This document shows, piece by piece, positions 1-64,000 of a stretch of 64,000 nt of DNA; position 1 is the first letter of the stretch; each line of letters starts with the position of its first letter. A program made the translations under genes and the position numbers. The notes below the pieces were generated by a model, which did not search any database, was not told where the DNA came from, and saw only the letters and a list, made by a program, of their open reading frames with translations. Origin of the DNA: Tateyamaria omphalii (lineage in GTDB: Bacteria; Pseudomonadota; Alphaproteobacteria; Rhodobacterales; Rhodobacteraceae); contig NZ_JAHVHT010000003.1 in assembly GCF_019802125.1 (NCBI RefSeq), positions 124,001-188,000 of the forward strand. Reading direction: 5' to 3'.

Positions 1-58
1 GTCGTCGGTTTTCGTAGTGAGCAATGCATTGCGCTTGCGCGACAAAGCGAAAGGATGA
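1..58 (+). CDS. C-terminal tail of a heavy-metal (copper) P-type ATPase, 5' end outside window
   Basis: Reading from base 2 gives 18 codons ending at TGA 56-58. The peptide contains SSVFVVSNALRLR, which resembles the last transmembrane segment and tail of Cu(+)-translocating P1B-type ATPases (usual form SSxxVVxNALRLR). The protein would be an inner-membrane metal exporter. Only the tail is visible, so none of the catalytic motifs can be checked. It converges on gcrA across a short spacer holding a hairpin element. The copper theme recurs at 9.2-10.1 kb with a PCuAC chaperone. The family call rests on about 13 residues and is moderately sure. Confidence 0.58.
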   Translation, partial: SSVFVVSNALRLRDKAKG

Positions 59-131
59 GTTTCTCGCAGATCGCTGGCGCCCAGGCCGGTAACACGACGA
101 ACCGGCAAGATATTGAAGAGCCTATTTTCTT

Positions 132-180
132 CTGGCCGAAAATACTTCGGGGGTGGCCGAAGGCCGGGGCAGAGCCCCCT
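132..180. repeat. REP-like C/G-rich intergenic element, copy 1
   Basis: The stretch has the layout TTCT, an A-rich patch, CTTCGGGGGT, then a hairpin GGGGC-AGA-GCCCC (166-178). The same layout recurs at 3219-3266 after argD. It lies between the convergent ATPase tail and gcrA and could act as a bidirectional terminator or mRNA 3' end. I recall similar elements in many Rhodobacterales intergenic regions; this was not tested. Confidence 0.5.
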
Positions 181-214
181 GAAATGATGGTTTCGCCGTT
201 AGGCGGCCCTATGA

Positions 215-790
215 TCAGCGACGACGATCGCGGCGCGAGGACATCGGCTGGAAGGCCACCCCAACATGCGCTTCGCAGTAGGGTTTGCCCTGTTGAACCG
301 GTAGGCCGCAGAACCAGAAGTTATCTGTTGCAGGGTCACCCACGGGCCATTTACAAGTCCGTTCGGTCAGTTCCATGAGGCTGATTTTCTTTGCCTTCTT
401 TTCAACCTCGTTCACCTTCGCCAGTGCCTCTGGGCTGATTTCGTTGGCCGAAGGTTGCGGAGGAAGCGGTTGGCCTGCCGGAATGATCTGCTTGCGGGCG
501 GGCACGACAGCCTTTGCTTCAGGAGCGGGTGCCGGTTTGACCGCTGGCTCCGTTTTGGGCTGCGGTTTCGGCTCCGCCTTGGCCTTGGGGGCCGCCTTCG
601 GCTTCGCGTCCGCCTTGGCCGTTGTTGCGCTTGATCCGCCACCTGCACGGTTCGAAAGGCCCAGGCGGTGCACCTTGCCGATCACTGCGTTGCGCGTAAC
701 GCCGCCAAGCTCTTTGGCGATCTGGCTGGCCGACTGGCCCTCGCCCCACATTTTCTTCAAGAGTTCAACGCGTTCGTCGGTCCAGGACAT
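215..790 (-). CDS. gcrA: GcrA cell cycle regulator
   Basis: This 191-residue protein is a sigma70-associated transcription factor that works with CcrM adenine methylation to control cell-cycle genes in Alphaproteobacteria. The N-terminus has the family signature SWTDERVELLKKMW followed by a helix-turn-helix (SASQIAKELGGVTRNAVIGKV, residues 19-39). An Ala/Lys/Pro-rich flexible linker occupies about residues 55-110. The conserved C-terminal domain has CKWPVGDP, FCG and PYCEAH near 143-175, which fits the sigma-binding part. Length is in the family range (about 170-200). ATG at 788-790 places the conserved MSWT at the start. The gene stands alone between a hairpin element and the terminator of the DMT gene. 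Confidence 0.93.
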   Translation of the reverse strand: MSWTDERVELLKKMWGEGQSASQIAKELGGVTRNAVIGKVHRLGLSNRAGGGSSATTAKADAKPKAAPKAKAEPKPQPKTEPAVKPAPAPEAKAVVPARKQIIPAGQPLPPQPSANEISPEALAKVNEVEKKAKKISLMELTERTCKWPVGDPATDNFWFCGLPVQQGKPYCEAHVGVAFQPMSSRRDRRR

Positions 791-805
791 CAGCAGGCTT
801 TCCGA

Positions 806-833
806 TTTAAAAAGCGGCCTCTCGCGGGGCCGC
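806..833 (-). terminator. Rho-independent terminator after the DMT transporter gene
   Basis: Read on the minus strand, GCGGCC and GGCCGC pair around an 8-nt loop and run into TTTTTAAA. It lies between the DMT stop at 885 and gcrA, on the correct strand for the DMT transcript. Confidence 0.75.
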
Positions 834-884
834 CTTTGTGTCTCATTGAGTGTCAGCGCCCTATTCTAATCACACGCGTCAAAG

Positions 885-1790
885 TTACAAGGGACGACCT
901 GTGGTCTTCGATTTGACCTGGCGCCCTTCGCGCAGCGCCAGAAGCAACGCACCCGCGATAATGATTCCCGCACCCAGTAGGGTGATGCCGTCCGGGATCA
1001 CGCCGTAAAAAGCAATGTCATAGAGCGCCGCGAAGATGAGTGTGGCGTAGCTGAAGGGCGCAACGAAGCTGGCGTCAGCCCGCGCCATGCCGTTGACGAA
1101 ACACGCTTGTGCCGCCGCCATGGCACATCCGACGCCAGCCATCAGCACCCATTGCGTTCCGCTCGGAGATATCCAGACAAAAGACACGGCAATGCCCGCG
1201 ATGCAAAGCCCGATGGCATTGTTGACCAAGAGGATCGAAAAAGGTCCCTCGCGCCCGGTCAGCTTCTTGATGAAGCTCAACTCAAGACCGAGCGCCATGG
1301 CCGCGCCGAGGGCCAGCAACGCTGCGGGTTGGAAGCTCTCCGGAGTGGGACGCAGCAGGATCATCGCGCCGACCAGAGCAATGGCGGCCGCCAGCCAACG
1401 CCATTTGCCCACCCGCTCACCCAAAAGCGGGATTGCCAGGATCATCCCGAAGACCGGGTTCAGAAAGGAAATCGCCGTGGCGTCGGCCAGCGGAATGTAA
1501 GCCACGGATGCGAACATGAGGGTGACGCCAGCCCATCCACTTGTTGTCCGCGCAAGGTGCAAGCCGAGATGAGGACGTTGCAGTGTCGGTCTTACTACCA
1601 GCGCAACTGTGCTGAGCGTCAGGAAGGCGAACAGGAAGCGTCCGAAGCTGATTTGGAACGGGTGCAGCGGTGTGCCGAATTGGTCAGTGCCCAATGCCTT
1701 GGCAAACAGTGTTGTCGCCGCGATGAAGGCGCAGGCGCAGGTGATCAGCAGCGCCGCGAGCGCTGGGTTTTGAGCCTTTGGCGCGAACAT
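885..1790 (-). CDS. DMT superfamily (EamA) transporter
   Basis: This 301-residue inner-membrane protein has about ten hydrophobic segments arranged as two tandem EamA halves, residues 10-145 and 155-290. The EamA landmarks DATAISFLNPVFGMILAIPLLGE (first half) and ADASFVAPFSYATLIFAALYD (second half) are clear. Family members export amino acids or other small metabolites; the substrate cannot be read from sequence. ATG at 1788-1790 begins just before the first hydrophobic segment. The gene is divergent from argD with 249 bp between them and is followed by a terminator. Confidence 0.88.
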   Translation of the reverse strand: MFAPKAQNPALAALLITCACAFIAATTLFAKALGTDQFGTPLHPFQISFGRFLFAFLTLSTVALVVRPTLQRPHLGLHLARTTSGWAGVTLMFASVAYIPLADATAISFLNPVFGMILAIPLLGERVGKWRWLAAAIALVGAMILLRPTPESFQPAALLALGAAMALGLELSFIKKLTGREGPFSILLVNNAIGLCIAGIAVSFVWISPSGTQWVLMAGVGCAMAAAQACFVNGMARADASFVAPFSYATLIFAALYDIAFYGVIPDGITLLGAGIIIAGALLLALREGRQVKSKTTGRPL

Positions 1791-2039
1791 GGTGGATGCG
1801 TGCGCCTCTGCGGCGGTGAGTGCAAGCGTGATTTTACTGGCATGTTCTGGATTTCTCGCCTAGACGCGTCGCATGATCAGTCTGCACACCCTCCGACGAG
1901 CCGTGCGACGCAGCCAACGCTGCGACTGATTCCTCGTGCCGCAATGGCACTCCCCAACTCTCAAAATTGTTGACCCCGCCTATTGCCTCATGCACCAACG
2001 TGCTTTGACGCATTGGCTTTCTAAAAAAGGATGATCCGC

Positions 2040-3212
2040 ATGATCACGTCCGTTCTGCCAACCTACAACCGCGCTCCTTTGACTTTTGTCAAAGGCGAAG
2101 GCGCCTGGCTGATCGAGGCGGATGGCCGACGTTTCCTGGATCTCGGGGCCGGTATTGCCGTAAACGCCTTGGGTCATGCACACCCGGCCCTGACACAGGC
2201 ATTGACTGAGCAGGCGAACGCGTTGTGGCATACGTCGAACCTGTATCACATCCCGCAACAAAAGACCCTCGCGGACAAGCTGGTCGATGCAACCTTTGCC
2301 GACACCGTGTTCTTCACCAACTCGGGCACTGAAGCCTGTGAGCTGGCCGTGAAGATGGCGCGCAAGTACTGGTATGACAAAGGGCATCCGGAAAAGGTCG
2401 ACATCATCACCTTTTCCGGCAGTTTCCATGGTCGGTCGTCGGCTGGGATCGCGGCAGCCGGGTCCGAAAAGATGACCAAAGGCTTTGGCCCGCTCTTGCC
2501 CGGTTTCACGCATCTTGAGTTCGGCGACCATGACGCACTGGCACCTGCGATCACCGAGAAAACAGCTGCCATCTTGATCGAACCGGTGCAGGGTGAAGGC
2601 GGGATCATTCCCGTGCCCGATCAGTGCCTGAAAGGCTTGCGCGACCTTTGCGATGAAAAGGGAATCCTGCTGATCCTCGATGAAGTGCAGTGCGGTGTTG
2701 GGCGGACGGGAAAACTCTTTGCCCATGAATGGGCAGGGATCGAACCTGACATCATGATGGTGGCCAAGGGCATTGGAGGAGGTTTTCCGCTTGGAGCCGT
2801 GCTTGCGACCGAGGACGCCGCAAGTGGCATGACAGCCGGAACGCATGGGTCAACCTATGGCGGCAACCCGTTGGGCTGTGCCGTCGGCTCCGCCGTGCTC
2901 GATATCGTGGGCGATCCGGCATTTCTCAATGATGTGAATCGCAAGGCCGGGCTTTTGCGCCAAAAGCTCGAGGGTTTGGCGGCTGCGCACCCGGATGTGT
3001 TTGACATGGTGCGTGGATCGGGCCTCATGCTTGGCATCAAATGCAAGCTTCCGTGCGCAGACGTCGTTTCGGCCGGATATGCGCAAGAGGTGATTACAGT
3101 GCCCGCTGCTGACAACACGATCCGCCTTTTGCCGCCGCTCACGGTCACAGACGCCGAGATTGCCGAGGCCGTCAGCCGCTTGGACGCAGCCGCAAAGGCG
3201 ATGGCCGCCTGA
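2040..3212 (+). CDS. argD: Acetylornithine aminotransferase (class III PLP transaminase)
   Basis: This protein interconverts N-acetylornithine and N-acetylglutamate semialdehyde in arginine synthesis, in the cytoplasm. Class III landmarks are present: [38 protein letters not shown] and the PLP lysine in [15 protein letters not shown]. There are 390 residues with ATG at 2040. An in-frame ATG at 2031 touches the AAGG at 2027-2030, while 2040 has it at good spacing, so 2040 is preferred. argF follows after 76 bp that contain a hairpin element, so the pair forms an argDF unit. Related succinylornithine or GABA aminotransferases are alternatives, but the argF neighbour supports ArgD. Confidence 0.93.
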
Positions 3213-3218
3213 TCCTTC

Positions 3219-3266
3219 TCTGTTCCAAAAAATCCTCGGGGGTCCGGGGGCAGACAGCCCCCGGAT
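3219..3266. repeat. REP-like C/G-rich intergenic element, copy 2
   Basis: A perfect 9-bp stem, TCCGGGGGC / GCCCCCGGA (3243-3251 and 3257-3265) with loop AGACA, follows an A-rich run and CCTCGGGGGT. It has the same architecture as the element at 132-180. It lies in the argD-argF spacer and may attenuate read-through or protect the argD mRNA 3' end. Confidence 0.55.
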
Positions 3267-3288
3267 CTCTCCACCGAAGAGAACGTAT

Positions 3289-4194
3289 ATGACACATTTC
3301 CTTGATATTCACACAACCGAACAGCCCGAGCTGCGCAAGATCATCGACAACGCTCATGCCATGAAAGCAGCGCGGGCCGGACGTCCAAAAGGTGCGCCGG
3401 ACGATGAACAGCCGCTTGCCGGTCACATGGTCGCCCTGATTTTCGAAAAGCCGTCGACGCGGACCCGCGTGTCGTTTGACGTGGGCGTGCGCCAGATGGG
3501 CGGGCAGACTATGGTGCTGTCGGGCAGCGACATGCAGTTGGGTCACGGCGAGACGATCGCGGACACTGCCCGTGTCCTTAGCAGATATGTGGACCTGATC
3601 ATGATCCGCACGTTTGAGGAAGCAACACTGCTGGAGATGGCCGAATACGCCTCTGTCCCGGTGATCAACGGGCTGACCAACCGCACGCATCCCTGTCAGA
3701 TCATGGCCGACGTCATGACTTTCGAAGAGCACCGCGGGCCGATCAAGGGCAGGAAAGTGGTGTGGTCCGGGGATGGCAACAATGTCTTTGCCAGCTTTGC
3801 TCATGCTGCCAAGCAATTTGAATTCGATCTCACATTTACCGGACCTGAACCGCTTGATCCGGAACCGGCCCTGGCCGGTCTGTACAAGACCGAGCGTGAC
3901 CCTGATGTCGCTGTACAGGATGCCGATCTTGTGGTGACCGACACGTGGGTCAGCATGCACGATCCGCAGTCTGCACGTGAGCGGCGGCACAACCAGTTGC
4001 GCGGGTATCAGGTCAATGCCGACCTCATGGGCAAAGCCAAGAGCGAAAGCCTGTTCATGCACTGCCTCCCTGCCCACCGGGACGATGAGGCAACATCCGA
4101 AGTGATGGACGGCGCGCATTCCGTGATCTTCGATGAGGCAGAAAACCGTTTGCACGCCCAAAAGGCGATCATGCGGTGGTGTTTGGGCGCCTGA
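3289..4194 (+). CDS. argF: Ornithine carbamoyltransferase
   Basis: The enzyme condenses ornithine and carbamoyl phosphate to citrulline. At 301 residues it is of normal length. The carbamoyl-phosphate motif STRTR (in [20 protein letters not shown]), the HPCQIMAD motif and the ornithine-side motif MHCLPAHR are all intact. ATG at 3289 gives MTHFLDI, a standard N-terminus; the reading frame remains open further upstream across the hairpin element, but that extension is not conserved-looking. It follows argD, so the two consecutive arginine steps are paired. Confidence 0.95.
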
Positions 4195-4198
4195 CGCT

Positions 4199-5182
4199 TT
4201 GGCGGGTCCACGCATAGCAGTCGCCGGGGCTGGCAGCATTGGCTGTTACGTTGGCGGCCTGTTGGCTGCTGCCGGACACGATGTCCGCTTCCTTGCACGC
4301 CCGCGTGTCGCAAAGGCCTGTGCCGAACATGGGCTGCAGTTGACCGACTACGCTGGCAGCGCAGAAGACGTGATGGCTCCACGAATGTCAGACATGGCAG
4401 AGGGTGCAATTGCCGGGGCCGATGTGGTGTTGGTTTGCGTGAAATCAGGCGATACTGCCGACATGGCGCGCGAAATTGCGGTACATGCGCCCGAAGCACA
4501 GGTGATCAGCCTGCAAAACGGAGTCGAAAACGCAGCCATTCTCCGTGCGGCTTTGCCAGCGGCCGATGTGCGCGCAGCGATGGTTCCGTTCAACGTCGTT
4601 GCTGAAGGAGCCACGCACTACCACCGTGCAACGTCGGGTGACATTCTGATCGAAGCGGGGCCATTGCCAGACCTGTCCACGCCGGCGTTGAACTGGCGTC
4701 AGGTGGGCAACATCGAAGCGGTGCAATGGGGTAAACTTCTCATCAACCTAGGGAACGCGATCAATGCGTTGTCCGATCTGCCCTTGCTAACACAACTGCA
4801 AGACCGGGTGTGGCGTCGTCTGATGGCGGATCAGATGGCCGAAGCCCTTCGCATCTTGACTGCCGCCGGGATTTCCCCGGCCAAAACCACCGCAGCGCCG
4901 CCGCGCCTGATCCCTCATATCCTGCGCCTGCCGACGCCGATCTTTCGCCGCATCGCGGCACAAATGCTGACCATCGATGCTCATGCCCGGTCTTCCATGT
5001 GGGATGACCTGAAGCGTGATCGGCGCACCGAGATAGACGCCCTGCAAGGCGCCATCATCTCGCTGGCGGACCGTCATGGGCGGCAGGCACCTCTCAATGC
5101 GAGGATGCGCTATCTGATCAGGAAAGCGGAAGCCGCCGGAAAGGGACCGCCCGGCCTCACTCCGGAGCAGATCCGGGGTTAG
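4199..5182 (+). CDS. 2-dehydropantoate 2-reductase family protein (ketopantoate reductase-like)
   Basis: This NADPH-dependent oxidoreductase belongs to the ApbA/PanE family; canonical members reduce ketopantoate to pantoate for coenzyme A synthesis. The N-terminal Rossmann motif is GAGSIGCYVGG, followed by KSGDTADM, QNGVEN and the C-terminal helical domain segment KLLINLGNAINALSDLP. I chose a TTG start at 4199, 4 bp past the argF stop, because MAGPRIAVAGAGSIG matches normal family N-termini; an ATG at 4133 inside argF would add 22 unlikely residues. There are 327 residues. Paralogues acting on other 2-oxo acids exist, so no symbol is given. Confidence 0.85.
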   Translation: MAGPRIAVAGAGSIGCYVGGLLAAAGHDVRFLARPRVAKACAEHGLQLTDYAGSAEDVMAPRMSDMAEGAIAGADVVLVCVKSGDTADMAREIAVHAPEAQVISLQNGVENAAILRAALPAADVRAAMVPFNVVAEGATHYHRATSGDILIEAGPLPDLSTPALNWRQVGNIEAVQWGKLLINLGNAINALSDLPLLTQLQDRVWRRLMADQMAEALRILTAAGISPAKTTAAPPRLIPHILRLPTPIFRRIAAQMLTIDAHARSSMWDDLKRDRRTEIDALQGAIISLADRHGRQAPLNARMRYLIRKAEAAGKGPPGLTPEQIRG

Positions 5183-5185
5183 GCT

Positions 5186-7585
5186 TCATCGCTTTGGCTT
5201 GGCGCGCAATGTGGGGTCAGCTTCCGTCGGGTCTTCTGGCCAGGGATGCTTTGGATATCGCCCACGCATATCCTTGCGCACATCCGCATACGAGGTGGCC
5301 CAGAAACCCGCCAGGTCCGAGGTCACCTGCACGGGCCGCTGAGCCGGTGACAGCAGGGTGATCTGCAGCGGCACCTGTCCCACCATCGGATGCCGGGTCA
5401 CACCGAACATTTCCTGCAGACGCACGGAGATACCGGGGGTGGTCTCGTCATAGTCGATGGGTACTCTTCGGCCCAACGGTGTCTCGAAATGACCGGGCAC
5501 TTCGCGGTCCAGACGTTGCATGTTGTCCCAGCCAAGGTGGGTTTGCAGCGCCGGCAAGATGTCGAACCCTTTCCAATCTGCCGCGGTCCGCAGCCCTGTA
5601 ACATGCGGTAGCAACCAGTCTTCCAGTGTCTCCAATAGCGTCTCGGAACTGAGGTCGGGAAAGCCATCATCCATAAGCGCGGCACGGGCCAGCAATCGTT
5701 TGGCACCCTTCGATGGCTGCAGTCCGAGCTGTTTTACTCCATCCAGCATGGCGCGGCCGATAACCTCATCCGGTGCATCATGCCAAGCACGATCCTCAAG
5801 GATGAGCGCGCCGAACCGTCTCTGGGTTCGGGCCAGAACGGCGCCATCCCGTTTTGACCACGTGCAGATGTCGTGCCATGCGATCTGATCGGAAAACAGG
5901 TCTTCGAGTTCTGACAGCGATAGCGTCGCGGCTTGCCTGATCCTTGCTTCGCGTGGGTTTCCGTCCAGGTCTGTTGCCACGATCAGTGTTTGCCCTGCCA
6001 AGGCATCCCCGTCCGGCATCACGGCCCCTTTGCCGCCGGACAGGACATAGCGCGGCGCGTCGCCGGGTCGCCGTTTGCCGACGCGGTCGGGGTAGGCGAG
6101 GGCAGCCATCGCGGCAGGGCCGAGGGTCGGCCTGCGCTCTTGCCCCGCAGCCAGCCGTTTCGCCTCATCCCGAATTCGTTCGATGGCGCCACGATGTGCA
6201 GCATCTCCGAAGTCTTGCGGTGATTTCAGCGCGCGCAGGCGCAGCGCCAGATCCACACCTTGCCCGCGCAGCGGATCGCGGTCAGCCAGAAGGGCGGCAA
6301 GCGGCGCGGCATCTTTGCCTGCCTGCACAAGCATATGGGCGAGGCGAGGGTGCAGCGGTTGACGTGCCAGTTGCCGACCATGCGGGGTGATGCGGTTTTG
6401 AGCATCAAGCGCACCCAACATGCGTAGAACACCACGGGCTTCGTCCAAGCGGCCCTGATGAGGAGGCGTGACAAAGCGCAGGTCGGCCTCGCCCGCGCCC
6501 CACATCGCCAGTTCCAACGCAAAACTCGCCAAGTCGCCTGCGGTGATTTCCGGCGGTGGGAACGCGGCGAGGGCACCATCCTCCCCTCGGGTCCAAAGTT
6601 TGTAAGCAACGCCAGGATTCACTCGCCCGGCGCGGCCCGCCCTTTGGGTTGCTTCGGCGCGGGTTACGCGTTCGGTGATCAACCGCGACATGCCCGAGGA
6701 TGGATCAAATTGCGCGCGCCGGGCTCGCCCACCATCGACGACAATTCGAATGTCGGGGATAGTTAGCGATGTTTCCGCAATCGACGTGGCCAGAACGATC
6801 TTTCGCGTGTCAGAGGGGGTGACGGCAGCGCGTTGCGCCTTGAAGTCCATTGCACCGAACAGAGGCTGCACATTCGGCAGATCGGTCAGCATCGCAGCCG
6901 TCCGCCTGATTTCGCCTTCGCCCGGCAGAAAGGCGAGTAGCCCACCCGGCGCCTTGTGATATGCCGTGCGGATCAGGTCGGCCATCGCGGCTTCGAACCT
7001 CACCCCCTTTTGCAGGGGAGTATCCAACCAATGCGGTGTCACCGGAAAACTGCGCCCCTCGGACGTCAGGATTGGAGCGTGCATCACATCCCCAACCGGC
7101 TCTGCATCCAGCGTCGCCGACATGGCCAGCAGGATCAGGTCATCTCGCAAGGCGTCGGCGACTTCCAGGCAAAGCGCGAGGCCCAGATCCGCGTTGAGCG
7201 AGCGTTCGTGGAATTCGTCGAAGATGACGGCCCCCACGCCCGGCAGATCGGGGGCGTCCTGCAACATGCGCGTCAGGATGCCTTCGGTCACCACTTCGAT
7301 CCGGGTGCCATTGCCCGTGGCACTGTGGCCGCGGATGCGGTAGCCGACCGTTTGCCCGGCCTTTTCTCCCAGTGTCTGGGCCATGCGCTCGGCCGCGTTT
7401 CGGGCGGCCAAGCGGCGCGGCTCAAGCATCAGAATACGTCCCGCCGTAAGGTTTGCTTCGAGTATCGCAAGCGGGACGCGCGTCGTCTTTCCCGCGCCCG
7501 GCGGCGCTTGCAGCACAGCGCGGCCTTCCACGCGCAGCGTGTCGATCAGTTCGGGCAGGATATCGTCAATGGGCAGGCGGCTCAT
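5186..7585 (-). CDS. hrpB: ATP-dependent helicase HrpB
   Basis: This 799-residue DEAH-box-type RNA helicase has Walker A APPGAGKTT near residue 30, the motif II variant DEFH near 130, SAT in LLAMSATLDAEPV, and helicase-C motifs including TSIAETSLTIPDIRIVVDGG and RAGRAGRVNPG. A long C-terminal HrpB-specific domain ends with a basic tail. Bacterial HrpB acts in RNA processing or stress; its precise role is poorly defined. ATG at 7583-7585 gives MSRLPIDDILPEL, a typical start. The gene converges on the ketopantoate reductase gene (3-bp gap) and diverges from meaB (73 bp). Confidence 0.93.
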   Translation of the reverse strand: MSRLPIDDILPELIDTLRVEGRAVLQAPPGAGKTTRVPLAILEANLTAGRILMLEPRRLAARNAAERMAQTLGEKAGQTVGYRIRGHSATGNGTRIEVVTEGILTRMLQDAPDLPGVGAVIFDEFHERSLNADLGLALCLEVADALRDDLILLAMSATLDAEPVGDVMHAPILTSEGRSFPVTPHWLDTPLQKGVRFEAAMADLIRTAYHKAPGGLLAFLPGEGEIRRTAAMLTDLPNVQPLFGAMDFKAQRAAVTPSDTRKIVLATSIAETSLTIPDIRIVVDGGRARRAQFDPSSGMSRLITERVTRAEATQRAGRAGRVNPGVAYKLWTRGEDGALAAFPPPEITAGDLASFALELAMWGAGEADLRFVTPPHQGRLDEARGVLRMLGALDAQNRITPHGRQLARQPLHPRLAHMLVQAGKDAAPLAALLADRDPLRGQGVDLALRLRALKSPQDFGDAAHRGAIERIRDEAKRLAAGQERRPTLGPAAMAALAYPDRVGKRRPGDAPRYVLSGGKGAVMPDGDALAGQTLIVATDLDGNPREARIRQAATLSLSELEDLFSDQIAWHDICTWSKRDGAVLARTQRRFGALILEDRAWHDAPDEVIGRAMLDGVKQLGLQPSKGAKRLLARAALMDDGFPDLSSETLLETLEDWLLPHVTGLRTAADWKGFDILPALQTHLGWDNMQRLDREVPGHFETPLGRRVPIDYDETTPGISVRLQEMFGVTRHPMVGQVPLQITLLSPAQRPVQVTSDLAGFWATSYADVRKDMRGRYPKHPWPEDPTEADPTLRAKPKR

Positions 7586-7658
7586 GACTGCCTTATGGCC
7601 GAAGGCGCTGGGGGCGCCAACACTGGACATTTGGGGGATGCGCCCGCAGAAAGCGGCC

Positions 7659-8672
7659 ATGGATATTCAGGATCTGTCCCAACGCATTGCAAACGGTGAG
7701 CGCCGGGCGTTGGCGCGTGGGATCACGCTGGTCGAAAGTGGGCGCGCGGATCATCGTGCGCAGGCGGCAAAGGTGCTGGCGGCGTTGCCCAGGGATCGCC
7801 AGGCGCTGCGCATTGGATTGTCGGGCACGCCGGGTGTCGGCAAATCCACCTTTATCGAAGCCTTTGGCATGACGCTTGTCCAGGCAGGTTTGCGCGTGGC
7901 CGTGCTGGCCGTCGATCCGTCCTCGGCTCGTTCCGGTGGATCAATCCTCGGGGACAAGACGCGGATGGACCGTTTGAGCCGGGAACCCGGCGCGTTCATC
8001 CGCCCGTCACCCAGCCAGACGCATCTGGGTGGAGTTGCCCGGCGCACGCGCGAGGCTGTTGCCCTGTGCGAAGGGGCGGGTTTCGACGTGGTCCTGATCG
8101 AAACGGTGGGTGTCGGCCAGTCTGAAACCGTTGTGGCCCAGATGTCCGACCTGTTTCTGTTGCTGCTTGCTCCCGCTGGCGGGGATGAATTGCAGGGCGT
8201 CAAGCGGGGGATAATGGAGATGGCAGACATGATCCTGATCAACAAGGCGGATGGTGACCTGAAACCTGCTGCAACCCGGACATGTGCCGACTATGCGGGC
8301 GCCCTGCGGCTTCTGCGCAAACGACCACAGGACCCGGACGGATATCCCAAGGCGATGATGGTATCGGCGCTTGCCGAAGAGGGTTTGGACTCTGCGTGGG
8401 CTGATATGCAGGCGCTTGTTGAGTGGCGGCGGGATGCGGGGTTTTTCGACGCAACCCGCGCAGCGCAGGCGCGCTACTGGTTTGAGGAAGACGTGAGATC
8501 GGCCCTGTTGTCCAAGCTGGATGGCGTGTCTGCCAGACAGGCGATGGAACAGCTTGGCACACAGGTCGCGAAAGGTGCACTTGCGCCATCGGTCGCCGCA
8601 GAGCGGATGCTGGAAGTGTTGGATGCCAAATTCACCGCGCCCCGGGTTGACCCGGTCCCCGATTCCCCCTAA
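7659..8672 (+). CDS. meaB: Methylmalonyl-CoA mutase-associated GTPase MeaB (ArgK family)
   Basis: This is a G3E-type GTPase that protects and reloads adenosylcobalamin-dependent methylmalonyl-CoA mutase. It has 337 residues with P-loop [12 protein letters not shown], the switch region [48 protein letters not shown] and NKADGD, all hallmarks of MeaB. ATG at 7659 gives [27 protein letters not shown], the standard beginning. The mutase itself is not in the window. rpmB follows after about 106 bp with its own ribosome binding site. Confidence 0.93.
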
Positions 8673-8778
8673 AGCCACCGAACGAAATTCGAGGGCGCCG
8701 CTCTACCTGCGCGGTGCCTATGTCGTTTCGGACCCCGCAACACGGACCAGACGGCACAGCGGAGAAGAGGATAAACCC

Positions 8779-9069
8779 ATGTCGCGCGTATGCGAACTGA
8801 CCGGTAAAGGCCCGATGACTGGCAACAATGTCAGCCACGCCAACAACAAGACCCGTCGGCGTTTCCTGCCGAACCTGAACGACGTGACCCTGCAGTCCGA
8901 AACGCTGGGCCGCGGCATCAAGCTGCGCATCTCAGCGGCCGCGCTGCGCTCGGTCGATCATCGCGGTGGTCTGGACGCCTTCTTGGCGAAGGCCAAGGAT
9001 GTCGAATTGTCCGACCGCGCGCTGAAGGTCAAGAAAGAGATTGCGAAAGCCCAAGCCGCAACGGCCTGA
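8779..9069 (+). CDS. rpmB: 50S ribosomal protein L28
   Basis: This is a 96-residue component of the large ribosomal subunit. It begins [25 protein letters not shown] (first part of the universal L28 signature) and has the body [15 protein letters not shown] and [11 protein letters not shown], with the C-terminal extension usual in Alphaproteobacteria. GGAGAAGAGG lies about 9 nt before the ATG at 8779. It ends 18 bp before a strong intrinsic terminator, so it is probably monocistronic. Confidence 0.97.
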
Positions 9070-9086
9070 GCCTGACGTACTTACGC

Positions 9087-9119
9087 AAAAACCCCGTCTG
9101 CGACGCAGGCGGGGTTTTT
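9087..9119 (+). terminator. Rho-independent terminator of rpmB
   Basis: A 15-bp stem (one G-U pair), AAAAACCCCGTCTGC / GCAGGCGGGGTTTTT with loop GAC, ends in a T run. It lies directly after rpmB. Confidence 0.92.
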
Positions 9120-9208
9120 ATTGTTTGCAAGAGGCGTGTTGGCGTTGCGCCGTGCATGCGATTGTGCCGCAGTTGAGCAGGCATCTCGACGGCTTTAGAT
9201 ATACTGTC

Positions 9209-9550
9209 ATGCAGCGAACCTTTCATGCCATCCTCCTGAGCCTTCTGTTGGCGGTGACGAGCCACAGTGCAGCCATTGCACGTGGCGCAGCTACCGCAGT
9301 GGATCAGATGGTGATCTGCTCGGGCACGACGGTCGTGACAGTGTTCGTGGATGCAGACGGGGAACCGACTGCAGCACCCCATCTTTGCCCGGACTGCGCC
9401 TTGCATTTGCTGGCAGCGGTCGTTCCATTCTCTGCCGCTGCGCTGCCCTTATCGCTCGGATCAACACGCGTAGATTGGGAAACGCATATAGTCCCCGAGG
9501 GGACGGCAGTTGAAGACCCGTCTGCGCGTGGACCTCCTGCTTGGGTCTGA
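9209..9550 (+). CDS. DUF2946-like exported protein
   Basis: This 113-residue protein has an N-terminal hydrophobic signal (residues 5-24, ending near SAAIARG) and a short domain with HLCPDCALHLLA, which resembles the DUF2946 family (small Cys/His proteins next to copper genes). Function is unknown; the CPDC pair and neighbouring His suggest metal binding. It precedes the PCuAC gene by 44 bp and probably shares its transcript. The start at 9209 was chosen because it begins the signal peptide. Confidence 0.62.
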   Translation: MQRTFHAILLSLLLAVTSHSAAIARGAATAVDQMVICSGTTVVTVFVDADGEPTAAPHLCPDCALHLLAAVVPFSAAALPLSLGSTRVDWETHIVPEGTAVEDPSARGPPAWV

Positions 9551-9594
9551 TCCCACTCAAACTGACACGACCCTTTTGCATACAGGAGGACAGC

Positions 9595-10068
9595 ATGTCC
9601 TTTCGCACGACCTTTGCTGCCGCTTTTGCAGCAGCCCTGCTTTCTTTTCCCGCCTTTGCCGAAGGCATCACGGTACTGGATCCTTACGCCCGCGCCGCGA
9701 GCCCTGCTGCAAAGTCAGGCGCCGCTTTCATGATGATCCGCAATGAAACCGATCAGGATGATACACTGATCGCTGCGCGCACCGATGCGGCTGCACGCGT
9801 TGAATTGCATACCCATATAGAGGTCAGCGATGGCGTCCTGCAAATGACCGAAATCGACGGTGGGATCGACTTGCCCGCCGGTGGTACGCACCACATGTTG
9901 CGTGGTGGTGATCACGTGATGCTGATGGGCCTGACGGCCCCTCTCGAGCAAGATGCCACGATTGATGTCACGCTTGTCTTCGAAAAGGCGGGTGAAGTCG
10001 TCGTCACCATCCCGATTGACAATGAACGCAAGCCCGAAGCGGGCGCCCACGGCGAACACTCCCACTAA
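9595..10068 (+). CDS. Periplasmic copper chaperone PCu(A)C
   Basis: This secreted copper chaperone delivers Cu(I) to the CuA site of cytochrome c oxidase or related centres. It has 157 residues: a signal peptide (1-22, ending AFA) and a PCuAC domain with candidate ligands His72/His74, Met84, His107 and Met109 in the typical order H...M...HxM (HVMLMG). The tail is His-rich (AHGEHSH), also common in this family. AGGAGGA lies 5-6 nt before the ATG. It sits with the DUF2946 gene and is followed by a hairpin shared with the convergent cobB. Confidence 0.92.
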   Translation: MSFRTTFAAAFAAALLSFPAFAEGITVLDPYARAASPAAKSGAAFMMIRNETDQDDTLIAARTDAAARVELHTHIEVSDGVLQMTEIDGGIDLPAGGTHHMLRGGDHVMLMGLTAPLEQDATIDVTLVFEKAGEVVVTIPIDNERKPEAGAHGEHSH

Positions 10069-10084
10069 GCTCACCAAAAAATCG

Positions 10085-10108
10085 TAAGGCGGACCTTGAT
10101 CCGCCTTA
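10085..10108. terminator. Bidirectional hairpin between PCuAC gene and cobB
   Basis: TAAGGCGGA and TCCGCCTTA pair perfectly around CCTTGA. The right arm contains the cobB stop codon. It is preceded by A6, which gives U-rich RNA for the leftward transcript. Its position between convergent genes supports termination in both directions. Confidence 0.68.
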
Positions 10109-10804
10109 CCCCGCCAGCATCTCTTCCACCCAGATGGGGACTGTTTCGGATGCTTTTCCGGGTCGGGCATCATCAAAGAGATTGATGTTCTCACCTGGCT
10201 CGAGGTTCATTTCCAGCGTTTCTGCGCCCACATGGCGGGCCATCTGAACAAACCCTGCCGCTGGGTAGACATTGCCGGATGTCCCTATGGCAACGAAGAT
10301 GTCCGCCCGCGCCAGGGCTTTCTCGATCCGTTCCATATGGTAGGGGATTTCGCCGAACCAGACGATGTCTGGACGCGCAGCAGGCGCGTTGCATTTCGGG
10401 CAATCCTGGCCAACGCTCATTTTCAGCGATGCAGGCCAGCGATGCTCACAGTGTGCGCATAGCGCTGAATTCAACGCACCATGCATGTGAATAACATCCT
10501 GGCTGCCCGCCTTCTCGTGCAAGTCATCCACGTTCTGAGTAACAAGCGTGATTGCGCCACCGTGTCTTGTCTGCAGTAGGGCGATTGCTCTGTGCGCTGC
10601 ATTGGGTGTTGCCTTCGCCGCTTGCGCACGCCGTGCATTGTAAAAGTCCGTGACGAGTTGGGGGTTGCGTGAAAACCCCTCGGGAGTTGCGACATCCTCA
10701 ATGCGGTGTTGGGCCCAGAGGCCGCCTTCGTCACGGAACGTGCCAAGCCCGCTTTCGGCGGAGATGCCCGCTCCAGTCAGGATTACGATTGAGGGCGCTG
10801 GCAT
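10106..10804 (-). CDS. cobB: NAD-dependent protein deacylase (sirtuin)
   Basis: The enzyme removes acyl groups from lysine using NAD. It has 232 residues with the NAD motif GAGISAESGLGTFRD (residues 10-24), TQNVDDLHEKAGS, a catalytic His in HMHG, a zinc site built from CAHC and CPKC, and VWFGE. The FYNARR stretch has the Tyr-x-x-Arg of class III sirtuins, which suggests desuccinylase as well as deacetylase activity. ATG at 10802-10804. It ends in a hairpin shared with the PCuAC gene; the LysR gene lies 24 bp upstream on the same strand. Confidence 0.93.
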   Translation of the reverse strand: MPAPSIVILTGAGISAESGLGTFRDEGGLWAQHRIEDVATPEGFSRNPQLVTDFYNARRAQAAKATPNAAHRAIALLQTRHGGAITLVTQNVDDLHEKAGSQDVIHMHGALNSALCAHCEHRWPASLKMSVGQDCPKCNAPAARPDIVWFGEIPYHMERIEKALARADIFVAIGTSGNVYPAAGFVQMARHVGAETLEMNLEPGENINLFDDARPGKASETVPIWVEEMLAG

Positions 10805-10828
10805 GTCGTATTTCCTCGATTACTTCGG

Positions 10829-11803
10829 TCAGGCATCCAAAAGCCGCAGTTCTCCTGCAAGCCAGGGCAGTTGTGCCAGGGCTGGGTCTATCATGTGTGT
10901 CTTTATCAGTCTGCGCATGGTATCGGCGACATCCGTCGGAACCTCGCCCGCCCAGTCGGCACTCGCGTAAAGCGATATCGTTCGTGAGAAGGGCTTGAAA
11001 GGCAGAGGGAACGCTTCGACCTGATCGTGGAACCGTCCAGCGCGCATGTATCCCAATGGTGTCGTCACCGTCCATCCGATCCGACGCGCAACCATGGCCA
11101 TAAGGGCCAAATGACTGCCGATCTCGAACCGATCTGCGAAGCTGAGCTTCTGGCGCGCCAGGTGAGCTTCGATCTGGCGTGATATGAGTTGCTCGCGCTC
11201 ATACCTCAAAAATGGCAGGTCAGGCAGGATGGCCATCGGTTCATTGTTTCGGACGACGCCGCGGGGGGCCACAAGGATGAAAGGATCGCGGGCAAGCGGG
11301 TATTCAAGCACGCCATCACGCATTGTGCCGTCGCTGGCGGAGATCGCGATATGGAGGCTCTTGTCCGCAATGGCTTGCAGGATTTCGTGGCTGGGCGCTG
11401 TTGCAAGGGTGAATTTGCACCGTGTGAGGCTGTCTGCCAGAATCGTCACCAAACGGGGCGTCAGGTCATTTTCGAAGTCGTCAATGACGCCGATGGAAAG
11501 CGCAGACAGATGCGCGAGGTCCATCACCGTTAACTCCGACTGTGCCAGCCGCAACTGGGACAACGCTGCTTCTGCCCGTGCCAAGAAACTTGTGCCGGCA
11601 GGTGTCAGCCGCATGGGACGCTTGCCGTGATCGACCAGGTCGGTTGCCAGTGCAGTTTCCAGATTTCGCAGTTGCTGGCTGACCGCCGGCTGACTCAGTC
11701 CAGTGATAGTGGCAGCCTGGGCGACGGAGCCTGTCGCCGCCAAAGCCTCGAAAACTTCGAGCCCGCGCAGTGTTACGCCCTTGCTCAGCATGTATCGCCC
11801 CAT
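10829..11803 (-). CDS. LysR family transcriptional regulator
   Basis: This 324-residue regulator has an N-terminal winged helix (LRGLEVFEALAATGSVAQAATITGLSQPAVSQQLRNLE, residues about 11-45) and a type 2 periplasmic-binding-like effector domain. It is divergent from a nitrilase-superfamily gene, the arrangement expected of its target. Two ATGs are possible (11803 and 11791); both keep the whole HTH and neither has a convincing Shine-Dalgarno, so the longer one is reported. It lies just upstream of cobB on the same strand. Confidence 0.87.
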   Translation of the reverse strand: MGRYMLSKGVTLRGLEVFEALAATGSVAQAATITGLSQPAVSQQLRNLETALATDLVDHGKRPMRLTPAGTSFLARAEAALSQLRLAQSELTVMDLAHLSALSIGVIDDFENDLTPRLVTILADSLTRCKFTLATAPSHEILQAIADKSLHIAISASDGTMRDGVLEYPLARDPFILVAPRGVVRNNEPMAILPDLPFLRYEREQLISRQIEAHLARQKLSFADRFEIGSHLALMAMVARRIGWTVTTPLGYMRAGRFHDQVEAFPLPFKPFSRTISLYASADWAGEVPTDVADTMRRLIKTHMIDPALAQLPWLAGELRLLDA

Positions 11804-11940
11804 GTCAGTTTCATGATCTTTGAATGTTGTGTTGCTTGAACCGTCAAGAAAAATCGGGTTTTGAAGTGCAGTAGGTTTCGAAATTTGGAAAGCATCGCAG
11901 ACTTCTTGTGTTTGGCGCACTGTGCAGGGCACAACAGAGC

Positions 11941-12831
11941 ATGAAAATCGCGACCGCCTCGTACCCTCTGGATGTTTTGCCCAACTGGTCCGCATATGAG
12001 GACAAGCTGACGGCTTGGGTTGCCGAGGCGGCAGGTGCAGGTGCCCAGTTGCTGGTGTTTCCCGAATATGGCGCGATGGAGTTGGCGACGCTTGCGGGTC
12101 CTGACGTTGCAGGTGATCTTGAAGCGTCGCTGTTTGCGGTAGCGGATCGTCTGGAAGACGCAGATGCGCTCCACGCACATCTTGCTGCCCAGTTTGGCGT
12201 GCACATCCTGGCGGCTTCCGGGCCCGCCACTTCCTTTTTGCCAGAAGGCGTGACCCGACCTGTAAATCGTGCGCGCTTGTTCGTGCCCGGCGGTGCGGTT
12301 GGCCGACAGGACAAACAGATCATGACCCGTTTCGAGGCTGAAACTTGGCACGTCGCACCGGGCGGCCCCCTACAGATGTTCGATACGGAACTGGGAAAGA
12401 TTGGTGTCCTGATCTGCTATGATTGTGAATTTCCATTGTTTGGACGGGCTTTGATGGAAGCAGATATTCTTCTTGTTCCTTCCGTGACCGAGGCTCTTTC
12501 GGGCTATTCCCGCGTTCGCATCGGTGCGCAAGCCCGCGCGTTGGAAAACCAGTGCGTAACGGTGATGTCCTCGATCATCGGGGATGCGCCGTGGTCGGAA
12601 GCGGTTGACACGTCAGTGGGCGCAGGCGGTATTTTCGGCCCGCCTGACAAGGGCTTTCCCGATACTGGTGTAATCGCTCAGGGCAAAATCAATCAGCCAG
12701 GCTGGATTTACGGAGAGGTCGATTTGTCCGCCATTGCCGCTGTGCGTGCCGATGGTGTTGTGCTCAACCGTCGGGATTGGATGCTGCAGGATGGTCGTGC
12801 CGATCCGGTCACAGTCGTGACACTGACCTGA
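11941..12831 (+). CDS. Carbon-nitrogen hydrolase (nitrilase superfamily amidohydrolase)
   Basis: This 296-residue cytoplasmic enzyme hydrolyses a C-N bond with a Glu-Lys-Cys triad. Visible triad parts are Glu42 (VFPEYGAME), the Lys in RQDKQIMTRFE and Cys159 in LICYDCEFP. The N-terminus MKIATASYP is typical. The substrate could be an omega-amide, an N-carbamoyl compound or an aliphatic amide, and the sequence alone does not decide. It is divergent from the LysR gene, which probably controls it. Confidence 0.88.
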   Translation: MKIATASYPLDVLPNWSAYEDKLTAWVAEAAGAGAQLLVFPEYGAMELATLAGPDVAGDLEASLFAVADRLEDADALHAHLAAQFGVHILAASGPATSFLPEGVTRPVNRARLFVPGGAVGRQDKQIMTRFEAETWHVAPGGPLQMFDTELGKIGVLICYDCEFPLFGRALMEADILLVPSVTEALSGYSRVRIGAQARALENQCVTVMSSIIGDAPWSEAVDTSVGAGGIFGPPDKGFPDTGVIAQGKINQPGWIYGEVDLSAIAAVRADGVVLNRRDWMLQDGRADPVTVVTLT

Positions 12832-12852
12832 TTAGCCCTTGAATTATGGGGC

Positions 12853-12880
12853 GCGGAGGCGCATTTAGTGGCGCGTCCGC
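12853..12880 (+). promoter_or_regulatory. Hairpin in the infA leader
   Basis: GCGGAGGCGC and GCGCGTCCGC pair with one mismatch around ATTTAGTG, 33 bp before infA. There is no T run, so a leader structure or weak terminator of the nitrilase gene is more likely than a standard terminator. Confidence 0.35.
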
Positions 12881-12912
12881 AACTTGGCGGGCCGTGTAAC
12901 GAAGGAGAGACC

Positions 12913-13131
12913 ATGGCCAAGGAAGATACGCTCGAATTTCCCGGTGTCGTGAAGGAACTCCTGCCCAATGCGACGTTTCGGGTCGAGCTTGAAAATGGCC
13001 ATGAGATCATCGCACACACGGCAGGAAAAATGCGCAAGAACCGTATCCGTGTTCTGGCTGGCGACAAGGTACAAGTTGAGATGACGCCGTATGATTTGAC
13101 CAAGGGTCGGATCAACTACCGCTTCAAATAA
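12913..13131 (+). CDS. infA: Translation initiation factor IF-1
   Basis: This 72-residue S1/OB-fold protein occupies the ribosomal A site during initiation. It reads [29 protein letters not shown] with [19 protein letters not shown] and the ending GRINYRFK, nearly the universal sequence. GAAGGAGA lies 6-7 nt before the ATG at 12913. It is the first gene of a tight block with maf, RNase E/G and yacG, an order I recall as common in Rhodobacterales. Confidence 0.98.
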
Positions 13132-13140
13132 GCCAATCGC

Positions 13141-13710
13141 ATGGCCTTCATTCTGGGATCCGGAAGCCCGAGACGGTTGGAACTGCTCGGCCAATTGGGC
13201 ATCGTGCCGGATGACGTCCGACCCCCGGACATCGATGAGAGCCCGTGCAAGAGCGAACTGCCGCGCCAGTACTGTGTGAGAATTTCACGCGAAAAGGTTG
13301 CAGCGGTCGCCGCTGCCAATGAGGATGTGGTGCTGTGCGCAGATACGACCGTCGCGCTGGGGCGGCGTATCCTTGGAAAACCCGCGGATGAGGCTGAAGC
13401 GCGTGAATTTCTGACCATGCTGTCGGGCCGTCGCCATCGGGTCATCACCGCCGTTGCGATCCGCAAAGGTGACCGGGTGTGGGAGCGCGATGTGGTAAGC
13501 ACCGTTCGCGTCAAGACGCTCTCATCGGATGACATTGGCGGCTACCTTGCGACAGGTGACTGGAAAGGCAAGGCAGGAGGCTATGCCATTCAGGGGCCTG
13601 CTGGCGCGCTAATCCCTTGGATATCGGGCTCCTTTACCGGGATTGTGGGGCTTCCACTTGCTGAGACGGCGGGGCTGTTGCAGGCCGCTGGTATGAAGGT
13701 TTGGGCATGA
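13141..13710 (+). CDS. maf: Maf family nucleotide pyrophosphatase
   Basis: This 189-residue house-cleaning enzyme hydrolyses non-canonical or modified nucleoside triphosphates (dTTP/UTP or m7GTP type). Motifs: [13 protein letters not shown] at residues 6-18, [16 protein letters not shown], and [11 protein letters not shown]; the C-terminus has the Maf signature [17 protein letters not shown]. It begins 9 bp after infA, and its stop overlaps the next ATG by 4 bp (ATGA at 13707-13710), so translation is coupled. Confidence 0.93.
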
Positions 13711-14729
13711 GAGGCCGTGAAATCCTGCTGGACCACTTCAATGGCCGCGAAGCGGCCGCATTGATGGTGGATGGCCACCTCGAAGACTTGCTTGTCGACG
13801 CCGATGCACCGCGCCCCGGCACCGTGTACCGCGCCGTGACGGACAGACCCGTCAAGGGGCAGGGCGGCGTCTTCCTAAAGACACCTGACGGGTCTGCCTA
13901 CCTGCGTGGCGTCAAGGGGATAGGCCAAGGTGAAGTGCTGCATGTGCAGGTCACGGGATACGCTGAACCGGGCAAGGCAATTCCGGTGACCCACAAGATC
14001 CTGTTCAAGAGCAGGTATGCTATTGTGACGCCTGAAGCCCCGGGCTTGAACCTGTCACGCAGCATCCGCGACGACGATGTCCGTGACGCATTGCTCGCAC
14101 TTGCCCACCAGGGGATGGATGGAAGCAGCATGGGGCTCATTCTGCGATCTGCTGCCGCAGATGCGAACGATGACGAAGTGCTGGATGACATTGCAGCGAT
14201 GCGGGACCTCGCGGAGGCGGTCCTGGATGATACCGGTTCCGAGCCCGAGACGCTGTCGGAGGGGGATGGCCCCCATGTTCTTGCCTGGCGCGACTGGGTT
14301 GATCCGGCACAGGTCGTGACTGATGCCGGTTGTTTCGAGGCACATGGCGTTGCCGACGCGATTGATGCAGCTTGCTCGGCCCAGATACCTTTGAGTGGAG
14401 AGGCCAGCATGTATGTTGAAGCGACCCGCGCACTGGTTGCGGTTGATGTGAACACAGGTGCCGACGGCTCCTTCGCCGCAGGGGTGCGCGCCAACTTGGC
14501 CTGTGCGCGGGCGCTGCCGTCTGCGCTGCGGGTCCGTGGCTTGGGAGGCCAGATTACGATTGATCTGGCGCCCATGCCCAAGAAAGAGCGAAAGACGTTC
14601 GAGGCCACCCTGCGCGCCGCCTTGCGCAAGGACGACATCGACACGGTAATGGCCGGTTGGACGCCCCTCGGCCATTTCGAGTTGCAACGCAAACGGGCGC
14701 GACTGCCCTTGTCCGAGGTGCTGGCGTGA
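13707..14729 (+). CDS. Ribonuclease E/G family protein, short form
   Basis: This 340-residue protein resembles the catalytic half of RNase E/G: the catalytic Mg-binding segment [15 protein letters not shown] and the [14 protein letters not shown] region are clear. It is shorter than RNase G (about 490 residues): I see no CPxCxG zinc-link and no dimerisation tail, and the S1 insertion is divergent ([23 protein letters not shown]). It may be a dedicated small RNase of the Rhodobacterales infA block, distinct from full-length RNase E elsewhere. ATG at 13707 overlaps maf, and the stop overlaps the yacG GTG. Confidence 0.85.
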
Positions 14730-14896
14730 GCTGCCCGATCTGCGATGGTGACACGGTCCAGAAATACCGCCCGTTTTGTTCGCGACGTTGTGCGGATATT
14801 GATCTCGCACGCTGGATGAACGGCAATTATGCGGTGGCTTCGCGACGTGAGGACAGTGACGATCTTCCTGATGATGAAGGTCCTGTCACACATTGA
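14726..14896 (+). CDS. yacG: YacG family zinc protein (DNA gyrase inhibitor type)
   Basis: This 56-residue protein has a zinc knuckle CPIC-x12-CSRRC followed by the family signature ADIDLARWMNGNYAV and an acidic tail. E. coli YacG binds and inhibits GyrB. It starts at GTG 14726, which overlaps the RNase stop (GTGA); this start puts the first Cys at residue 3, as in the family. It is last in the infA block, 82 bp before tRNA-Phe. Confidence 0.9.
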   Translation: MSCPICDGDTVQKYRPFCSRRCADIDLARWMNGNYAVASRREDSDDLPDDEGPVTH

Positions 14897-14977
14897 GAGT
14901 TTGGTGCGAATTTCCTATGGACAGTGCCCGATGATACGCTTATCACGCGCCCACCCGAAGCCGCAGGCTTCTCCCGT

Positions 14978-15052
14978 GCCCGGGTAGCTCAGGGGTAGAG
15001 CAGTGGATTGAAAATCCTCGTGTCGGTGGTTCGATTCCGCCCCCGGGCACCA
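14978..15052 (+). tRNA. tRNA-Phe (GAA)
   Basis: A complete 75-nt cloverleaf is present: acceptor GCCCGGG / CCCGGGC, D arm GCTC-AGGGGTA-GAGC, anticodon loop TTGAAAA with GAA at 15010-15012, T arm GGTGG-TTCGATT-CCGCC, discriminator A and encoded CCA. In the anticodon stem GTGGA / TCCTC, position 28 faces 42 as T-T, an internal mismatch. Everything else is canonical. Confidence 0.96.
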
Positions 15053-15968
15053 CTTAACTTGCTGCATAGCACATGTTTATATGTTGAACCTAGGTAAGGG
15101 ATTGCCGGGTCTCGGTTTGGTCCACCTTTTCTAGGGTGAAGCTATGTTTCGCAACAGACCCTTGTGAAGCAGTGAGCGCCGAACGACCGGCAGTCTGGTC
15201 ATGCTCGCACTCCTTGAACTCTCTGTGGAGAGTTGGTCCTATCGGCAGATCTCTTGCTGGCCATCTCGCCGGCAAAGCTTCGACCGGAACTTTACCAATC
15301 GCGCGAGCAGTTCTGCGCTCTCTTGCGGCTGACGTCGGTCTGTCCGTGATGTGTTGGGAAAAACCCTTGCAGTGGAAGAGGGCGGGTGTGTGGACTTGGA
15401 CCCCGCGAACGTTCCACCAACCGTTTTGGCGTCACCGAATGTGTGTGTGTGAGGTTGACCAGAATGATTGGAACAAGCTCATCAAATCCTCCGACCCTTA
15501 TTCGCGTAGCACAGCGGATCGCTTGGTGGTTGATGACACCTGCACTTTGGCACGCTCGATGCCGGTCGAGCATCAGCCATCCTCCCGATCGGCTATGGGT
15601 CGGATCCTCATCCGAGCGGTGCGTGTCCTCTGAGGGACCGCTTCGCCCTCTCGCGAACCTTCGGCGATAGTTCCTCTGCAAATTTGACGAGCAAACCGAC
15701 CATTGATGTTTGCGGCGAATTTGTCAGAGCGCGGTGTGGTGCTTCGGCGAAGGCGCGAACGGCGGGGCAACTCCGGCATGTGCACTCCTGGCTAGGGCAA
15801 TCTAGGCGGCGGCGTGCAATGTGGAAGGCTTATGCTCCCCCGGTTCTGCAGCAATAATACCTCAACTCAGAGGCGAATTGACGCTCCAAATGATCGGGAC
15901 GTTAACTGCATGTGAACTATGTTTAACTATTCGTTATCGTTCGCTGTTCAGAAAGGGCCTCAACCGAA
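15053..15968. other. Non-coding or decayed region after tRNA-Phe (916 bp)
   Basis: No reading frame here looks like a protein I recognise. The longest frames (for example 15136-15633 forward) have unnatural Trp/Cys/Arg-rich composition and no motifs. One perfect hairpin, AACTCTC-TGTG-GAGAGTT, lies at 15217-15234. The last 90 bp are A/T-richer and hold repeated TTAAC/GAAC words, probably the bphP promoter region. A tRNA 3' end is a common integration site, so decayed inserted DNA is possible, but I found no integrase and no repeat of the tRNA end. Confidence 0.5.
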
Positions 15969-18509
15969 ATGGAACCGAAAAATGTCATGGGAGACATCGA
16001 ACGTGCGCTGGAACAGTGTGCGTCAGAACCAGTGCACATCCCAGGCTCCATCCAAGGCCATGGCGCCCTGATTGCTTTCGACAACGAGAGTTTGCGCCTG
16101 ACCCACGCGAGCAAAAACCTCGAGGCCGTAGCTGGGTTGGCTTGCGAGGAGGTTTTGGGCCAAAGCATCAATGAAGTTTTTCCCTCCGGCGTCCGGCATG
16201 ACATGGTCAATAGCCTGCTCCCAAGTTTCTTGAAGCAAGATACGCGCTTGCTGGATCCCGTTACGCTCGGCCAAACAATCCTGCTCGCATCAACGGCTGC
16301 TGCGGGATCGGCAACAATTTTTGAATTCGAAACCGCCGAAAACCGCGCTTCCATGTCGGGCGATGCGCTCAAACAACTCGCCTTCTCGACTGCGCGGCTT
16401 CAGAACGTTGACGATTTTGACTCGCTGTTCAAGCTGGCCGTACAGCTCCTGCAGGTGCTCACCGGCTACCAGCGGGTCATGGTCTATGAGTTTGACGGGG
16501 AAGGCAATGGAACGATCAGGGCGGAGGCGCTTTCCGGAGGTTTGGACTCTCTTCTGGGGTTGAACTTCCCTGCCTGGGACATACCGGCTCAGGCACGCGC
16601 AATCATGGCCCGTGTTCCGTTTCGCTACATTGCCGATGTAAATGCTCCGAATGTGCCGGTCCTGGCTGCAGATGATCGCATTCCTCCACTAGACATGACG
16701 CAATCGCACCTTCGCGGTGTGTCTTCGGTGCATATGGAATACCTCAGAAACATGGGTACCGAGGCGACGTTTACTTTGAATGTCGTTGTCAACGATGAAC
16801 TCTGGGGCATGATTGCGCTTCACCACCCACGTCCACGCGTACCTGAGCAGTCAGTGCGTGAAGTGTGTCGGAACTTTGTCCGTTTCTTCGGACTGAAACT
16901 CGCCACGATGCTTCAACAGGACCGCCTGGACCGTTTGCGTCAGGCGAACGTGCTAAGGGCCGAACTGACAAATGTTGCGGCCTCTGGCGACGCTGACATT
17001 CGGTTCAGCACGCAACTGCTCGAACAGTTGGCGAACGCAATGCAGGCAGATGGAGCCCTCATTGTGAAGGATGGGTTCGTGCAGTCCCATGGTGTGGTGC
17101 CGCCAAGCACGGCGGTGCGAGAATTGATGACGTTTTCCAACGCACAGGTCGAACCCATTTCGACTGCCGGGCTGAACAAAGACTACCCTGAATTGGTCTT
17201 TGCATTCGGGGCAGGAATCTCAGGCATGCATCTCACGCCCATACGGAAAGACAATCTGGTGGCCTTTTTCCGCCGCGATAGGGAGCAGATGACAACATGG
17301 GCCGGGGTCCCAGAAAAGCAGGTTGTCGGAACCGGCGCGGATGCCCGGTTGCGGCCTCGCGGTTCATTTGCCGCTTACAAAGAAACGGTTCGCGGCACGT
17401 CGGCGGCATGGACGCAGGAACAGGATCGCATCGCAAGCGATGTCTGGTCGATTTTGATCAATTCCGAGCACAAAGCCCTTATCGAGAAAACGGCGCGCCA
17501 ACAGAAAATGCTCATCAACGAGCTGAATCACCGCGTCCGTAACCTGCTGACACTCATCAGGTCTTTGTCCAGGCAATCACGCGCTACGTCCCATTCCATT
17601 GACGACTACGTCGACACGCTCGAAGCGCGGATTGAAGCGGTCGCGAACGCACATTCACTTGCGGTTGAAGAGCCTGAAGCGCTTGTGAGTGTGCAGAGCA
17701 TTTTGCGGCAAGAAGCGAGCGCACATAGTGGCCAATCCGATCGTGTCCGAATAGCTGGACCGAAGGTTGGCCTCCAGCCAGAGGTGACCCCTATCTTTGC
17801 ATTGGTCATTCACGAACTGATGACAAACGCAACCAAGTACGGCTCCTTGTCGGTGCCTGGCGGTTCGCTCGACATAGAGATCGTGCTGCACAAGGGCCGT
17901 GTGAAGCTGCACTGGACCGAGCACGGCGGGCCAGCTGTCACCCCGCCCACCCGGACGGGATTTGGGTCAACTCTACTAGACAATGCCGTCCCAAAAGACT
18001 TGCGCGGCACTATTCAACGCGACTACGCCAAAGACGGTTTCCAATGCGTTCTGGAACTCCCAAGTGCATTGATCACCGACACCGTGTATCCGTCGGAGGT
18101 TCCGCACGATATCGTCTCAAAAGGCGCTGACTGGTCGGATACCCTCGGGGATCGTGCCAAGGCATCGTGTCTTCTGGTCGAGGACAATTTCGTTGTCTCA
18201 ATGGACACGTTGGCGACCCTAAACAGCGTCGGTTTCGAAAACGTACAGACTGCAAGCTCCAGCCGTGATGCGCTGCAAGCCATCAAGCAAATGGTTCCCG
18301 ACTTCGTCGTTCTCGACGTGAATCTGTCCGGGGGTGACAGTTCACTTTCCATTGCGGAAGAACTGCAAGCCTTGGGTGCGCGGTTCGTTTTTGTCACGGG
18401 GTACGGTGTTGAAGGGGTTCCAAGAGATCAGTTTCCCAATACGCCCGTACTCCAAAAACCCATGCGGAAGTCTGCGCTCAATGACGCGCTAACAGAGTTG
18501 CGACTGTGA
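15969..18509 (+). CDS. bphP: Bacteriophytochrome: PAS-GAF-PHY sensor, HWE histidine kinase, C-terminal receiver
   Basis: This 846-residue red/far-red photoreceptor kinase should bind biliverdin at Cys17, placed as in other BphPs before EPVHIPGSIQGHG. The GAF domain (about 150-310) has Asp204 in PAWDIPAQAR and His255 in SVHMEYLRNMG, the conserved chromophore residues; the usual PxSDIP Ser is Trp here. The PHY tongue motif PRGSF is at 463-467. The kinase is HWE type: His521 in ELNHRVRNLL, HELMTNATKYG, and WTEHGGP. A receiver domain follows (about 725-840) with Asp783 in LDVNLSG and Lys in LQKPM. The kinase-receiver hybrid probably passes phosphate to another partner. It overlaps the heme oxygenase gene. 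Confidence 0.93.
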   Translation: MEPKNVMGDIERALEQCASEPVHIPGSIQGHGALIAFDNESLRLTHASKNLEAVAGLACEEVLGQSINEVFPSGVRHDMVNSLLPSFLKQDTRLLDPVTLGQTILLASTAAAGSATIFEFETAENRASMSGDALKQLAFSTARLQNVDDFDSLFKLAVQLLQVLTGYQRVMVYEFDGEGNGTIRAEALSGGLDSLLGLNFPAWDIPAQARAIMARVPFRYIADVNAPNVPVLAADDRIPPLDMTQSHLRGVSSVHMEYLRNMGTEATFTLNVVVNDELWGMIALHHPRPRVPEQSVREVCRNFVRFFGLKLATMLQQDRLDRLRQANVLRAELTNVAASGDADIRFSTQLLEQLANAMQADGALIVKDGFVQSHGVVPPSTAVRELMTFSNAQVEPISTAGLNKDYPELVFAFGAGISGMHLTPIRKDNLVAFFRRDREQMTTWAGVPEKQVVGTGADARLRPRGSFAAYKETVRGTSAAWTQEQDRIASDVWSILINSEHKALIEKTARQQKMLINELNHRVRNLLTLIRSLSRQSRATSHSIDDYVDTLEARIEAVANAHSLAVEEPEALVSVQSILRQEASAHSGQSDRVRIAGPKVGLQPEVTPIFALVIHELMTNATKYGSLSVPGGSLDIEIVLHKGRVKLHWTEHGGPAVTPPTRTGFGSTLLDNAVPKDLRGTIQRDYAKDGFQCVLELPSALITDTVYPSEVPHDIVSKGADWSDTLGDRAKASCLLVEDNFVVSMDTLATLNSVGFENVQTASSSRDALQAIKQMVPDFVVLDVNLSGGDSSLSIAEELQALGARFVFVTGYGVEGVPRDQFPNTPVLQKPMRKSALNDALTELRL

Positions 18510-19075
18510 CCCTCTCCACGTTTGGTCCTGTGCGCGGTGAGTTGATTCACGCGACGCGAAAGATCCATGATGCGTTGCATGGTGATCCATTGCTTGCTTG
18601 CCTGACGCGCTCGAACCTTACGGCGCACGCGTATGAGCGCGCATTGAGCGTCTTCGCCCAGTTTTACTTTGCGATGGAAACCGCGCGAGACGACACTGAT
18701 CTGTTTCCAGAGTTCGGCCTGAAGGCAGAATGCCTCGCGTTGAAGCGAGACGTTCCTTCCGCAACACTTCGAGTGCACCGCTTCAGCGTTCAAGGTCGCC
18801 CGGAGCTTATGGGTGCGCTCTATGTTGCGCATGGCGCCGCGTTTGGCCGCAACAGCATGCGGGCCAACGTCGTTTCTATGCTCCCGAATGCGCCGCATCA
18901 CTTTCTTCGTTGTCCTACACCATCACACCGGTGGAGTACGCTAACATCGAGGCTCGAACAGATCGGGCACGATGCGTGTGCACGAAAACGTATGATACGC
19001 GGTGCCGACCAAGCGTTCTCTTTCATCGCTGAAATCAGTAAGCTGGAACAGTCTCGCCTTGAATGTGAGAGCTGA
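18506..19075 (+). CDS. Biliverdin-producing heme oxygenase (BphO-like)
   Basis: This 189-residue heme-oxygenase-like protein would open heme to biliverdin IXa for the phytochrome. Family features are the N-terminal ELIHATRKIHDALH helix (a His here is the likely axial ligand), and the distal helix region LMGALYVAHGAAFGRNSM, where usual members read GALYVLEGS-x-GG. It starts at GTG 18506, overlapping the bphP stop (GTGA), so the two are translationally coupled. The sequence is divergent; the call leans partly on the operon. Confidence 0.8.
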   Translation: MTLSTFGPVRGELIHATRKIHDALHGDPLLACLTRSNLTAHAYERALSVFAQFYFAMETARDDTDLFPEFGLKAECLALKRDVPSATLRVHRFSVQGRPELMGALYVAHGAAFGRNSMRANVVSMLPNAPHHFLRCPTPSHRWSTLTSRLEQIGHDACARKRMIRGADQAFSFIAEISKLEQSRLECES

Positions 19076-19405
19076 TGGAGAAGCAACCTTTGATTGGCAT
19101 GTCATGAGTTGGTCGGCATGCAGTGAGGCATGCGCGACGATAGCAAATTGACGCTGCCGAACGGGACCTGGACATGGAAGGGGGCCAACGTCCCACATGG
19201 CGCTTTTACTATATGGCTAAAGCGAAGGAACGATCCTTGTTCCGGCAAAATTGCGGACGTCGGTGATTGGGTTTGATACGGCCCTTACCTGACCTGCGTC
19301 ATTGTCTTCGCGTGCTGCCGTGTTTCACCGTATCGCTATCGACGGAAAGGGCCGCCTGCGCCGTTGAACAAGGGACAACATAGCGTAACCTGGAAAGGAC
19401 CGCAC
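19076..19405. other. Intergenic region upstream of the YHYH-sulfatase operon
   Basis: No credible gene is present. An inverted repeat GGAAC-GATCCTT-GTTCC sits at 19227-19243. A Shine-Dalgarno-like AAAGGA (19394-19399) precedes the ATG at 19406. The promoter for the following pair must be here, but I could not pick clear boxes. Confidence 0.45.
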
Positions 19406-20404
19406 ATGTCCCGAATGACTTCTACTTCGCTGATCGGTATTGCTCTTTTACTGTCATCTACATCTGTGCTGGCTGAGAGCGCTAGGGACATCACCAACCT
19501 GGTTCTCGCGGATAGGACTGCGGAATGCGCTGACTACGTTGGCGACTACCACTCGCATGTAACGGATCTCGGGCAAGAACTGGCCTTCGAAGGACGGGTG
19601 AACCTTTCGGCCGATGACGAAACCTGCACGCTTACGGTCAACCAGATACCAAATCACGATTTTGGAAGCGCCAATATCCGCTGGCCCGCAGATGCCGCCG
19701 AGGTGTCTGATGAGATCCGCGTCCCGCGCAATCCAAAACCCGCACCAGAACCTACATCCATTGGACTGACACCGGCGGCCATTCTTCTCAATGGTGTCAA
19801 ATGGGAAACCAACCCTGCCGCTTGCTTCGGTGAAGGGCCGCAACGCCCTGGGCGGGAGCGGGTCGGCTGTGGGCACCGCTTTGTCGACCATCCCTGGCGA
19901 TACAATGTCGGCTCGCCTCTGAACGAATTTCAGTTCGATAGCTATCACGCTCATGTCCAGCGTGGGGGGATGTATCACTACCACGCCACCCCGCGCGTGC
20001 TCTACTCCACCGACGCACAAACCTTCGACGATGCCGCCTGCGCCCAGGCAGGGCCCTCTCCCGTAATTGGGTTCGCGCTGGATGGTTTTCCACTCTTTGG
20101 ACCCTGCATCACGGCCGACGACGGTTCTGTTCGCGCGGCCCGCAGCAGCTATGTTTTGCGCTCCGGTGAGCGTCAGGAGGTTGATGGATACGAAACCCCA
20201 TACGTGACGGGGCTGGTCAAGACCTCAACCTACAACGGTCAATTTACCGGGGATTTCGAATACATGGACGGCGCCGGGGACTTGGACGTTTGCAATGGAA
20301 TGACGGTCGATGGGCAATACGGTTACTACGTGACCGATGACTTTCCCTATGCGATCCGCTGTTTCACCGGCACGCCGATCGAAACCTTCCAGCCCAGGCA
20401 ATGA
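19406..20404 (+). CDS. Exported YHYH-domain protein (first copy)
   Basis: This 332-residue protein has a signal peptide (about 1-25, ending VLA) and the YHYH signature GGMYHYHATP near residue 200, then GFALDGFPLFGPC and a Cys/Gly-rich C-terminal part ending CFTGTP. YHYH-domain proteins have no established biochemical function; they are exported and often lie beside sulfatases or multicopper enzymes. ATG at 19406 was chosen because it begins the signal peptide with AAAGGA upstream. The stop overlaps the sulfatase ATG by 4 bp. A second 332-residue YHYH protein lies at 24343-25341. Confidence 0.87.
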   Translation: MSRMTSTSLIGIALLLSSTSVLAESARDITNLVLADRTAECADYVGDYHSHVTDLGQELAFEGRVNLSADDETCTLTVNQIPNHDFGSANIRWPADAAEVSDEIRVPRNPKPAPEPTSIGLTPAAILLNGVKWETNPAACFGEGPQRPGRERVGCGHRFVDHPWRYNVGSPLNEFQFDSYHAHVQRGGMYHYHATPRVLYSTDAQTFDDAACAQAGPSPVIGFALDGFPLFGPCITADDGSVRAARSSYVLRSGERQEVDGYETPYVTGLVKTSTYNGQFTGDFEYMDGAGDLDVCNGMTVDGQYGYYVTDDFPYAIRCFTGTPIETFQPRQ

Positions 20405-21696
20405 GCATGTTGAAACGGACCCTGACCGCATGGCTTGTCTGCACGTTATCTCTTGGCGCGACGACCGCAACCGCGCAGCAGCCCAACGTGCTGCTCGTGA
20501 TCGCCGATGACATGGGGCTCGACGCCAGTGCCTGCTACACGGTTGGAAACCAGCAGGCAGCCATGCCGACGCTTGAGCGGCTCTGTAGCGAAGGGTTGGT
20601 GTTCGAAAATGCCTACGCTTACCCCACGTGCTCTCCGACAAGAGCGGCGCTGATGACAGGACGCTACGCGGCGCACACCGGGATCGGTGGCGTGGTGGTT
20701 TGGAACAGAGCGTCACCCGGGTTGTCGACCGACGAAGTAAGCCTGTTCGACATCGTGACAAATGCCGGCTATGCCGCCGCTCTTTTCGGCAAATGGCACA
20801 TCGGTACGCGGGTCGATGGGTTTGACCATCCTGCCGCGCTCGGGGTGCCGGAATACTTCGGGCCTTACACCGGCGCCCTGAAGGATTACGGAAGTTGGAC
20901 CGCGATCGAGAACGGGGAAGAAGTTGAGGTCACTGACTACGCCACCTCTGCCCTCACGGACCGGGCGATTGACTGGATTGGCGGGCAAGATAACCCGTGG
21001 TTCCTATGGCTTGCGTACAACGCGCCGCACGCTCCGTTTCACGTACCGCCTGCAGAGCTACTCGGATCGGCAGCAGGGGTCGAAATGGCAACAAACCTGT
21101 CAAAGTACCAGGCCATGCTGACGGCAATGGACACCGAATTCGGGCGACTTCTCGACAGTCTAGATGCCGAAACACGTGCAAATACGGTCGTGATCTTCAT
21201 AGGCGACAACGGTTCGCCCAATCAGGTCGCGCGCGACCTATATGCCCCAAACGGCGCCAAGGGGTCGCTTTATGAAGGCGGTATTCACGTTCCGATGATT
21301 GTCAGCGGCCCGGGCATCACCCCCGGGCGCACCGATGCGCTGGTTCAAGTTAACGACATTCATGCGACCATCGCAGCGATGGCGGGCGGCAAAAGCATCA
21401 CGGCCGATGCTTTCGACATCTCGTCCGTACTCGGAGGCGGAGAAGGACCGCGCGATACGATTTTTGTCGAACACTTCTCCGATGCACCGCCCCGCGGCTC
21501 CAACACTTACGGTTGGATCATTCGCAGCGGTAACGACAAGCTGGTCATGATCGATGGGCAGGACCCCCAACTTTTCGACCTGTCTAGCGATCCTCTGGAA
21601 TTGAAGGACCGTCTGACCGATGGCACTTCGCAGGAGGAGGCCGCGCGCATCGCGGAACTGACAGCCAAGGCCGAGGCGGCGCGATCAGGGGATTAA
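20401..21696 (+). CDS. Exported type I sulfatase (arylsulfatase family)
   Basis: This 431-residue sulfatase has a signal peptide (1-26, ATAQQ) and hydrolyses sulfate esters outside the cytoplasm. Asp36-Asp37 in VIADDMG bind the metal, and Cys77 in CSPTR is the residue converted to formylglycine; FGKWHIG and FIGDNGS are also present. Cys-type sulfatases need a maturase (sulfatase-modifying enzyme), and none is in this window. It is cotranscribed with the YHYH gene (ATGA overlap at 20401). Substrate is unknown; an aryl or sugar sulfate is plausible in a marine bacterium. Confidence 0.92.
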   Translation: MSMLKRTLTAWLVCTLSLGATTATAQQPNVLLVIADDMGLDASACYTVGNQQAAMPTLERLCSEGLVFENAYAYPTCSPTRAALMTGRYAAHTGIGGVVVWNRASPGLSTDEVSLFDIVTNAGYAAALFGKWHIGTRVDGFDHPAALGVPEYFGPYTGALKDYGSWTAIENGEEVEVTDYATSALTDRAIDWIGGQDNPWFLWLAYNAPHAPFHVPPAELLGSAAGVEMATNLSKYQAMLTAMDTEFGRLLDSLDAETRANTVVIFIGDNGSPNQVARDLYAPNGAKGSLYEGGIHVPMIVSGPGITPGRTDALVQVNDIHATIAAMAGGKSITADAFDISSVLGGGEGPRDTIFVEHFSDAPPRGSNTYGWIIRSGNDKLVMIDGQDPQLFDLSSDPLELKDRLTDGTSQEEAARIAELTAKAEAARSGD

Positions 21697-22233
21697 GTTA
21701 GGGCTGAAAAACGTACGCTTGAACCAAAACTTACCTTGCCAGCCTCGGTTCGCGGAAGAGGCTTTGTTTGTCGCCCAACCAATCTCCGGCGAAGTCCATC
21801 CAGCCGTCTTTGTCATGCTCTGGGGGGAATGTTTGACGACACGACGGAAACCTGATGCTGCAACGTTGAACACGGAAACAACAGGACAGAGGATCGAAGG
21901 ATGAAGACCACGATTGCTTGCGTCACTCTGCACACCTTGTTCATGACCCCGGCCACTGCGGACACGCTGATCTCTGATGCCCAGGCCGATGGCCGTTTCG
22001 AAATGCAGAGCATCTACACGCACGTTGCCGACGACGGTCTACAGGTCACGGCTGACAGATCCTTGGCTTGGATGTCGTCGCATTTGGGGTGAGGCAGGCC
22101 ATTGTCATTGGCTCCATGGTAAAGACTACCGCGAAAATGACCCTGCACGAAAAATCTGCTCGGGGCGCTACTGGTAGCGAAATGACCCGGTGCTCTGAAT
22201 GCGTGTCGCAGACAATGCACCGGGCCCGCGCTA
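21697..22233. other. Spacer between the sulfatase and the convergent hydrolase gene
   Basis: The region holds one possible small gene (21901-22092, listed separately) and otherwise no frame with recognisable protein character. I see no strong terminator hairpin for the sulfatase transcript. Confidence 0.4.
21901..22092 (+). CDS. Possible small exported protein, unrecognised
   Basis: There are 63 codons. Residues 1-20 look like a signal peptide (MKTTIACVTLHTLFMTPATA followed by DTL), and GGATCGAAGG precedes the ATG. The mature part would be about 43 residues with no Cys and no motif I know. It could be a real small periplasmic protein of the sulfatase operon, or the surviving 5' end of a longer degraded gene, since the 140 bp downstream carries no continuing frame. 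Confidence 0.35.
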   Translation: MKTTIACVTLHTLFMTPATADTLISDAQADGRFEMQSIYTHVADDGLQVTADRSLAWMSSHLG

Positions 22234-23148
22234 TCACGCCAGGTATGTCCTGAACCACGCCACCATGCGCTCCTCGGCAAGGGCAGCCGCAGCTTCGTCG
22301 TAGCGCGGCGTCGTGTCGTTGTGGAAGCCGTGATTCACACCCGGATAGATATGGGCCTCGTAGCGCTTGTCGTTTTCCTCCAGCGCCTTCTGATAATCGG
22401 GCCACATCGCATTGATCCGTTGATCCAGCGCGGCCAGTTGGATCATCAAGGGCGCCTCGATCTGCGGAACCTGCGTGCTGTCAGGCGACGCACCGTAGAA
22501 CGGGACGCCCGCACCCATCTCCGGGTAGGCAACAGCAAGCTTGTTCACCACGCCACCGCCATAACAGAAGCCAGTTGCGCCTACTTTGCCATTGGTTCCG
22601 TCAAGCCCCTGAAGATACTCGAATCCAGCAAAGAAATCGTTGAGCAACGCCTCCTGATCAAGTGTTCTTTGCATCTCGCGCCCTTCGTCGTCGCTACCAG
22701 GATATCCACCCAATGAGGACAGCCCATCCGGACCCATCGCGACAAAACCTGCTTTCCCAAGACGACGCACGACGTCTCGGATATACGGGTTCAAACCCCG
22801 GTTCTCGTGCACCACCAGCACGGCGGCAGGGGGGCGATCCGGATCAATCTCAGCTGGGCGCACGAGATAGGCGCTGATGTCACCCGTCCCGTTCGGGCTG
22901 GGATAGACAATGTCTTCGCCCGCGATGTCTGGGTCATCCTCTGCAACCTGCTGCGCCAACGCATAGTTCGGGGCGAGCGTTCCGAGAATGGCAGCGGCTG
23001 TCAGGCCGCCGACAGCCCACTTTCCTGCGCGGTCAAGAAACTCGCGCTTGGTGATCTTGCCATGCGCGTAGTAGTCATAGAGATCCAGCAGCTCCTGATC
23101 AAAATCTGCCGCAGTCAGTCGTTCGGGCGGGGTTTGGTCGTTCATCAT
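22234..23148 (-). CDS. Dienelactone hydrolase family protein with internal Tat-like signal
   Basis: This 304-residue alpha/beta hydrolase has the nucleophile elbow GFCYGGG (Cys nucleophile), the dienelactone-hydrolase signature VVHENRGLNPYIRDVVRRLGKAG, and a late His in HGFHND. Residues about 30-65 read KREFLDRAGKW followed by a hydrophobic stretch and ALAQQ: a twin-arginine-like export signal without the second Arg, placed unusually far from the N-terminus. Similar YghX-like proteins have this layout. The start MMND at 23148 has AGGGAGAAAG upstream. It is the last gene of a leftward four-gene envelope cluster. Confidence 0.88.
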   Translation of the reverse strand: MMNDQTPPERLTAADFDQELLDLYDYYAHGKITKREFLDRAGKWAVGGLTAAAILGTLAPNYALAQQVAEDDPDIAGEDIVYPSPNGTGDISAYLVRPAEIDPDRPPAAVLVVHENRGLNPYIRDVVRRLGKAGFVAMGPDGLSSLGGYPGSDDEGREMQRTLDQEALLNDFFAGFEYLQGLDGTNGKVGATGFCYGGGVVNKLAVAYPEMGAGVPFYGASPDSTQVPQIEAPLMIQLAALDQRINAMWPDYQKALEENDKRYEAHIYPGVNHGFHNDTTPRYDEAAAALAEERMVAWFRTYLA

Positions 23149-23219
23149 CTTTCTCCCTGTGGTTTGAATGTGCGGCGTCGCGATCGGGACTGGCCCGTGC
23201 GGATTTGAACGCGAGGGCT

Positions 23220-23741
23220 TCAGTTTCGGATCACCCATCGTTTGAGTGATGCATCGACGGTGGCGCATGGTTTCACGGTCAAATCGCGCGACATGAATGG
23301 GCCCGCTGTCCGGCTGTCCTCGGCGACAACAACGCATTGCGACGGATCCGTGGTGAGGCGAAATTCCTTTGACAAGGCGTCGTACTCAAAGGATTGGCTG
23401 TCCGTGCCAGGTTCACAATCAAGCAGTCCAAACGGGACGGTGTCACTTTCCGGCGCACTGAGTGTCATGCACTTGCCATCGAATTCGACGGACTGCAGGG
23501 CACCGGTGTCGGTGTCATATCGGAATTGCGTGTCACCCCCCTGCGGCTTGCAGGAATGCGCCTGAATTTGCTCCGAGAACCCTCGTCCCAAGGTATCAAT
23601 GCACCAGCCCAGGCCGTCTACTTCGTCCAGGTTGTCGGCCAAGTATATGATAGGCGAAGGCGATTGAACCTGTGGCTCCTCCGCGACCGCTGGGATGGCC
23701 AGAAATGTTGCCGACATAGCGGCTGCAAAGGTCGTTTTCAT
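23220..23741 (-). CDS. Exported ricin-type beta-trefoil protein
   Basis: This 173-residue protein has a signal peptide (1-19, AVAEE). The mature part has beta-trefoil character: repeated units with paired Cys and QxF/W-like ends (WCIDTLG, CMTL, LLDCEPGTDSQSFEYD, CVVV, and a terminal LKRWVIRN). Ricin-type folds usually bind sugars, so a carbohydrate-binding role in the periplasm is possible. It lies between the cytochrome b561 and hydrolase genes on the same strand. The start at 23741 was chosen for the signal peptide. The lectin assignment is by pattern only. Confidence 0.62.
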   Translation of the reverse strand: MKTTFAAAMSATFLAIPAVAEEPQVQSPSPIIYLADNLDEVDGLGWCIDTLGRGFSEQIQAHSCKPQGGDTQFRYDTDTGALQSVEFDGKCMTLSAPESDTVPFGLLDCEPGTDSQSFEYDALSKEFRLTTDPSQCVVVAEDSRTAGPFMSRDLTVKPCATVDASLKRWVIRN

Positions 23742-23791
23742 CTTCGGGTGGTCCCTATCTGGGGTGCACGTGCGGCAGAGGTGTGCGGAGA

Positions 23792-24328
23792 TCATTTTCC
23801 GGATGTCATTCGGCGCAGTGTCAGGTCGCGATCAACGAAGTGGTGTTTGAGAGCAGCCGCGATGTGCAAGACCACGATAAATGCCAAGGCGTGACCCAAA
23901 TAGGTGTGAACAAAGGATGCCGAGGAAACAATCCAAGGTATCTCCGCCTGCGCCGGAATCTCGAACCAGCCAAACACCGAAAGCGCATTGCCGCGAAACA
24001 CGGTAAAGGCAACGCCTGATGCGGGCATCAGCAGTATGCCCGCCAAAAGCACCCAGTGCGCGGTTCTTGCTGCACGTTCCTGCCAGGCAGGCATGTTTCC
24101 GACTGCGCCTGGAAAGCCGCGGAACAGGCGCCACCCGACGCGCCAAAGACCCAGGATGAGGACCAGAACGCCAAGAGATCGATGGATGCCCACCAGGGGG
24201 CGTTTCTCTTCACGTGGCAGTCCGCTGTATTCAAGGTACAGGCCAAACCCAAGCATTCCGATCATGGCCAGGGCGAGAACCCAATGGTTCAAGCGCGACA
24301 TGGCGCCATAGTTGTTGGTTTCGGACAT
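23792..24328 (-). CDS. Cytochrome b561 family protein
   Basis: This 178-residue membrane protein has four hydrophobic segments and the histidines expected for two b hemes: MSRLNHWVLAL, VGIHRSLGVL, TAHWVLLAGI and HTYLGHALAFIVVLHIAAALKHHFVDRDLTL. The HxxAALKHHF-x-RDxxLxRM ending is diagnostic of the YodB/b561 group, which moves electrons between quinone and periplasmic partners. ATG at 24326-24328. It lies 14 bp downstream of the second YHYH gene, so it is a candidate electron donor or acceptor for the exported proteins around it. Confidence 0.92.
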   Translation of the reverse strand: MSETNNYGAMSRLNHWVLALAMIGMLGFGLYLEYSGLPREEKRPLVGIHRSLGVLVLILGLWRVGWRLFRGFPGAVGNMPAWQERAARTAHWVLLAGILLMPASGVAFTVFRGNALSVFGWFEIPAQAEIPWIVSSASFVHTYLGHALAFIVVLHIAAALKHHFVDRDLTLRRMTSGK

Positions 24329-24342
24329 TGCGATCCCTTCCT

Positions 24343-25341
24343 TTATGGCCGCCGACGCGGTGGCGCGCTTGCGTCACACACTCCGTCTGGATCTGTGAGT
24401 ACGCAGCCTGCTTCGGCGCTCAAGCACGGTAGGATGGCATTCGAACCCGCATCATTGGCGTGATAATGGTATGCGGCCGATGCGTCGGTATGCCCACGGC
24501 AGGCGTCAAGGCCGACAGGCTCCGAGCCATCCGGCAACAGCCTTTCGAAGATAGGATAACCATCCATTGCGATTCCGATCTGGGCTCCATGATCGGCATC
24601 AGTTGGCGTCGCAATTTCGGACAGGCAGTCGGTGACAGCGTGATAGTGATACCCGACATGCGGGTTCACATGTCCGCCGCAATCATCAAAGGGTGCAATT
24701 GTATAGGCTCCAAGGATTGCCTCGACTGGCGCTGGGGCGTCCAAGCGCACGCCATTCAGCGCTATCCCGCTGCCAGAGATGTCGGTCGGTGCCTGATCCG
24801 TCGGCTCCGTCGGTGTCAGTGGAATGACAAAAGTCAGCGTTGCGTCATCCGGCATGTATTCCGGCAAGCACTCGACACAGTGGTTCTGGTAGGCTGGGTC
24901 GACATTTGGCCGCGCCGCTGCTTCGCAGGCTTCCAGCGTGCCGGTAAAACGCACATCACCTGTCTCAGGATCAAAGAGTTGCCAATTCGTGTCGCCGTAA
25001 AGCTCCGCCAGCTTGGTGACGAAGGCCCCGTCCACGTCATGCACTACGCCGTTTTCGAGCCAGATGCCGCCCTGCGCCGCGGTATCGTTGATGGATCGAG
25101 GGCACCACGGACCGGGTGTGTAGCTTTGAGGCTCCGGTATCACGGTCACGCTGAAGCATGTCGCTGTCGTGCCGCCGGCAAGGGTGCAGTCAACTTCTGA
25201 CGGGCCAGACACAATTTGTGCACCAGACAGGAAGGTCTCGATCTGGTGCAGTTTTTCATGGGCGCCAGCGGTGGTCGCAACGCCGACCACAAAACAGCAG
25301 AGCAGCGCCAACTGCGGACGCCAGACCTTGGAAAACATCAT
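24343..25341 (-). CDS. Exported YHYH-domain protein (second copy)
   Basis: This 332-residue protein has a signal peptide (ends TAGA-HEK) and two YHYH motifs: VGYHYHAVTDC near 250 and AAYHYHAND near 300. GIAMDGYPIFE matches GFALDGFPLFG of the first copy. There are many Cys residues, including a C-terminal cluster (CLSAEAGC, GVCD). GGAGGG lies 7 nt before ATG 25341, which fixes the start. It heads the leftward operon with cytochrome b561, the beta-trefoil protein and the hydrolase, and is divergent from marR. Function is unknown; Cys/His content and the cytochrome suggest a metal or redox role. Confidence 0.88.
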   Translation of the reverse strand: MMFSKVWRPQLALLCCFVVGVATTAGAHEKLHQIETFLSGAQIVSGPSEVDCTLAGGTTATCFSVTVIPEPQSYTPGPWCPRSINDTAAQGGIWLENGVVHDVDGAFVTKLAELYGDTNWQLFDPETGDVRFTGTLEACEAAARPNVDPAYQNHCVECLPEYMPDDATLTFVIPLTPTEPTDQAPTDISGSGIALNGVRLDAPAPVEAILGAYTIAPFDDCGGHVNPHVGYHYHAVTDCLSEIATPTDADHGAQIGIAMDGYPIFERLLPDGSEPVGLDACRGHTDASAAYHYHANDAGSNAILPCLSAEAGCVLTDPDGVCDASAPPRRRP

Positions 25342-25390
25342 TCGCAAGCCCTCCGATACGTGAAACGATTGCGTTCGAATCAAAGTTAGG

Positions 25391-25407
25391 ATACGAACTG
25401 TTTGTAT
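25391..25407. promoter_or_regulatory. Imperfect palindrome, probable MarR operator
   Basis: The 17-bp site ATACGAACTGTTTGTAT has arms that match except at one pair and the centre. It overlaps the marR start codon (25406) and lies 50 bp from the start of the divergent YHYH gene, so one bound dimer could repress both directions. Confidence 0.62.
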
Positions 25408-25894
25408 GTTACGTAAAGGCCATAAACTGCACGCATTGCTGCATTCTGCCGACCTCATCGAGCAGCATTTGCGGATCGAGCTTGAACCATTGGGTCTCAG
25501 GCCTCGGCAAGCGCGCGTTTTGAATGCACTGGGTCGGGTGGGCACCTGCAGTCAGGTTGAGCTCGCGCGCGCGTTCAACGTGTCTCCGGCCAGCATGAGC
25601 ACCATGACGCAACGGCTGGTGCAGGGCGGCTACATCCTGCGCGAGGTCGACCCGGACGAACGGCGTACCAATACGCTTCGCCTGACAGAAAAGGGTAAGG
25701 CGCTCCTATCGGATGTTCACGCAGCATGGCGCAACGTCGACAAGATCATTGAGAACGCGATTGGCTCAGACAATGCGGATCAGTTGGCCGATCTTGCATT
25801 TGATTTGCGCGATGCGTTGGGGGGACAGCCACCGGCCAAGGCGCTTGCGGGGGGCAACTCTCAACGTGCCGACAGCTCTGATCGGCACCGTTAA
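25406..25894 (+). CDS. MarR family transcriptional regulator
   Basis: This 162-residue regulator has a winged-helix core: LRPRQARVLNALGRVGTCSQVELARAFNVSPASMSTMTQRLVQGGYILREVDPDERRTNTL with the DPxDxRRxxLxLT-like wing. MarR proteins usually repress neighbours and release on binding small phenolic ligands or on thiol oxidation; apart from its N-terminal region there is only Cys at the VGTCSQ position. It is divergent from the YHYH operon and 102 bp before the RND genes in the same direction, so it could control either. The start codon lies in a palindrome. Confidence 0.9.
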   Translation: MLRKGHKLHALLHSADLIEQHLRIELEPLGLRPRQARVLNALGRVGTCSQVELARAFNVSPASMSTMTQRLVQGGYILREVDPDERRTNTLRLTEKGKALLSDVHAAWRNVDKIIENAIGSDNADQLADLAFDLRDALGGQPPAKALAGGNSQRADSSDRHR

Positions 25895-25996
25895 AAGGCC
25901 GAAATCGCGCGGCGACCTGAAAAATGCAAAAAAGAGCGACGGAATTCGCCTGCGCCGTCGTGCAACTACAAAGATATGCACTGGGTTTAGGCGGCT

Positions 25997-27301
25997 ATGA
26001 AAACGACGATCACCCTCATTCTTGCTTTTGGCATTATCGGTGGAACCTATGTGGCGACTTTTGGCGCGCCAGCAGCCATTCTTTCGCTGATGCCACAAGA
26101 GCAGTCGGAACAACCCGGCGGCGAAAGCACCGAGCGGCAGCAGGTGCGGACCGCGCCGGAGGGTCGGCCCCGCCGCGAAGGGCGACCAGGGCGCTCAAGC
26201 GCAACCATCGTCGCAATGCAAGAACTGGAAACCTCCGTCTACGAACACAATTTGCGCGCCATAGGCAGTACTGTCGCAGCCCGCAGTGTAGATGTGACAG
26301 CGGACGTGTCGGGGACAATCACCAAGGTGAGCGCCATCCCCAATGACCGGGTAGAGGTCGGTGACATCCTGTTTCAGCTCGATGACAGGACGGAACAACT
26401 GAATGTCGAAATCGCGCAGGCTGAACTGGATCAGGCGTCACAGGCATTGCAGCGCTATCGCAGTCTGGCAAACAGCTCTGCGGTGTCCGCGGTCGATATC
26501 GCCGATGCTGAAATTGCCGTCCGTCTTGCAGAAGGGGCGCTGAACCTTGCGCGTGTTGCTCTGGATGAGCGCGCGGTGCGGGCCGCCATTGCAGGGCAGG
26601 TGGGGCTCAGCACGCTGGATATTGGCGACCGGGTCAACGAAGGTGACGTGCTTGTCAGCATCGACGCCCTCGATGAGTTGCTCATCGAGTTTGAATTGCC
26701 GGAGCGTGCCATCGGTTTGCTGGAGGTGGGACGCGCAATACGTGCAAGCACTCCGGCTTATGTGGGTGAGGTCTTTGACGGCCAGATTGTTGCATACGAC
26801 AGTCGCCTCGACAGTGTCACGCGCAGTGTCACGGTGCAGGCGTTGATCGGCAACAGCGACCGCAGGCTCTGGCCTGGCATGACGTTTTCAATTCGCTTGG
26901 AGGATCGGACCGATCCCCTGCCCACCGTCCCGGTGACCGCCATCACGTGGACCCGGGATGGCGCCGGGATCTGGAGCGTGCAGAACGGAACGGCGTCGCG
27001 CGTACCGGTCACCATTCTCTACCGGCAGGGCGACAATGTCTGGCTTGATACCGATCTTGCGGCAGGTGCCCGGATCGTAACCGAGGGCGCGCAAAAGCTG
27101 CGTGATGGCGCAACCGTACGCGCGACAGACGGCCCTGGATCGCCGCCGACACGTGCAGCGGACCCCAGGGATGAGGCACCATCTGCCAGTGTGCGGCAGC
27201 GCCCGGCGGATGCGCCTGAACCGCAGGCTGAGACCAGAACTGCGGACCAGGCAGCGCAAGAGACTCCAAATGAGAACCGGCGCGAAGAGGACCCGGCATG
27301 A
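25997..27301 (+). CDS. RND efflux periplasmic adaptor (membrane fusion protein)
   Basis: This 434-residue adaptor links an inner-membrane RND pump to an outer-membrane channel. An N-terminal membrane anchor (5-30) is followed by an Arg/Pro-rich spacer, the lipoyl half-motifs VDVTADVSGTITKVSAIPNDRVEVGDILFQLDD, a coiled-coil hairpin (about 145-195) and beta-barrel segments. The C-terminal 70 residues are a low-complexity Ala/Pro/Asp/Gln-rich tail that typical adaptors lack. The stop overlaps the RND start (ATGA). No outer-membrane channel gene is adjacent. Confidence 0.93.
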   Translation: MKTTITLILAFGIIGGTYVATFGAPAAILSLMPQEQSEQPGGESTERQQVRTAPEGRPRREGRPGRSSATIVAMQELETSVYEHNLRAIGSTVAARSVDVTADVSGTITKVSAIPNDRVEVGDILFQLDDRTEQLNVEIAQAELDQASQALQRYRSLANSSAVSAVDIADAEIAVRLAEGALNLARVALDERAVRAAIAGQVGLSTLDIGDRVNEGDVLVSIDALDELLIEFELPERAIGLLEVGRAIRASTPAYVGEVFDGQIVAYDSRLDSVTRSVTVQALIGNSDRRLWPGMTFSIRLEDRTDPLPTVPVTAITWTRDGAGIWSVQNGTASRVPVTILYRQGDNVWLDTDLAAGARIVTEGAQKLRDGATVRATDGPGSPPTRAADPRDEAPSASVRQRPADAPEPQAETRTADQAAQETPNENRREEDPA

Positions 27302-30300
27302 GCGACAGCAGGTTGCACCGGATCGGCCGAAAGGGAATTGCAGATCTGTTTGTCTCGCGGCCCATCTTGGGCATTGTCCTGAACCTTCTGATCCTGATTG
27401 CTGGCTTGGCGGCTCTCTTCAACGTTGATGTGCGCGAGATGCCTGATGTGGACCAGCCAGTGCTCTCCGTGCGCACCGAGCTTGAAGGCGCTGTGCCCTC
27501 TACCGTCGATACGGAGATCACACAGGTCCTGGAGGACGCGCTGAGTGCACTTGATGGCGTCGCGTATATCGAGGCCAGTTCATCTGCTGGGGTAAGCCGC
27601 ATCACACTCGATTTGTCCGATGGCACAAACATCGACATTGCTGCAAGCGAAGCCCGAGAGATCGTCTCGGATACCGTGCGCCAATTGCCCGATGATATCG
27701 AGGATCCAGTGGTGTCAAAAAGCGATACCACGTCGGACGCGATTATCAGGCTGGCGCTTCAGGGCGATGCGACGCTCGACGAATTGACCCAACTCGCCGA
27801 GGGGCAGATCTATGACCGTTTGTCATTGATCGACGGCATCGCCGAGGTGACGCTACGTGGCGACCGGGCCGACGAATTTCGGATCACACTAAACGTTCCA
27901 TCTCTTCTGAGCCGCGGCCTGACTGTCTTTGACGTGGCTGATGCGCTGGGGAACCTGCGCGATGACACGCCGCTGGGATCTTTGGACGCCGAAAACCAGA
28001 CCCTCGCGCTGCGGGTTGGCAATCCGGAGGTGACGGTCGACGCCATCGCCAACATCCCTGTCAATGACACCACGCGCGTGGCGGATGTCGCCTTTGTCCA
28101 AAAGACCGCGGAGGACAGCGATGTATTTGTCCGCGTGAATGGACAAACCGGTGTCGGGCTCGAAATCACACGTCAGTCGGAGGGCAACACTCTGACCATA
28201 TCGCGCGACGTACGCGCCGCGGTCGAAGAATTGCGTGCCGGCCTGCCGGAAGGGGTCTCGCTGTTCATCACGACCGATGACGGGGTTTTCATCGAAGGGT
28301 CGATGACCGAAGTAACCAAGTCGATCTTGCTGGCAACGCTCATCGTGATTGCCGTGATTTTTGCATTTCTGCGTTCGCCCCGTGCCACTCTGATCCCGGC
28401 AGTGACGATCCCGTTCGCGCTTGTTGGCGCAGTCGGTGCCATATGGCTGGTCGGGTTTTCGGTCAATACGATCAGCCTGCTGGCCTTCGTGTTGGCAACC
28501 GGCATGGTGGTCGATGATGCTATCGTGGTGGTCGAGAATATCGTGCGCAAGCGTAAATCCGGAATGGGCCGGGCAGCGGCTGCAGCAGCAGGCACAAATG
28601 AGGTGTTCTTTGCCGTTGTGTCCACCACGGCCACGCTCGCCGCCGTGTTCATTCCCATCTCTTTCCTGCCGGGGCAGGCGGGCGGTGTGTTTTCAGAATT
28701 CGGCTTTGTGCTGGCCTTTTGCGTGACACTATCCTCCATTACGGCGTTGACCCTGGCACCCGTTCTTGCGTCCATTTTCGATCCCGGCAAAACGAAAGCG
28801 TTCGAGGAAGCAGGCACATCTGCTTCAACGCGGCCGGGCCCGCTAGCACGCACCTTTGATTCGGTAATTGACTGGTCGCTTCGCACACCTGTGATTGTTT
28901 TGGCAGTGGCCACCGGCTTTGCCATCATCGCTGCGGGGGCGGCCGGGACACTGACCTCGGAAATCACGCCAACCGAGGATCGCGGCGTGTTCCTGATCCA
29001 GGCAAGGGGCGCCAGCGACACGTCGACGGAGTACCTTGAAACTCAGGTGATTCAGATCGAGGACATACTCACTCCCTACCGCGAAGCGGGCGACATCACC
29101 AATGTTCTCAGCATCGTTGGCGTTGGTGGTGGAACGAATGCATTCATCATTGCCCGACTGCCTGACTGGGCTGACCGCCAACACACGCAACAGGACATTT
29201 CTGCCGAGGTCAGCGAAGCATTTGCGGCCGTGCCAGGTGTGCAGGTGTCGACCCGCTCGCCCAACAGTCTGAACATACGCGGCGCAGGACGCGGGCTCAC
29301 CTTTGCTGTCACCGGGCGGAACCTGGCGGACATCACCACCGCCGCCGATCAGTTGATCGCCGCGATGGAAGAGGAGCCTGCTTTCGTCAATCCGCAACTC
29401 AGCAACGTATCCGTGCAAGCCCAACTCGAACTGCGGGTCGATGACGATATGGCAGCTCTGTTCGGGCTCAGTGAGGCTGACATCACCGAGACCATAAGCG
29501 CCTTCGTGCAAGGCGAGGTTGCGGTCAGTGTGTTCCAGAACGACTCCGAAACCGACGTCACACTGTACCCCGGCGGACCACCCATCGACGATCCATCGGA
29601 CCTCGAGGCGTTGTTCATGCGCATGGATGATGGCCAATATGTGCCTCTCTCTGCTCTTGCCACGCTTGAACACATCGTCAGCCCGTCCGAGATCGAACGC
29701 CAGGGCGGTGCATTGTCCGTTTCGGTGCAGGCAAATCTCGGTGATGGCGTTGATCTTGGCGCTGCGATGACTGTGCTTGAAGGGATTGCAGCCGACACGC
29801 TGCCAGATGGATACTCGATCGTTTATACCGGCGAGGCGGCAACACTCATAGAGAGCCAGTCAACCATCTACCTGATCTTTGCCACCGCCTTGCTGGTCGT
29901 GTTTCTGGTGTTGTCCGCGCAGTTTGAGAGTTTTGTAAGTGCCGTTGTCATCCTTTTGACCGTGCCATTCGGTCTGGCAGCAGCTTTGCTGGCGATGTCT
30001 CTGACGGGGGGCTCTTTGAACTACTACAGTCAGATCGGGTTGGTCATGTTGATTGGCGTGATGTCGAAAAATGGCATCCTGATCGTCGAGTTTGCCAACC
30101 AACTGCGCGCGGCGGGGCAGGATATTGACAGCGCCATCCGCGATGCGTTGCGGCTGCGTATCCGCCCGGTCATGATGACAATGGTTTCGACGGTGTTTGG
30201 CGGGTTGCCTTTGATCCTGACGTCAGGTGCGGGTGCCGAGGCGCGCATTGCCGTCGGATGGGTGATCATTGGCGGGCTGGGCTTTGCAACCGTGTTTACA

Positions 30301-30426
30301 CTGTTCCTGACACCGATCTTCTATCGCTACGTTGCTGGCCTGGGCTACGAACCGGGCATGGCAGCGCAGCGTTTGAGGCAAGAACGCAAGCAATCAACGG
30401 TCAAGCCCACCCCGCGCGCCGCCTAG
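27298..30426 (+). CDS. RND efflux transporter (AcrB/MexB-like inner membrane pump)
   Basis: This 1042-residue proton-driven pump has twelve membrane segments in the RND layout (TM1 near 25, TM2-6 about 340-500, TM7 near 540, TM8-12 about 860-1020) and two large periplasmic loops. VLATGMVVDDAIVVVENI is the TM4 motif with the Asp-Asp proton relay. GVMSKNGILIVEFANQ in TM10 supplies the relay Lys. Length matches family norms. The group resembles multidrug rather than heavy-metal RND pumps. Coupled translation with the adaptor. Confidence 0.94.
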   Translation: MSDSRLHRIGRKGIADLFVSRPILGIVLNLLILIAGLAALFNVDVREMPDVDQPVLSVRTELEGAVPSTVDTEITQVLEDALSALDGVAYIEASSSAGVSRITLDLSDGTNIDIAASEAREIVSDTVRQLPDDIEDPVVSKSDTTSDAIIRLALQGDATLDELTQLAEGQIYDRLSLIDGIAEVTLRGDRADEFRITLNVPSLLSRGLTVFDVADALGNLRDDTPLGSLDAENQTLALRVGNPEVTVDAIANIPVNDTTRVADVAFVQKTAEDSDVFVRVNGQTGVGLEITRQSEGNTLTISRDVRAAVEELRAGLPEGVSLFITTDDGVFIEGSMTEVTKSILLATLIVIAVIFAFLRSPRATLIPAVTIPFALVGAVGAIWLVGFSVNTISLLAFVLATGMVVDDAIVVVENIVRKRKSGMGRAAAAAAGTNEVFFAVVSTTATLAAVFIPISFLPGQAGGVFSEFGFVLAFCVTLSSITALTLAPVLASIFDPGKTKAFEEAGTSASTRPGPLARTFDSVIDWSLRTPVIVLAVATGFAIIAAGAAGTLTSEITPTEDRGVFLIQARGASDTSTEYLETQVIQIEDILTPYREAGDITNVLSIVGVGGGTNAFIIARLPDWADRQHTQQDISAEVSEAFAAVPGVQVSTRSPNSLNIRGAGRGLTFAVTGRNLADITTAADQLIAAMEEEPAFVNPQLSNVSVQAQLELRVDDDMAALFGLSEADITETISAFVQGEVAVSVFQNDSETDVTLYPGGPPIDDPSDLEALFMRMDDGQYVPLSALATLEHIVSPSEIERQGGALSVSVQANLGDGVDLGAAMTVLEGIAADTLPDGYSIVYTGEAATLIESQSTIYLIFATALLVVFLVLSAQFESFVSAVVILLTVPFGLAAALLAMSLTGGSLNYYSQIGLVMLIGVMSKNGILIVEFANQLRAAGQDIDSAIRDALRLRIRPVMMTMVSTVFGGLPLILTSGAGAEARIAVGWVIIGGLGFATVFTLFLTPIFYRYVAGLGYEPGMAAQRLRQERKQSTVKPTPRAA

Positions 30427-30597
30427 TTCAGCGGTCGCGGGTGAGATACGCGCGCCAAAAGAATGAAGTACGATCGCACACCTTGGGCAGGAGCAAGCAG
30501 GATTGAGGTGGCAACAAAGGGTTTCAATCGCACGAGGTGTTTCGGCAGATCAGTGACGGGGCATTGCGAGCCATGAATGTCATCGGTCTTGATGCAA

Positions 30598-30613
30598 GGC
30601 GGTAGCCACCGCC
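30598..30613. terminator. Possible hairpin between convergent RND and SulP genes
   Basis: GGCGGT-AGCC-ACCGCC forms a perfect 6-bp stem in the 261-bp spacer between convergent genes. There is no T run on either side, so intrinsic termination is uncertain. The rest of the spacer shows nothing recognisable. Confidence 0.35.
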
Positions 30614-30687
30614 CTAGGTTATCGCGATTGTACCCGCGGGCGCCGCGTGAACCGGTTCATTTTGTTCCTGCGAAATCGAACGTCTGT

Positions 30688-32427
30688 CTATTTGGTACCA
30701 TGCCCATCTGGCGACCTTGAAAGCTGCGTCCAGGCGTCGAACTGAGACAGGAAGACCCGTCCGTTTAGGTTCGTGATGAAATGTGACCGTTTGAGGCGAT
30801 CCATAACCGGGCCTTTGACCTCAGACAAATGCAAGCCCACGCGCATGTCCTTTAGACGATGGTTGATGGCTTCGAAGCATTCCAGTGCCGAATAGTCGAT
30901 TTCGTTTATCGCCGAACACATCAAGACAACGTTTCTGACCTCGGACCCTTCGGTGACACGTGTCTGGATCAGATCCTCCAGAAAACGGGCGTTCACGAAA
31001 AACAGGCTCTCATCCACACGCAAGCTGACCAACGCCGGATCGGTTTCAACTGAGTGACGATGTATGTTCCGAAAGTGTTCGGTGCCGGGCACCCGACCGA
31101 CCTCGGCCACATGAGGGCGCGACGTCTTGTGGAGGTGCAGCAGCACGGATATCGCCACGCCGGAGGCAACACCCACTTCTACGCCAAGGCCCAGCGTCAA
31201 CAGGATTGTGGCGGTCACCGCAATGAAGTCCGCGCGACTGTATGCCCAAGTCCTTCTGAGGATCGAAACATCCACAAGCGACAGCACCGCCACGATGATC
31301 GTCGCCGCCAGCGTGGCGGTTGGGAGGTAGTACACCAATGGCGTCAAAGCTACGGCTGCCACAGCCAAGCCGATAGCGGTATACGCACCGGCAGCCGGTG
31401 TTTCGGCCCCTGCGTCAGAATTGACGACCGAACGCGCAAAACCGCCGGTGACCGGATAGCCACCCGTAAAGGCGGCGCCGAGGTTGGCCGCACCGAGCCC
31501 GATCAGTTCCTGATCCGGGTCGATGCGCTGACGTTTTTTGGCAGCAAGCGTTTGCGCAACGGACACGGATTCCACGAACCCGATGATCGAGATCAGGAGT
31601 GCCGGCATCAATAGCGCGCTGACCAGTTCAAGTTCAAAGTTGGGCAGGGTCAGTGGTGGCAGGCTCCTTGGAACCGTCCCCACGATCTTGACGCCTTGAT
31701 CGGCAAGGTCAAACGCCCACACGCCAACTGTGGTCGCCACAACTGCAGCCACCGGCCCAACCTTGATGGCGACATCTGCAACTTTTGGGCGGATGCCTAA
31801 ACGCATCAGCGTTTGCCGCAAGCCGTTGCGCACCCAAAGGAGAAAAGAAGTTGCGGCCAAGCCTATGGCAAGGGTGATCAAGTTTGTATCGCTCAGGTGT
31901 AAAAATAGCGACGCCAGCATTTCAGGCAGGGTGTGTCCGTGCGCTGGCACACCCAGAATGTGCTTCAGTTGGCTTGTGGCGATCAGAATGCCCGACGCAG
32001 CGACAAAGCCCGCGATGACAGGGTGGCTGAGGAAATTGGCCAGGAAACCCAACCGGAAGACGCCCATCAGCAATAGAATGGCGCCCGACAAAGAGGCCAG
32101 TGTCAGGGCAGCAGCGGCATAGCCCGCTGTTCCTTGTTCCGCGACCTGTCCGATTGCGGACGCGGTCAAAAGTGACACCACGGCCACCGGGCCAACCGCG
32201 AGTGCGCGGCTCGTTCCGAAAATCGCATAGAGCAGGATCGGTGCAATTGACGCGTAAAGGCCCGCTTCGGGCGGAAGGCCGGCCAACATGGCATAGGCAA
32301 GACTTTGCGGGATCAGCATGATCGTCACGATCACGGCTGCGATCATGTCACTGGAAAACGCTTCACGGTTGTAGGTTCGGCCCCAATCAAGCACGGGCAT
32401 GTAGCGGCGCAGGCTGTCAATCATCAT
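30688..32427 (-). CDS. SulP family anion transporter with STAS domain
   Basis: This 579-residue transporter for sulfate, bicarbonate or related anions starts with the SulP signature (AVIVTIMLIPQSLAYAMLAGLPPEAGLYAS), has about ten to twelve membrane segments, and ends in a cytoplasmic STAS domain (about 440-560; CSAINEIDYSALE). Its place at the end of a sulfide/persulfide operon suggests that it exports or imports sulfate or sulfite, the end products of sulfide oxidation. It starts 100 bp after the DUF442-SQR stop, so it may have its own promoter. Confidence 0.93.
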   Translation of the reverse strand: MMIDSLRRYMPVLDWGRTYNREAFSSDMIAAVIVTIMLIPQSLAYAMLAGLPPEAGLYASIAPILLYAIFGTSRALAVGPVAVVSLLTASAIGQVAEQGTAGYAAAALTLASLSGAILLLMGVFRLGFLANFLSHPVIAGFVAASGILIATSQLKHILGVPAHGHTLPEMLASLFLHLSDTNLITLAIGLAATSFLLWVRNGLRQTLMRLGIRPKVADVAIKVGPVAAVVATTVGVWAFDLADQGVKIVGTVPRSLPPLTLPNFELELVSALLMPALLISIIGFVESVSVAQTLAAKKRQRIDPDQELIGLGAANLGAAFTGGYPVTGGFARSVVNSDAGAETPAAGAYTAIGLAVAAVALTPLVYYLPTATLAATIIVAVLSLVDVSILRRTWAYSRADFIAVTATILLTLGLGVEVGVASGVAISVLLHLHKTSRPHVAEVGRVPGTEHFRNIHRHSVETDPALVSLRVDESLFFVNARFLEDLIQTRVTEGSEVRNVVLMCSAINEIDYSALECFEAINHRLKDMRVGLHLSEVKGPVMDRLKRSHFITNLNGRVFLSQFDAWTQLSRSPDGHGTK

Positions 32428-32527
32428 CTATTCCGAACAAAAAAGGACGGGCTCTCCTGTTCGTTCTTGCGCCCGTCCGATCGCAAGGCGTGAAAAAACA
32501 GTGCCATGCACATTATTGATAAGCGGT

Positions 32528-34207
32528 CTATTCAGCCGCGACCTTCAGTTTTTCCGGTTTGGCCATCCATTCCTTCCCCTTGAGCATTGCTTTCCAATAG
32601 ATCGGCGGCAGCATACGCTCCTTGAGAAACCACGCGAGGCGCGTGGGCTTGGTGCCATCCAGCATCGCCGCCGGGAAACTCGGCTTCAGAACACCACCAT
32701 AGCCAAATTCGGCCAGAACGATCTTGCCGCGCTCCACGGTCAGGGGACACGAACCATAGCCGTCATAGGCTGCGGTGGGTGAGCGGCCGGAGATGTCGGC
32801 TACGATGTTCTCGGCCACCGTTGGTGCCTGTTTGCGCGCGGCCGCTGCGGTCTTGGCGTTGGGCGCGTTCATGACGTCGCCAAGGCTCCAGATGTTGTCA
32901 TGGCTTGCATGGCGCAGCGTTGCCTGATCCACATCGACCCAGCCGGCGGCATCGGCCAGGGGAGAGACCCGGATGAAATCCGGAGCAACCTGCGGTGGGC
33001 AGACATGCAGCATGTCGAAGTCGACGGTTGTGCTCTCAGGTTCTGTGTCCGGCTTGGCGATCCTGAACGTCGCTGTTTTCGCAACGCCATCCACCGAGAC
33101 CAGGTTGTGAAAGAAGTTGAGCGTCGCGTCGTACTTGTCGACGTATCGTTCAAGCGCAGGCACGTAATCCTTTACGCCGAACAACACGCCACCCGCATTC
33201 ATGAACTGTATGTCGATGTCCTTCAGGCGACCGTTGCGGACCCACGCATCACCAGACAGGTACATCGCTTTTTGCGGCGCGCCTGCGCATTTGATCGGCA
33301 TCGGCGGCTGGGTGAAGATCGCACGACCTTCCTTCAGCTCTTGCACGAGCTGCCAGGTATAGGGGGCAAGGTCGTATCGGTAGTTCGACGTCACGCCATT
33401 GCGGCCCAGCGTGTCTTCCAGACCTTCAACCGCTTCCCAATCCAGTTTTAGACCGGGGCAGACGACCAGCCGGTCGTACTTCACCACACGGCACCCATCC
33501 AGGATCACCGCATTGTCTGCAGGCTCGAACGCAGCCACGGCAGCTTGGATCCACCTCACCCCGCGCGGAATGAGGGACCCCATTGTCTTGGCGGTTTGAC
33601 TGGCTTCAAAGATACCGCCGCCGACCATCGTCCAACCGGGTTGATAGTAGTGGATGTCAGCCGGGTCGATGATCGCGATCGACACGTTCGATGTTCGAGC
33701 CTGCAGACTGGCGGCAACGGCCACGCCTCCGGCCCCGCCGCCAACGATCACGACGTCGTACTTTGCATCGCCCATGTCCGTCGGAGTTTTGCCGCCATTG
33801 GCAATCCGCCTGGCAACACCGTTCATATCATATCCGGCGGCTTTCGTGGCGGCGAGAATCTCGGGTATCGGGCGCTTCTTGCTCTCGTGAAAGGACCACA
33901 AGGTGGCAGAGCGTGTACCGGTCCGACAATAGGCGAGCACTGGGCGCGGCACGTCGTCAAGTGCGGCGCCAAAAGCAGCGACATCCGCATCCTTCACCAT
34001 GCCGGTTTGCACCGGTACGTAGGCCGTCTTGATGTCCATGGCCTGCGCAGCCGCATCAATCTCTTCAAAGCTGGGCTGATCAGCGCCTTCGCCATCCGGG
34101 CGGTTGCATATGATGGCTCGAAATCCGGCTTCCCTGATCGCTGGCAGATCCTGCGCCGTGATCTGAGGGCTGACGGACGTCTTTTCTGTAATTCTCCTGA
34201 TATCCAT
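32528..34207 (-). CDS. Fusion of a DUF442 phosphatase-like/sulfur transferase domain with sulfide:quinone oxidoreductase-like flavoprotein
   Basis: The 559-residue protein has two parts. Residues 1-110 are a DUF442 (TIGR01244-type) domain with a PTP-like P-loop Cys94 in CRTGTRS. From about 148 a FAD Rossmann motif VVIVGGGAGGVAVAASL begins an SQR-like flavoprotein, with YYQPGWTMVGGG, KCAGAPQKAMYLSGD and HVCPP, whose cysteines are the likely redox pair. It would oxidise sulfide to persulfide and pass electrons to quinone; the fused domain may carry the sulfur onward. It lies 10 bp after the persulfide-dioxygenase-like gene in the operon. Confidence 0.9.
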   Translation of the reverse strand: MDIRRITEKTSVSPQITAQDLPAIREAGFRAIICNRPDGEGADQPSFEEIDAAAQAMDIKTAYVPVQTGMVKDADVAAFGAALDDVPRPVLAYCRTGTRSATLWSFHESKKRPIPEILAATKAAGYDMNGVARRIANGGKTPTDMGDAKYDVVIVGGGAGGVAVAASLQARTSNVSIAIIDPADIHYYQPGWTMVGGGIFEASQTAKTMGSLIPRGVRWIQAAVAAFEPADNAVILDGCRVVKYDRLVVCPGLKLDWEAVEGLEDTLGRNGVTSNYRYDLAPYTWQLVQELKEGRAIFTQPPMPIKCAGAPQKAMYLSGDAWVRNGRLKDIDIQFMNAGGVLFGVKDYVPALERYVDKYDATLNFFHNLVSVDGVAKTATFRIAKPDTEPESTTVDFDMLHVCPPQVAPDFIRVSPLADAAGWVDVDQATLRHASHDNIWSLGDVMNAPNAKTAAAARKQAPTVAENIVADISGRSPTAAYDGYGSCPLTVERGKIVLAEFGYGGVLKPSFPAAMLDGTKPTRLAWFLKERMLPPIYWKAMLKGKEWMAKPEKLKVAAE

Positions 34208-34217
34208 CTGCCCGACC

Positions 34218-35099
34218 TCAAAGACCGTTTACGGGCACTTTGAGCATTGGCTTGCCGTCCTTGTCGGTCGGCACCTCGCCTGCGCGCATGTTCACCTGCA
34301 AAGAAGGAATGATCAGTTTGGGCATCGCCAATTGGGCGTCCCGCTCGGTTCGGAACTTGACGAAGTCGTCCTTTGACTTGCCGCCGCCCACATGGATGTT
34401 GTGTGCCTTCTCCTCGCCAACGGTCGTCTCCCAGGCAATGTCGCGGCCGTTCGGTCCGTAGTCGTGGCACATGAACAGGCGCATATCGTCGGGCAAGCTC
34501 AGAACCTTCTGGATGCTGTCGTAAAGAACACCGGCATCACCGCCCGGGAAATCGGCCCGGGCAGAACCGCCATCGGGCATAAACAGGGTGTCGCCGGTGA
34601 ATGCCGCGTTGCCCATGACATGGACCATGCAGGCGGGGGTATGTCCCGGCGTATACATGGCAAAAGCCTGCATATTGCCGATTGTGTAGGTGTCACCATC
34701 CTCGAAAAGCGCATCGAACTGAGAGCCGTCGCGCTGGAATTCGGTGCCTTCGTTGAAGACTTTTCCGAACGTGTCCTGCACCACCATGATCTTCGATCCG
34801 ATGCCGATCTGACCGCCCAGCTTTTGCTGAATGTATGGGGCCGCGCTCAGGTGGTCGGCATGGACATGGGTTTCGATGATCCATTCCAGCGTCAAACCCC
34901 GGGTTTCGATCTGTTGGATCAAGGTATCGGCATGTTCGTATGTGATCCGCCCGGCGGCGTAATCTATGTCCATCACGCTATCAACGATGGCACAAGCACT
35001 CGATGTCGGATCTTTGACGATGTAGCTGATCGTATTCGTGGTCTCGTCAAAGAACGCTTGCACGTCAGGTTTGACGGACATGTTGACGGGGTAAGTCAT
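34218..35099 (-). CDS. MBL-fold persulfide dioxygenase-like protein (Blh/ETHE1 type)
   Basis: This 293-residue metallo-beta-lactamase-fold enzyme has the metal motif His78-x-His80-x-Asp82-His83 (THVHADH), YTPGHTPACMVH, FTGDTLF and CHDYGPNGRD, all typical of Blh/ETHE1-related persulfide dioxygenases that oxidise glutathione persulfide to sulfite. The start at 35099 follows GGAGGAGAAAAG. It sits between the Pmp-like permeases and the DUF442-SQR gene, the same set as in known bigR operons, but here no ArsR-type BigR is present. Confidence 0.92.
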   Translation of the reverse strand: MTYPVNMSVKPDVQAFFDETTNTISYIVKDPTSSACAIVDSVMDIDYAAGRITYEHADTLIQQIETRGLTLEWIIETHVHADHLSAAPYIQQKLGGQIGIGSKIMVVQDTFGKVFNEGTEFQRDGSQFDALFEDGDTYTIGNMQAFAMYTPGHTPACMVHVMGNAAFTGDTLFMPDGGSARADFPGGDAGVLYDSIQKVLSLPDDMRLFMCHDYGPNGRDIAWETTVGEEKAHNIHVGGGKSKDDFVKFRTERDAQLAMPKLIIPSLQVNMRAGEVPTDKDGKPMLKVPVNGL

Positions 35100-35125
35100 G
35101 GCTTTTCTCCTCCAAGGTACTCGGA

Positions 35126-35554
35126 TCAGGATGTGGCCTTTGCCGGGTCGCCATGCCAAAGGCGACGCAGGTAGAAACCGCCCGTGACGGACACCAAAAA
35201 CAGGGCAACTTCCCACCGGCCGGTGCCAAGCGCCGGGATGGCCGCGCCCGGGCAGAAGCCTGCGATGCCCCAACCGACACCGAACAGGGCCGAGCCTCCG
35301 ACCAGTCTGGCGTCAATATTGCTTGTGGTAGGGACCTGAAATCGCGCTTCGAACAACGGCGCCTTTCGGCGCCACACCAGCCGGTATCCGATGAAAGTGA
35401 CGATCAAGGCACCACCCATGACGAACGCCAAGCTGGGGTCCCAGGTACCGGCCAAGTCAAAGAAGTTCAGCACTTTGGCCGGGTCCATCATCCCGGACAG
35501 GGCAATGCCTGTGCCAAACACCAAACCGGTCAGAAGGGCAAATAGATGCTTCAT
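35126..35554 (-). CDS. YeeE/YedE (DUF6691, PmpB-like) membrane protein
   Basis: This 142-residue membrane protein forms half of a YeeE/YedE-type sulfur-compound channel. The family signatures GLVFGTGIALSGMMDPAKVLNFFDLAG (first repeat) and GVGWGIAGFCPGAAIPALGTG (second repeat, with the conserved Cys) are present. YeeE-type proteins move thiosulfate or other small sulfur species. It starts 1 bp after the PmpA-like stop, so the two halves are made together and probably assemble. Confidence 0.92.
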   Translation of the reverse strand: MKHLFALLTGLVFGTGIALSGMMDPAKVLNFFDLAGTWDPSLAFVMGGALIVTFIGYRLVWRRKAPLFEARFQVPTTSNIDARLVGGSALFGVGWGIAGFCPGAAIPALGTGRWEVALFLVSVTGGFYLRRLWHGDPAKATS

Positions 35555-35555
35555 A

Positions 35556-35987
35556 TCAGGCTCCCAGGGCGTGGCGGATCACGAAGACGGTGATCGCGGC
35601 TGTCAGCATGAAGGTGGGCACGGCAACAAGCGAACGGACCGACAGGCGCGAAAGGCCACAAACCCCATGGCCGGATGTGCAGCCGGACCCCAGGCTCGCA
35701 CCGAATCCGACGATAACGCCACCAACGACAATCATGGCCGGGCTTACGGGAACGGTGAGCGCTGGCATCGCTCCGGTCACAGCAAAGATCAGGATGGGAG
35801 AGAGCACCATGCCAAGGACGACGGCCAGCCGCCATGACATCTCCTCCCGGGCTTCTGCGAAAATCGTGCCTGACAGAATGCCCGTCGCCCCGAAGATGCG
35901 CCCGAGGCCAAGCATCAGGAGAACGGCGCCAAGACCGATCATCAGACCGCCACCAAACGAGGCAAAGGGTGTGAACTCTGTTTCCAT
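35556..35987 (-). CDS. YeeE/YedE (PmpA-like) membrane protein
   Basis: This 143-residue membrane protein is the partner half of the YeeE-type channel. It has four hydrophobic segments and the signature FGASLGSGCTSGHGVCGLSRLSVRS with the two conserved Cys that handle the sulfur substrate. ATG at 35987 (METEF) is preceded by AAGGAG. That ribosome binding site overlaps the last codons of the microprotein at 35992-36087, so translation of the two is probably coupled. Confidence 0.92.
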   Translation of the reverse strand: METEFTPFASFGGGLMIGLGAVLLMLGLGRIFGATGILSGTIFAEAREEMSWRLAVVLGMVLSPILIFAVTGAMPALTVPVSPAMIVVGGVIVGFGASLGSGCTSGHGVCGLSRLSVRSLVAVPTFMLTAAITVFVIRHALGA

Positions 35988-35991
35988 CACC

Positions 35992-36087
35992 CTACTCCTT
36001 GCCGTTTTCACGGTCTGAGATCGTGTACGTCACGAAGGCCATCACGGCGCAATGAGTGCAATCACGGGTTCCGGCATTGGCAGCCAT
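35992..36087 (-). CDS. Unannotated 31-residue CxxC microprotein at the head of the sulfur operon
   Basis: A frame of 31 codons runs from ATG 36085-36087 to TAG 35992-35994. The peptide begins MAANAGTRDCTHCAVMAFV and ends ENGKE. GGGAGAAC lies 6-7 nt before the ATG, and the stop is 4 bp before the pmpA-like start. The DCTHC motif is a compact thiol/metal pair of the kind used to carry sulfur or bind Zn or Fe. I know no family that it matches. It is too short for ordinary gene calling. It could instead be a leader peptide whose translation sets pmpA expression. Confidence 0.6.
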   Translation of the reverse strand: MAANAGTRDCTHCAVMAFVTYTISDRENGKE

Positions 36088-36089
36088 CT

Positions 36090-36118
36090 TGTTCTCCCAT
36101 CCAATGACTTGGAGAACA
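36090..36118 (-). promoter_or_regulatory. Inverted repeat that would bury the microprotein ribosome binding site
   Basis: TGTTCTCC and GGAGAACA are exact 8-bp arms 13 nt apart. In the leftward transcript the second arm is the Shine-Dalgarno of the 31-residue gene, 2 nt before its ATG, so a folded leader would block translation. As DNA it could also be a protein-binding site just downstream of the promoter. Confidence 0.45.
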
Positions 36119-36140
36119 GATATAACTTTGGTCCCACGCC

Positions 36141-36162
36141 TTCAGTGACATTGTCACCCAAC
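36141..36162 (-). promoter_or_regulatory. 22-bp near-palindromic operator, copy 1 (sulfur operon)
   Basis: The core is GTGACA-n-TGTCAC with outer TT..AA pairs. The exact reverse complement of these 22 bp recurs at 37357-37378. In the leftward direction a TTATAT -10-like box lies at 36125-36120, which puts the operator centre near -38, an activator-like position. Candidate binders are the adjacent Crp/Fnr or Rrf2 proteins. Confidence 0.78.
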
Positions 36163-36179
36163 ATGCAAAAACTTGAATG

Positions 36180-36842
36180 CTAATCGGCCGCGGCAATATC
36201 GCGGAGCGCGGGTTTGTCGAGCAGGGCTATGCGGCCGCGGGACTGCGCGATCAACTCCCGTTTCTGGAAGTCCTGCAAAATGCGGCTGACGACTTCACGT
36301 GCGGTGCCAAGCTCACTTGCCAGATGCTGGTGCGTTGCGGAGACCTCTTTGAAGTCACCGGCGAGCGCAAGAAGACGCGCCGCCAGCCGCACATCCATCT
36401 GTCCAAAAGCAACATCATCAACGACGCGCAGCAGATCAATCAAACGCCGGGAATATGCAGCAAAGACAAACGCGCGAAATGCATCTTCTTCGGCCACGAG
36501 ACGATCAAACGCTGCTTTAGGCAGCGCTATCGCGGTGATGTCCGTCTCTGCTATGCCCTCGGCGTTGTATGCTTCTTCCGCCAGCATGCAAGCTGTTGTG
36601 AGAACGCAGCTTTCGCCTGCATCCACACGATAGAGTACAATGTCTCGCCCGACGTCAGAGCGTTGAACGACGCGGATACGTCCTTCGTATAGAAAGAAAA
36701 GGCTGTCCGGCACATTCAGTGGGCCAAAGACCTGCGTCCCTTCTGCCATGTGAGTTATGCGGGCAACCTTGAGCAACCTGTCGCGGACCGCGCGGGGCAG
36801 CTGGGCAGTGCCCTGGAAACGTTCTGTCCAGTCCCCGATCAT
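36180..36842 (-). CDS. Crp/Fnr family transcriptional regulator
   Basis: This 220-residue regulator has an N-terminal cyclic-nucleotide-binding-like beta-roll (about 20-120) and a C-terminal winged helix with ATHQHLASELGTAREVVSRILQDFQKRELIAQSRGRIALLD. The recognition helix has E-x-x-S-R (REVVSR), as in Crp and Fnr. There is no Fnr-style N-terminal Cys cluster, so it is not an obvious Fe-S sensor; Cys82 in ESCVLTTACML could sense redox or persulfide. ATG at 36842 overlaps the Rrf2 stop. It is encoded just upstream of the sulfur operon. Confidence 0.92.
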   Translation of the reverse strand: MIGDWTERFQGTAQLPRAVRDRLLKVARITHMAEGTQVFGPLNVPDSLFFLYEGRIRVVQRSDVGRDIVLYRVDAGESCVLTTACMLAEEAYNAEGIAETDITAIALPKAAFDRLVAEEDAFRAFVFAAYSRRLIDLLRVVDDVAFGQMDVRLAARLLALAGDFKEVSATHQHLASELGTAREVVSRILQDFQKRELIAQSRGRIALLDKPALRDIAAAD

Positions 36843-37309
36843 CGTGCTTTGCGTACCGGTGCGACAATACCCTCTTCCAATGGTGCGATACGCGCCAACA
36901 GATCGCTTCGGTTGGAAGCTATGTCGGCCAGTGTAAGGTCGTCGAGCACCGCCATGAATGCCTGTGTCGCCTCTCGAAGGGCTCGGGACAACTTGCATAT
37001 GCCGATGAGGGGGCAGGTGTTGCTGTCCGGGTTGAAACATTCGACAACGGTCAGCGGCCCCTCGGTCAAGCGGACAACATCGCCGATAATGATGTCTTCG
37101 GCAGGCCTTGCCAGGCGAAAACCGCCATGTCGGCCACGATGGGTGACCACATATCCTGCCAAACCCAGTTCATGCACGATCTTCACGATATGAGGGCGCG
37201 CAAGACCATGCACCCGTACAACGTCGTCAACACGGATCAGATCCGGGGTTTTCAGCGCCGCCAGTTGCAAGGATCGCAGAGCGAAATTCGTATAGGATTT
37301 CAGTTTCAA
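36839..37309 (-). CDS. Rrf2 family regulator with three-Cys (NsrR-like) cluster motif
   Basis: This 156-residue regulator has an Rrf2 winged helix (KSYTNFALRSLQLAAL, then VHGLARPHIVKIVHELGLAGYVVTHRGRHGGFRLAR) and Cys91, Cys99 and Cys105 in CFNPDSNTCPLIGIC, the three-Cys Fe-S binding pattern of NsrR-type proteins (sensing NO or related oxidants). The start must be TTG at 37309, since no ATG fits and MKLKSYT is the normal beginning; a rare start may keep its level low. The stop overlaps the Crp/Fnr start, so both regulators are made together. Confidence 0.92.
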   Translation of the reverse strand: MKLKSYTNFALRSLQLAALKTPDLIRVDDVVRVHGLARPHIVKIVHELGLAGYVVTHRGRHGGFRLARPAEDIIIGDVVRLTEGPLTVVECFNPDSNTCPLIGICKLSRALREATQAFMAVLDDLTLADIASNRSDLLARIAPLEEGIVAPVRKAR

Positions 37310-37356
37310 ATGACGACCCGGATTTAAAATTACATGCTGAATATATCTTTTTTGAG

Positions 37357-37378
37357 GTTGGGTGACAATGTCACTGAA
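37357..37378 (+). promoter_or_regulatory. 22-bp near-palindromic operator, copy 2 (peroxiredoxin-DsrE operon)
   Basis: This is identical over 22 bp to the site at 36141-36162 when each is read towards its downstream operon. It lies 51 bp before the peroxiredoxin ATG, with a CATCTT -10-like box at 37392. It also lies 47 bp upstream of the divergent rrf2 start, so it may control the regulator pair too. Confidence 0.78.
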
Positions 37379-37429
37379 CTGCCCACGGGATCATCTTAGC
37401 TGAAGTTGGCACATCCGAAGGAGAGCTGC

Positions 37430-38068
37430 ATGACACTTCTGCTTGGCGACACCGTTCCCGACTTCAAGGCGGACACCACGACCGGTCCGATTTCCTTTCA
37501 CGACTGGATTGGCACGGATTGGGTATTCTTCTTCAGTCATCCGGCTGATTTCACCCCTGTTTGCACAACCGAGATGGGCCGGACCGCGCAGTTGGCGGAA
37601 GACTTCGTGCAACGCGGTATGAAGCCGATTGGCCTGAGCACAGATGGTGTTGAAGAACACCTGAAGTGGATCGAAGACGTCAACGACACCCAGAATACGA
37701 CACTTCGGTTTCCCATTGTCGCTGATCCGGAGTTCAGGATCGCAAAGCTCTACGAGATGATCCACCCCGGAGAGGCGCAAAATGCGGCCGTTCGCTCCGT
37801 ATTCATCATCGACCCTGACAAGAAGCTTCGCCTGTCGATGACCTATCCGATGAGCGTCGGGCGCAACTTTGATGAAGTGCTGCGTGTCATTGATGCCTTG
37901 CAGACGGGGGATGCCAAGGGCGTGGCCCTGCCAGCCGATTGGCGTCCGGGTGACCGCGCAATCATTCCGCCGTCACTGTCGGACGAAGAGGCCTTGGTGA
38001 AGTTTCCTCAGGGTTTTGAGACCACCCGATCCTACCTGCGCACCGTGGATCTGGGGGGCGAGCAGTGA
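37430..38068 (+). CDS. 1-Cys peroxiredoxin (Prx6 type)
   Basis: This 212-residue thiol peroxidase has Cys45 in SHPADFTPVCTTEMG and the Prx6-type C-terminal domain (YPMSVGRNFDEVLRVIDALQ, then FPQGFETTRSYLR). No resolving Cys is evident, as expected for a 1-Cys enzyme. Such enzymes reduce hydrogen peroxide or lipid hydroperoxides, and can reduce persulfides in sulfur-stressed cells. AAGGAGA lies 7 nt before ATG 37430. The operator copy 2 precedes it, and a DsrE-like gene follows. Confidence 0.95.
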   Translation: MTLLLGDTVPDFKADTTTGPISFHDWIGTDWVFFFSHPADFTPVCTTEMGRTAQLAEDFVQRGMKPIGLSTDGVEEHLKWIEDVNDTQNTTLRFPIVADPEFRIAKLYEMIHPGEAQNAAVRSVFIIDPDKKLRLSMTYPMSVGRNFDEVLRVIDALQTGDAKGVALPADWRPGDRAIIPPSLSDEEALVKFPQGFETTRSYLRTVDLGGEQ

Positions 38069-38118
38069 AACGAGATACTCCAAGCCCGCGCAAGACCACC
38101 ACTCAGGAGAAGAAACTG

Positions 38119-38550
38119 ATGAAAAAGGCCGTGTTTGCATTTGCCTCTGCACTTGGGCTGGCTGCGCCAGCACTTGCCGAAGATGTGCCGACCCTCGTTA
38201 CCATTCTATCGTCGGACGAACCGCAGACCCAACTGATGAGCATGGTATTGACCATGCAGTCGATCCAGCAGGGATCTAACGCACATGTATTGCTGTGCGG
38301 CCCTGCCGGTGATCTTGCCCTTAAGGAAGCGCCCGCTTCGGCAACCGCGCCGCAAGAGCCGCGCGGCGTGAGCCCGCAGGGACTGATGCAAAACATCATG
38401 GAAAGCGGCGCCAAGGTCGAAGTCTGTGCACTCTACCTACCGAACAAAGGTGTGGGTGCAGACGCGCTGCTGGACGGGGTCACAGCAGCCAAGCCAAATG
38501 AAATGGCGGCCCGCATGCTGGCTCCGAACACGCGGATCATGTCGCAATAG
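38119..38550 (+). CDS. Exported DsrE-like protein
   Basis: This 143-residue protein has a signal peptide (1-21, APALA-EDV) and a DsrE/F-like fold: VTILSSDEPQTQLMSMVLTMQ, HVLLCGPAGDLAL and VEVCALYLPNKG. DsrE-type proteins carry sulfur on cysteine; Cys in LLCGP and VCALY are the candidates here. A periplasmic location is unusual for sulfurtransferases but recurs in small DsrE-like exported proteins. AGGAGA precedes ATG 38119. It is cotranscribed with the peroxiredoxin under operator copy 2, so it belongs to the sulfur regulon. Confidence 0.85.
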   Translation: MKKAVFAFASALGLAAPALAEDVPTLVTILSSDEPQTQLMSMVLTMQSIQQGSNAHVLLCGPAGDLALKEAPASATAPQEPRGVSPQGLMQNIMESGAKVEVCALYLPNKGVGADALLDGVTAAKPNEMAARMLAPNTRIMSQ

Positions 38551-38553
38551 GTT

Positions 38554-39462
38554 TCAGGTAGGTTCCGTGAAAGGCGTCCGCGTCGTGTGAAGTCTGAGAT
38601 GCCGAATAAACGCGCGCGCTATGGCTGGTGTCGGCTTGTGATCGGAGGTGACAAAATAGGTTCGGTATTCGATAGGAGAGGCAAATCTTCGAAACTCCAC
38701 GTCCCCGGCGCGGTATTGTGCAACGGGAAACGGGTTGATCACAGTGACGCCAAGCCCTGTCTGTGCAAGGTCGACCGCCGCAAATGACGTAGAGGCCTCG
38801 GCCACGATCCTCGGAATGCTCCGGCTGGTTGTCAGCACCTTTTCAAGTTGCGCGCGTCTGGAATGCCGACGGCTGAGCGCAATCAAGGGCTGGTCATGCA
38901 AATCCTTGGGCTCAATTGTTTCCAATTGCGTCAACGGATGTCCCTTGGGCATCGCGCACGCGGCTTCAGAGTGTCGGTATGGTGTCAGCTTTATCCCTTC
39001 ACGGGTCAGGTCGATGCCCGACACGCCAAGATCCGACCTGTCATCCTGAATACGCCTGATGACATCTTCAGATGATGTGACTTCCAAGCTTACGAAGAAA
39101 TGTGGGTTTGCTTGCAGAAAGGTTGCCACGTGACCGACCAAGAACCGATGCGCATATGTTGGCGGCGCAGTCAGCCGCAGGGTTTCCTGGGTTGGTTCTA
39201 TTGGCCCATCGATACGATCCAATGCTTCGAACAAGGGATCGAGTCTTCGGTTGAGCTGTGTCGCCTCGAATGTCGGGCGCAAACGTCCTCCGTCACGCTC
39301 AAAGAGTATGCGTCCAAGCCGCGCTTCCAATGACGAAATGGACCGGCTGATGGCCGATTGTGACAGTCCCAATCGAAGCGCCGCCTTTGACGTGGTGCCG
39401 CTTTCCATCAGCGCCCGGAGCGCCTCGTACTCGGGCAAACTGTGCCAGGTCCGTCCAGCCAT
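38554..39462 (-). CDS. LysR family transcriptional regulator (probable controller of the dipeptidase/ABC operon)
   Basis: This 302-residue regulator has a winged helix [40 protein letters not shown] and a LysR substrate-binding domain. ATG at 39460-39462 gives MAGRTWHSLPEYEAL. It is divergent from the dipeptidase gene across 115 bp that contain an A/T-rich dyad, the classical layout for a LysR activator of the next operon. It converges on the DsrE gene with a 3-bp gap. Confidence 0.9.
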   Translation of the reverse strand: MAGRTWHSLPEYEALRALMESGTTSKAALRLGLSQSAISRSISSLEARLGRILFERDGGRLRPTFEATQLNRRLDPLFEALDRIDGPIEPTQETLRLTAPPTYAHRFLVGHVATFLQANPHFFVSLEVTSSEDVIRRIQDDRSDLGVSGIDLTREGIKLTPYRHSEAACAMPKGHPLTQLETIEPKDLHDQPLIALSRRHSRRAQLEKVLTTSRSIPRIVAEASTSFAAVDLAQTGLGVTVINPFPVAQYRAGDVEFRRFASPIEYRTYFVTSDHKPTPAIARAFIRHLRLHTTRTPFTEPT

Positions 39463-39489
39463 CAAAGTCTCTGCAATAAGGTCATCAGT

Positions 39490-39520
39490 CTATGAAGTAT
39501 TATCATATACATAATCATAG
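39490..39520. promoter_or_regulatory. A/T-rich dyad, probable LysR binding site
   Basis: CTATGA (39490-39495) and TCATAG (39515-39520) are exact inverted arms, with an inner ATTAT / ATAAT pair. The site lies 28 bp from the LysR start and about 58 bp from the dipeptidase start. It contains a T-N11-A arrangement, and its base composition differs sharply from its surroundings. Confidence 0.55.
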
Positions 39521-39577
39521 CCCATGAGAATTTATGACGTACAGTGGACAGGCTTCCGCTATTTTCAGGACAACTTC

Positions 39578-40639
39578 ATGGGGCTTTCGACCCAGCCAGC
39601 CATTTTCGACGGTCACAACGACGTTTTGCTGAAGCTCTTCCGGGCAGGGCGATCATCCGTTTCCGACGGCTTTCTGACCGGCGGTGACGGCGCGATTACC
39701 TTGCCCTCGGCCCAGGTTGGCGGCTTTGGCGGCGGCTTTTTTGCGGTCTTCGTACCGTCTCCGATGGATGTCGACGACAAGTTCGAGGAGATGACCAGGG
39801 ACAAGTATGATTTGCCGTTGCCTGACCCCATCGCTTGGGAAGATGCTTTTCCAGTTGTGATGTCGCAGGCCGCCATCTTGTTCGAACTGGAGGAACAGGG
39901 CGCGCTGACAGTCTGCCGCTCTGCCGCGGACATTCGCGCTTGCCTTGCCTCGGGAAAAATCGCTGCGATCTTTCATATTGAAGGAGCGGAAGCGATTGAT
40001 CCCGAGCTCGATACGCTTGACGTTCTGTATCAGGCTGGCCTTCGCTCGATCGGCCCGGTCTGGAGCCGCCCCACTATATTTGGACATGGCGTGCCTTTCC
40101 GCTTTCCGAGCACGCCTGACACGGGTCCGGGTCTGACGGATCACGGCCTGCGATTGATCCGGCGATGCAATCAGTTGGGCATCATGGTCGATCTTTCGCA
40201 TTTGAACGAAGCTGGCTTCTGGGATGTGGCAAGGCATTCGGACAAGCCGCTTGTGGCTACCCACTCCAATGTACACGCCATTTGCCCCCATTCGCGGAAC
40301 CTGACGGACAAGCAGCTTGCGGCGATTGCCGAAAGTGGTGGTATGGTGGGGTTGAACTTTGCCGTGGCGTTCCTGCGCACGGACGGCAAGATGCTCCCCG
40401 ACGTCCCGTTGGAGCAGATGGTCCGTCATCTGGACCACTTGATCGAGACGCTCGGTGAGGATTGCGTCGGTTTTGGCTCGGACTACGACGGCGCGATTGT
40501 GCCTGAACCGCTTACTTCCAGTGCCGGGCTGCCAAAATTGCGGGCGACCATGCGCCAGCACGGCTATGACGACGCACTTATGACGAAACTCTGCCAGGGA
40601 AACTGGCTTAGGGTCTTGGAAAAAACCTGGGGTGGATAA
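39578..40639 (+). CDS. Membrane dipeptidase family (M19) zinc peptidase
   Basis: This 353-residue metallo-dipeptidase-like enzyme has FDGHNDVLLKL (zinc His-x-Asp), HIEGAEAI, ATHSNVHAICPHSRNLTD, and FGSDYDGAIVPEPL near the end, all M19 landmarks. M19 enzymes split dipeptides, including those with D-residues. I chose ATG 39578 because AGGA lies 7-8 nt upstream; an earlier ATG at 39524 would add 18 residues with no support. It is the first gene of the peptide ABC operon and would cleave the imported substrate. Confidence 0.9.
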   Translation: MGLSTQPAIFDGHNDVLLKLFRAGRSSVSDGFLTGGDGAITLPSAQVGGFGGGFFAVFVPSPMDVDDKFEEMTRDKYDLPLPDPIAWEDAFPVVMSQAAILFELEEQGALTVCRSAADIRACLASGKIAAIFHIEGAEAIDPELDTLDVLYQAGLRSIGPVWSRPTIFGHGVPFRFPSTPDTGPGLTDHGLRLIRRCNQLGIMVDLSHLNEAGFWDVARHSDKPLVATHSNVHAICPHSRNLTDKQLAAIAESGGMVGLNFAVAFLRTDGKMLPDVPLEQMVRHLDHLIETLGEDCVGFGSDYDGAIVPEPLTSSAGLPKLRATMRQHGYDDALMTKLCQGNWLRVLEKTWGG

Positions 40640-40687
40640 CCCGGGCATAAAACCAACTATTTTTTGACAACAGAGGAACAGACCAAA

Positions 40688-42283
40688 ATGAATACCTTTG
40701 CACGATTGCTGTCTGGCGCCGCTATCGGCCTTGCCGTCAGCATGACATCCTTTGCCGCTGTGGCAGAGACACCGGCGAACATGCTGGTGATCGCACATCG
40801 GATCGACGACATCACAACAATTGACCCGGCCGAGAGCTTTGAATTTGCTGGTTCAGACATCAGCCGCAACGTCTATGGCCGTCTGGTCAGCCTTGATCCC
40901 AACGATCTGGCCGCCGGATACAAACCTGACCTCGCCACAAGCTGGGAAGTCTCCGAGGACGGTAAGACCATCACCTTCACCATGCGCGAGGGGGTGACGT
41001 TCCACTCGGGCAATCCGGTGACAGCTGAAGACGCTGCATTCTCGCTGCAACGCGCGGTGATCCTGAACAAGACGCCTGCCTTCATCCTGACCCAGTTCGG
41101 TTTCACAGCCGAAAACGCGACCGAGACGATCCGCGCCGAAGGCGGCAAACTGATGATCACGACTGACAAGCGCTATGCGACGTCCTTTGTGCTCAACTGT
41201 CTGACGGCGACCATCGGCGCCATTGTCGACAAGGAAACCGTCATGGCCAATGAGGTCGATGGCGACATGGGCAACGAGTGGCTCAAGACCAACTCGGCGG
41301 GTTCAGGCCCCTACAAGTTGGACAGCTGGAAGCCAAATGAAAGCGTTACGCTGTCGTCCAACCCTGACTACTATGGCGGTGCGCCCGCGATGGAGCGCGT
41401 TATCGTGCGCCACGTCATCGAAAGCGCTTCGCAGCGGCTGTTGCTGGAGCGCGGTGATGTCGACATCGCACGCAACCTCAACCCCGAGGATATCGCGGGT
41501 GCATCGCAAGCCGAGGGTGTGAAGATCGAGGACGAGCTCAAGGGCCGTCTGATGTACATCGCCCTGAACCAGAAGCACCCCGAACTGTCCAAACCCGAAG
41601 TGCGGCAGGCCTTCAAATACCTGATCGATTACGAGGGTATGCGCGACAGCTTCCTGAAGGGGCAGTACACGATCCACCAGAACTTCCTGCCTGCGACCTA
41701 TCTGGGCGCGTCCGAGGAAAACCCGTTCTCCTACAATATTGAGAAGGCCAAGGAACTGCTGGCGGCCGCGGGTGTCGAAGACCTCGAGATTGAAATCGGG
41801 GTGCGCGAAGCCCAGGAGCGGATCGAGATCGGCCAGAGCTTTCAGAATGCAGCCGCCCAGGCCGGGATCAAGGTCAACATAACGGTCGGCACAGCCAAGC
41901 AGATCCTTGCGCGTTACCGTGCGCGCGAGCTCGATGTCTATCTCGGTGCCTGGGGCCCGGACTATCCTGATCCGCAAACGAATGCAGGCACGTTTGCTTA
42001 TAACCCCGACAACTCCGACGCAGCCAACGCCACCGGTCTTCTGGCCTGGCGCAACAGCTGGGACACGGGTGGTTTGACGGAAAAGGTTGACGCCGCGGTG
42101 GTCGAGAATGACCGCGATATGCGCATCCAGATGTATCAAGACATACAGGCAGAGTTCCGCGAAACCTCGCCATTTGTCATCATGTTCCAGCAAATCGAAC
42201 AATCGGCTCTGCGGGACAACGTGATCGACTGGTCGACCGGTCAGGCCGTTACTTCTGCCGCGTACTGGCAGGTCACAAAGTAA
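40688..42283 (+). CDS. Peptide/nickel-type ABC transporter substrate-binding protein (family 5), copy 1
   Basis: This 531-residue periplasmic binding protein has a signal peptide (1-27, AVAE) and the family 5 pattern GKTITFTMREGVTFHSGNPVTAEDAAFSLQR, EVRQAFKYLIDYEGM and LGAWGPDYPDPQTNAG. It captures a peptide-like ligand for the permeases that follow with no gap. The second binding protein at 45869-47461 is clearly related; both begin their mature part with NMLV-IA/VAQ-IDDI-TIDPA, so they are duplicates probably tuned to different ligands. Confidence 0.94.
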   Translation: MNTFARLLSGAAIGLAVSMTSFAAVAETPANMLVIAHRIDDITTIDPAESFEFAGSDISRNVYGRLVSLDPNDLAAGYKPDLATSWEVSEDGKTITFTMREGVTFHSGNPVTAEDAAFSLQRAVILNKTPAFILTQFGFTAENATETIRAEGGKLMITTDKRYATSFVLNCLTATIGAIVDKETVMANEVDGDMGNEWLKTNSAGSGPYKLDSWKPNESVTLSSNPDYYGGAPAMERVIVRHVIESASQRLLLERGDVDIARNLNPEDIAGASQAEGVKIEDELKGRLMYIALNQKHPELSKPEVRQAFKYLIDYEGMRDSFLKGQYTIHQNFLPATYLGASEENPFSYNIEKAKELLAAAGVEDLEIEIGVREAQERIEIGQSFQNAAAQAGIKVNITVGTAKQILARYRARELDVYLGAWGPDYPDPQTNAGTFAYNPDNSDAANATGLLAWRNSWDTGGLTEKVDAAVVENDRDMRIQMYQDIQAEFRETSPFVIMFQQIEQSALRDNVIDWSTGQAVTSAAYWQVTK

Positions 42284-43342
42284 ATGGCCCTTACCGAAGG
42301 CAGTGGGAAGGGGCGCGAACGCGCGTCCCTTCCTCCCTGGATTAAGACGACCGCCCTGACCATCGGCTCTATTGCGATGACGATGTTGGGGCTTTTGTTC
42401 GTGACGTTCATCATCGGTCGCGTGATGCCGATTGACCCCGTCCTTGCCATCGTGGGCGAGCGTGCATCGCAATCGACCTACGATGCGGTGTTTCTGGAAC
42501 TGGGGCTCGACAAACCGCTGGTCGTCCAATTCGGCTACTACATCTGGGACGTGCTGCACCTCGATTTCGGCACATCGCTGTTGAACGCCAGGCCTGTGTC
42601 CGAAGACATTGCGCGCGTTTTCCCTGCAACGCTCGAGCTTGCAACTTTGGGCATTGTTATCGGGATCGTGATCGGCGTGCCGCTTGGCGTGATTGCCGCT
42701 GCGCGCAAGGGATCATGGATAGACCAGGTTGCCCGCGTGTTGGCGCTGGTCGGATATTCCATGCCGATTTTCTGGTTGGGCCTGATGGGTTTGCTCATTT
42801 TCTACGGCATCCTCGGTTGGGTCGGCGGGCCTGGTCGCGTTGGCATATTCTATGTCGATGTGGTGCCCAGCGTGACTGGAATGATCCTTGTGGATGCAGC
42901 GCTGGACGGCAATTGGGACGTTTTCAAGAACGCCTTCAGTCACATCATCCTGCCTGCGTCCTTGCTGGGGTATTTCTCGCTCGCTTACATCAGCCGGATG
43001 ACGCGGTCGTTCATGCTGGAGCAGCTGAGTGCGGAATACATCACCACGGCGCGGGTCAAGGGCATGTCCGAATGGGATGTGATCTGGAAACACGCGTTTA
43101 AGAATATCCGCGTGCAATTGATTACCGTCATTGCGCTCAGCTACGCCAACCTGCTGGAAGGATCGGTGCTGACCGAGATCATCTTTTCCTGGCCGGGCAT
43201 CGGAAGCTACATCACCACCGCGCTTCTTAGCGCTGACATGAACGCCGTCCTCGGTGGCACGGTCGTTGTCGGGCTGATCTTTATCCTGCTCAACATCCTA
43301 TCCGACCTGCTCTACAAGGTCTTTGACCCGAGGGCGAAGTGA
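42284..43342 (+). CDS. Peptide ABC transporter permease (DppB-like)
   Basis: This 352-residue permease has six or so membrane segments. The N-terminal segment FVTFIIGRVMPIDPVLAIVGERAS is the DppB/OppB pattern, with a typical inner loop (YISRMTRSFMLEQLSAEYITTARVKGMSEWDVIWKHAFKN) that docks on the ATPase. An insertion around residues 175-215 between TM segments is somewhat longer than usual. The ATG follows the binding protein stop directly, and its own stop overlaps the next ATG. Confidence 0.94.
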   Translation: MALTEGSGKGRERASLPPWIKTTALTIGSIAMTMLGLLFVTFIIGRVMPIDPVLAIVGERASQSTYDAVFLELGLDKPLVVQFGYYIWDVLHLDFGTSLLNARPVSEDIARVFPATLELATLGIVIGIVIGVPLGVIAAARKGSWIDQVARVLALVGYSMPIFWLGLMGLLIFYGILGWVGGPGRVGIFYVDVVPSVTGMILVDAALDGNWDVFKNAFSHIILPASLLGYFSLAYISRMTRSFMLEQLSAEYITTARVKGMSEWDVIWKHAFKNIRVQLITVIALSYANLLEGSVLTEIIFSWPGIGSYITTALLSADMNAVLGGTVVVGLIFILLNILSDLLYKVFDPRAK

Positions 43343-44250
43343 TGGCGGAACGGACCCTTCGGCAGTGGCTGCTGACCGACACACCCACATCACGCCGACA
43401 CGCCAAACTGTCGGCGCTCTATCAGGGCTGGCTTGCGTTCCGATCCAACACGATGGCGATGGTAGGCTTGTGCATCCTGTTGGCCCTCGTGTTGATCGCC
43501 ATGGCTGCACCGCTGCTGGCGCCGCACGATCCGTTCGTGCAGAACCTCGGCAACCGGTTGGCCCCGCTTGGGTCAGAGGGGCACCTTCTTGGCACAGATA
43601 GCCTGGGCCGCGATATCCTCTCTCGCCTGATCTATGGCGCGCGGATCACGCTTTACATAGTGGCGCTTGTGGCCCTGATTGCCCCGGTGGTTGGCCTTCT
43701 GGTCGGGACCGTTTCGGGATATGTCGGCGGTTGGGTCGACATCGTGCTGATGCGGATCACGGACATCTTCCTTGCCTTCCCGCGCCTTGTGCTGGCACTG
43801 GCCTTTGTCGCAGCACTGGGGGCCGGCATCGAAAATGCCGTCATCGCCATCTCGCTGACCGCCTGGCCCCCTTACGCCCGTATCGCGCGGGCGGAGACGC
43901 TGACGATCCGGTCATCAGACTACATCTCTGCCATCAAGCTGCAGGGGGCAGGGGGGTTGAGGATCATCACCAAGCATATCTGGCCTCTCTGTATCTCGTC
44001 TTTGATCGTTCGCGTCACTCTCGACATGGCCGGGATCATCCTCGCTGCCGCGGGTCTCGGCTTCCTCGGCCTTGGTGCACAACCGCCGAGCCCTGAGTGG
44101 GGTGCCATGATCTCCGAAGGGCGCCGTTTCATCCTCGACCACTGGTGGGTCGCCACCATGCCCGGTCTTGCGATTTTCATAGTGTCGCTTGCCTTCAACC
44201 TTCTGGGCGATGGCCTGCGCGACGTGCTCGACCCCAAGGCAGGTGAGTGA
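43342..44250 (+). CDS. Peptide ABC transporter permease (DppC-like)
   Basis: This 302-residue permease is the DppC partner: an N-terminal cytoplasmic arm, GTDSLGRDILSRLIYGARITL, the coupling helix loop ARIARAETLTIRSSDYISAIKLQGAGGLRIITKHIWP, and AGLGFLGLGAQPPSPEWGAMISEGR near the end. ATG at 43342 overlaps the preceding stop. With DppB-like it forms the membrane channel of the importer. Confidence 0.95.
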   Translation: MAERTLRQWLLTDTPTSRRHAKLSALYQGWLAFRSNTMAMVGLCILLALVLIAMAAPLLAPHDPFVQNLGNRLAPLGSEGHLLGTDSLGRDILSRLIYGARITLYIVALVALIAPVVGLLVGTVSGYVGGWVDIVLMRITDIFLAFPRLVLALAFVAALGAGIENAVIAISLTAWPPYARIARAETLTIRSSDYISAIKLQGAGGLRIITKHIWPLCISSLIVRVTLDMAGIILAAAGLGFLGLGAQPPSPEWGAMISEGRRFILDHWWVATMPGLAIFIVSLAFNLLGDGLRDVLDPKAGE

Positions 44251-45107
44251 TGGATACGCTTCTCGATATCGAAAACCTATGGGTCAAGTTCCCGACCCGG
44301 CAGGGTATCTTTGATGCTGTGCGTGGTGTCTCGTTCACACTGGGACGCGAACGGCTTGGCATTGTTGGCGAAAGCGGGTCTGGCAAGTCGATGACCGGGC
44401 GCGCCATCTTGCGCCTGATCCGTCCCCCCGGCATGGTCGAGGCAGATCATATCAATCTGGACGGCGTGGACCTGCTGCAAAAGTCCGAAAAGGCGATGCG
44501 CGAGGTGCGGGGCGAACGCATCTCGATGGTCATGCAGGACCCCAAGTTCTCGCTCAACCCGGTGATGACGATCGGGGACCAGATCATCGAGGCGTACCGG
44601 CTGCACAGCACCGCTTCCAAATCCGAAGCGCGGACCAAGGCGCTCGAGATGCTCGAGGCCGTGTCCATCCGCAATCCAGAGCGCGTCATGCGCGCGTATC
44701 CACACGAGATGTCGGGGGGCATGGGGCAACGGATCATGATCGCGATGATGCTGATCCCGAACCCCGAAATCCTGATCGCGGACGAACCGACCTCTGCTCT
44801 CGACGTGTCTGTACAGCGCCAGGTGCTCGACATCATGGACAAGCTGGTCAAGGAGCGCGGCATGGGACTGATCTTCATCAGCCATGACCTCAACCTTGTA
44901 GCGGACTTTTGCGACCGGGTCCTGATCATGTATGCGGGCCGGATTGTCGAAGTCTGCGACGCGGACAAGCTGCATGATGCGCAGCACCCCTATACGCGCG
45001 GATTGCTGAACTCCCTGCCACGGCTCGACACGCCGCGCGACCGTTTGGACGTCCTGACCCGCGACCCGGCCTGGTCCGACACGCCCAGTGTGAGTGGCCG
45101 CTTATGA
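44250..45107 (+). CDS. Peptide ABC transporter ATP-binding protein (DppD-like)
   Basis: This 285-residue ATPase has Walker A GESGSGKSMTGR, signature MSGGMGQRIMIAMML and Walker B ILIADEPTSALDVS. The C-terminus has the oligopeptide-transporter extension (HPYTRGLLNSLPRLD), although without the CxxxxxxC iron-sulfur-type motif seen in some members. A GTG 3 bp upstream is also possible; ATG 44250 is used. It overlaps genes on both sides by up to 4 bp. Confidence 0.94.
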   Translation: MDTLLDIENLWVKFPTRQGIFDAVRGVSFTLGRERLGIVGESGSGKSMTGRAILRLIRPPGMVEADHINLDGVDLLQKSEKAMREVRGERISMVMQDPKFSLNPVMTIGDQIIEAYRLHSTASKSEARTKALEMLEAVSIRNPERVMRAYPHEMSGGMGQRIMIAMMLIPNPEILIADEPTSALDVSVQRQVLDIMDKLVKERGMGLIFISHDLNLVADFCDRVLIMYAGRIVEVCDADKLHDAQHPYTRGLLNSLPRLDTPRDRLDVLTRDPAWSDTPSVSGRL

Positions 45108-45844
45108 CCATGCTGAGCATTGAAAAACTGAACGTGTGGTTCGGCACGGGAAGGGACCGCGTGGACGCGGTCAAAGCGGCCTCCTTCGATGTCGGGGCCG
45201 GAGAGAGCTTTGGTCTTGTCGGCGAAAGCGGGTCCGGAAAGTCGACCATTCTCCGTGCGATCACAGGTCTTGCTCCGACCTGGTCGGGTCGGATCACTGT
45301 CGACGGTCGTGCTATCGAAAGGACGCGCCCGCGTGCCTTCTACAAGCAAGTGCAGATGGTGTTTCAGGACCCCTATGCATCCCTCCATCCGCGCCATTCC
45401 GTCGATGCGGTGCTGGGGGAGACACTGCAATTGCATGGGTTCAAAGACATTGACGCCCGCGTGGTGCGCCTCTTGGACGATGTCGGATTGGGGCAGAAGT
45501 TTCGCTTTCGCTATCCGCATCAATTGTCGGGCGGGCAGCGCCAGCGGGTGGCAATCGCACGCGCATTGGCGCCGGAACCGCAGCTTCTGCTGCTGGACGA
45601 ACCGACCTCGGCACTGGATGTTTCCGTGCAGGCTGAGATTCTCAACCTGCTTGCCGATCTGCGACAGGAACATGGTCTGACCTACCTCATGGTGTCGCAC
45701 GACCTCAGTGTTGTTGGTCACATGTGTGACCGGCTGGCCGTGATGAAGGACGGCGAGATCGTCGAGATCATGAATGTCGCAGCCTTGCGGGCGATGCAGG
45801 CTACGCATCCATATTCACAGCACTTGCTTCAGGCGTCGGTCTGA
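45104..45844 (+). CDS. Peptide ABC transporter ATP-binding protein (DppF-like, short)
   Basis: This 246-residue ATPase has Walker A GESGSGKSTILRAITGL, Q-loop QMVFQDPYASLHPRHSV, signature LSGGQRQRVAIARAL and Walker B LLLLDEPTSALDVS. It is about 70 residues shorter than typical DppF because it ends at HPYSQHLLQASV and lacks the long C-terminal extension. It starts in a 4-bp overlap with the DppD-like gene. Confidence 0.94.
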   Translation: MTMLSIEKLNVWFGTGRDRVDAVKAASFDVGAGESFGLVGESGSGKSTILRAITGLAPTWSGRITVDGRAIERTRPRAFYKQVQMVFQDPYASLHPRHSVDAVLGETLQLHGFKDIDARVVRLLDDVGLGQKFRFRYPHQLSGGQRQRVAIARALAPEPQLLLLDEPTSALDVSVQAEILNLLADLRQEHGLTYLMVSHDLSVVGHMCDRLAVMKDGEIVEIMNVAALRAMQATHPYSQHLLQASV

Positions 45845-45868
45845 GGCGCAATTCAACAGGGGGAATTC

Positions 45869-47461
45869 ATGTATCAATTCAAGAACAGTCTCTTGGCAGC
45901 GGCCACCGCCAGTCTTATCGCCGTGATGCCGCTCTACGCCCAGACGCCGAACAATATGTTGGTCGTAGCGCAGAATATCGACGACATCGTGACCATCGAC
46001 CCTGCGTCGGCTTACGAATTCAGCTCGGGCGAATACGTCGCCAATACGTACGACACTTTGGTACGTTATGATGCTTTGGACACAACGGTTCTGGCGCCTG
46101 CACTCGCCACCGACTGGGAGGTCGATGCCGCGGCGAAAACGGTCACCTTCACTCTGCGCGATGATGTGACGTTCCACTCCGGCAACCCGTTGCGGGGTGA
46201 GGATGTCGTGGGATCGTGGACACGCGTGGTGTCACTCGACAAGGCGCCAGCATTCATCCTGACCCAACTCGGCTGGACCCCCGAAAACATCGAAGACATG
46301 GTAACCGCGGACGGCAATACAGTGACCGTGAAGTACGAGGGTGACTTTGCCCCGTCCTTTGTGTTGAACGTTCTGGCTGCGCGACCTGCCTCCATCGTGG
46401 ACATGGCAACCGTCATGGCCAACGAGGTGGACGGCGACATGGGACACGCATGGATGAACAGGAATTCGGCCGGGACGGGACCCTTCAGCCTTGGCACCTA
46501 TCGCCCGGCGGACATCCTGTCACTTGATGCCAATGCCGACTACTACCAAGGCGCTCCTGCCATGGAGCGGGTTGTGATCCAACATAATCCTGAAGGGGCC
46601 ACACAGCGTCTTCAGCTTGAGGCCGGCGACGTCGATATGGCCAAAAACCTGGACCCAGGTCAGATCGCAGGGCTTGCCGACGTGGACGGCGTTCGTGTTG
46701 AAACCTATCCGCAAGCGGCGGTCCACTGGGTGTCTTTCAACCAGAAAACCGAGAGCCTGACAGATCCTGCCGTTTGGGAAGCAGCACGCTATCTGGTGGA
46801 CTACGAGGGCATGGCCGACGGTATGCTCAAAGGTCAGATGAAGGTGCACCAGGCCTTCTGGCCTGACGGTTTCCCGGGTGCGTTGACCGAAACACCCTTT
46901 GGCTTCGATCCTGAAAAAGCCAAGCAAATCCTTGCGGATGCAGGGGTGGAGACACCGATCAACGTGACCATGGATGTGATCTCTGCGCCGACTTTCGTCG
47001 AGATGGCACAAGCGTTGCAGGCGTCCTTTGCCCAAGGCGGGATCAATCTGGAAATTGTGCCCGGCACAGGCGCCCAAGTGATCACGAAGTACCGCGCCCG
47101 CACGCATGAGGCGATGATGCTGTACTGGGGCCCGGATTTCATGGACCCGCATTCAAACGCCAAGGCGTTCGCGTTCAACGCGGACAACTCGGACGACAAG
47201 TACGCCTCGACGACAACGTGGCGGAATGCATGGATGCCACCGGCAGAGATGAACGAAAAGACGATGGCGGCACTGGCGGAACAGGATGCTGACAAGCGCT
47301 TGACCATGTATCTGGAACTGCAGCAGGAGACGCAGGCCGAAGCACCCTTTGTCATCATGTTTCAGGCCATCAAGCAGGTGGCCATGCGCGACAACGTTCA
47401 GGGCTTCGTGAACGGCGCCACATCCGACTATGTGTTCTACCGATTGGTCGAGAAGGAATGA
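45869..47461 (+). CDS. Peptide/nickel-type ABC transporter substrate-binding protein (family 5), copy 2
   Basis: This 530-residue periplasmic protein has a signal peptide (ends LYAQ) and the same family 5 pattern as copy 1: TVTFTLRDDVTFHSGNPLRGEDVVGSW, VWEAARYLVDYEGM, LYWGPDFMDPHSNA. GGGGGAATTC precedes the ATG. Placing a second binding protein after the ATPases within one operon suggests that the importer serves two related ligands. The stop overlaps the GAF gene by 4 bp. Confidence 0.94.
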   Translation: MYQFKNSLLAAATASLIAVMPLYAQTPNNMLVVAQNIDDIVTIDPASAYEFSSGEYVANTYDTLVRYDALDTTVLAPALATDWEVDAAAKTVTFTLRDDVTFHSGNPLRGEDVVGSWTRVVSLDKAPAFILTQLGWTPENIEDMVTADGNTVTVKYEGDFAPSFVLNVLAARPASIVDMATVMANEVDGDMGHAWMNRNSAGTGPFSLGTYRPADILSLDANADYYQGAPAMERVVIQHNPEGATQRLQLEAGDVDMAKNLDPGQIAGLADVDGVRVETYPQAAVHWVSFNQKTESLTDPAVWEAARYLVDYEGMADGMLKGQMKVHQAFWPDGFPGALTETPFGFDPEKAKQILADAGVETPINVTMDVISAPTFVEMAQALQASFAQGGINLEIVPGTGAQVITKYRARTHEAMMLYWGPDFMDPHSNAKAFAFNADNSDDKYASTTTWRNAWMPPAEMNEKTMAALAEQDADKRLTMYLELQQETQAEAPFVIMFQAIKQVAMRDNVQGFVNGATSDYVFYRLVEKE

Positions 47462-47901
47462 ACGAAACCCTGTCCCCCGATGCATTATTTGCCGATCTGC
47501 ACAAGGCTGTCGGGGGGCGTCTGTTTACCGTAACAGTTCTCGACCGAGGCGCCGGGCTTGCGCGGCGCATCTATACGTCGGACCCCGACGCCTATCCCGT
47601 CTCTGGGACCAAGCCCATGTCTCAGGGCGCGTGGACCGACATGGTGATCGAGCGCGGCGAAACCTTTGTCGCGAACACGGTTGCCGAATTCGCCGTCTAC
47701 TTCGGGGATCATGCGTTGATCGAAAGCCTTGGCTGTCAGTCCGCCCTCAATGTTCCCGTTGTCGATGGTCAGGTCATCGGAACGGTGAATGTTCTGGATC
47801 AAGAACACTATTTCACACCCCAGCGGGTCGAAGATGTTCAAAGGGCCGTTCTGGAACGACACGATGATTTGATTGCCGTTCTGCACCACGTGATGCGGTA
47901 G
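47458..47901 (+). CDS. Stand-alone GAF-domain protein
   Basis: This 147-residue protein consists of a single GAF domain: FTVTVLDRGAGLARRIYTSDPDAYPVSGTKPM in the first half and LESLGCQSALNVPVVDGQVIGTVNVLDQEHYFTPQRVEDVQ in the second. There is no output domain. GAF domains bind small molecules; a Cys in LGCQSALN sits where some GAF enzymes (fRMsr) place a catalytic Cys, but the other fRMsr cysteines are absent. It is translationally coupled to the second binding protein, so it may sense or store the imported ligand. Confidence 0.8.
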   Translation: MNETLSPDALFADLHKAVGGRLFTVTVLDRGAGLARRIYTSDPDAYPVSGTKPMSQGAWTDMVIERGETFVANTVAEFAVYFGDHALIESLGCQSALNVPVVDGQVIGTVNVLDQEHYFTPQRVEDVQRAVLERHDDLIAVLHHVMR

Positions 47902-47994
47902 CGCCTGCGTCAGTCGCGCCTCTGGTGATTTGTGCCGCGACGTGATGATGTGCCCGCCAGAAATAGACACCACTGCAAGGCAAAAGAGCACATC

Positions 47995-49113
47995 ATGTCG
48001 GGGCCCCTTGATGGTTTGAAAGTGGTCGAGTTCGCAGGTCTTGGACCTGCGCCTCTGGCAGGGCAATTGCTGTCTGACATGGGCGCCGAGGTCGTCGTCA
48101 TTGACCGAGCCTCTGCGTCGCAGGACCCACATGATGTCAATCGACGTGGCAAGCGGTCCATCGCGTTGAACCTGAAGTCGCCAACCGGTCTGGCTGTTGC
48201 CCGCGAACTGATTGCGCGCGCCGATATCCTGATCGAGGGGTTCCGTCCGGGCGTGATGGAGCGGCTTGGCCTGGGACCCGCAGATCTGCCCGACACCCTG
48301 ATTTACGGCCGGATGACAGGGTGGGGCCAAGAGGGACCGCTGGCCCAGACGGCCGGGCATGATCTGACCTATCTTGCGCGAACGGGCGTGCTCAGCCTGC
48401 TTGCAACGGCGGACGCGCCGCCGAGGCCGCCGCTCAACCTGATAGCTGACTATGGCGGCGGCAGCATGTTTCTTGTCTTTGGCGTTCTGTCCGCGGTGAT
48501 CGCGCGTGGCCGCACCGGAAAGGGGCAGGTTGTCGACGCTGCGATGGTTGACGGGGTTCCTGCCATGATGGGCCTGTTACACGGTTTCATGGCAAGCGGT
48601 TTCTGGACCGATCAGCCCGGAACGAATTGGCTGGATGGCGGTGCGCCTTTCTACCGGTGCTACCGATGTGCAGACGGCCGCGACATTGCGGTTGCAGCGC
48701 TTGAACCGCAGTTTTACGCGCTTCTCATCAAAGGGCTGGGGCTGGACCCTGCGACGCTGCCGGATCAAAATGATCGCGCGCAGTGGGACCAGACAGCCGC
48801 AACTTTCGCAGAGATTTTTGCCAGCCGCCCGCGCGACGCTTGGGCCGATGTCTTTTCCGGCACCGATGCGTGCGTGGCCCCCGTCCTGTCGATGTCCGAA
48901 GCAAGAGAAGATGCGCACCTTGTGTCGCGCGAGACCTATGTCGCACCCGGCAATGTCTGGCAGGCGGCTCCGGCCCCCCGGTTCAGCCGGTCGGTGCCGC
49001 GTGACACAGCACCCCCAACGGCACCCGGTGCCGATGCTGATGCCCTGTTGTCGGAAATCGGCTACGACGCGGCGCGCATAGAGACCCTGCGCCGGGATGG
49101 AGACCTTAGATGA
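47995..49113 (+). CDS. CaiB/BaiF CoA-transferase family protein, AMACR-like
   Basis: This 372-residue protein reads GLKVVEFAGLGPAPLAGQLLSDMGAEVVVIDR (family III N-terminus), YGRMTGWGQEGPLAQTAGHDLTYLA, where the His-Asp of GHDLTYLA is the catalytic pair of alpha-methylacyl-CoA racemases, and NLIADYGGGSM. It is therefore more likely a racemase of 2-methylacyl-CoA than a transferase. In this operon it may handle an acyl part of the imported compound. ATG 47995 starts MSGPLDGL. The stop overlaps the next ATG. Confidence 0.9.
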   Translation: MSGPLDGLKVVEFAGLGPAPLAGQLLSDMGAEVVVIDRASASQDPHDVNRRGKRSIALNLKSPTGLAVARELIARADILIEGFRPGVMERLGLGPADLPDTLIYGRMTGWGQEGPLAQTAGHDLTYLARTGVLSLLATADAPPRPPLNLIADYGGGSMFLVFGVLSAVIARGRTGKGQVVDAAMVDGVPAMMGLLHGFMASGFWTDQPGTNWLDGGAPFYRCYRCADGRDIAVAALEPQFYALLIKGLGLDPATLPDQNDRAQWDQTAATFAEIFASRPRDAWADVFSGTDACVAPVLSMSEAREDAHLVSRETYVAPGNVWQAAPAPRFSRSVPRDTAPPTAPGADADALLSEIGYDAARIETLRRDGDLR

Positions 49114-50285
49114 AAGTGCTCATTGTCGGTGGTGGTATCGGCGGTCTGTCGGCTGCCATCGCCTTGCGTCTGCGCGGCTGGCAGGTCGAAGTGTTCGAAC
49201 AAGCGTCGGCGTTGACCGAAGTGGGCGCGGGTCTGCAGATTTCCCCGAACGGGTGGCGGGTGATCGACGCGCTGGGCGTTGCGGCACATCTGCGCGCCAC
49301 TGTATTCGAGCCTGAAGCCATCGAGATGCGGCTTGGCGTATCCGGCCGGCAGGTGTTTCACCTGCCGATGAAGGGCTACGCAAAGAAAAGATGGGGTGCG
49401 CCCTACCTGCATGTGCATCGGGCGGATCTGGTCGATGCTCTGGCGGCAAGGTTGGCGGAGTTGGCCCCCGATGCAGTTCAGACGGGGCGGGCGGTTTCCG
49501 CTTACGAACCATCCGGCGAAGTGCATCTTGAAAATGGAGATACGTACAGCGCCGATCTGGTCGTTGGGGCTGATGGGCTGCACTCGGTGATCCGTCGGCA
49601 GATGCTGGGGCCACAATCACCGCACTATACTGGCAACGTTGCCTGGCGGGCGGTGGTCCCGTTGGAAGAGCTCGCCGCCCCGCCGCCGCCCACGGCCTGC
49701 GTCTGGGCCGGGAACAAGCGTCATGCTGTCACAACGCGGCTGCGGGCCGGAACAATGGCCAATTTCGTTGGAATGGTCGAACAGGATGAACCAGCACCCG
49801 AGGGATGGCGGATCGAGGGCAATCGCGATGACGCCCTTGCCGCGTTCTCCGGTTGGGACCCGATTATCGTCGGCCTGATCGAACGTGCACCAGTCCTGAA
49901 CCGATGGGCTCTCTTTGATCGTGCGCCGCTGCCGCGGTGGCACGACGGGCGCGTTGCTTTGCTTGGTGATGCGGCACATCCCATGTTGCCGTCGATGGCG
50001 CAGGGGGCGGTGCAGGCGTTGGAAGATGCCTGGACACTCGCGACCGTTCTCGATGGTGCCGAGGATGTCGAACAGGCACTTGGCGGATACTTCGATCAAC
50101 GTATCGAACGCACCGCGCGCATTCAGGCAGGCTCAGCTTCAAATGCCCGAATGTTTCACAAGGCGTCCGCATTGGGGCGTCTCGGCTTCTACGGCCCGAT
50201 GGCCATTGGGGCACGCCTTTTTCCAGACATCATTCATGCGCGACAGGATTGGGTCTATCGCCATGATGTCACCGGGCAGGCATAG
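49110..50285 (+). CDS. FAD-dependent monooxygenase (salicylate/3-hydroxybenzoate hydroxylase type)
   Basis: This 391-residue class A flavoprotein monooxygenase has VGGGIGGLSAAIALRLRG at the N-terminus, VGADGLHSVIR (DG motif), and GDAAHPMLPSMAQGAVQALEDAW (GD motif). Relatives hydroxylate phenolic acids with NAD(P)H and oxygen. It closes the peptide-importer operon, which is not a standard partner, so the natural substrate may be a phenol-containing peptide product. Its last 17 bp overlap the end of the convergent AraC gene. Confidence 0.9.
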   Translation: MKVLIVGGGIGGLSAAIALRLRGWQVEVFEQASALTEVGAGLQISPNGWRVIDALGVAAHLRATVFEPEAIEMRLGVSGRQVFHLPMKGYAKKRWGAPYLHVHRADLVDALAARLAELAPDAVQTGRAVSAYEPSGEVHLENGDTYSADLVVGADGLHSVIRRQMLGPQSPHYTGNVAWRAVVPLEELAAPPPPTACVWAGNKRHAVTTRLRAGTMANFVGMVEQDEPAPEGWRIEGNRDDALAAFSGWDPIIVGLIERAPVLNRWALFDRAPLPRWHDGRVALLGDAAHPMLPSMAQGAVQALEDAWTLATVLDGAEDVEQALGGYFDQRIERTARIQAGSASNARMFHKASALGRLGFYGPMAIGARLFPDIIHARQDWVYRHDVTGQA

Positions 50286-51288
50286 GTGCTGCACCTTCTC
50301 GAACGGCTTGCGGGGTCTGGCCTGTCCAGGTGCCGAATGCGCGATAGAATGAGTTGGGGTCACGGTAAGCCAGGAGATAACTGATCTCGGCGACGTTCAG
50401 GTCGGTAGAGGTCAGGTATTCTCTTGCAAGGTCGGCGCGTGTGCTGTCCAGAACCGTTTGAAATCGCGTGCCCTCGTCCTTCAGGTGCCGTTGCAGGCTG
50501 CGTGTACTCAGTCGCATGCGACGGGCGGCGGCATCGACTGTGGCCTCACCAGCGGGGAGCATCTCGGCCAAGGTTGCACGTAAGCGGGCCGCCATTGCCT
50601 GCTCTTCGATTTGCAGACGCATTTGGCGTTTGAAACCGGGTTCCAGCTGCGCCCATTGCGCAGGATCGGCTGAGAGGAGCTTGCGGTCCGCGTCTTCCGG
50701 CGAAAACGTGAGAGATGTGCAGGCGCCGGTCTCGATCCGCACTTCCAGAAACTCTTCAAGTCCGTCGTGGCACGGCAATCGCTCAGGCAATTGGGCGGCA
50801 TCAGGAACAACGTGACGGCCTGTGCATCCGCGAACGGCTTCGGTCAGGAACACGAGTTCGGTTGCGCCAAAGGTTGATGGCAGCGGCAGGCTTGGCACGT
50901 TCGAGGTTTTGGTGATTTCCAGCGCCTGCGTTGATGTGCGCTTGAGACCCAGAGAGAGCGGGCCGGTGATAGGTTTGAACAACGACAACCGTTCCAGCCC
51001 CACGGCCACACTGGGGCTGCATGTGAACGCGAAAAAGGCCGGATTGAATGGGCCGCGTGCGTAGGCTTGCCCCAGGAAAAGCGGTGTATCGTCGCGACTT
51101 GCCTCGGCCAGAATGGCGTTCCAGCCCGCAAAGTAGTCCGCGGCATTCACGCCACGCCCCTCATTCTCCAGAAAGTCTGGCGGAAAGCGCATGCGCCGCA
51201 TGACATTCGCAGGATCGACGTGAAGCAGACCGCACAACTGTAGGGTCGTCCGCGCGATCTTGTAGTAGGTCTCTTGCGCTGCTGCCAT
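50269..51288 (-). CDS. AraC family regulator with Arabinose_bd-like sensor domain (OruR/ArgR-like layout)
   Basis: This 339-residue regulator has a long N-terminal ligand-binding-type domain (about 1-230) and a C-terminal AraC DNA-binding domain with ATVDAAARRMRLSTRSLQRHLKDEGTRFQTVLDSTRADLAREYL and SYLLAYRDPNSFYRAFGTWTGQTP. The start at 51288 was chosen because the frame continues upstream into non-conserved sequence. It ends inside the tail of the convergent monooxygenase gene and may regulate that operon. Confidence 0.88.
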   Translation of the reverse strand: MAAAQETYYKIARTTLQLCGLLHVDPANVMRRMRFPPDFLENEGRGVNAADYFAGWNAILAEASRDDTPLFLGQAYARGPFNPAFFAFTCSPSVAVGLERLSLFKPITGPLSLGLKRTSTQALEITKTSNVPSLPLPSTFGATELVFLTEAVRGCTGRHVVPDAAQLPERLPCHDGLEEFLEVRIETGACTSLTFSPEDADRKLLSADPAQWAQLEPGFKRQMRLQIEEQAMAARLRATLAEMLPAGEATVDAAARRMRLSTRSLQRHLKDEGTRFQTVLDSTRADLAREYLTSTDLNVAEISYLLAYRDPNSFYRAFGTWTGQTPQAVREGAAPMPAR

Positions 51289-51596
51289 GGTTTGATTGTG
51301 CGAGAACTCTCTGAATGTTGCCAGCTTGGTCGCGTGGTCTGCAAGTTGTTTGGCGCGATTTGCAAGTGAGGAGGTGGCGCAATTCAAAGCAGCGTTCTTT
51401 TCCGTGGCCCAACGCCCGGCAGCAATCGCGCAGGAACCTCATCAAAACAGAGGAGTGTTCTGACGACGAACCGATCCATCACGCCGATGATGGCACTGCT
51501 GTCTTACGACACGGAAGACAGCGATCGCATGATCGCGCTGAATAGACGGCACTTGCGCTCCAAGATGCGAAGGGCCCCATCCGGGGCCCTTGTTCG
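51289..51596. other. Spacer between acs and the AraC gene
   Basis: These 308 bp hold the promoter of the AraC gene, an acs 3' hairpin at 51570-51591, and no credible coding frame. Confidence 0.45.
51570..51591 (-). terminator. Hairpin after acetyl-CoA synthetase gene
   Basis: AAGGGCCCC and GGGGCCCTT pair perfectly around ATCC, 6 bp past the acs stop. There is no T run, so it may be Rho-assisted or only stabilise the mRNA end. Confidence 0.6.
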
Positions 51597-53549
51597 TCAG
51601 CTCTTGTTCATTCGGTTTTCGATCAGATCTTCTACCACCGACGGGTCCGCGAGCGTTGATGTGTCGCCCAAAGCGCCGAAATCGTCCTCGGCAATCTTGC
51701 GCAGGATGCGGCGCATGATCTTGCCTGAGCGCGTCTTTGGAAGGCCCGGCGCCCATTGGATCAGGTCGGGCGAGGCGATGGGCCCGATTTCGCTGCGGAC
51801 CCAGGTTCGCAACTCCTTGCGCAGTTCTTCGCTTGGTTCCTGGCCGTTCATCAGGGTGACATAGCAGTAGATGCCTTGTCCTTTGATATCGTGCGGGTAA
51901 CCAACCACGGCCGCCTCCGCCACCTTGGCGTGCGCAACCAGCGCGCTTTCCACTTCTGCCGTCCCCATCCGGTGACCCGACACGTTGATGACGTCATCTA
52001 CCCGCCCGGTGATCCAATAGTCGCCGTCCTCGTCCCGGCGGCAGCCATCCCCGGTGAAATAGTAGCCCTTGTAGTCCGAGAAATAGGTTTTCTCGAACCG
52101 CTCGTGATCGCCCCATACGGTGCGCATCTGCCCAGGCCAGCTGTCGGCGATGACCAATACCCCTTCAACGCCGTTGCCCTCGATGACATCGCCGCTGGTC
52201 GGGTCCAGAACAAGGGGCTTGATGCCGAAGAACGGCTTCATCGCGGCACCCGGTTTCGTTGCATGCGCGCCGGGCAGGGGGGTCATCAAGTGACCGCCAG
52301 TCTCGGTCTGCCACCAAGTGTCGACAATCGGGCAACGTCCGCCGCCCACAACCTCGTTGTACCAGTTCCAGGCTTCGGGGTTGATCGGTTCACCGACCGT
52401 ACCCAGCACCTTGATGCTGCTCAGGTCGCATTTGGTCACGTAGTCATTGCCTTGTCCCATCAACGCGCGAATGGCCGTCGGGGCGGTGTAAAACTGTGCC
52501 ACCTTGTGCTTTTCACAGACTTGCCAGAAGCGGGAGGCGTCTGGATATGTCGGCACCCCTTCGAACATCAGCGTCGTGGCGCCATTCGCAAGTGGGCCAT
52601 ACACGATATAACTGTGCCCCGTGACCCATCCCACGTCAGCGGTGCACCAATAGATGTCGCCGTCCTTGTAGTCGAACGTGATTTCATGGGTGAGTGCGGC
52701 ATAGACAAGGTATCCGCCAGTGGTATGTACAACGCCCTTTGGCTGACCCGTGGAGCCGGACGTATAGAGGATGAACAGCGGATCTTCGGCCCCCATCTCC
52801 TCCGGTGGGCAATCGGCATCAACCTTTTCAGCTTCCTCATGCAGCCAGTGGTCCAGCCCGTTGCGCCAGGCGATCTGCTGGCCGGTGCGCTTGACGACCA
52901 GGCATTTGGTGTCGTCGATCACGTTGATCAGCGCCTGGTTCACGTTGTCCTTGAGGTTTGTCACGCGGCCCCCGCGTGGCGCTCCGTCGGCTGTGATCAC
53001 CACCTTCGCATCGCAACCTGACACACGCGCAGCCAGCGCATCGGGCGAGAAGCCGGCAAACACGATGGAGTGGATGGCCCCAATCCGCGCGCAGGCCAGC
53101 ATGGCGTAGGCCGCTTCGGGGATCATGGGCAGGTAGATGACAACCCGGTCGCCCTTGCCCACGCCCAGCCCCTTGAGCACGTTGGCCATCTTGCACGTTT
53201 CTGCGTGCAATTCATGATAGGTGATGTGCTTTGCCTCATCCTCCGGGCTGTCCGGTTCCCAGATGATGGCCGTCTGATCCCCGCGCGTGGCGAGATGCCT
53301 ATCGATGCAGTTGGCCGAGACGTTCAAGGTGCCGTCGTTGTACCAGTTTATCGACACATTCCCGAAATCGTAGGAGACGTCCTTGACCTGGCTATAGGGT
53401 TTCATCCAGTCAACGCGCTTGCCCTGGCTGTCCCAAAAGGCCGCCGGGTCAGCGATCGAGGCCGCATACATTTCTTCGTATTTTGCCGCATCCACATGGG
53501 CATTGGCGGCCAGCTCTGCGTTTGGCGCGTGGGTTTTGGTGTCCGACAT
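51597..53549 (-). CDS. acsA: Acetyl-CoA synthetase
   Basis: This 650-residue AMP-forming enzyme makes acetyl-CoA from acetate, ATP and CoA. Motifs: P-loop-like [67 protein letters not shown] and the acetylation-site Lys in [17 protein letters not shown]. Length is normal. GGGAGGAACC precedes ATG 53549. It is divergent from the TRAP operon with 285 bp between. The acetylatable Lys would make it a likely target of the CobB sirtuin at 10.1 kb. Confidence 0.97.
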
Positions 53550-53834
53550 GGTTCCTCCCGGTCGTGTATCCGTATGATCGGAGGCGCACGCACGGCACTT
53601 CCCGCCAAAAAGCTGGCGAGCCTCCTCCCTCTCTCACGGTGATAATACGCAACGTGTCACAGAAGGAAATAAATGCGACGATGGTTGTAGGGCATCCTAG
53701 ACAAAAACGGCGCGTGGCGAACTGTCGGCGCCCAAGATGGATACTTCGCCCGCACCCCTCTTGGCAGCGTGGCATCGCCACGCTAGCTTCCTGAGCAAGC
53801 GGGCCGACACGTCCCGCATCAAGGGAGAGATATC

Positions 53835-54851
53835 ATGAACAAGATCGCAGTCGGCGGTATCGCCGCCGCCATTTCCTGCACATTCGCGCTCGAAGCTGCC
53901 GCTACAGAGTGGAATGTGTCCGTGTGGGGCAAGCGTCGCGCCTTTACCGAACATATCGAAAAGCTGGCCGAGCTGGTGTCTGAAAAGACAGGTGGCGAGT
54001 TCACCATGAACATCAGCTATGGTGGCTTGTCCAAGAACCGCGAAAACCTCGACGGCATCTCCATCGGCGCTTTCGAGATGGCGCAATTCTGTGCGGGCTA
54101 TCACCGCGACAAGAACCGCGTGATTACCGTTCTGGAACTGCCATTCCTGGGTGTTGAAAATCTCGAGCAGGAAGTGGCCGTCGCTTCGGCCGTCTACCAA
54201 CACCCTGCCGCGGTGGAAGAGATGGAGCAGTGGAACGCAAGGCTGCTGATGACGTCGCCCATGCCGCAATACAATCTTGTGGGTACGGGTGAGCCCAAAA
54301 CCACGCTGTCCGACTTCGACGGTATGCGTGTGCGCGCGACCGGTGGTCTGGGCAAAGCCTTCGAAAGCGTCGGTGGTGTGCCCACGTCAGTCACGGCGAC
54401 GGAAGCCTATCAAGCGATGGAGTCCGGCGTTGTCGACACGGTCGCATTCGCCCAGCACGCCCACCTGTCCTTCGGCACGATCAACCAGGCGGACTGGTGG
54501 ACGGCCAACCTGAACCCCGGCACCGTGAACTGCCCGGTGGTCGTCAACATCGACGCCTATGACAGCCTGTCGGATGATCACAAGGCCGCCCTCGACAGTT
54601 CCATTCCCGAGGCGATTGACCACTACCTGGCCAACTATGCCGAACTGCTCGAACGCTGGGACAGCGTTTTGGAAGAAAAGGGTGTGCAGAAGGTCGAGAT
54701 TGCGCCCGACGTGATCGAAGAGTTCCGCGCCAAGGCGGCGGAGCCTGCACGCGATGCGTGGATTGCCGATATGGAAGCGCAGGGCCTTCCCGGTCAGGAA
54801 CTCTATGACCTGGTCGTAGACACACTGGCCGACGCCAAGGGCGGCAGCTGA
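53835..54851 (+). CDS. TRAP transporter substrate-binding protein (DctP family)
   Basis: This 338-residue periplasmic binding protein has a signal peptide (1-23, EAAAT-EWN) and the DctP pattern: WGKRRAFTEHIEKLAELVSEKTGGEF, DFDGMRVRATGGLGKAFESVGGVPTSVTATEAYQAMESGVVDT, with the Arg of RVRATGG positioned to bind a carboxylate. The ligand is thus probably an organic acid. A 10-bp hairpin follows the stop and would leave this gene more abundant than the membrane genes. GGGAGAGA precedes ATG 53835. Confidence 0.94.
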   Translation: MNKIAVGGIAAAISCTFALEAAATEWNVSVWGKRRAFTEHIEKLAELVSEKTGGEFTMNISYGGLSKNRENLDGISIGAFEMAQFCAGYHRDKNRVITVLELPFLGVENLEQEVAVASAVYQHPAAVEEMEQWNARLLMTSPMPQYNLVGTGEPKTTLSDFDGMRVRATGGLGKAFESVGGVPTSVTATEAYQAMESGVVDTVAFAQHAHLSFGTINQADWWTANLNPGTVNCPVVVNIDAYDSLSDDHKAALDSSIPEAIDHYLANYAELLERWDSVLEEKGVQKVEIAPDVIEEFRAKAAEPARDAWIADMEAQGLPGQELYDLVVDTLADAKGGS

Positions 54852-54858
54852 CCTAGGG

Positions 54859-54892
54859 GTGCGGTGCGGCTCTCGTTTCAGTCGCACCGCAC
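54859..54892 (+). terminator. Intercistronic hairpin between TRAP binding protein and membrane genes
   Basis: GTGCGGTGCG and CGCACCGCAC form a perfect 10-bp stem with a 14-nt loop, 8 bp after the dctP-type stop. There is no T run. It is best seen as an mRNA stabiliser or partial terminator that raises binding protein over permease. Confidence 0.68.
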
Positions 54893-54919
54893 GTCCTGAT
54901 ACAAAGAAAAGGGGCAGGC

Positions 54920-55549
54920 ATGGCAGGTGCATCCACAGTGCTGGAGGATTCCAGCCTATTGAGCCGCTTGGACAGGGCTCTGCTGCCCGTTGAGCGCGTC
55001 ATGGCGCTGTTGAGCGGTATCGCCGCCTTTTCCCTGATGTTTCTGGCCGCCTACTCGGTGTCGGCGCGCGAATTCTTCGAAAAACCGCTGCTTGGCTATG
55101 TCGACTATATCGAAGCTTTGATGCCGCTGATCGCGATTATGGGTGTCTCCTATGTGCAGCGCAGCGGCAGTCACATCCGCATGGACATCATTGTCGGTGC
55201 GATGCGCGGGCGGGTGCTTTGGTTGGTCGAACTGACGATGGTTTTTCTGATCCTTGTTCTTATGATCGCTTTGGTCTGGGGATCATGGTCCCATTTCGAC
55301 CGATCTTTTGACTGTGCGCGGCCTCTGTGCAGCCGGGACAGCTCCATCGACGTTTCGCTGCCGATCTGGCCCTCGAAGCTGCTTGTGCCCATCGCGTTTG
55401 CGGTGCTCTGCGCGCGGCTGGCTTTGCAATCTGTTGGCTATGCCCGAGCCTTTTGGCTGAACCTCGAACGTCCCGTCGCCGTGCCGCTGATCCAAAGCGT
55501 GGCCGCACAGGCCAAGGCCGAAGCTGAAGCGCTGGAAGGGGCCGACTGA
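54920..55549 (+). CDS. TRAP transporter small permease (DctQ family)
   Basis: This 209-residue membrane protein has four hydrophobic segments (near 25-50, 60-80, 100-125 and 145-165) and the DctQ pattern SAREFFEKPLLGYVDYIEALMPLIAIMGVSYVQRSGSHIRMDI. A Cys-containing loop (DCARPLCSRDSSIDVSLPIWPSK) sits between the third and fourth segments. The TGATG overlap at the end couples it to the large permease. Confidence 0.92.
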   Translation: MAGASTVLEDSSLLSRLDRALLPVERVMALLSGIAAFSLMFLAAYSVSAREFFEKPLLGYVDYIEALMPLIAIMGVSYVQRSGSHIRMDIIVGAMRGRVLWLVELTMVFLILVLMIALVWGSWSHFDRSFDCARPLCSRDSSIDVSLPIWPSKLLVPIAFAVLCARLALQSVGYARAFWLNLERPVAVPLIQSVAAQAKAEAEALEGAD

Positions 55550-56946
55550 TGGATCCGATCACGATTGGCCTGTGGACCACGGGCGGCATGCTGTGCCTTG
55601 TGTTCCTGGGCATGCGCGTTGCATTCGCAGCAGGGCTCGCTGGGTTCATAGGTCTTGTATGGTTGCGCTGGAACGGGTTCGACTATGCGCCGGATCGGCT
55701 GGGCAAGGCGGTCGAGATCAGCGTCAAGATTGCGGGGCAGGTGCCCCATTCCAAAGTCTCGGCCCACGCGCTGAGCCTGATCCCGACCTTCATTCTCATT
55801 GGCTATCTTGCCTATTACGCCAAGTTGACCACAGCACTGTTTGATGCGGCCAAGAAATGGATCGCGTGGGTGCCGGGTGGGCTTGCCGTGTCCACGGTCT
55901 TCTCCACTGCTGGCTTTGCCGCAGTGTCTGGCGCGTCCGTCGCCACGGCGGCGGTCTTCGCCCGTATCGCCATCCCGGAAATGCTCAAGATCGGGTACAA
56001 CAAACAGTTTGCAGCAGGCGTCGTCGCCGCTGGCGGCACGCTCGCGTCCCTGATCCCGCCATCGGCGATCCTCGTGATCTACGCCATCATCGTGGAACAG
56101 GACGTGGGCAAACTGCTGCTGGCCGGGTTCATCCCCGGCGCGTTCTCCGCCTTCATCTATGCTGTCCTGATCATCGGCATCGCCGTCATCTTCAAGACGG
56201 TTGGCCCGCCTGTGTCCGGGTTCACATGGCGCGAACGACTCACTGCCTTGCCACCTGCGCTGCCCATCGTGGCCGTCGTCGTGATCATCATTTTCTTCGT
56301 CTACAACCCCTTTGGCGACGCCTGGGGCACACCGACCGAGGGCGGCGCTGTCGGGGCGTTCATCGTCTTCCTCATGGCGCTCTATCGTGGGATGCGCTTG
56401 TCCGAGTTGAAGGATGCGCTCATCGAAACGGCCAAGCTGACGGTGATGATTTTCACCATCATCTGGGGCGTGCTGATCTACGTCCGCTTTCTCGGCTTCG
56501 CAGACCTGCCGGGCGCTTTCAGCGACTGGATCACCTCGCTGACCGTATCGCCCATGCTGATCCTGATCTGCATCCTGCTCGCTTATGCCGTGCTCGGCAT
56601 GTTCATGGACGCCATCGGAATGCTGTTGTTGACGCTCCCGGTCGTCTATCCCGCAGTCATGGCCCTGAACGGCGGCGAGTTCGTGAGTGCAGAGGACAGC
56701 ACCTTCGGCATGTCGGGACCCATGTGTGCCATCTGGTTCGGGATACTCGTGGTCAAGATGGCAGAGTTCTGTTTGATCACCCCACCTATCGGGCTCAACT
56801 GCTTTGTTGTGGCCGGCGTTCGAGACGACCTGACCGTTCAGGATGTGTTCAAAGGGGTCACGCCCTTTTTCATTGCCGACGCAATCACCATCGCTCTTCT
56901 TGTGGCCTTCCCGGCAATCGTGCTCTGGTTGCCCTCGCTGGCATAG
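55549..56946 (+). CDS. TRAP transporter large permease (DctM family)
   Basis: This 465-residue Na+-coupled permease has about twelve membrane segments. DctM landmarks: KVSAHALSLIPTFILIGYLAYYA, AGFAAVSGASVATAAVFARIAIPEM, GVVAAGGTLASLIPPSAILVIYAII and GMFMDAIGMLLLTLPVVYP. It forms the transport channel with DctQ. Gene order P-Q-M and the catabolic genes after it mark an uptake-plus-degradation operon. Confidence 0.95.
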   Translation: MDPITIGLWTTGGMLCLVFLGMRVAFAAGLAGFIGLVWLRWNGFDYAPDRLGKAVEISVKIAGQVPHSKVSAHALSLIPTFILIGYLAYYAKLTTALFDAAKKWIAWVPGGLAVSTVFSTAGFAAVSGASVATAAVFARIAIPEMLKIGYNKQFAAGVVAAGGTLASLIPPSAILVIYAIIVEQDVGKLLLAGFIPGAFSAFIYAVLIIGIAVIFKTVGPPVSGFTWRERLTALPPALPIVAVVVIIIFFVYNPFGDAWGTPTEGGAVGAFIVFLMALYRGMRLSELKDALIETAKLTVMIFTIIWGVLIYVRFLGFADLPGAFSDWITSLTVSPMLILICILLAYAVLGMFMDAIGMLLLTLPVVYPAVMALNGGEFVSAEDSTFGMSGPMCAIWFGILVVKMAEFCLITPPIGLNCFVVAGVRDDLTVQDVFKGVTPFFIADAITIALLVAFPAIVLWLPSLA

Positions 56947-56958
56947 TGGAGGGCACCA

Positions 56959-58194
56959 TTGGCCGACAAAACGATCCTGGTTGTTGGAACCTACGACACC
57001 AAGAATGACGAACTGGCCTATATGGTCGAGCGTATCCGGGCGCAGGGTGGTGGAGCGCTGACCATGGACATATCGGTGCTCGGGGATCCCGAACATCCGA
57101 CGGATATCTCGAAACACGACGTTGCCGAGGCTGCGGGCAGTTCCATTCGGGCCGCCATCGACAGCGAAGACGAAAACACGGCCATGCAGATCATGGCCAA
57201 GGGGGCGAGCGTCCTCGCGCAGCGCCTGTTTCGTGAAGAGCGTTTTGACGGGATCGTCATCCTTGGCGGAACGATGGGGACCGATGCCGCGCTTGACATC
57301 TGTCAGGCGCTGCCGCTCGGCGTGCCGAAATATGTCGTATCGACCGTATCCTTTTCGCCCCTGATCGAACCGCAACGCTTGTCAGCCGACATCCAGATGA
57401 TCCTTTGGGCCGGCGGCCTCTACGGGCTGAACTCGGTCTGCAAGGCCTCCTTGTCTCAAGCGGCGGGCGCGGTTCTTGGAGCTGCGCGTGCGGTCGAGCC
57501 ACCCAACCTGTCCCGTCCGCTTGTCGGGATGACATCGCTCGGGTCTTCTTGCCTGACCTATATGAAAGCCCTCAAGCCCGCGCTGGAAGAGCGGGGTTTC
57601 GAAGTCGCGATCTTTCACGCGACCGGGATGGGCGGCATGGCTTATGAAAGCATCGCCCGCGAGGGCGGTTTTGTGTGCGTCATGGATTTTGCGCTGTCAG
57701 AGCTGGGCAACCTGCTCGCCGGCTCCGTCGTGAACGCGGGCACTGACCGGATGCTGAATGCAGGGCGGGCGGGTATCCCGCAGATCGTGGCGCCCGGATG
57801 CCTTGACCTGATCGACTTCGCAGGGTGGCAGGACATTCCCGACCGCTTCCAGGATCGACCGTTTCATGTGCACAACAGGCTGGTAAAATGCTCGGGCTAC
57901 AACGGGGACGAACGGCGCGAGACAGCACGAGAGATGGCGAACCGGCTGAAACAGTCTGATGCGCCCGTCCATGTTCTGTTGCCCAATCAAGGGATCGAGG
58001 AATGGGACCGCCCCGGTGGCGCGGCGCATGACCCGGAAGCCTTTGCCGACTTTTGCGATGAGATGCGCACTCAAATGACCGATCCACTTCAGTTCACCGA
58101 GCTTGATTGCCACATCAACGATCAGGTCTTTGCCGACGCGGCGCTTCAGATCTTTGACGGCTGGATCGCCGACGGGACGATCCGGATCGCGTGA
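56959..58194 (+). CDS. UPF0261 / Tm-1-like ATP-binding domain protein
   Basis: This 411-residue protein begins ILVVGTYDTKNDELAYMVERIRAQG (the Tm-1-like N-terminus) and has GIVILGGTMGTDAALDICQALPLGVPKYVVSTV and GMTSLGSSCLTYMKALKPALEERGFEVAIFHATGMGG. Relatives include the N-terminal half of plant Tm-1; bacterial members are uncharacterised but often lie in aromatic or branched-acid catabolic clusters. The start is TTG 56959 with GTGGAGGGC upstream. No partner TIM-barrel PEP-hydrolase-like gene follows here, unlike many clusters I recall. Confidence 0.9.
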   Translation: MADKTILVVGTYDTKNDELAYMVERIRAQGGGALTMDISVLGDPEHPTDISKHDVAEAAGSSIRAAIDSEDENTAMQIMAKGASVLAQRLFREERFDGIVILGGTMGTDAALDICQALPLGVPKYVVSTVSFSPLIEPQRLSADIQMILWAGGLYGLNSVCKASLSQAAGAVLGAARAVEPPNLSRPLVGMTSLGSSCLTYMKALKPALEERGFEVAIFHATGMGGMAYESIAREGGFVCVMDFALSELGNLLAGSVVNAGTDRMLNAGRAGIPQIVAPGCLDLIDFAGWQDIPDRFQDRPFHVHNRLVKCSGYNGDERRETAREMANRLKQSDAPVHVLLPNQGIEEWDRPGGAAHDPEAFADFCDEMRTQMTDPLQFTELDCHINDQVFADAALQIFDGWIADGTIRIA

Positions 58195-58299
58195 GCCGCG
58201 TATGGTTCCGCGTTGTTAGTTACAAAAGCAACTGATACCCGATTTCGAAAGACGAACGACACGGCGGGCGCAGGCCGCACGCCAGACAAGGATACACCC

Positions 58300-59250
58300 A
58301 TGGCCAAGGCTTTCGCGTCCCAGGCGGACATGACGGAAAAGACCATCACCTTTTACGAGATTGGCGAGGGGCTGTGGGCCTTTACCGCCGAGGGCGATCC
58401 CAACTCCGGCGTCATCATCGGGGATGACAGCGTGATGATCGTCGAGGCGCAGGCGACCCCGCGTCTGGCCGAAAAGGTGATCGAAAAAGTACGCACCGTG
58501 ACGGACAAGCCGATCACGCATCTCGTTCTGACCCACTACCACGCCGTGCGTGTTCTGGGCGCTTCCGCCTACGGTGCCGACCAGATCATCATGTCGGACA
58601 TGGCGCGCGGCATGGTGGCTGAGCGCGGGCAGGAGGATTGGGACAGCGAATTTCAGCGCTTTCCCCGGCTGTTCGAAGGGCACGAGAGCATACCCGGCCT
58701 GACCTGGCCTACCACGACCTTTTCTGATGCAATGACTGTCTACCTTGGCAACCGTCGGGTGGACATCAAGCACCTGGGCCGCGCCCATACGGCCGGGGAT
58801 GCCGTCATCCATGTGCCGGATCAGAACGTGATGTTCACCGGCGACATCGTTGAATATCACTCCGCCTGCTATTGCGGCGACGGCTACTTCGGCGATTGGG
58901 GCGGAACCCTGGACGCGATCAGGGCATACGATGTCGATGCCATTGCCCCTGGACGCGGCGACGCGCTGGTCGGATCAGAGATGGTGAACAAAGCCATCGA
59001 AAGCACGCGCGACTTTGTCGACAGCACATACCGCCCGGCCGCGCGGGTCGCAGCGCGGAACGGATCGCTGAAAGAGGCGTGGGACGCCGTGCGCGCGGAA
59101 TGTGACCCAAAGTTCAGCGACTACGCCATCTACGAGCACTGCCTGCCCTTCAACGTCGCCCGCGCCTATGACGAGGCACGCGGTATCGCCCATCCGCGCA
59201 TCTGGACGGACAAGCGTGACATCGAGATGTGGGAAGCTCTGCAGGGGTAG
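58300..59250 (+). CDS. MBL-fold hydrolase with degenerate metal motif
   Basis: This 316-residue metallo-beta-lactamase-fold protein reads THYHAVR at residues 78-84: the first two metal His (79, 81) remain, but the usual Asp-His of HxHxDH is Val-Arg. Later ligands look present (LGRAHTAGDAVIH, MFTGDIVEYHSACYCGDGYFGDWGG). It therefore cannot build a standard two-metal site and may use one metal. CysTyrCys near the GDI motif is unusual. It lies between UPF0261 and the hydroxylase, so it may open a ring or hydrolyse an ester or lactone in the pathway. ATG 58300 begins MAKAFASQAD. Confidence 0.88.
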   Translation: MAKAFASQADMTEKTITFYEIGEGLWAFTAEGDPNSGVIIGDDSVMIVEAQATPRLAEKVIEKVRTVTDKPITHLVLTHYHAVRVLGASAYGADQIIMSDMARGMVAERGQEDWDSEFQRFPRLFEGHESIPGLTWPTTTFSDAMTVYLGNRRVDIKHLGRAHTAGDAVIHVPDQNVMFTGDIVEYHSACYCGDGYFGDWGGTLDAIRAYDVDAIAPGRGDALVGSEMVNKAIESTRDFVDSTYRPAARVAARNGSLKEAWDAVRAECDPKFSDYAIYEHCLPFNVARAYDEARGIAHPRIWTDKRDIEMWEALQG

Positions 59251-59253
59251 ATT

Positions 59254-60885
59254 ATGGTCGATGTGCGCTACGACATAGCCTTCCAACTTTATCCATACGC
59301 ACCAGTTTCGGCACAAACGATGCCAGCGCAACGGCACCCGGTTGTCATTGTTGGCGGCGGTCCCATTGGCATGGCGCTTGCGCTCGACCTTGGACGCAAA
59401 GGGACGCCTGTTCTGGTGCTCGATGACCATGAGGGGGTGGGGCAGGGCAGTCGTGCCATCTGCTTTGCCAAGCGAACCCTTGAGATTGCCAATCGGTTGG
59501 GCGCGGGTCAGCGCATGATCGACAAGGGCGTGGTCTGGAATGTGGGCAAGGTCTTCCATGGCGACGACCGCGTCTTCCAGTTCAACCTGCAGCCCGAAGA
59601 CGGACATCGCTGCCCGGCGTTCGTCAACCTGCAACAACCCTACTTCGAGAAATTCCTGGTGGATGAGATCCGCGCCGCACAAGCCGACGGCGCGCCGATT
59701 GAAATCCGTGGGCGCAACGCCGTCACTGCCATGGAACAGCACCGTGACCATGTTCTGCTGGATGTGGATACGCCCGACGGTCCTTACCAGATCGAAGCAG
59801 ATTGGTTGATCGCGTGCGACGGTGCCCGGTCTCCGATCCGCGATATGATGGGGCTCAGCTTTGATGGCCGGGTGTTCGAGGACAACTTCCTGATCGCAGA
59901 CGTCAAGATGACGGCAGACTTCCCCACCGAACGGTGGTTCTGGTTCGAACCGCCGTTCAAGGATGCGGGCCAATCGGCGCTTCTGCATAAGCAACCCGAT
60001 GACATCTGGCGCATCGACTTCCAGCTTGGCTGGGACATCGACCGCGAGAAGGAGTTGAAAGAGGAAAACATCCGCGCCCGCGTCGATGCGATGCTGGGCG
60101 AGGGTGCGGAATACGAGCTGGAGTGGACGTCGATCTACACCTTCCAGTGCAGACGAATGAACAAGTTCCGGCACGACCGCGTGATCTTTGCCGGGGACAG
60201 CGCACATCAGGTATCACCATTCGGGGCACGTGGTGCAAACTCCGGTGTGCAGGACGCGGACAACCTCGCTTGGAAACTGGATCTGGTGCTGCGCAACCTC
60301 GCGCCTGAAACCCTGCTCGACAGCTATTCCGAAGAGCGCGCTTATGGCGCAGACGAGAACATCCTGAATTCAACCCGTGCCACGGATTTCCTGACACCGA
60401 AAAGCGAGATCAGCAAAATCTTCCGCAATGCGATACTCGATCTGGCGAAGACACACAGTTTTGCCAGGCCGATGGTCAATTCGGGGCGACTTTCGGTGCC
60501 CTGCACTTATGATGGCCTCTCGCTAAACGGCCCGGATCGGTTGGACGGGCCTGACATGACGCGGGTCGGCGCACCCTGCGTGGATGCACCATTGGGACAA
60601 GGTTTCTTGCTGGATGAACTGAAGGGTGGTTTCACGATCCTGTCCATTGACGCAGATGCCCCGTCCGTTTCGGAAATCGACGGCATTCCTGTTGCGGTTC
60701 TCACGCTTTCAAGTGACAGGGATGATCCATCGGGTGCACTGCGGGCCAGATACCTGGGCAGAGCCGCCTCAGCCGTCTATCTCATCCGCCCGGATCAGCA
60801 CGTCGCGGCACGCTGGCCTGTCGCCACGCACGACGACATCACGATTGCCCTTCGGATTGCCTTGGGAAAGGGGCAACACGCATGA
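59254..60885 (+). CDS. FAD-dependent hydroxylase (MhpA/PheA-like)
   Basis: This 543-residue class A flavoprotein hydroxylase has VVIVGGGPIGMALALDLGRKG from about residue 29, ADWLIACDGARSPIRDMMG, and the GD motif GDSAHQVSPFGARGANSGVQDADNLAWKL, the pattern of 3-(3-hydroxyphenyl)propionate and related phenol hydroxylases. A thioredoxin-like C-terminal domain follows (about 440-540). An extra 25 residues precede the Rossmann fold. It starts 3 bp after the MBL stop and overlaps DUF2783. The aromatic-acid substrate is inferred from family and TRAP context. Confidence 0.92.
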   Translation: MVDVRYDIAFQLYPYAPVSAQTMPAQRHPVVIVGGGPIGMALALDLGRKGTPVLVLDDHEGVGQGSRAICFAKRTLEIANRLGAGQRMIDKGVVWNVGKVFHGDDRVFQFNLQPEDGHRCPAFVNLQQPYFEKFLVDEIRAAQADGAPIEIRGRNAVTAMEQHRDHVLLDVDTPDGPYQIEADWLIACDGARSPIRDMMGLSFDGRVFEDNFLIADVKMTADFPTERWFWFEPPFKDAGQSALLHKQPDDIWRIDFQLGWDIDREKELKEENIRARVDAMLGEGAEYELEWTSIYTFQCRRMNKFRHDRVIFAGDSAHQVSPFGARGANSGVQDADNLAWKLDLVLRNLAPETLLDSYSEERAYGADENILNSTRATDFLTPKSEISKIFRNAILDLAKTHSFARPMVNSGRLSVPCTYDGLSLNGPDRLDGPDMTRVGAPCVDAPLGQGFLLDELKGGFTILSIDADAPSVSEIDGIPVAVLTLSSDRDDPSGALRARYLGRAASAVYLIRPDQHVAARWPVATHDDITIALRIALGKGQHA

Positions 60886-61070
60886 CGCTGAATCTCGACC
60901 CGAACATTTCTGACCCCGATGGTTTCTACGACGAACTGCTGGCCGCGCATCAGCCGTTGACCAAGGATGAAAGCGATGCATTCAACGCCCGCCTGATCCT
61001 CATCCTGGCCAATCACATCGGCGACCGTGCTGTCCTGACCGAAGCACTGAAAGCTGCACGAAAAGCCTAA
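60882..61070 (+). CDS. DUF2783 family small protein
   Basis: This 62-residue acidic helical protein begins MTLNLDPNISDPDGFYDELLAAHQ and contains LTKDESDAFNARLILILANHIGD, the DUF2783 pattern as I recall it from genes next to FAD hydroxylases. No enzyme motifs or cysteines. ATG 60882 overlaps the hydroxylase stop by 4 bp, so near-equal synthesis is likely, consistent with a small subunit or chaperone of the hydroxylase. Function is unknown. Confidence 0.82.
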   Translation: MTLNLDPNISDPDGFYDELLAAHQPLTKDESDAFNARLILILANHIGDRAVLTEALKAARKA

Positions 61071-61080
61071 CGCGGCATGC

Positions 61081-62283
61081 TTACGCGCCTTTTCGATATT
61101 GCGAGGGCGTCATGCCAAGCTCGCGCTTGAACGCGGTGTAGAACGAAGACCGGGAATTGAAGCCAACGTCATACGTGATTTCGAGGATCGTGGCGTCGGT
61201 GTCGCGCAACCGGTCGGTGGCATCGTGGATGCGCCAACGGTTCACATAGTCGAAAAAGCGCACTCCGATCTTTTCATTCAACGCCTGTGACGCATAGTGG
61301 GTTGTCACTCCAATCCGATTGGCCAGATCCCACAGTGACAGGTCCGGTTCGAGAAACAGTCGCTCATCCCGCATCAGCGCTTCGATTTTACCCGCGATCC
61401 GATCAAGCCGGTCATCGCTGAGACCGGACTTGCCGTATTTGCGCATTGGCAGCCCGTTCTGCTCCCCTGTTGGCAATCCCGTCGCCGGAGGTTCAATGCC
61501 CGGACGCTGGCGCGTGCCCCAAAGCGCGATGCTCCACATCAGGACGTAGTTGATCACGATTGCAGCCAGAAATGTGTCGAATATGGCAAATCCGGGAAGG
61601 CCCGGTTTCACGAGTGACACGGCAAGTGTGATAACGTTGAAGCACCAGAATACGATAACCAGCGCTGCCAGCCACCACGCCCACGCAAGTTCCCGGTTTT
61701 CGGTACTTGCAAAGAGATCCTTCAGGCGACTGCGATATTTGCTCAGCCGCTGCAGGATCAGAATGGCGTAGATGGGCAACAGGACAAAGAAGATGACTGT
61801 CGCCGCATAGAGCCCAAGAATTGCTGCAGTTTGCAAGCCATTGAGGTCAGTCGCCTCCGGGTGCAACCCAGCCTTTTGGGATGCCGGCAAAAGCAGAATG
61901 TAGAAATACAGTACTGTGGCAAAACCAATGGGCAAGCCATGCCAGGCCCAATTGGGCGTCTGCGCTTCCTGCGTGGGATCATGGGTCAGGCGGCTTACAT
62001 AGAGCCAGAGCAGGAACGGCTTGCACATGGTCAGCGGCACCTCCGCCAACTCGAACGCAAAAGCGATCATGATGCCCTGTTGAACGGGAAACGCCAGCGC
62101 CACCGGGATGGCCAGCATCTCCAAGGCGGTGGCCAGGAAAAACAGAGCGAGGGGCAGTCGAACGCGGCGGTGCCGATCCGGAAGCAGCAGAAGATGTGCG
62201 CAGAATGCAGACAGAACAAGCAAGCCCGTTGCCGCGGCAACGCGCAGGTTTTCCAGATCGAAGTGAAAGTGGTTTGGGTCCAT
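61081..62283 (-). CDS. Membrane-anchored AraC family regulator
   Basis: This 400-residue protein has seven or so hydrophobic segments in residues 10-245 and a C-terminal AraC DNA-binding domain (about 295-395: LSLWDLANRIGVTTHYASQALNEKIGVRFFDYVNRWRIHDATDRL, ILEITYDVGFNSRSSFYTAFKRELGMTPSQYRKG). The layout is that of a membrane-embedded sensor acting directly on DNA. ATG at 62283 (MDPNHF) is preferred to a TTG 21 bp upstream. It converges on the aromatic operon with an 11-bp gap and lies downstream of the RTX hydrolase. Confidence 0.92.
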   Translation of the reverse strand: MDPNHFHFDLENLRVAAATGLLVLSAFCAHLLLLPDRHRRVRLPLALFFLATALEMLAIPVALAFPVQQGIMIAFAFELAEVPLTMCKPFLLWLYVSRLTHDPTQEAQTPNWAWHGLPIGFATVLYFYILLLPASQKAGLHPEATDLNGLQTAAILGLYAATVIFFVLLPIYAILILQRLSKYRSRLKDLFASTENRELAWAWWLAALVIVFWCFNVITLAVSLVKPGLPGFAIFDTFLAAIVINYVLMWSIALWGTRQRPGIEPPATGLPTGEQNGLPMRKYGKSGLSDDRLDRIAGKIEALMRDERLFLEPDLSLWDLANRIGVTTHYASQALNEKIGVRFFDYVNRWRIHDATDRLRDTDATILEITYDVGFNSRSSFYTAFKRELGMTPSQYRKGA

Positions 62284-62310
62284 GGAATAGTGACACGTTA
62301 TCAAATTGGG

Positions 62311-62342
62311 AAAAGACGCGCCCGCTTGAACTTGCGGGCGCG
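62311..62342 (-). terminator. Rho-independent terminator of the RTX hydrolase gene
   Basis: CGCGCCCGC and GCGGGCGCG pair perfectly (62317-62325 and 62334-62342). On the minus strand the stem is followed by TCTTTTCC. It lies 12 bp past the stop of the serine hydrolase gene. Confidence 0.8.
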
Positions 62343-62353
62343 CTTGGGTCGTT

Positions 62354-64000
62354 TCAGAAGATAAAGCAGTCCTCTGTCAATGGTGCGCCATCAGTTGCGA
62401 AAACCGAGATCTCGGACTCGCCAAAGTAGATTTTGGTCAACCTGCCATAGGTTTCGATCTGCAGGTCCCCAAAGCGCAGCCCGGTGTCCGAGAAATCCAG
62501 GATGTCCTCGGCGGTATCAAATCCGAAAACCCGGTCGTGGCCGCCCTTCGTTTGGAAAACAAATCTGTCGCCTCCGCCGCCTCCCCACAGGAAGTCTGAC
62601 CCAGCGCCGCCTTGCAGGACATCGTTGCCATCGCCACCGTGCAACATGTCGTTTCCAGCACCACCCGAAAGGGTGTCATCGCCGCTGTCCCCACGAAGGT
62701 GATCCCGCCCGGCGTCGCCTTGCAGGCTATCGTCGCCATGACCACCATTCAAAAAGTCGTTTCCCAAGCCACCCTTGATCGTGTCATCACCACCTCGCCC
62801 ACGGATGTGATCGTTTCCGGCGTCGCCACGCATCATGTCGTTGCCGTACCCGCCGCGCAGGTGATCGTTGCCATCCAGCCCGATCAACTGATTGTCGGCA
62901 TGTGCTGCATTCGGTGCGTGGCGCAGCACGTCAAAAAAGTCGCGACCTTCTTCGCCGATCCACAGGGTCGATTTGTCTGCAAAGGTGAACCTGCCGGTAT
63001 CAAGTGCGTCCACTGCTCCATCGAAAGTTAGGCGTGCACCGCCCAGTTCAAGCACTGTTTCGGTCTGCCCAAGTACATCCGCTGTTTCGCTCAACACGAT
63101 GTCGGCTGCGGTACCCGCAATTGTAAAGCTGTCGTCGGACGGATCGAAAGACGCCCAGGCCTCATCGCTATAGATCGCTGTAAAGGCATCAACCAACAGG
63201 GCAGTGGGCTCTGCATTTGAGTGTGTGGCGGCGATTGAAAAAATGGTGCCCGATTCAACATGAAGGAAGGTGGCGGTTTTTGTCCCTAGGGTTCCGCCCT
63301 GAAAGCCGATGAATTGTTGCCCAAAGATCGTGCCGGACGACAAGCCCAGGCTTTCACCGTCCTGGCTAGGCGCTCCATCCGGGGTTCGGAAGTCCAGCAT
63401 GTCTTCCATCTGATCGGGCGACAGCAACGTGCGCGACACCAGAAGTGCATCAAAGAAGCGGATCATATCGGATGTCGTCGATACCACGCCGCCTTCTGCC
63501 CCAAGGTCAAGTGGCGCATGGGTGACGTCAATAAACTCACCCGGAACAAGTTCGGCGTATGAATGCAGTCCGTTTTCGATCACGCCATCTGACTTCAGCG
63601 AGCTGTCTTTCATGCCAGCGACCGAGAAAATGCGATCGGAAAGCACTTGGCTGAAACTGTCACCTGTGACCTGCTCGATCAGCTTCTGCAGCAGGATGAA
63701 ATTCGTGTTCGAGTATTCATATGCCTCTCCGGGTGCGAAAGAGGCGTCCTGTCCTGATGTCAGCGCAAGAAGTTCGTCCGGGCCCAGCGGTTGATCCGGG
63801 TACGTCATGAGCTTTTCGATGAAGGCAGGCAGCCCGGTTTGTCCAGGGATACTGTCGAAATCCGGGATACCTGATCGGTTGGACAGCAGCTCTCGGACCG
63901 TGACCTCGTGGATGTTGGGAATGTCTTCCAATCCTGTCAGATCCAGTTGCGCGGCGAGCGGGGTGTCAAATTCGATGGACCCTTCACCGACCAGTTGTTG
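62354..64000 (-). CDS. Serine hydrolase (beta-lactamase family) with RTX Ca-binding repeats, 5' end beyond window
   Basis: There are 548 residues visible, open to the right edge. The N-terminal part is a beta-lactamase/DD-peptidase-type domain: VRELLSNRSGIPD and YSNTNFILLQKLIEQVTG (the YSN catalytic motif); the SxxK nucleophile would lie beyond the edge. Next come a domain of unknown fold and then about twelve GGxGxDxUx nonapeptides (62556-62882 region), ending in a short type I secretion-like tail with DGAPLTEDCFIF. It is probably secreted by a T1SS and Ca-stabilised outside. No T1SS genes are in view. Confidence 0.93.
   Translation of the reverse strand, partial: QQLVGEGSIEFDTPLAAQLDLTGLEDIPNIHEVTVRELLSNRSGIPDFDSIPGQTGLPAFIEKLMTYPDQPLGPDELLALTSGQDASFAPGEAYEYSNTNFILLQKLIEQVTGDSFSQVLSDRIFSVAGMKDSSLKSDGVIENGLHSYAELVPGEFIDVTHAPLDLGAEGGVVSTTSDMIRFFDALLVSRTLLSPDQMEDMLDFRTPDGAPSQDGESLGLSSGTIFGQQFIGFQGGTLGTKTATFLHVESGTIFSIAATHSNAEPTALLVDAFTAIYSDEAWASFDPSDDSFTIAGTAADIVLSETADVLGQTETVLELGGARLTFDGAVDALDTGRFTFADKSTLWIGEEGRDFFDVLRHAPNAAHADNQLIGLDGNDHLRGGYGNDMMRGDAGNDHIRGRGGDDTIKGGLGNDFLNGGHGDDSLQGDAGRDHLRGDSGDDTLSGGAGNDMLHGGDGNDVLQGGAGSDFLWGGGGGDRFVFQTKGGHDRVFGFDTAEDILDFSDTGLRFGDLQIETYGRLTKIYFGESEISVFATDGAPLTEDCFIF
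62556..62882 (-). repeat. RTX (hemolysin-type calcium-binding) repeat array
   Basis: Consecutive units such as GNDHLRGGY, GNDMMRGDA, GNDHIRGRG, GDDTIKGGL, GNDFLNGGH, GDDSLQGDA, GDDTLSGGA, GNDMLHGGD and GNDVLQGGA lie inside the serine hydrolase. Unit period is 27 bp. Such repeats fold into a calcium-binding beta-roll after secretion. Confidence 0.93.

Follow-up and report, generated by a model that had tools for sequence, protein, structure and literature searches.

The ArsR-family regulators BigR, SqrR and PigS have targets, SQR and a Blh-type dioxygenase, that overlap with the genes of the cluster described here. Sensing through two cysteines has been described for SqrR and BigR, and the Fis-family activator FisR likewise uses cysteine to sense reactive sulfur species; SqrR/BigR/PigS and FisR, together with CstR, OxyR, LasR and OhrR, are the reactive-sulfur sensors named in section 6 of one review, with no Crp/Fnr protein among them (PMC9774590). 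Sites such as TTGAC-N4-GTTAA have been reported from Dinoroseobacter shibae, where a TTAAC-N4-GTCAA site lies at -41.5 (PMC5398030), and RedB, which belongs to a Crp/Fnr subgroup and occurs in Rhodobacteraceae, has in Rhodobacter capsulatus a ChIP-seq motif that is a non-palindromic, AT-rich 12-mer (PMC9603854). The NsrR operator spans 23 bp, as a pair of inverted repeats of 11 bp each, separated by a single bp (PMC4432287).

We analysed a 64,000-nucleotide stretch of the Tateyamaria omphalii genome (contig NZ_JAHVHT010000003.1, positions 124,001 to 188,000; hereafter the window), which holds a sulfur gene cluster with a Crp/Fnr and an Rrf2 regulator. Compared with BigR/SqrR/PigS, the cluster has similar targets and possibly a two-cysteine sensor, but its regulators belong to other families, its operator is a different one, and we propose activation from about -41 plus a block at -10. 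The class II promoters of FNR and Dnr are similar in the Crp/Fnr fold and in a palindrome at about -41; however, here the half-sites are GTGAC, mostly with N3 between them (N4 in five of 101 loci), and the regulator has no N-terminal Fe-S cysteines. A cysteine-based activator would be akin to FisR, although that protein is of the Fis family and this one of the Crp/Fnr family, while RedB was rejected as the same regulator on account of its non-palindromic motif. A literature search of titles and abstracts, which takes in few subscription papers and may miss some spellings with a slash or colon, returned no description of this operator or regulator pair.

A sulfur gene cluster with a Crp/Fnr and Rrf2 regulator pair

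Both regulator genes lie on the minus strand between the two palindromes, with the end of rrf2 overlapping the start of crp by 4 bp (Table 1). The first-pass annotation of this DNA had proposed that a Crp/Fnr and NsrR-like pair stands in place of an ArsR-type BigR/SqrR repressor, and our Pfam scan of ten cluster proteins agrees, as it returned no member of the ArsR family. The persulfide dioxygenase-like protein matched NF040641 with 366.1 bits over model positions 138-422, against a cut-off of 625, and the small protein behind the peroxiredoxin, which had been called DsrE, matched no Pfam family at E 0.001. The labels Pmp, SQR, Blh, DUF442, DUF2892, YeeE/YedE and CydA are in part provisional.

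The head of the operon had been described as a CxxC gene, but the 31-aa ORF found there is probably the remnant of a gene for a ~70-aa protein, which we take to be of the DUF2892 type. Of the 44 relatives inspected, 40 have such a protein, recognised by eye, at the same place, and crp and PmpA are 193 bp apart in the window versus about 310 in near relatives. The first slot is similarly shortened in Tateyamaria sp. ANG-S1 (L173), the nearest named relative (95% in Crp).

Table 1. Genes, candidate regulatory sites and predicted promoter elements of the cluster (window coordinates)
Feature	Position	Strand	Remarks
Crp/Fnr-family regulator, 220 aa, proposed activator	36180..36842	-	Pfam HTH_Crp_2, cNMP_binding; recognition helix AREVVSR
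Rrf2-family regulator, NsrR/RirA-like, three conserved Cys, proposed repressor	36839..37309	-	
31-aa ORF, probable remnant of DUF2892-type gene	35992..36087	-	likeness of start judged by eye
PmpA-like YeeE/YedE protein	35556..35987	-	Pfam Sulf_transp
PmpB-like YeeE/YedE protein	35126..35554	-	Pfam DUF6691
Persulfide dioxygenase-like metallo-beta-lactamase (dioxygenase part of Blh)	34218..35099	-	NF040641
BLH_phosphatase (DUF442) fused to type III SQR-like oxidoreductase	32528..34207	-	
SulP permease, end of gene cluster	30688..32427	-	Pfam scan
1-Cys-type peroxiredoxin	37430..38068	+	
Small protein, signal-peptide-like start (DsrE in first-pass annotation)	38065..38550	+	
Crp/Fnr-linked operator, sulfur operon	36141..36162	-	core GTGACAATGTCAC at 36145-36157, centre about -41
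Crp/Fnr-linked operator, peroxiredoxin and DsrE-like gene	37357..37378	+	core at 37362-37374; lies immediately before rrf2-crp as well
-10 region, sulfur operon	36117..36124	-	TATATCTG
-10 region, peroxiredoxin promoter	37397..37402	+	TAGCTG
Rrf2 box over sulfur operon -10	36106..36128	-	weak: 3 mismatches, PWM 8.0
Rrf2 box upstream of rrf2 (autoregulation)	37327..37349	-	2 mismatches, PWM 25.5

A GTGAC-N3-GTCAC palindrome recurs in relatives with the Crp/Fnr regulator

Read towards the sulfur operon on the minus strand and towards the peroxiredoxin on the plus strand, the two 22-bp sites both give GTTGGGTGACAATGTCACTGAA, and we confirmed that they are exact reverse complements, identical at 22/22 positions and oriented alike towards the two gene sets. 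The core GTGACA-n-TGTCAC is palindromic as claimed, but the palindrome is confined to these letters and does not extend over the rest of the 22 bp. Across 70 aligned sites TnnGTGAC-N3-GTCACnGA is conserved and the outer bases vary, so the full 22/22 identity is partly local. The motif is not scattered at random through the 4,487,944-bp genome, since its 13-bp core GTGACANTGTCAC occurs at 2 places, both of them the window sites (reversed-pattern control: 1 place), as does the fuller consensus TNNGTGACNNNGTCACNGA. The looser GTGACNNNGTCAC is found at 12 places (control: 1); of the ten outside the window sites, eight are inside open frames of at least 110 aa, C1:1675704 directly follows a second crp/fnr-like gene, and C5:240552 is between frames.

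For comparison we used a family sample of 296 genomes, 143 of which have a Crp/Fnr match at E 1e-25. One hundred loci were taken, comprising all with at least 48% identity among the matches listed and 19 of at least 68 more distant ones, the window genome's own Crp paralog being counted among these 19; with 62 named loci and the window added, and identical crp ends removed, 153 loci were available. The region searched for sites began 40 bp ahead of the crp stop and ended 350 bp past it, and a Markov control was used. In three Crp identity groups, 12/14, 52/68 and 13/19 loci carried GTGAC-N3-GTCAC with at most one mismatch (control about 0 to 1), and the N1, N2, N5 and N6 spacings stayed near control in the same groups. 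The N4 spacing rose above background, with at most one mismatch in 1/14, 4/68 and 5/19 loci (10/101). Only five of 101 loci (L070, L087, L110, L128 and L129) have an N4 site in the usual place and no N3 site, most of the other N4-matching loci having an N3 site and a stray N4 match further on, and we therefore regard N3 as the rule and N4 as a minority variant. The half-site spacing had already been called odd for Crp/Fnr, and it is mostly one bp shorter than in the N4 sites of Fnr/Dnr, as in both window sites. The named loci gave 32 exact N3 sites and 22 with one mismatch.

Among the loci with PmpA or Blh no more than 1.5 kb behind crp, 106/116 have an N3 site with at most one mismatch, so the motif is conserved upstream of the orthologous operons; the 10/116 loci with sulfur genes behind crp and no N3 site count against a Crp/Fnr operator. 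Likewise, peroxiredoxin genes of >60% identity carry the palindrome within one mismatch at 23/25, although its absence from L076 and L100, peroxiredoxin loci with Rrf2, also counts against this reading. Across the 296 genomes, TNNGTGACNNNGTCACNGA is present in 62/143 with a Crp match versus 12/153 without (Fisher p 6e-13), at 99 strand-wise places versus 9 for the reversed control, the 12 genomes with the motif but no Crp match counting against the link. These data uphold the proposal of one operator before both arms, the sulfur operon and the peroxiredoxin.

Among the matches listed, 45/87 distinct TNNGTGACNNNGTCACNGA places are within 2 kb of a Crp match. We inspected 12 of the 42 others, picked by eye, and four (L261, L262, L264 and L265) precede sulfur operons, L266 precedes a DUF2892-like ORF, and L269 an AhpD/CMD-like ORF (both by eye); L258, L259, L260, L263, L267 and L268 showed no clear target behind the motif. 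That 8/12 are not before a Pmp/Blh operon counts against the reading. However, in G154, G202, G222 and G235 the crp-like match (distant, at 37-38%, in G202 and G235) and the Pmp or Blh operon that the motif precedes are on different contigs, so the motif's link with Crp is not one of mere neighbourhood. A phylum-wide draw gave a Crp match in 67/348 genomes, and among 27 further loci examined, four of them from the family, an N3 site with at most one mismatch was present in 15/27 (12/23 outside the family) and an N4 site in none. A DUF2892-like gene lies behind 12 of these 15 sites, and an N3 site is also found behind the window genome's own Crp paralog.

The Rrf2-family regulator and a separate box over the -10 region

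The window Rrf2 protein scored 100.9 bits against Pfam Rrf2 and, by sequence, combines the Rrf2 fold with the three cluster cysteines of NsrR, which are conserved among its homologs (Cys91 40/41, Cys99 41/41, Cys105 41/41). Upstream of rrf2, AASWTATA-N7-TATAWSTT with at most three mismatches was found in 36/42 loci, with a mean of 2.0 mismatches at gap 7 versus 4.1 to 5.6 at other gaps from 2 to 11. When a matrix built from these rrf2 sites was applied to the operon promoter, it exceeded the 99th background percentile in 33/37 loci with Rrf2 and in 4/93 without, and among the best matches listed the operon box nearly always occupies one fixed place over the -10. On the score scale of this matrix the 99th background percentile is 2.0 and the rrf2 instances run from 16 to 35. 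No convincing Rrf2 box was seen in 23 peroxiredoxin promoters with a Crp site, where the best score was 2.7.

At a threshold of 5, and with the Rrf2 fragments of six loci set apart (G_L073, L190, L200, L207, L221 and L226), the operon box was present in 32/36 loci with Rrf2 versus 2/88 without, where 'without' stands for the lack of an intact copy next to crp; four Rrf2-bearing loci thus have no operon box and two loci without an adjacent Rrf2 have one, and both count against the link. These counts, which also exclude one of the 153 loci (Crp row broken, short or unplaced), were placed on a Crp tree made with FastTree, where 10 well-supported independent pairs differ in Rrf2, and the box follows in about 8 and does the opposite in 0 (median p about 0.008). 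The half-site far from the -10 falls on one exact index in 23/36 loci with Rrf2 versus 4/88 without (shifted indices: 0 to 2), which argues that the link between box and Rrf2 is not due to -10 strength. In the window genome alone the pattern with at most three mismatches is rarer (17 places) than its reversed control (47 places), and one genome is therefore not enough to read off a genome-wide Rrf2 regulon. The separate Rrf2 box is absent from the first-pass annotation, and the locus has two operators, not one. With both the Crp palindrome and this box at its promoter, the sulfur operon looks doubly controlled.

The same wiring could belong to a regulon that responds mainly to NO, oxygen or iron, with sulfide incidental and the NsrR-like protein a true NO sensor. 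By solved structure NsrR is nearest to this Rrf2 protein (5n07, E 2.4e-20), the box has the 23-bp, 11-1-11 inverted-repeat layout of the NsrR operator, and Cys91, Cys99 and Cys105 are conserved. However, the protein scored below the NCBIfam cut-offs of both NsrR (115.4 bits vs 182) and RirA (120 vs 193). The boxes found precede Pmp/Blh/SQR operons and rrf2 itself, sulfur targets that differ from those of NsrR and weigh weakly against a NO, oxygen or iron regulon, which we consider rather unlikely but worth serious attention. Other differences from NsrR are the C-x7-C-x5-C spacing and an Asn8, in 40/41 homologs, where NsrR 5n07 has Asp8. Our guess is that an Fe-S cluster makes the Rrf2 protein itself responsive to redox, NO or iron.

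Position of the palindrome relative to predicted promoters

The consensus of the 70 aligned sites, TnnGTGACa(a/t)nGTCACnGA, is followed by a TA 29 bp from its centre, with A favoured 12 bp further. At index 35/36, 89/123 operon sites and 18/23 peroxiredoxin sites have this TA, against means of 5.4 and 0.6, respectively, for the other indices. If this TA is taken as -12/-11, the centre of the site lies at about -41 from the predicted start, which is the class II activator position of Crp/Fnr promoters. The earlier estimate, a centre about -38 from a -10-like box, is thereby corrected: the distance is 29 bp to the first base of the -10. For the predicted start, then, the arrangement is that of a class II Crp/Fnr promoter, with a centre near -41.5 and the -10 at a fixed distance. 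A -35 element TTGTCA inside the site was also considered for the rrf2 promoter and rejected, as it suits the window but not relatives with differing middle bases.

A Crp/Fnr protein that binds the palindrome might also act as a repressor by covering the -35, to be released by persulfide in the manner of the ArsR-type BigR/SqrR. In both promoters the site and the -35 region overlap, and crp is a neighbour of its targets, a common arrangement for repressor genes. But the distance to the -10 is fixed (89/123 operon sites), which is a requirement for an activator at -41 but not for a repressor; the 70-site consensus, judged by eye, has no TTGACA-like -35 apart from the site itself; and in loci that have Rrf2 the -10 would already be blocked by that protein. 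We therefore judge repression by Crp/Fnr improbable, and activation is assumed below.

The palindrome goes with Crp/Fnr and not with Rrf2

The first-pass annotation had left open which regulator owns the palindrome, and the position of rrf2 between both window sites could suggest that the palindrome is the Rrf2 operator, with Crp/Fnr acting elsewhere. The 116 loci with sulfur genes behind crp divide otherwise, the site being present in 71/79 without an intact Rrf2 gene beside crp (some of these loci come from genomes, G029 and G076, for which the search of the 296-genome sample showed one elsewhere) and in 35/37 with Rrf2. On the Crp tree that links the box to Rrf2, the Crp site showed no association with Rrf2; a close Rrf2 (E 1e-40) is found in only 18/296 genomes; and Rrf2 has its own separate box. 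L253 and L251, where the operon lies beside Rrf2 with no Crp, have no exact site. We rejected Rrf2 as owner of the palindrome, a reading that is now very hard to sustain. The comparison thus assigns GTGAC-N3-GTCAC to Crp/Fnr and the 23-bp box to Rrf2, each at its own place in the promoter. Finally, although one copy lies just behind crp, the idea that the palindromes are terminator hairpins or a repeated element has practically nothing left to it, given copies before operons on other contigs, the fixed distance to the -10, only two full copies in the genome, the second of them between divergent genes, and no T-run behind the site.

Regulator cysteines and possible sensing

The Crp/Fnr protein has the sensor domain and helix-turn-helix of its superfamily (PF00027, 41 bits; PF13545, 59.7 bits), and the top matches listed in a fold search were Crp/Fnr-family proteins, but at 44 bits it falls far below the cut-off of 266 of the NCBIfam CRP equivalog. 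FNR's N-terminal cluster cysteines are absent; the protein's only two cysteines, Cys79 and Cys85, belong to the cNMP-domain stretch GESCVLTTAC. Cys79 is present in 100/101 Crp homologs, and Cys85 in 75/82 of groups 1-2 and in 6/19 of group 3; likewise, the distant phylum-wide homologs keep Cys79, with Cys85 missing in most outside the family. Both cysteines are also present in the aligned stretch of 3dv8, a 'putative regulator' that is the best solved relative by sequence and the second by fold. The AlphaFold model has a mean pLDDT of 81.5 and a pTM of 0.56, with residues 71-90 at 68 and 52, and these low values make the cysteine placement in it unreliable.

Taken together, the target genes and the cysteines make persulfide our leading guess for the signal, and sensing by Crp/Fnr through Cys79, with Cys85 where present, is plausible. 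Thiol peroxide defence, which had been suggested for the peroxiredoxin arm, is one possibility and sulfane-sulfur reduction is another; PrxI of Synechococcus PCC7002 reduces S8 (PMC9774590).

Discussion

Known elements of this locus are the regulator folds and the target genes, and what appears to be new is their pairing, the unusual operator spacing and the promoter logic. We think it likely that the Crp/Fnr protein is a class II activator at the palindrome and that Rrf2 is a repressor at its own box, with binding by both proteins, activation and repression being what we infer from sequence comparison. Under this proposal, Crp/Fnr would recognise GTGAC-N3-GTCAC, bind at about -41 and recruit RNA polymerase to two operons, DUF2892/Pmp/Blh/SQR/SulP and that of the peroxiredoxin, while the NsrR-like Rrf2 would bind the 23-bp box over the operon -10 and before its own gene and repress both. 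Full firing of the sulfur operon would then need active Crp/Fnr and released Rrf2, and the peroxiredoxin would need Crp/Fnr alone. In marine Rhodobacteraceae, putative sulfide-removal genes would thus seem to be activated by a regulator that binds just ahead of the promoter and kept silent by another that occupies it, in place of the repressor type of other bacteria.

A broader reading, which we put forward tentatively and would not yet favour, is that of a widespread new Crp/Fnr subfamily with persulfide-sensing pocket cysteines (Cys79, often with Cys85) and a usually shortened palindrome, which would activate a DUF2892/sulfur-oxidation module across Pseudomonadota and to which some Rhodobacteraceae would have added an Fe-S Rrf2 repressor on the -10. 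The position of Cys79 and Cys85 in such a subfamily would correspond to the former cyclic-nucleotide pocket.

The mostly shortened operator, with its few natural N4 versions, offers a test case for how a Crp/Fnr dimer adapts to half-site spacing, and Rrf2 and its -10 box, repeatedly gained or lost together, form a natural experiment on how combined promoter control evolves. A Crp/Fnr activator, if this protein is one, adds another route of reactive-sulfur sensing beyond the reviewed sensors and could explain how sulfide oxidation is controlled in those Rhodobacteraceae that carry the cluster, where, if the broader reading is true, sulfide oxidation would start only when two sensors of different chemistry agree.

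Gene content of the sulfur operon and its surroundings

The 31-residue ORF in the window seems to be a remnant of a DUF2892-type gene, and Tateyamaria sp. ANG-S1 (L173), the nearest named relative, shows a similar shortening; the sulfur operon persists without its customary first gene. Blh joins BLH_phosphatase (DUF442) to a dioxygenase, whereas in the window protein this domain is fused to SQR, and in several relatives the BLH_phosphatase part gives only a short separate match. For the protein labelled DsrE in the first-pass annotation, no Pfam family was matched at E 0.001, and the NCBIfam hit was weak (20.5 bits versus 109.85); its start resembles that of an exported protein.

At five loci (L185, L186, L189, L211 and L234) the divergent peroxiredoxin gene upstream of rrf2 is degraded or absent, and the next long divergent ORF past the conserved site is a cytochrome bd-type oxidase gene, assigned by eye as CydA/CioA-like. 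Oxidases of this type are known to be sulfide-tolerant.

Coordinates of features in the window and compared genomes
Feature	Sequence	Positions
BLH_phosphatase-SQR fusion	window	32528-34207
31-residue ORF	window	35992-36087
Protein labelled DsrE	window	38065-38550
Rrf2 copy, internal TGA	G222:C106	187676-188119
Rrf2 copy, internal TGA	G261:C1	555038-555502
Second Crp/Fnr paralog (L083, L135)	G000:C1	1675731-1676273

Variation in regulators and operators

Pmp/Blh operons at L253 (G109) and L251 (G029) adjoin Rrf2 and carry its predicted NsrR-like operator (Rrf2 box), but they lack both a neighbouring Crp gene and an exact Crp site. This arrangement looks like an Rrf2-only version of the control. 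Two Rrf2 copies contain an internal TGA, and at the operon locus of one of these genomes (L264, G222) no Rrf2 box scored >8, which is what ongoing loss of Rrf2 would predict.

The Crp site (predicted operator, GTGAC-N3-GTCAC) also varies, and at L070, L087, L110, L128 and L129 it is replaced behind crp by GTGAC-N4-GTCAC, a natural spacing variant. Finally, a second Crp/Fnr paralog (41% identity) is accompanied by a separate, exact N3 site as well as by a DUF2892-like gene; given this site, cross-talk between two Crp/Fnr regulators using one operator type is possible.
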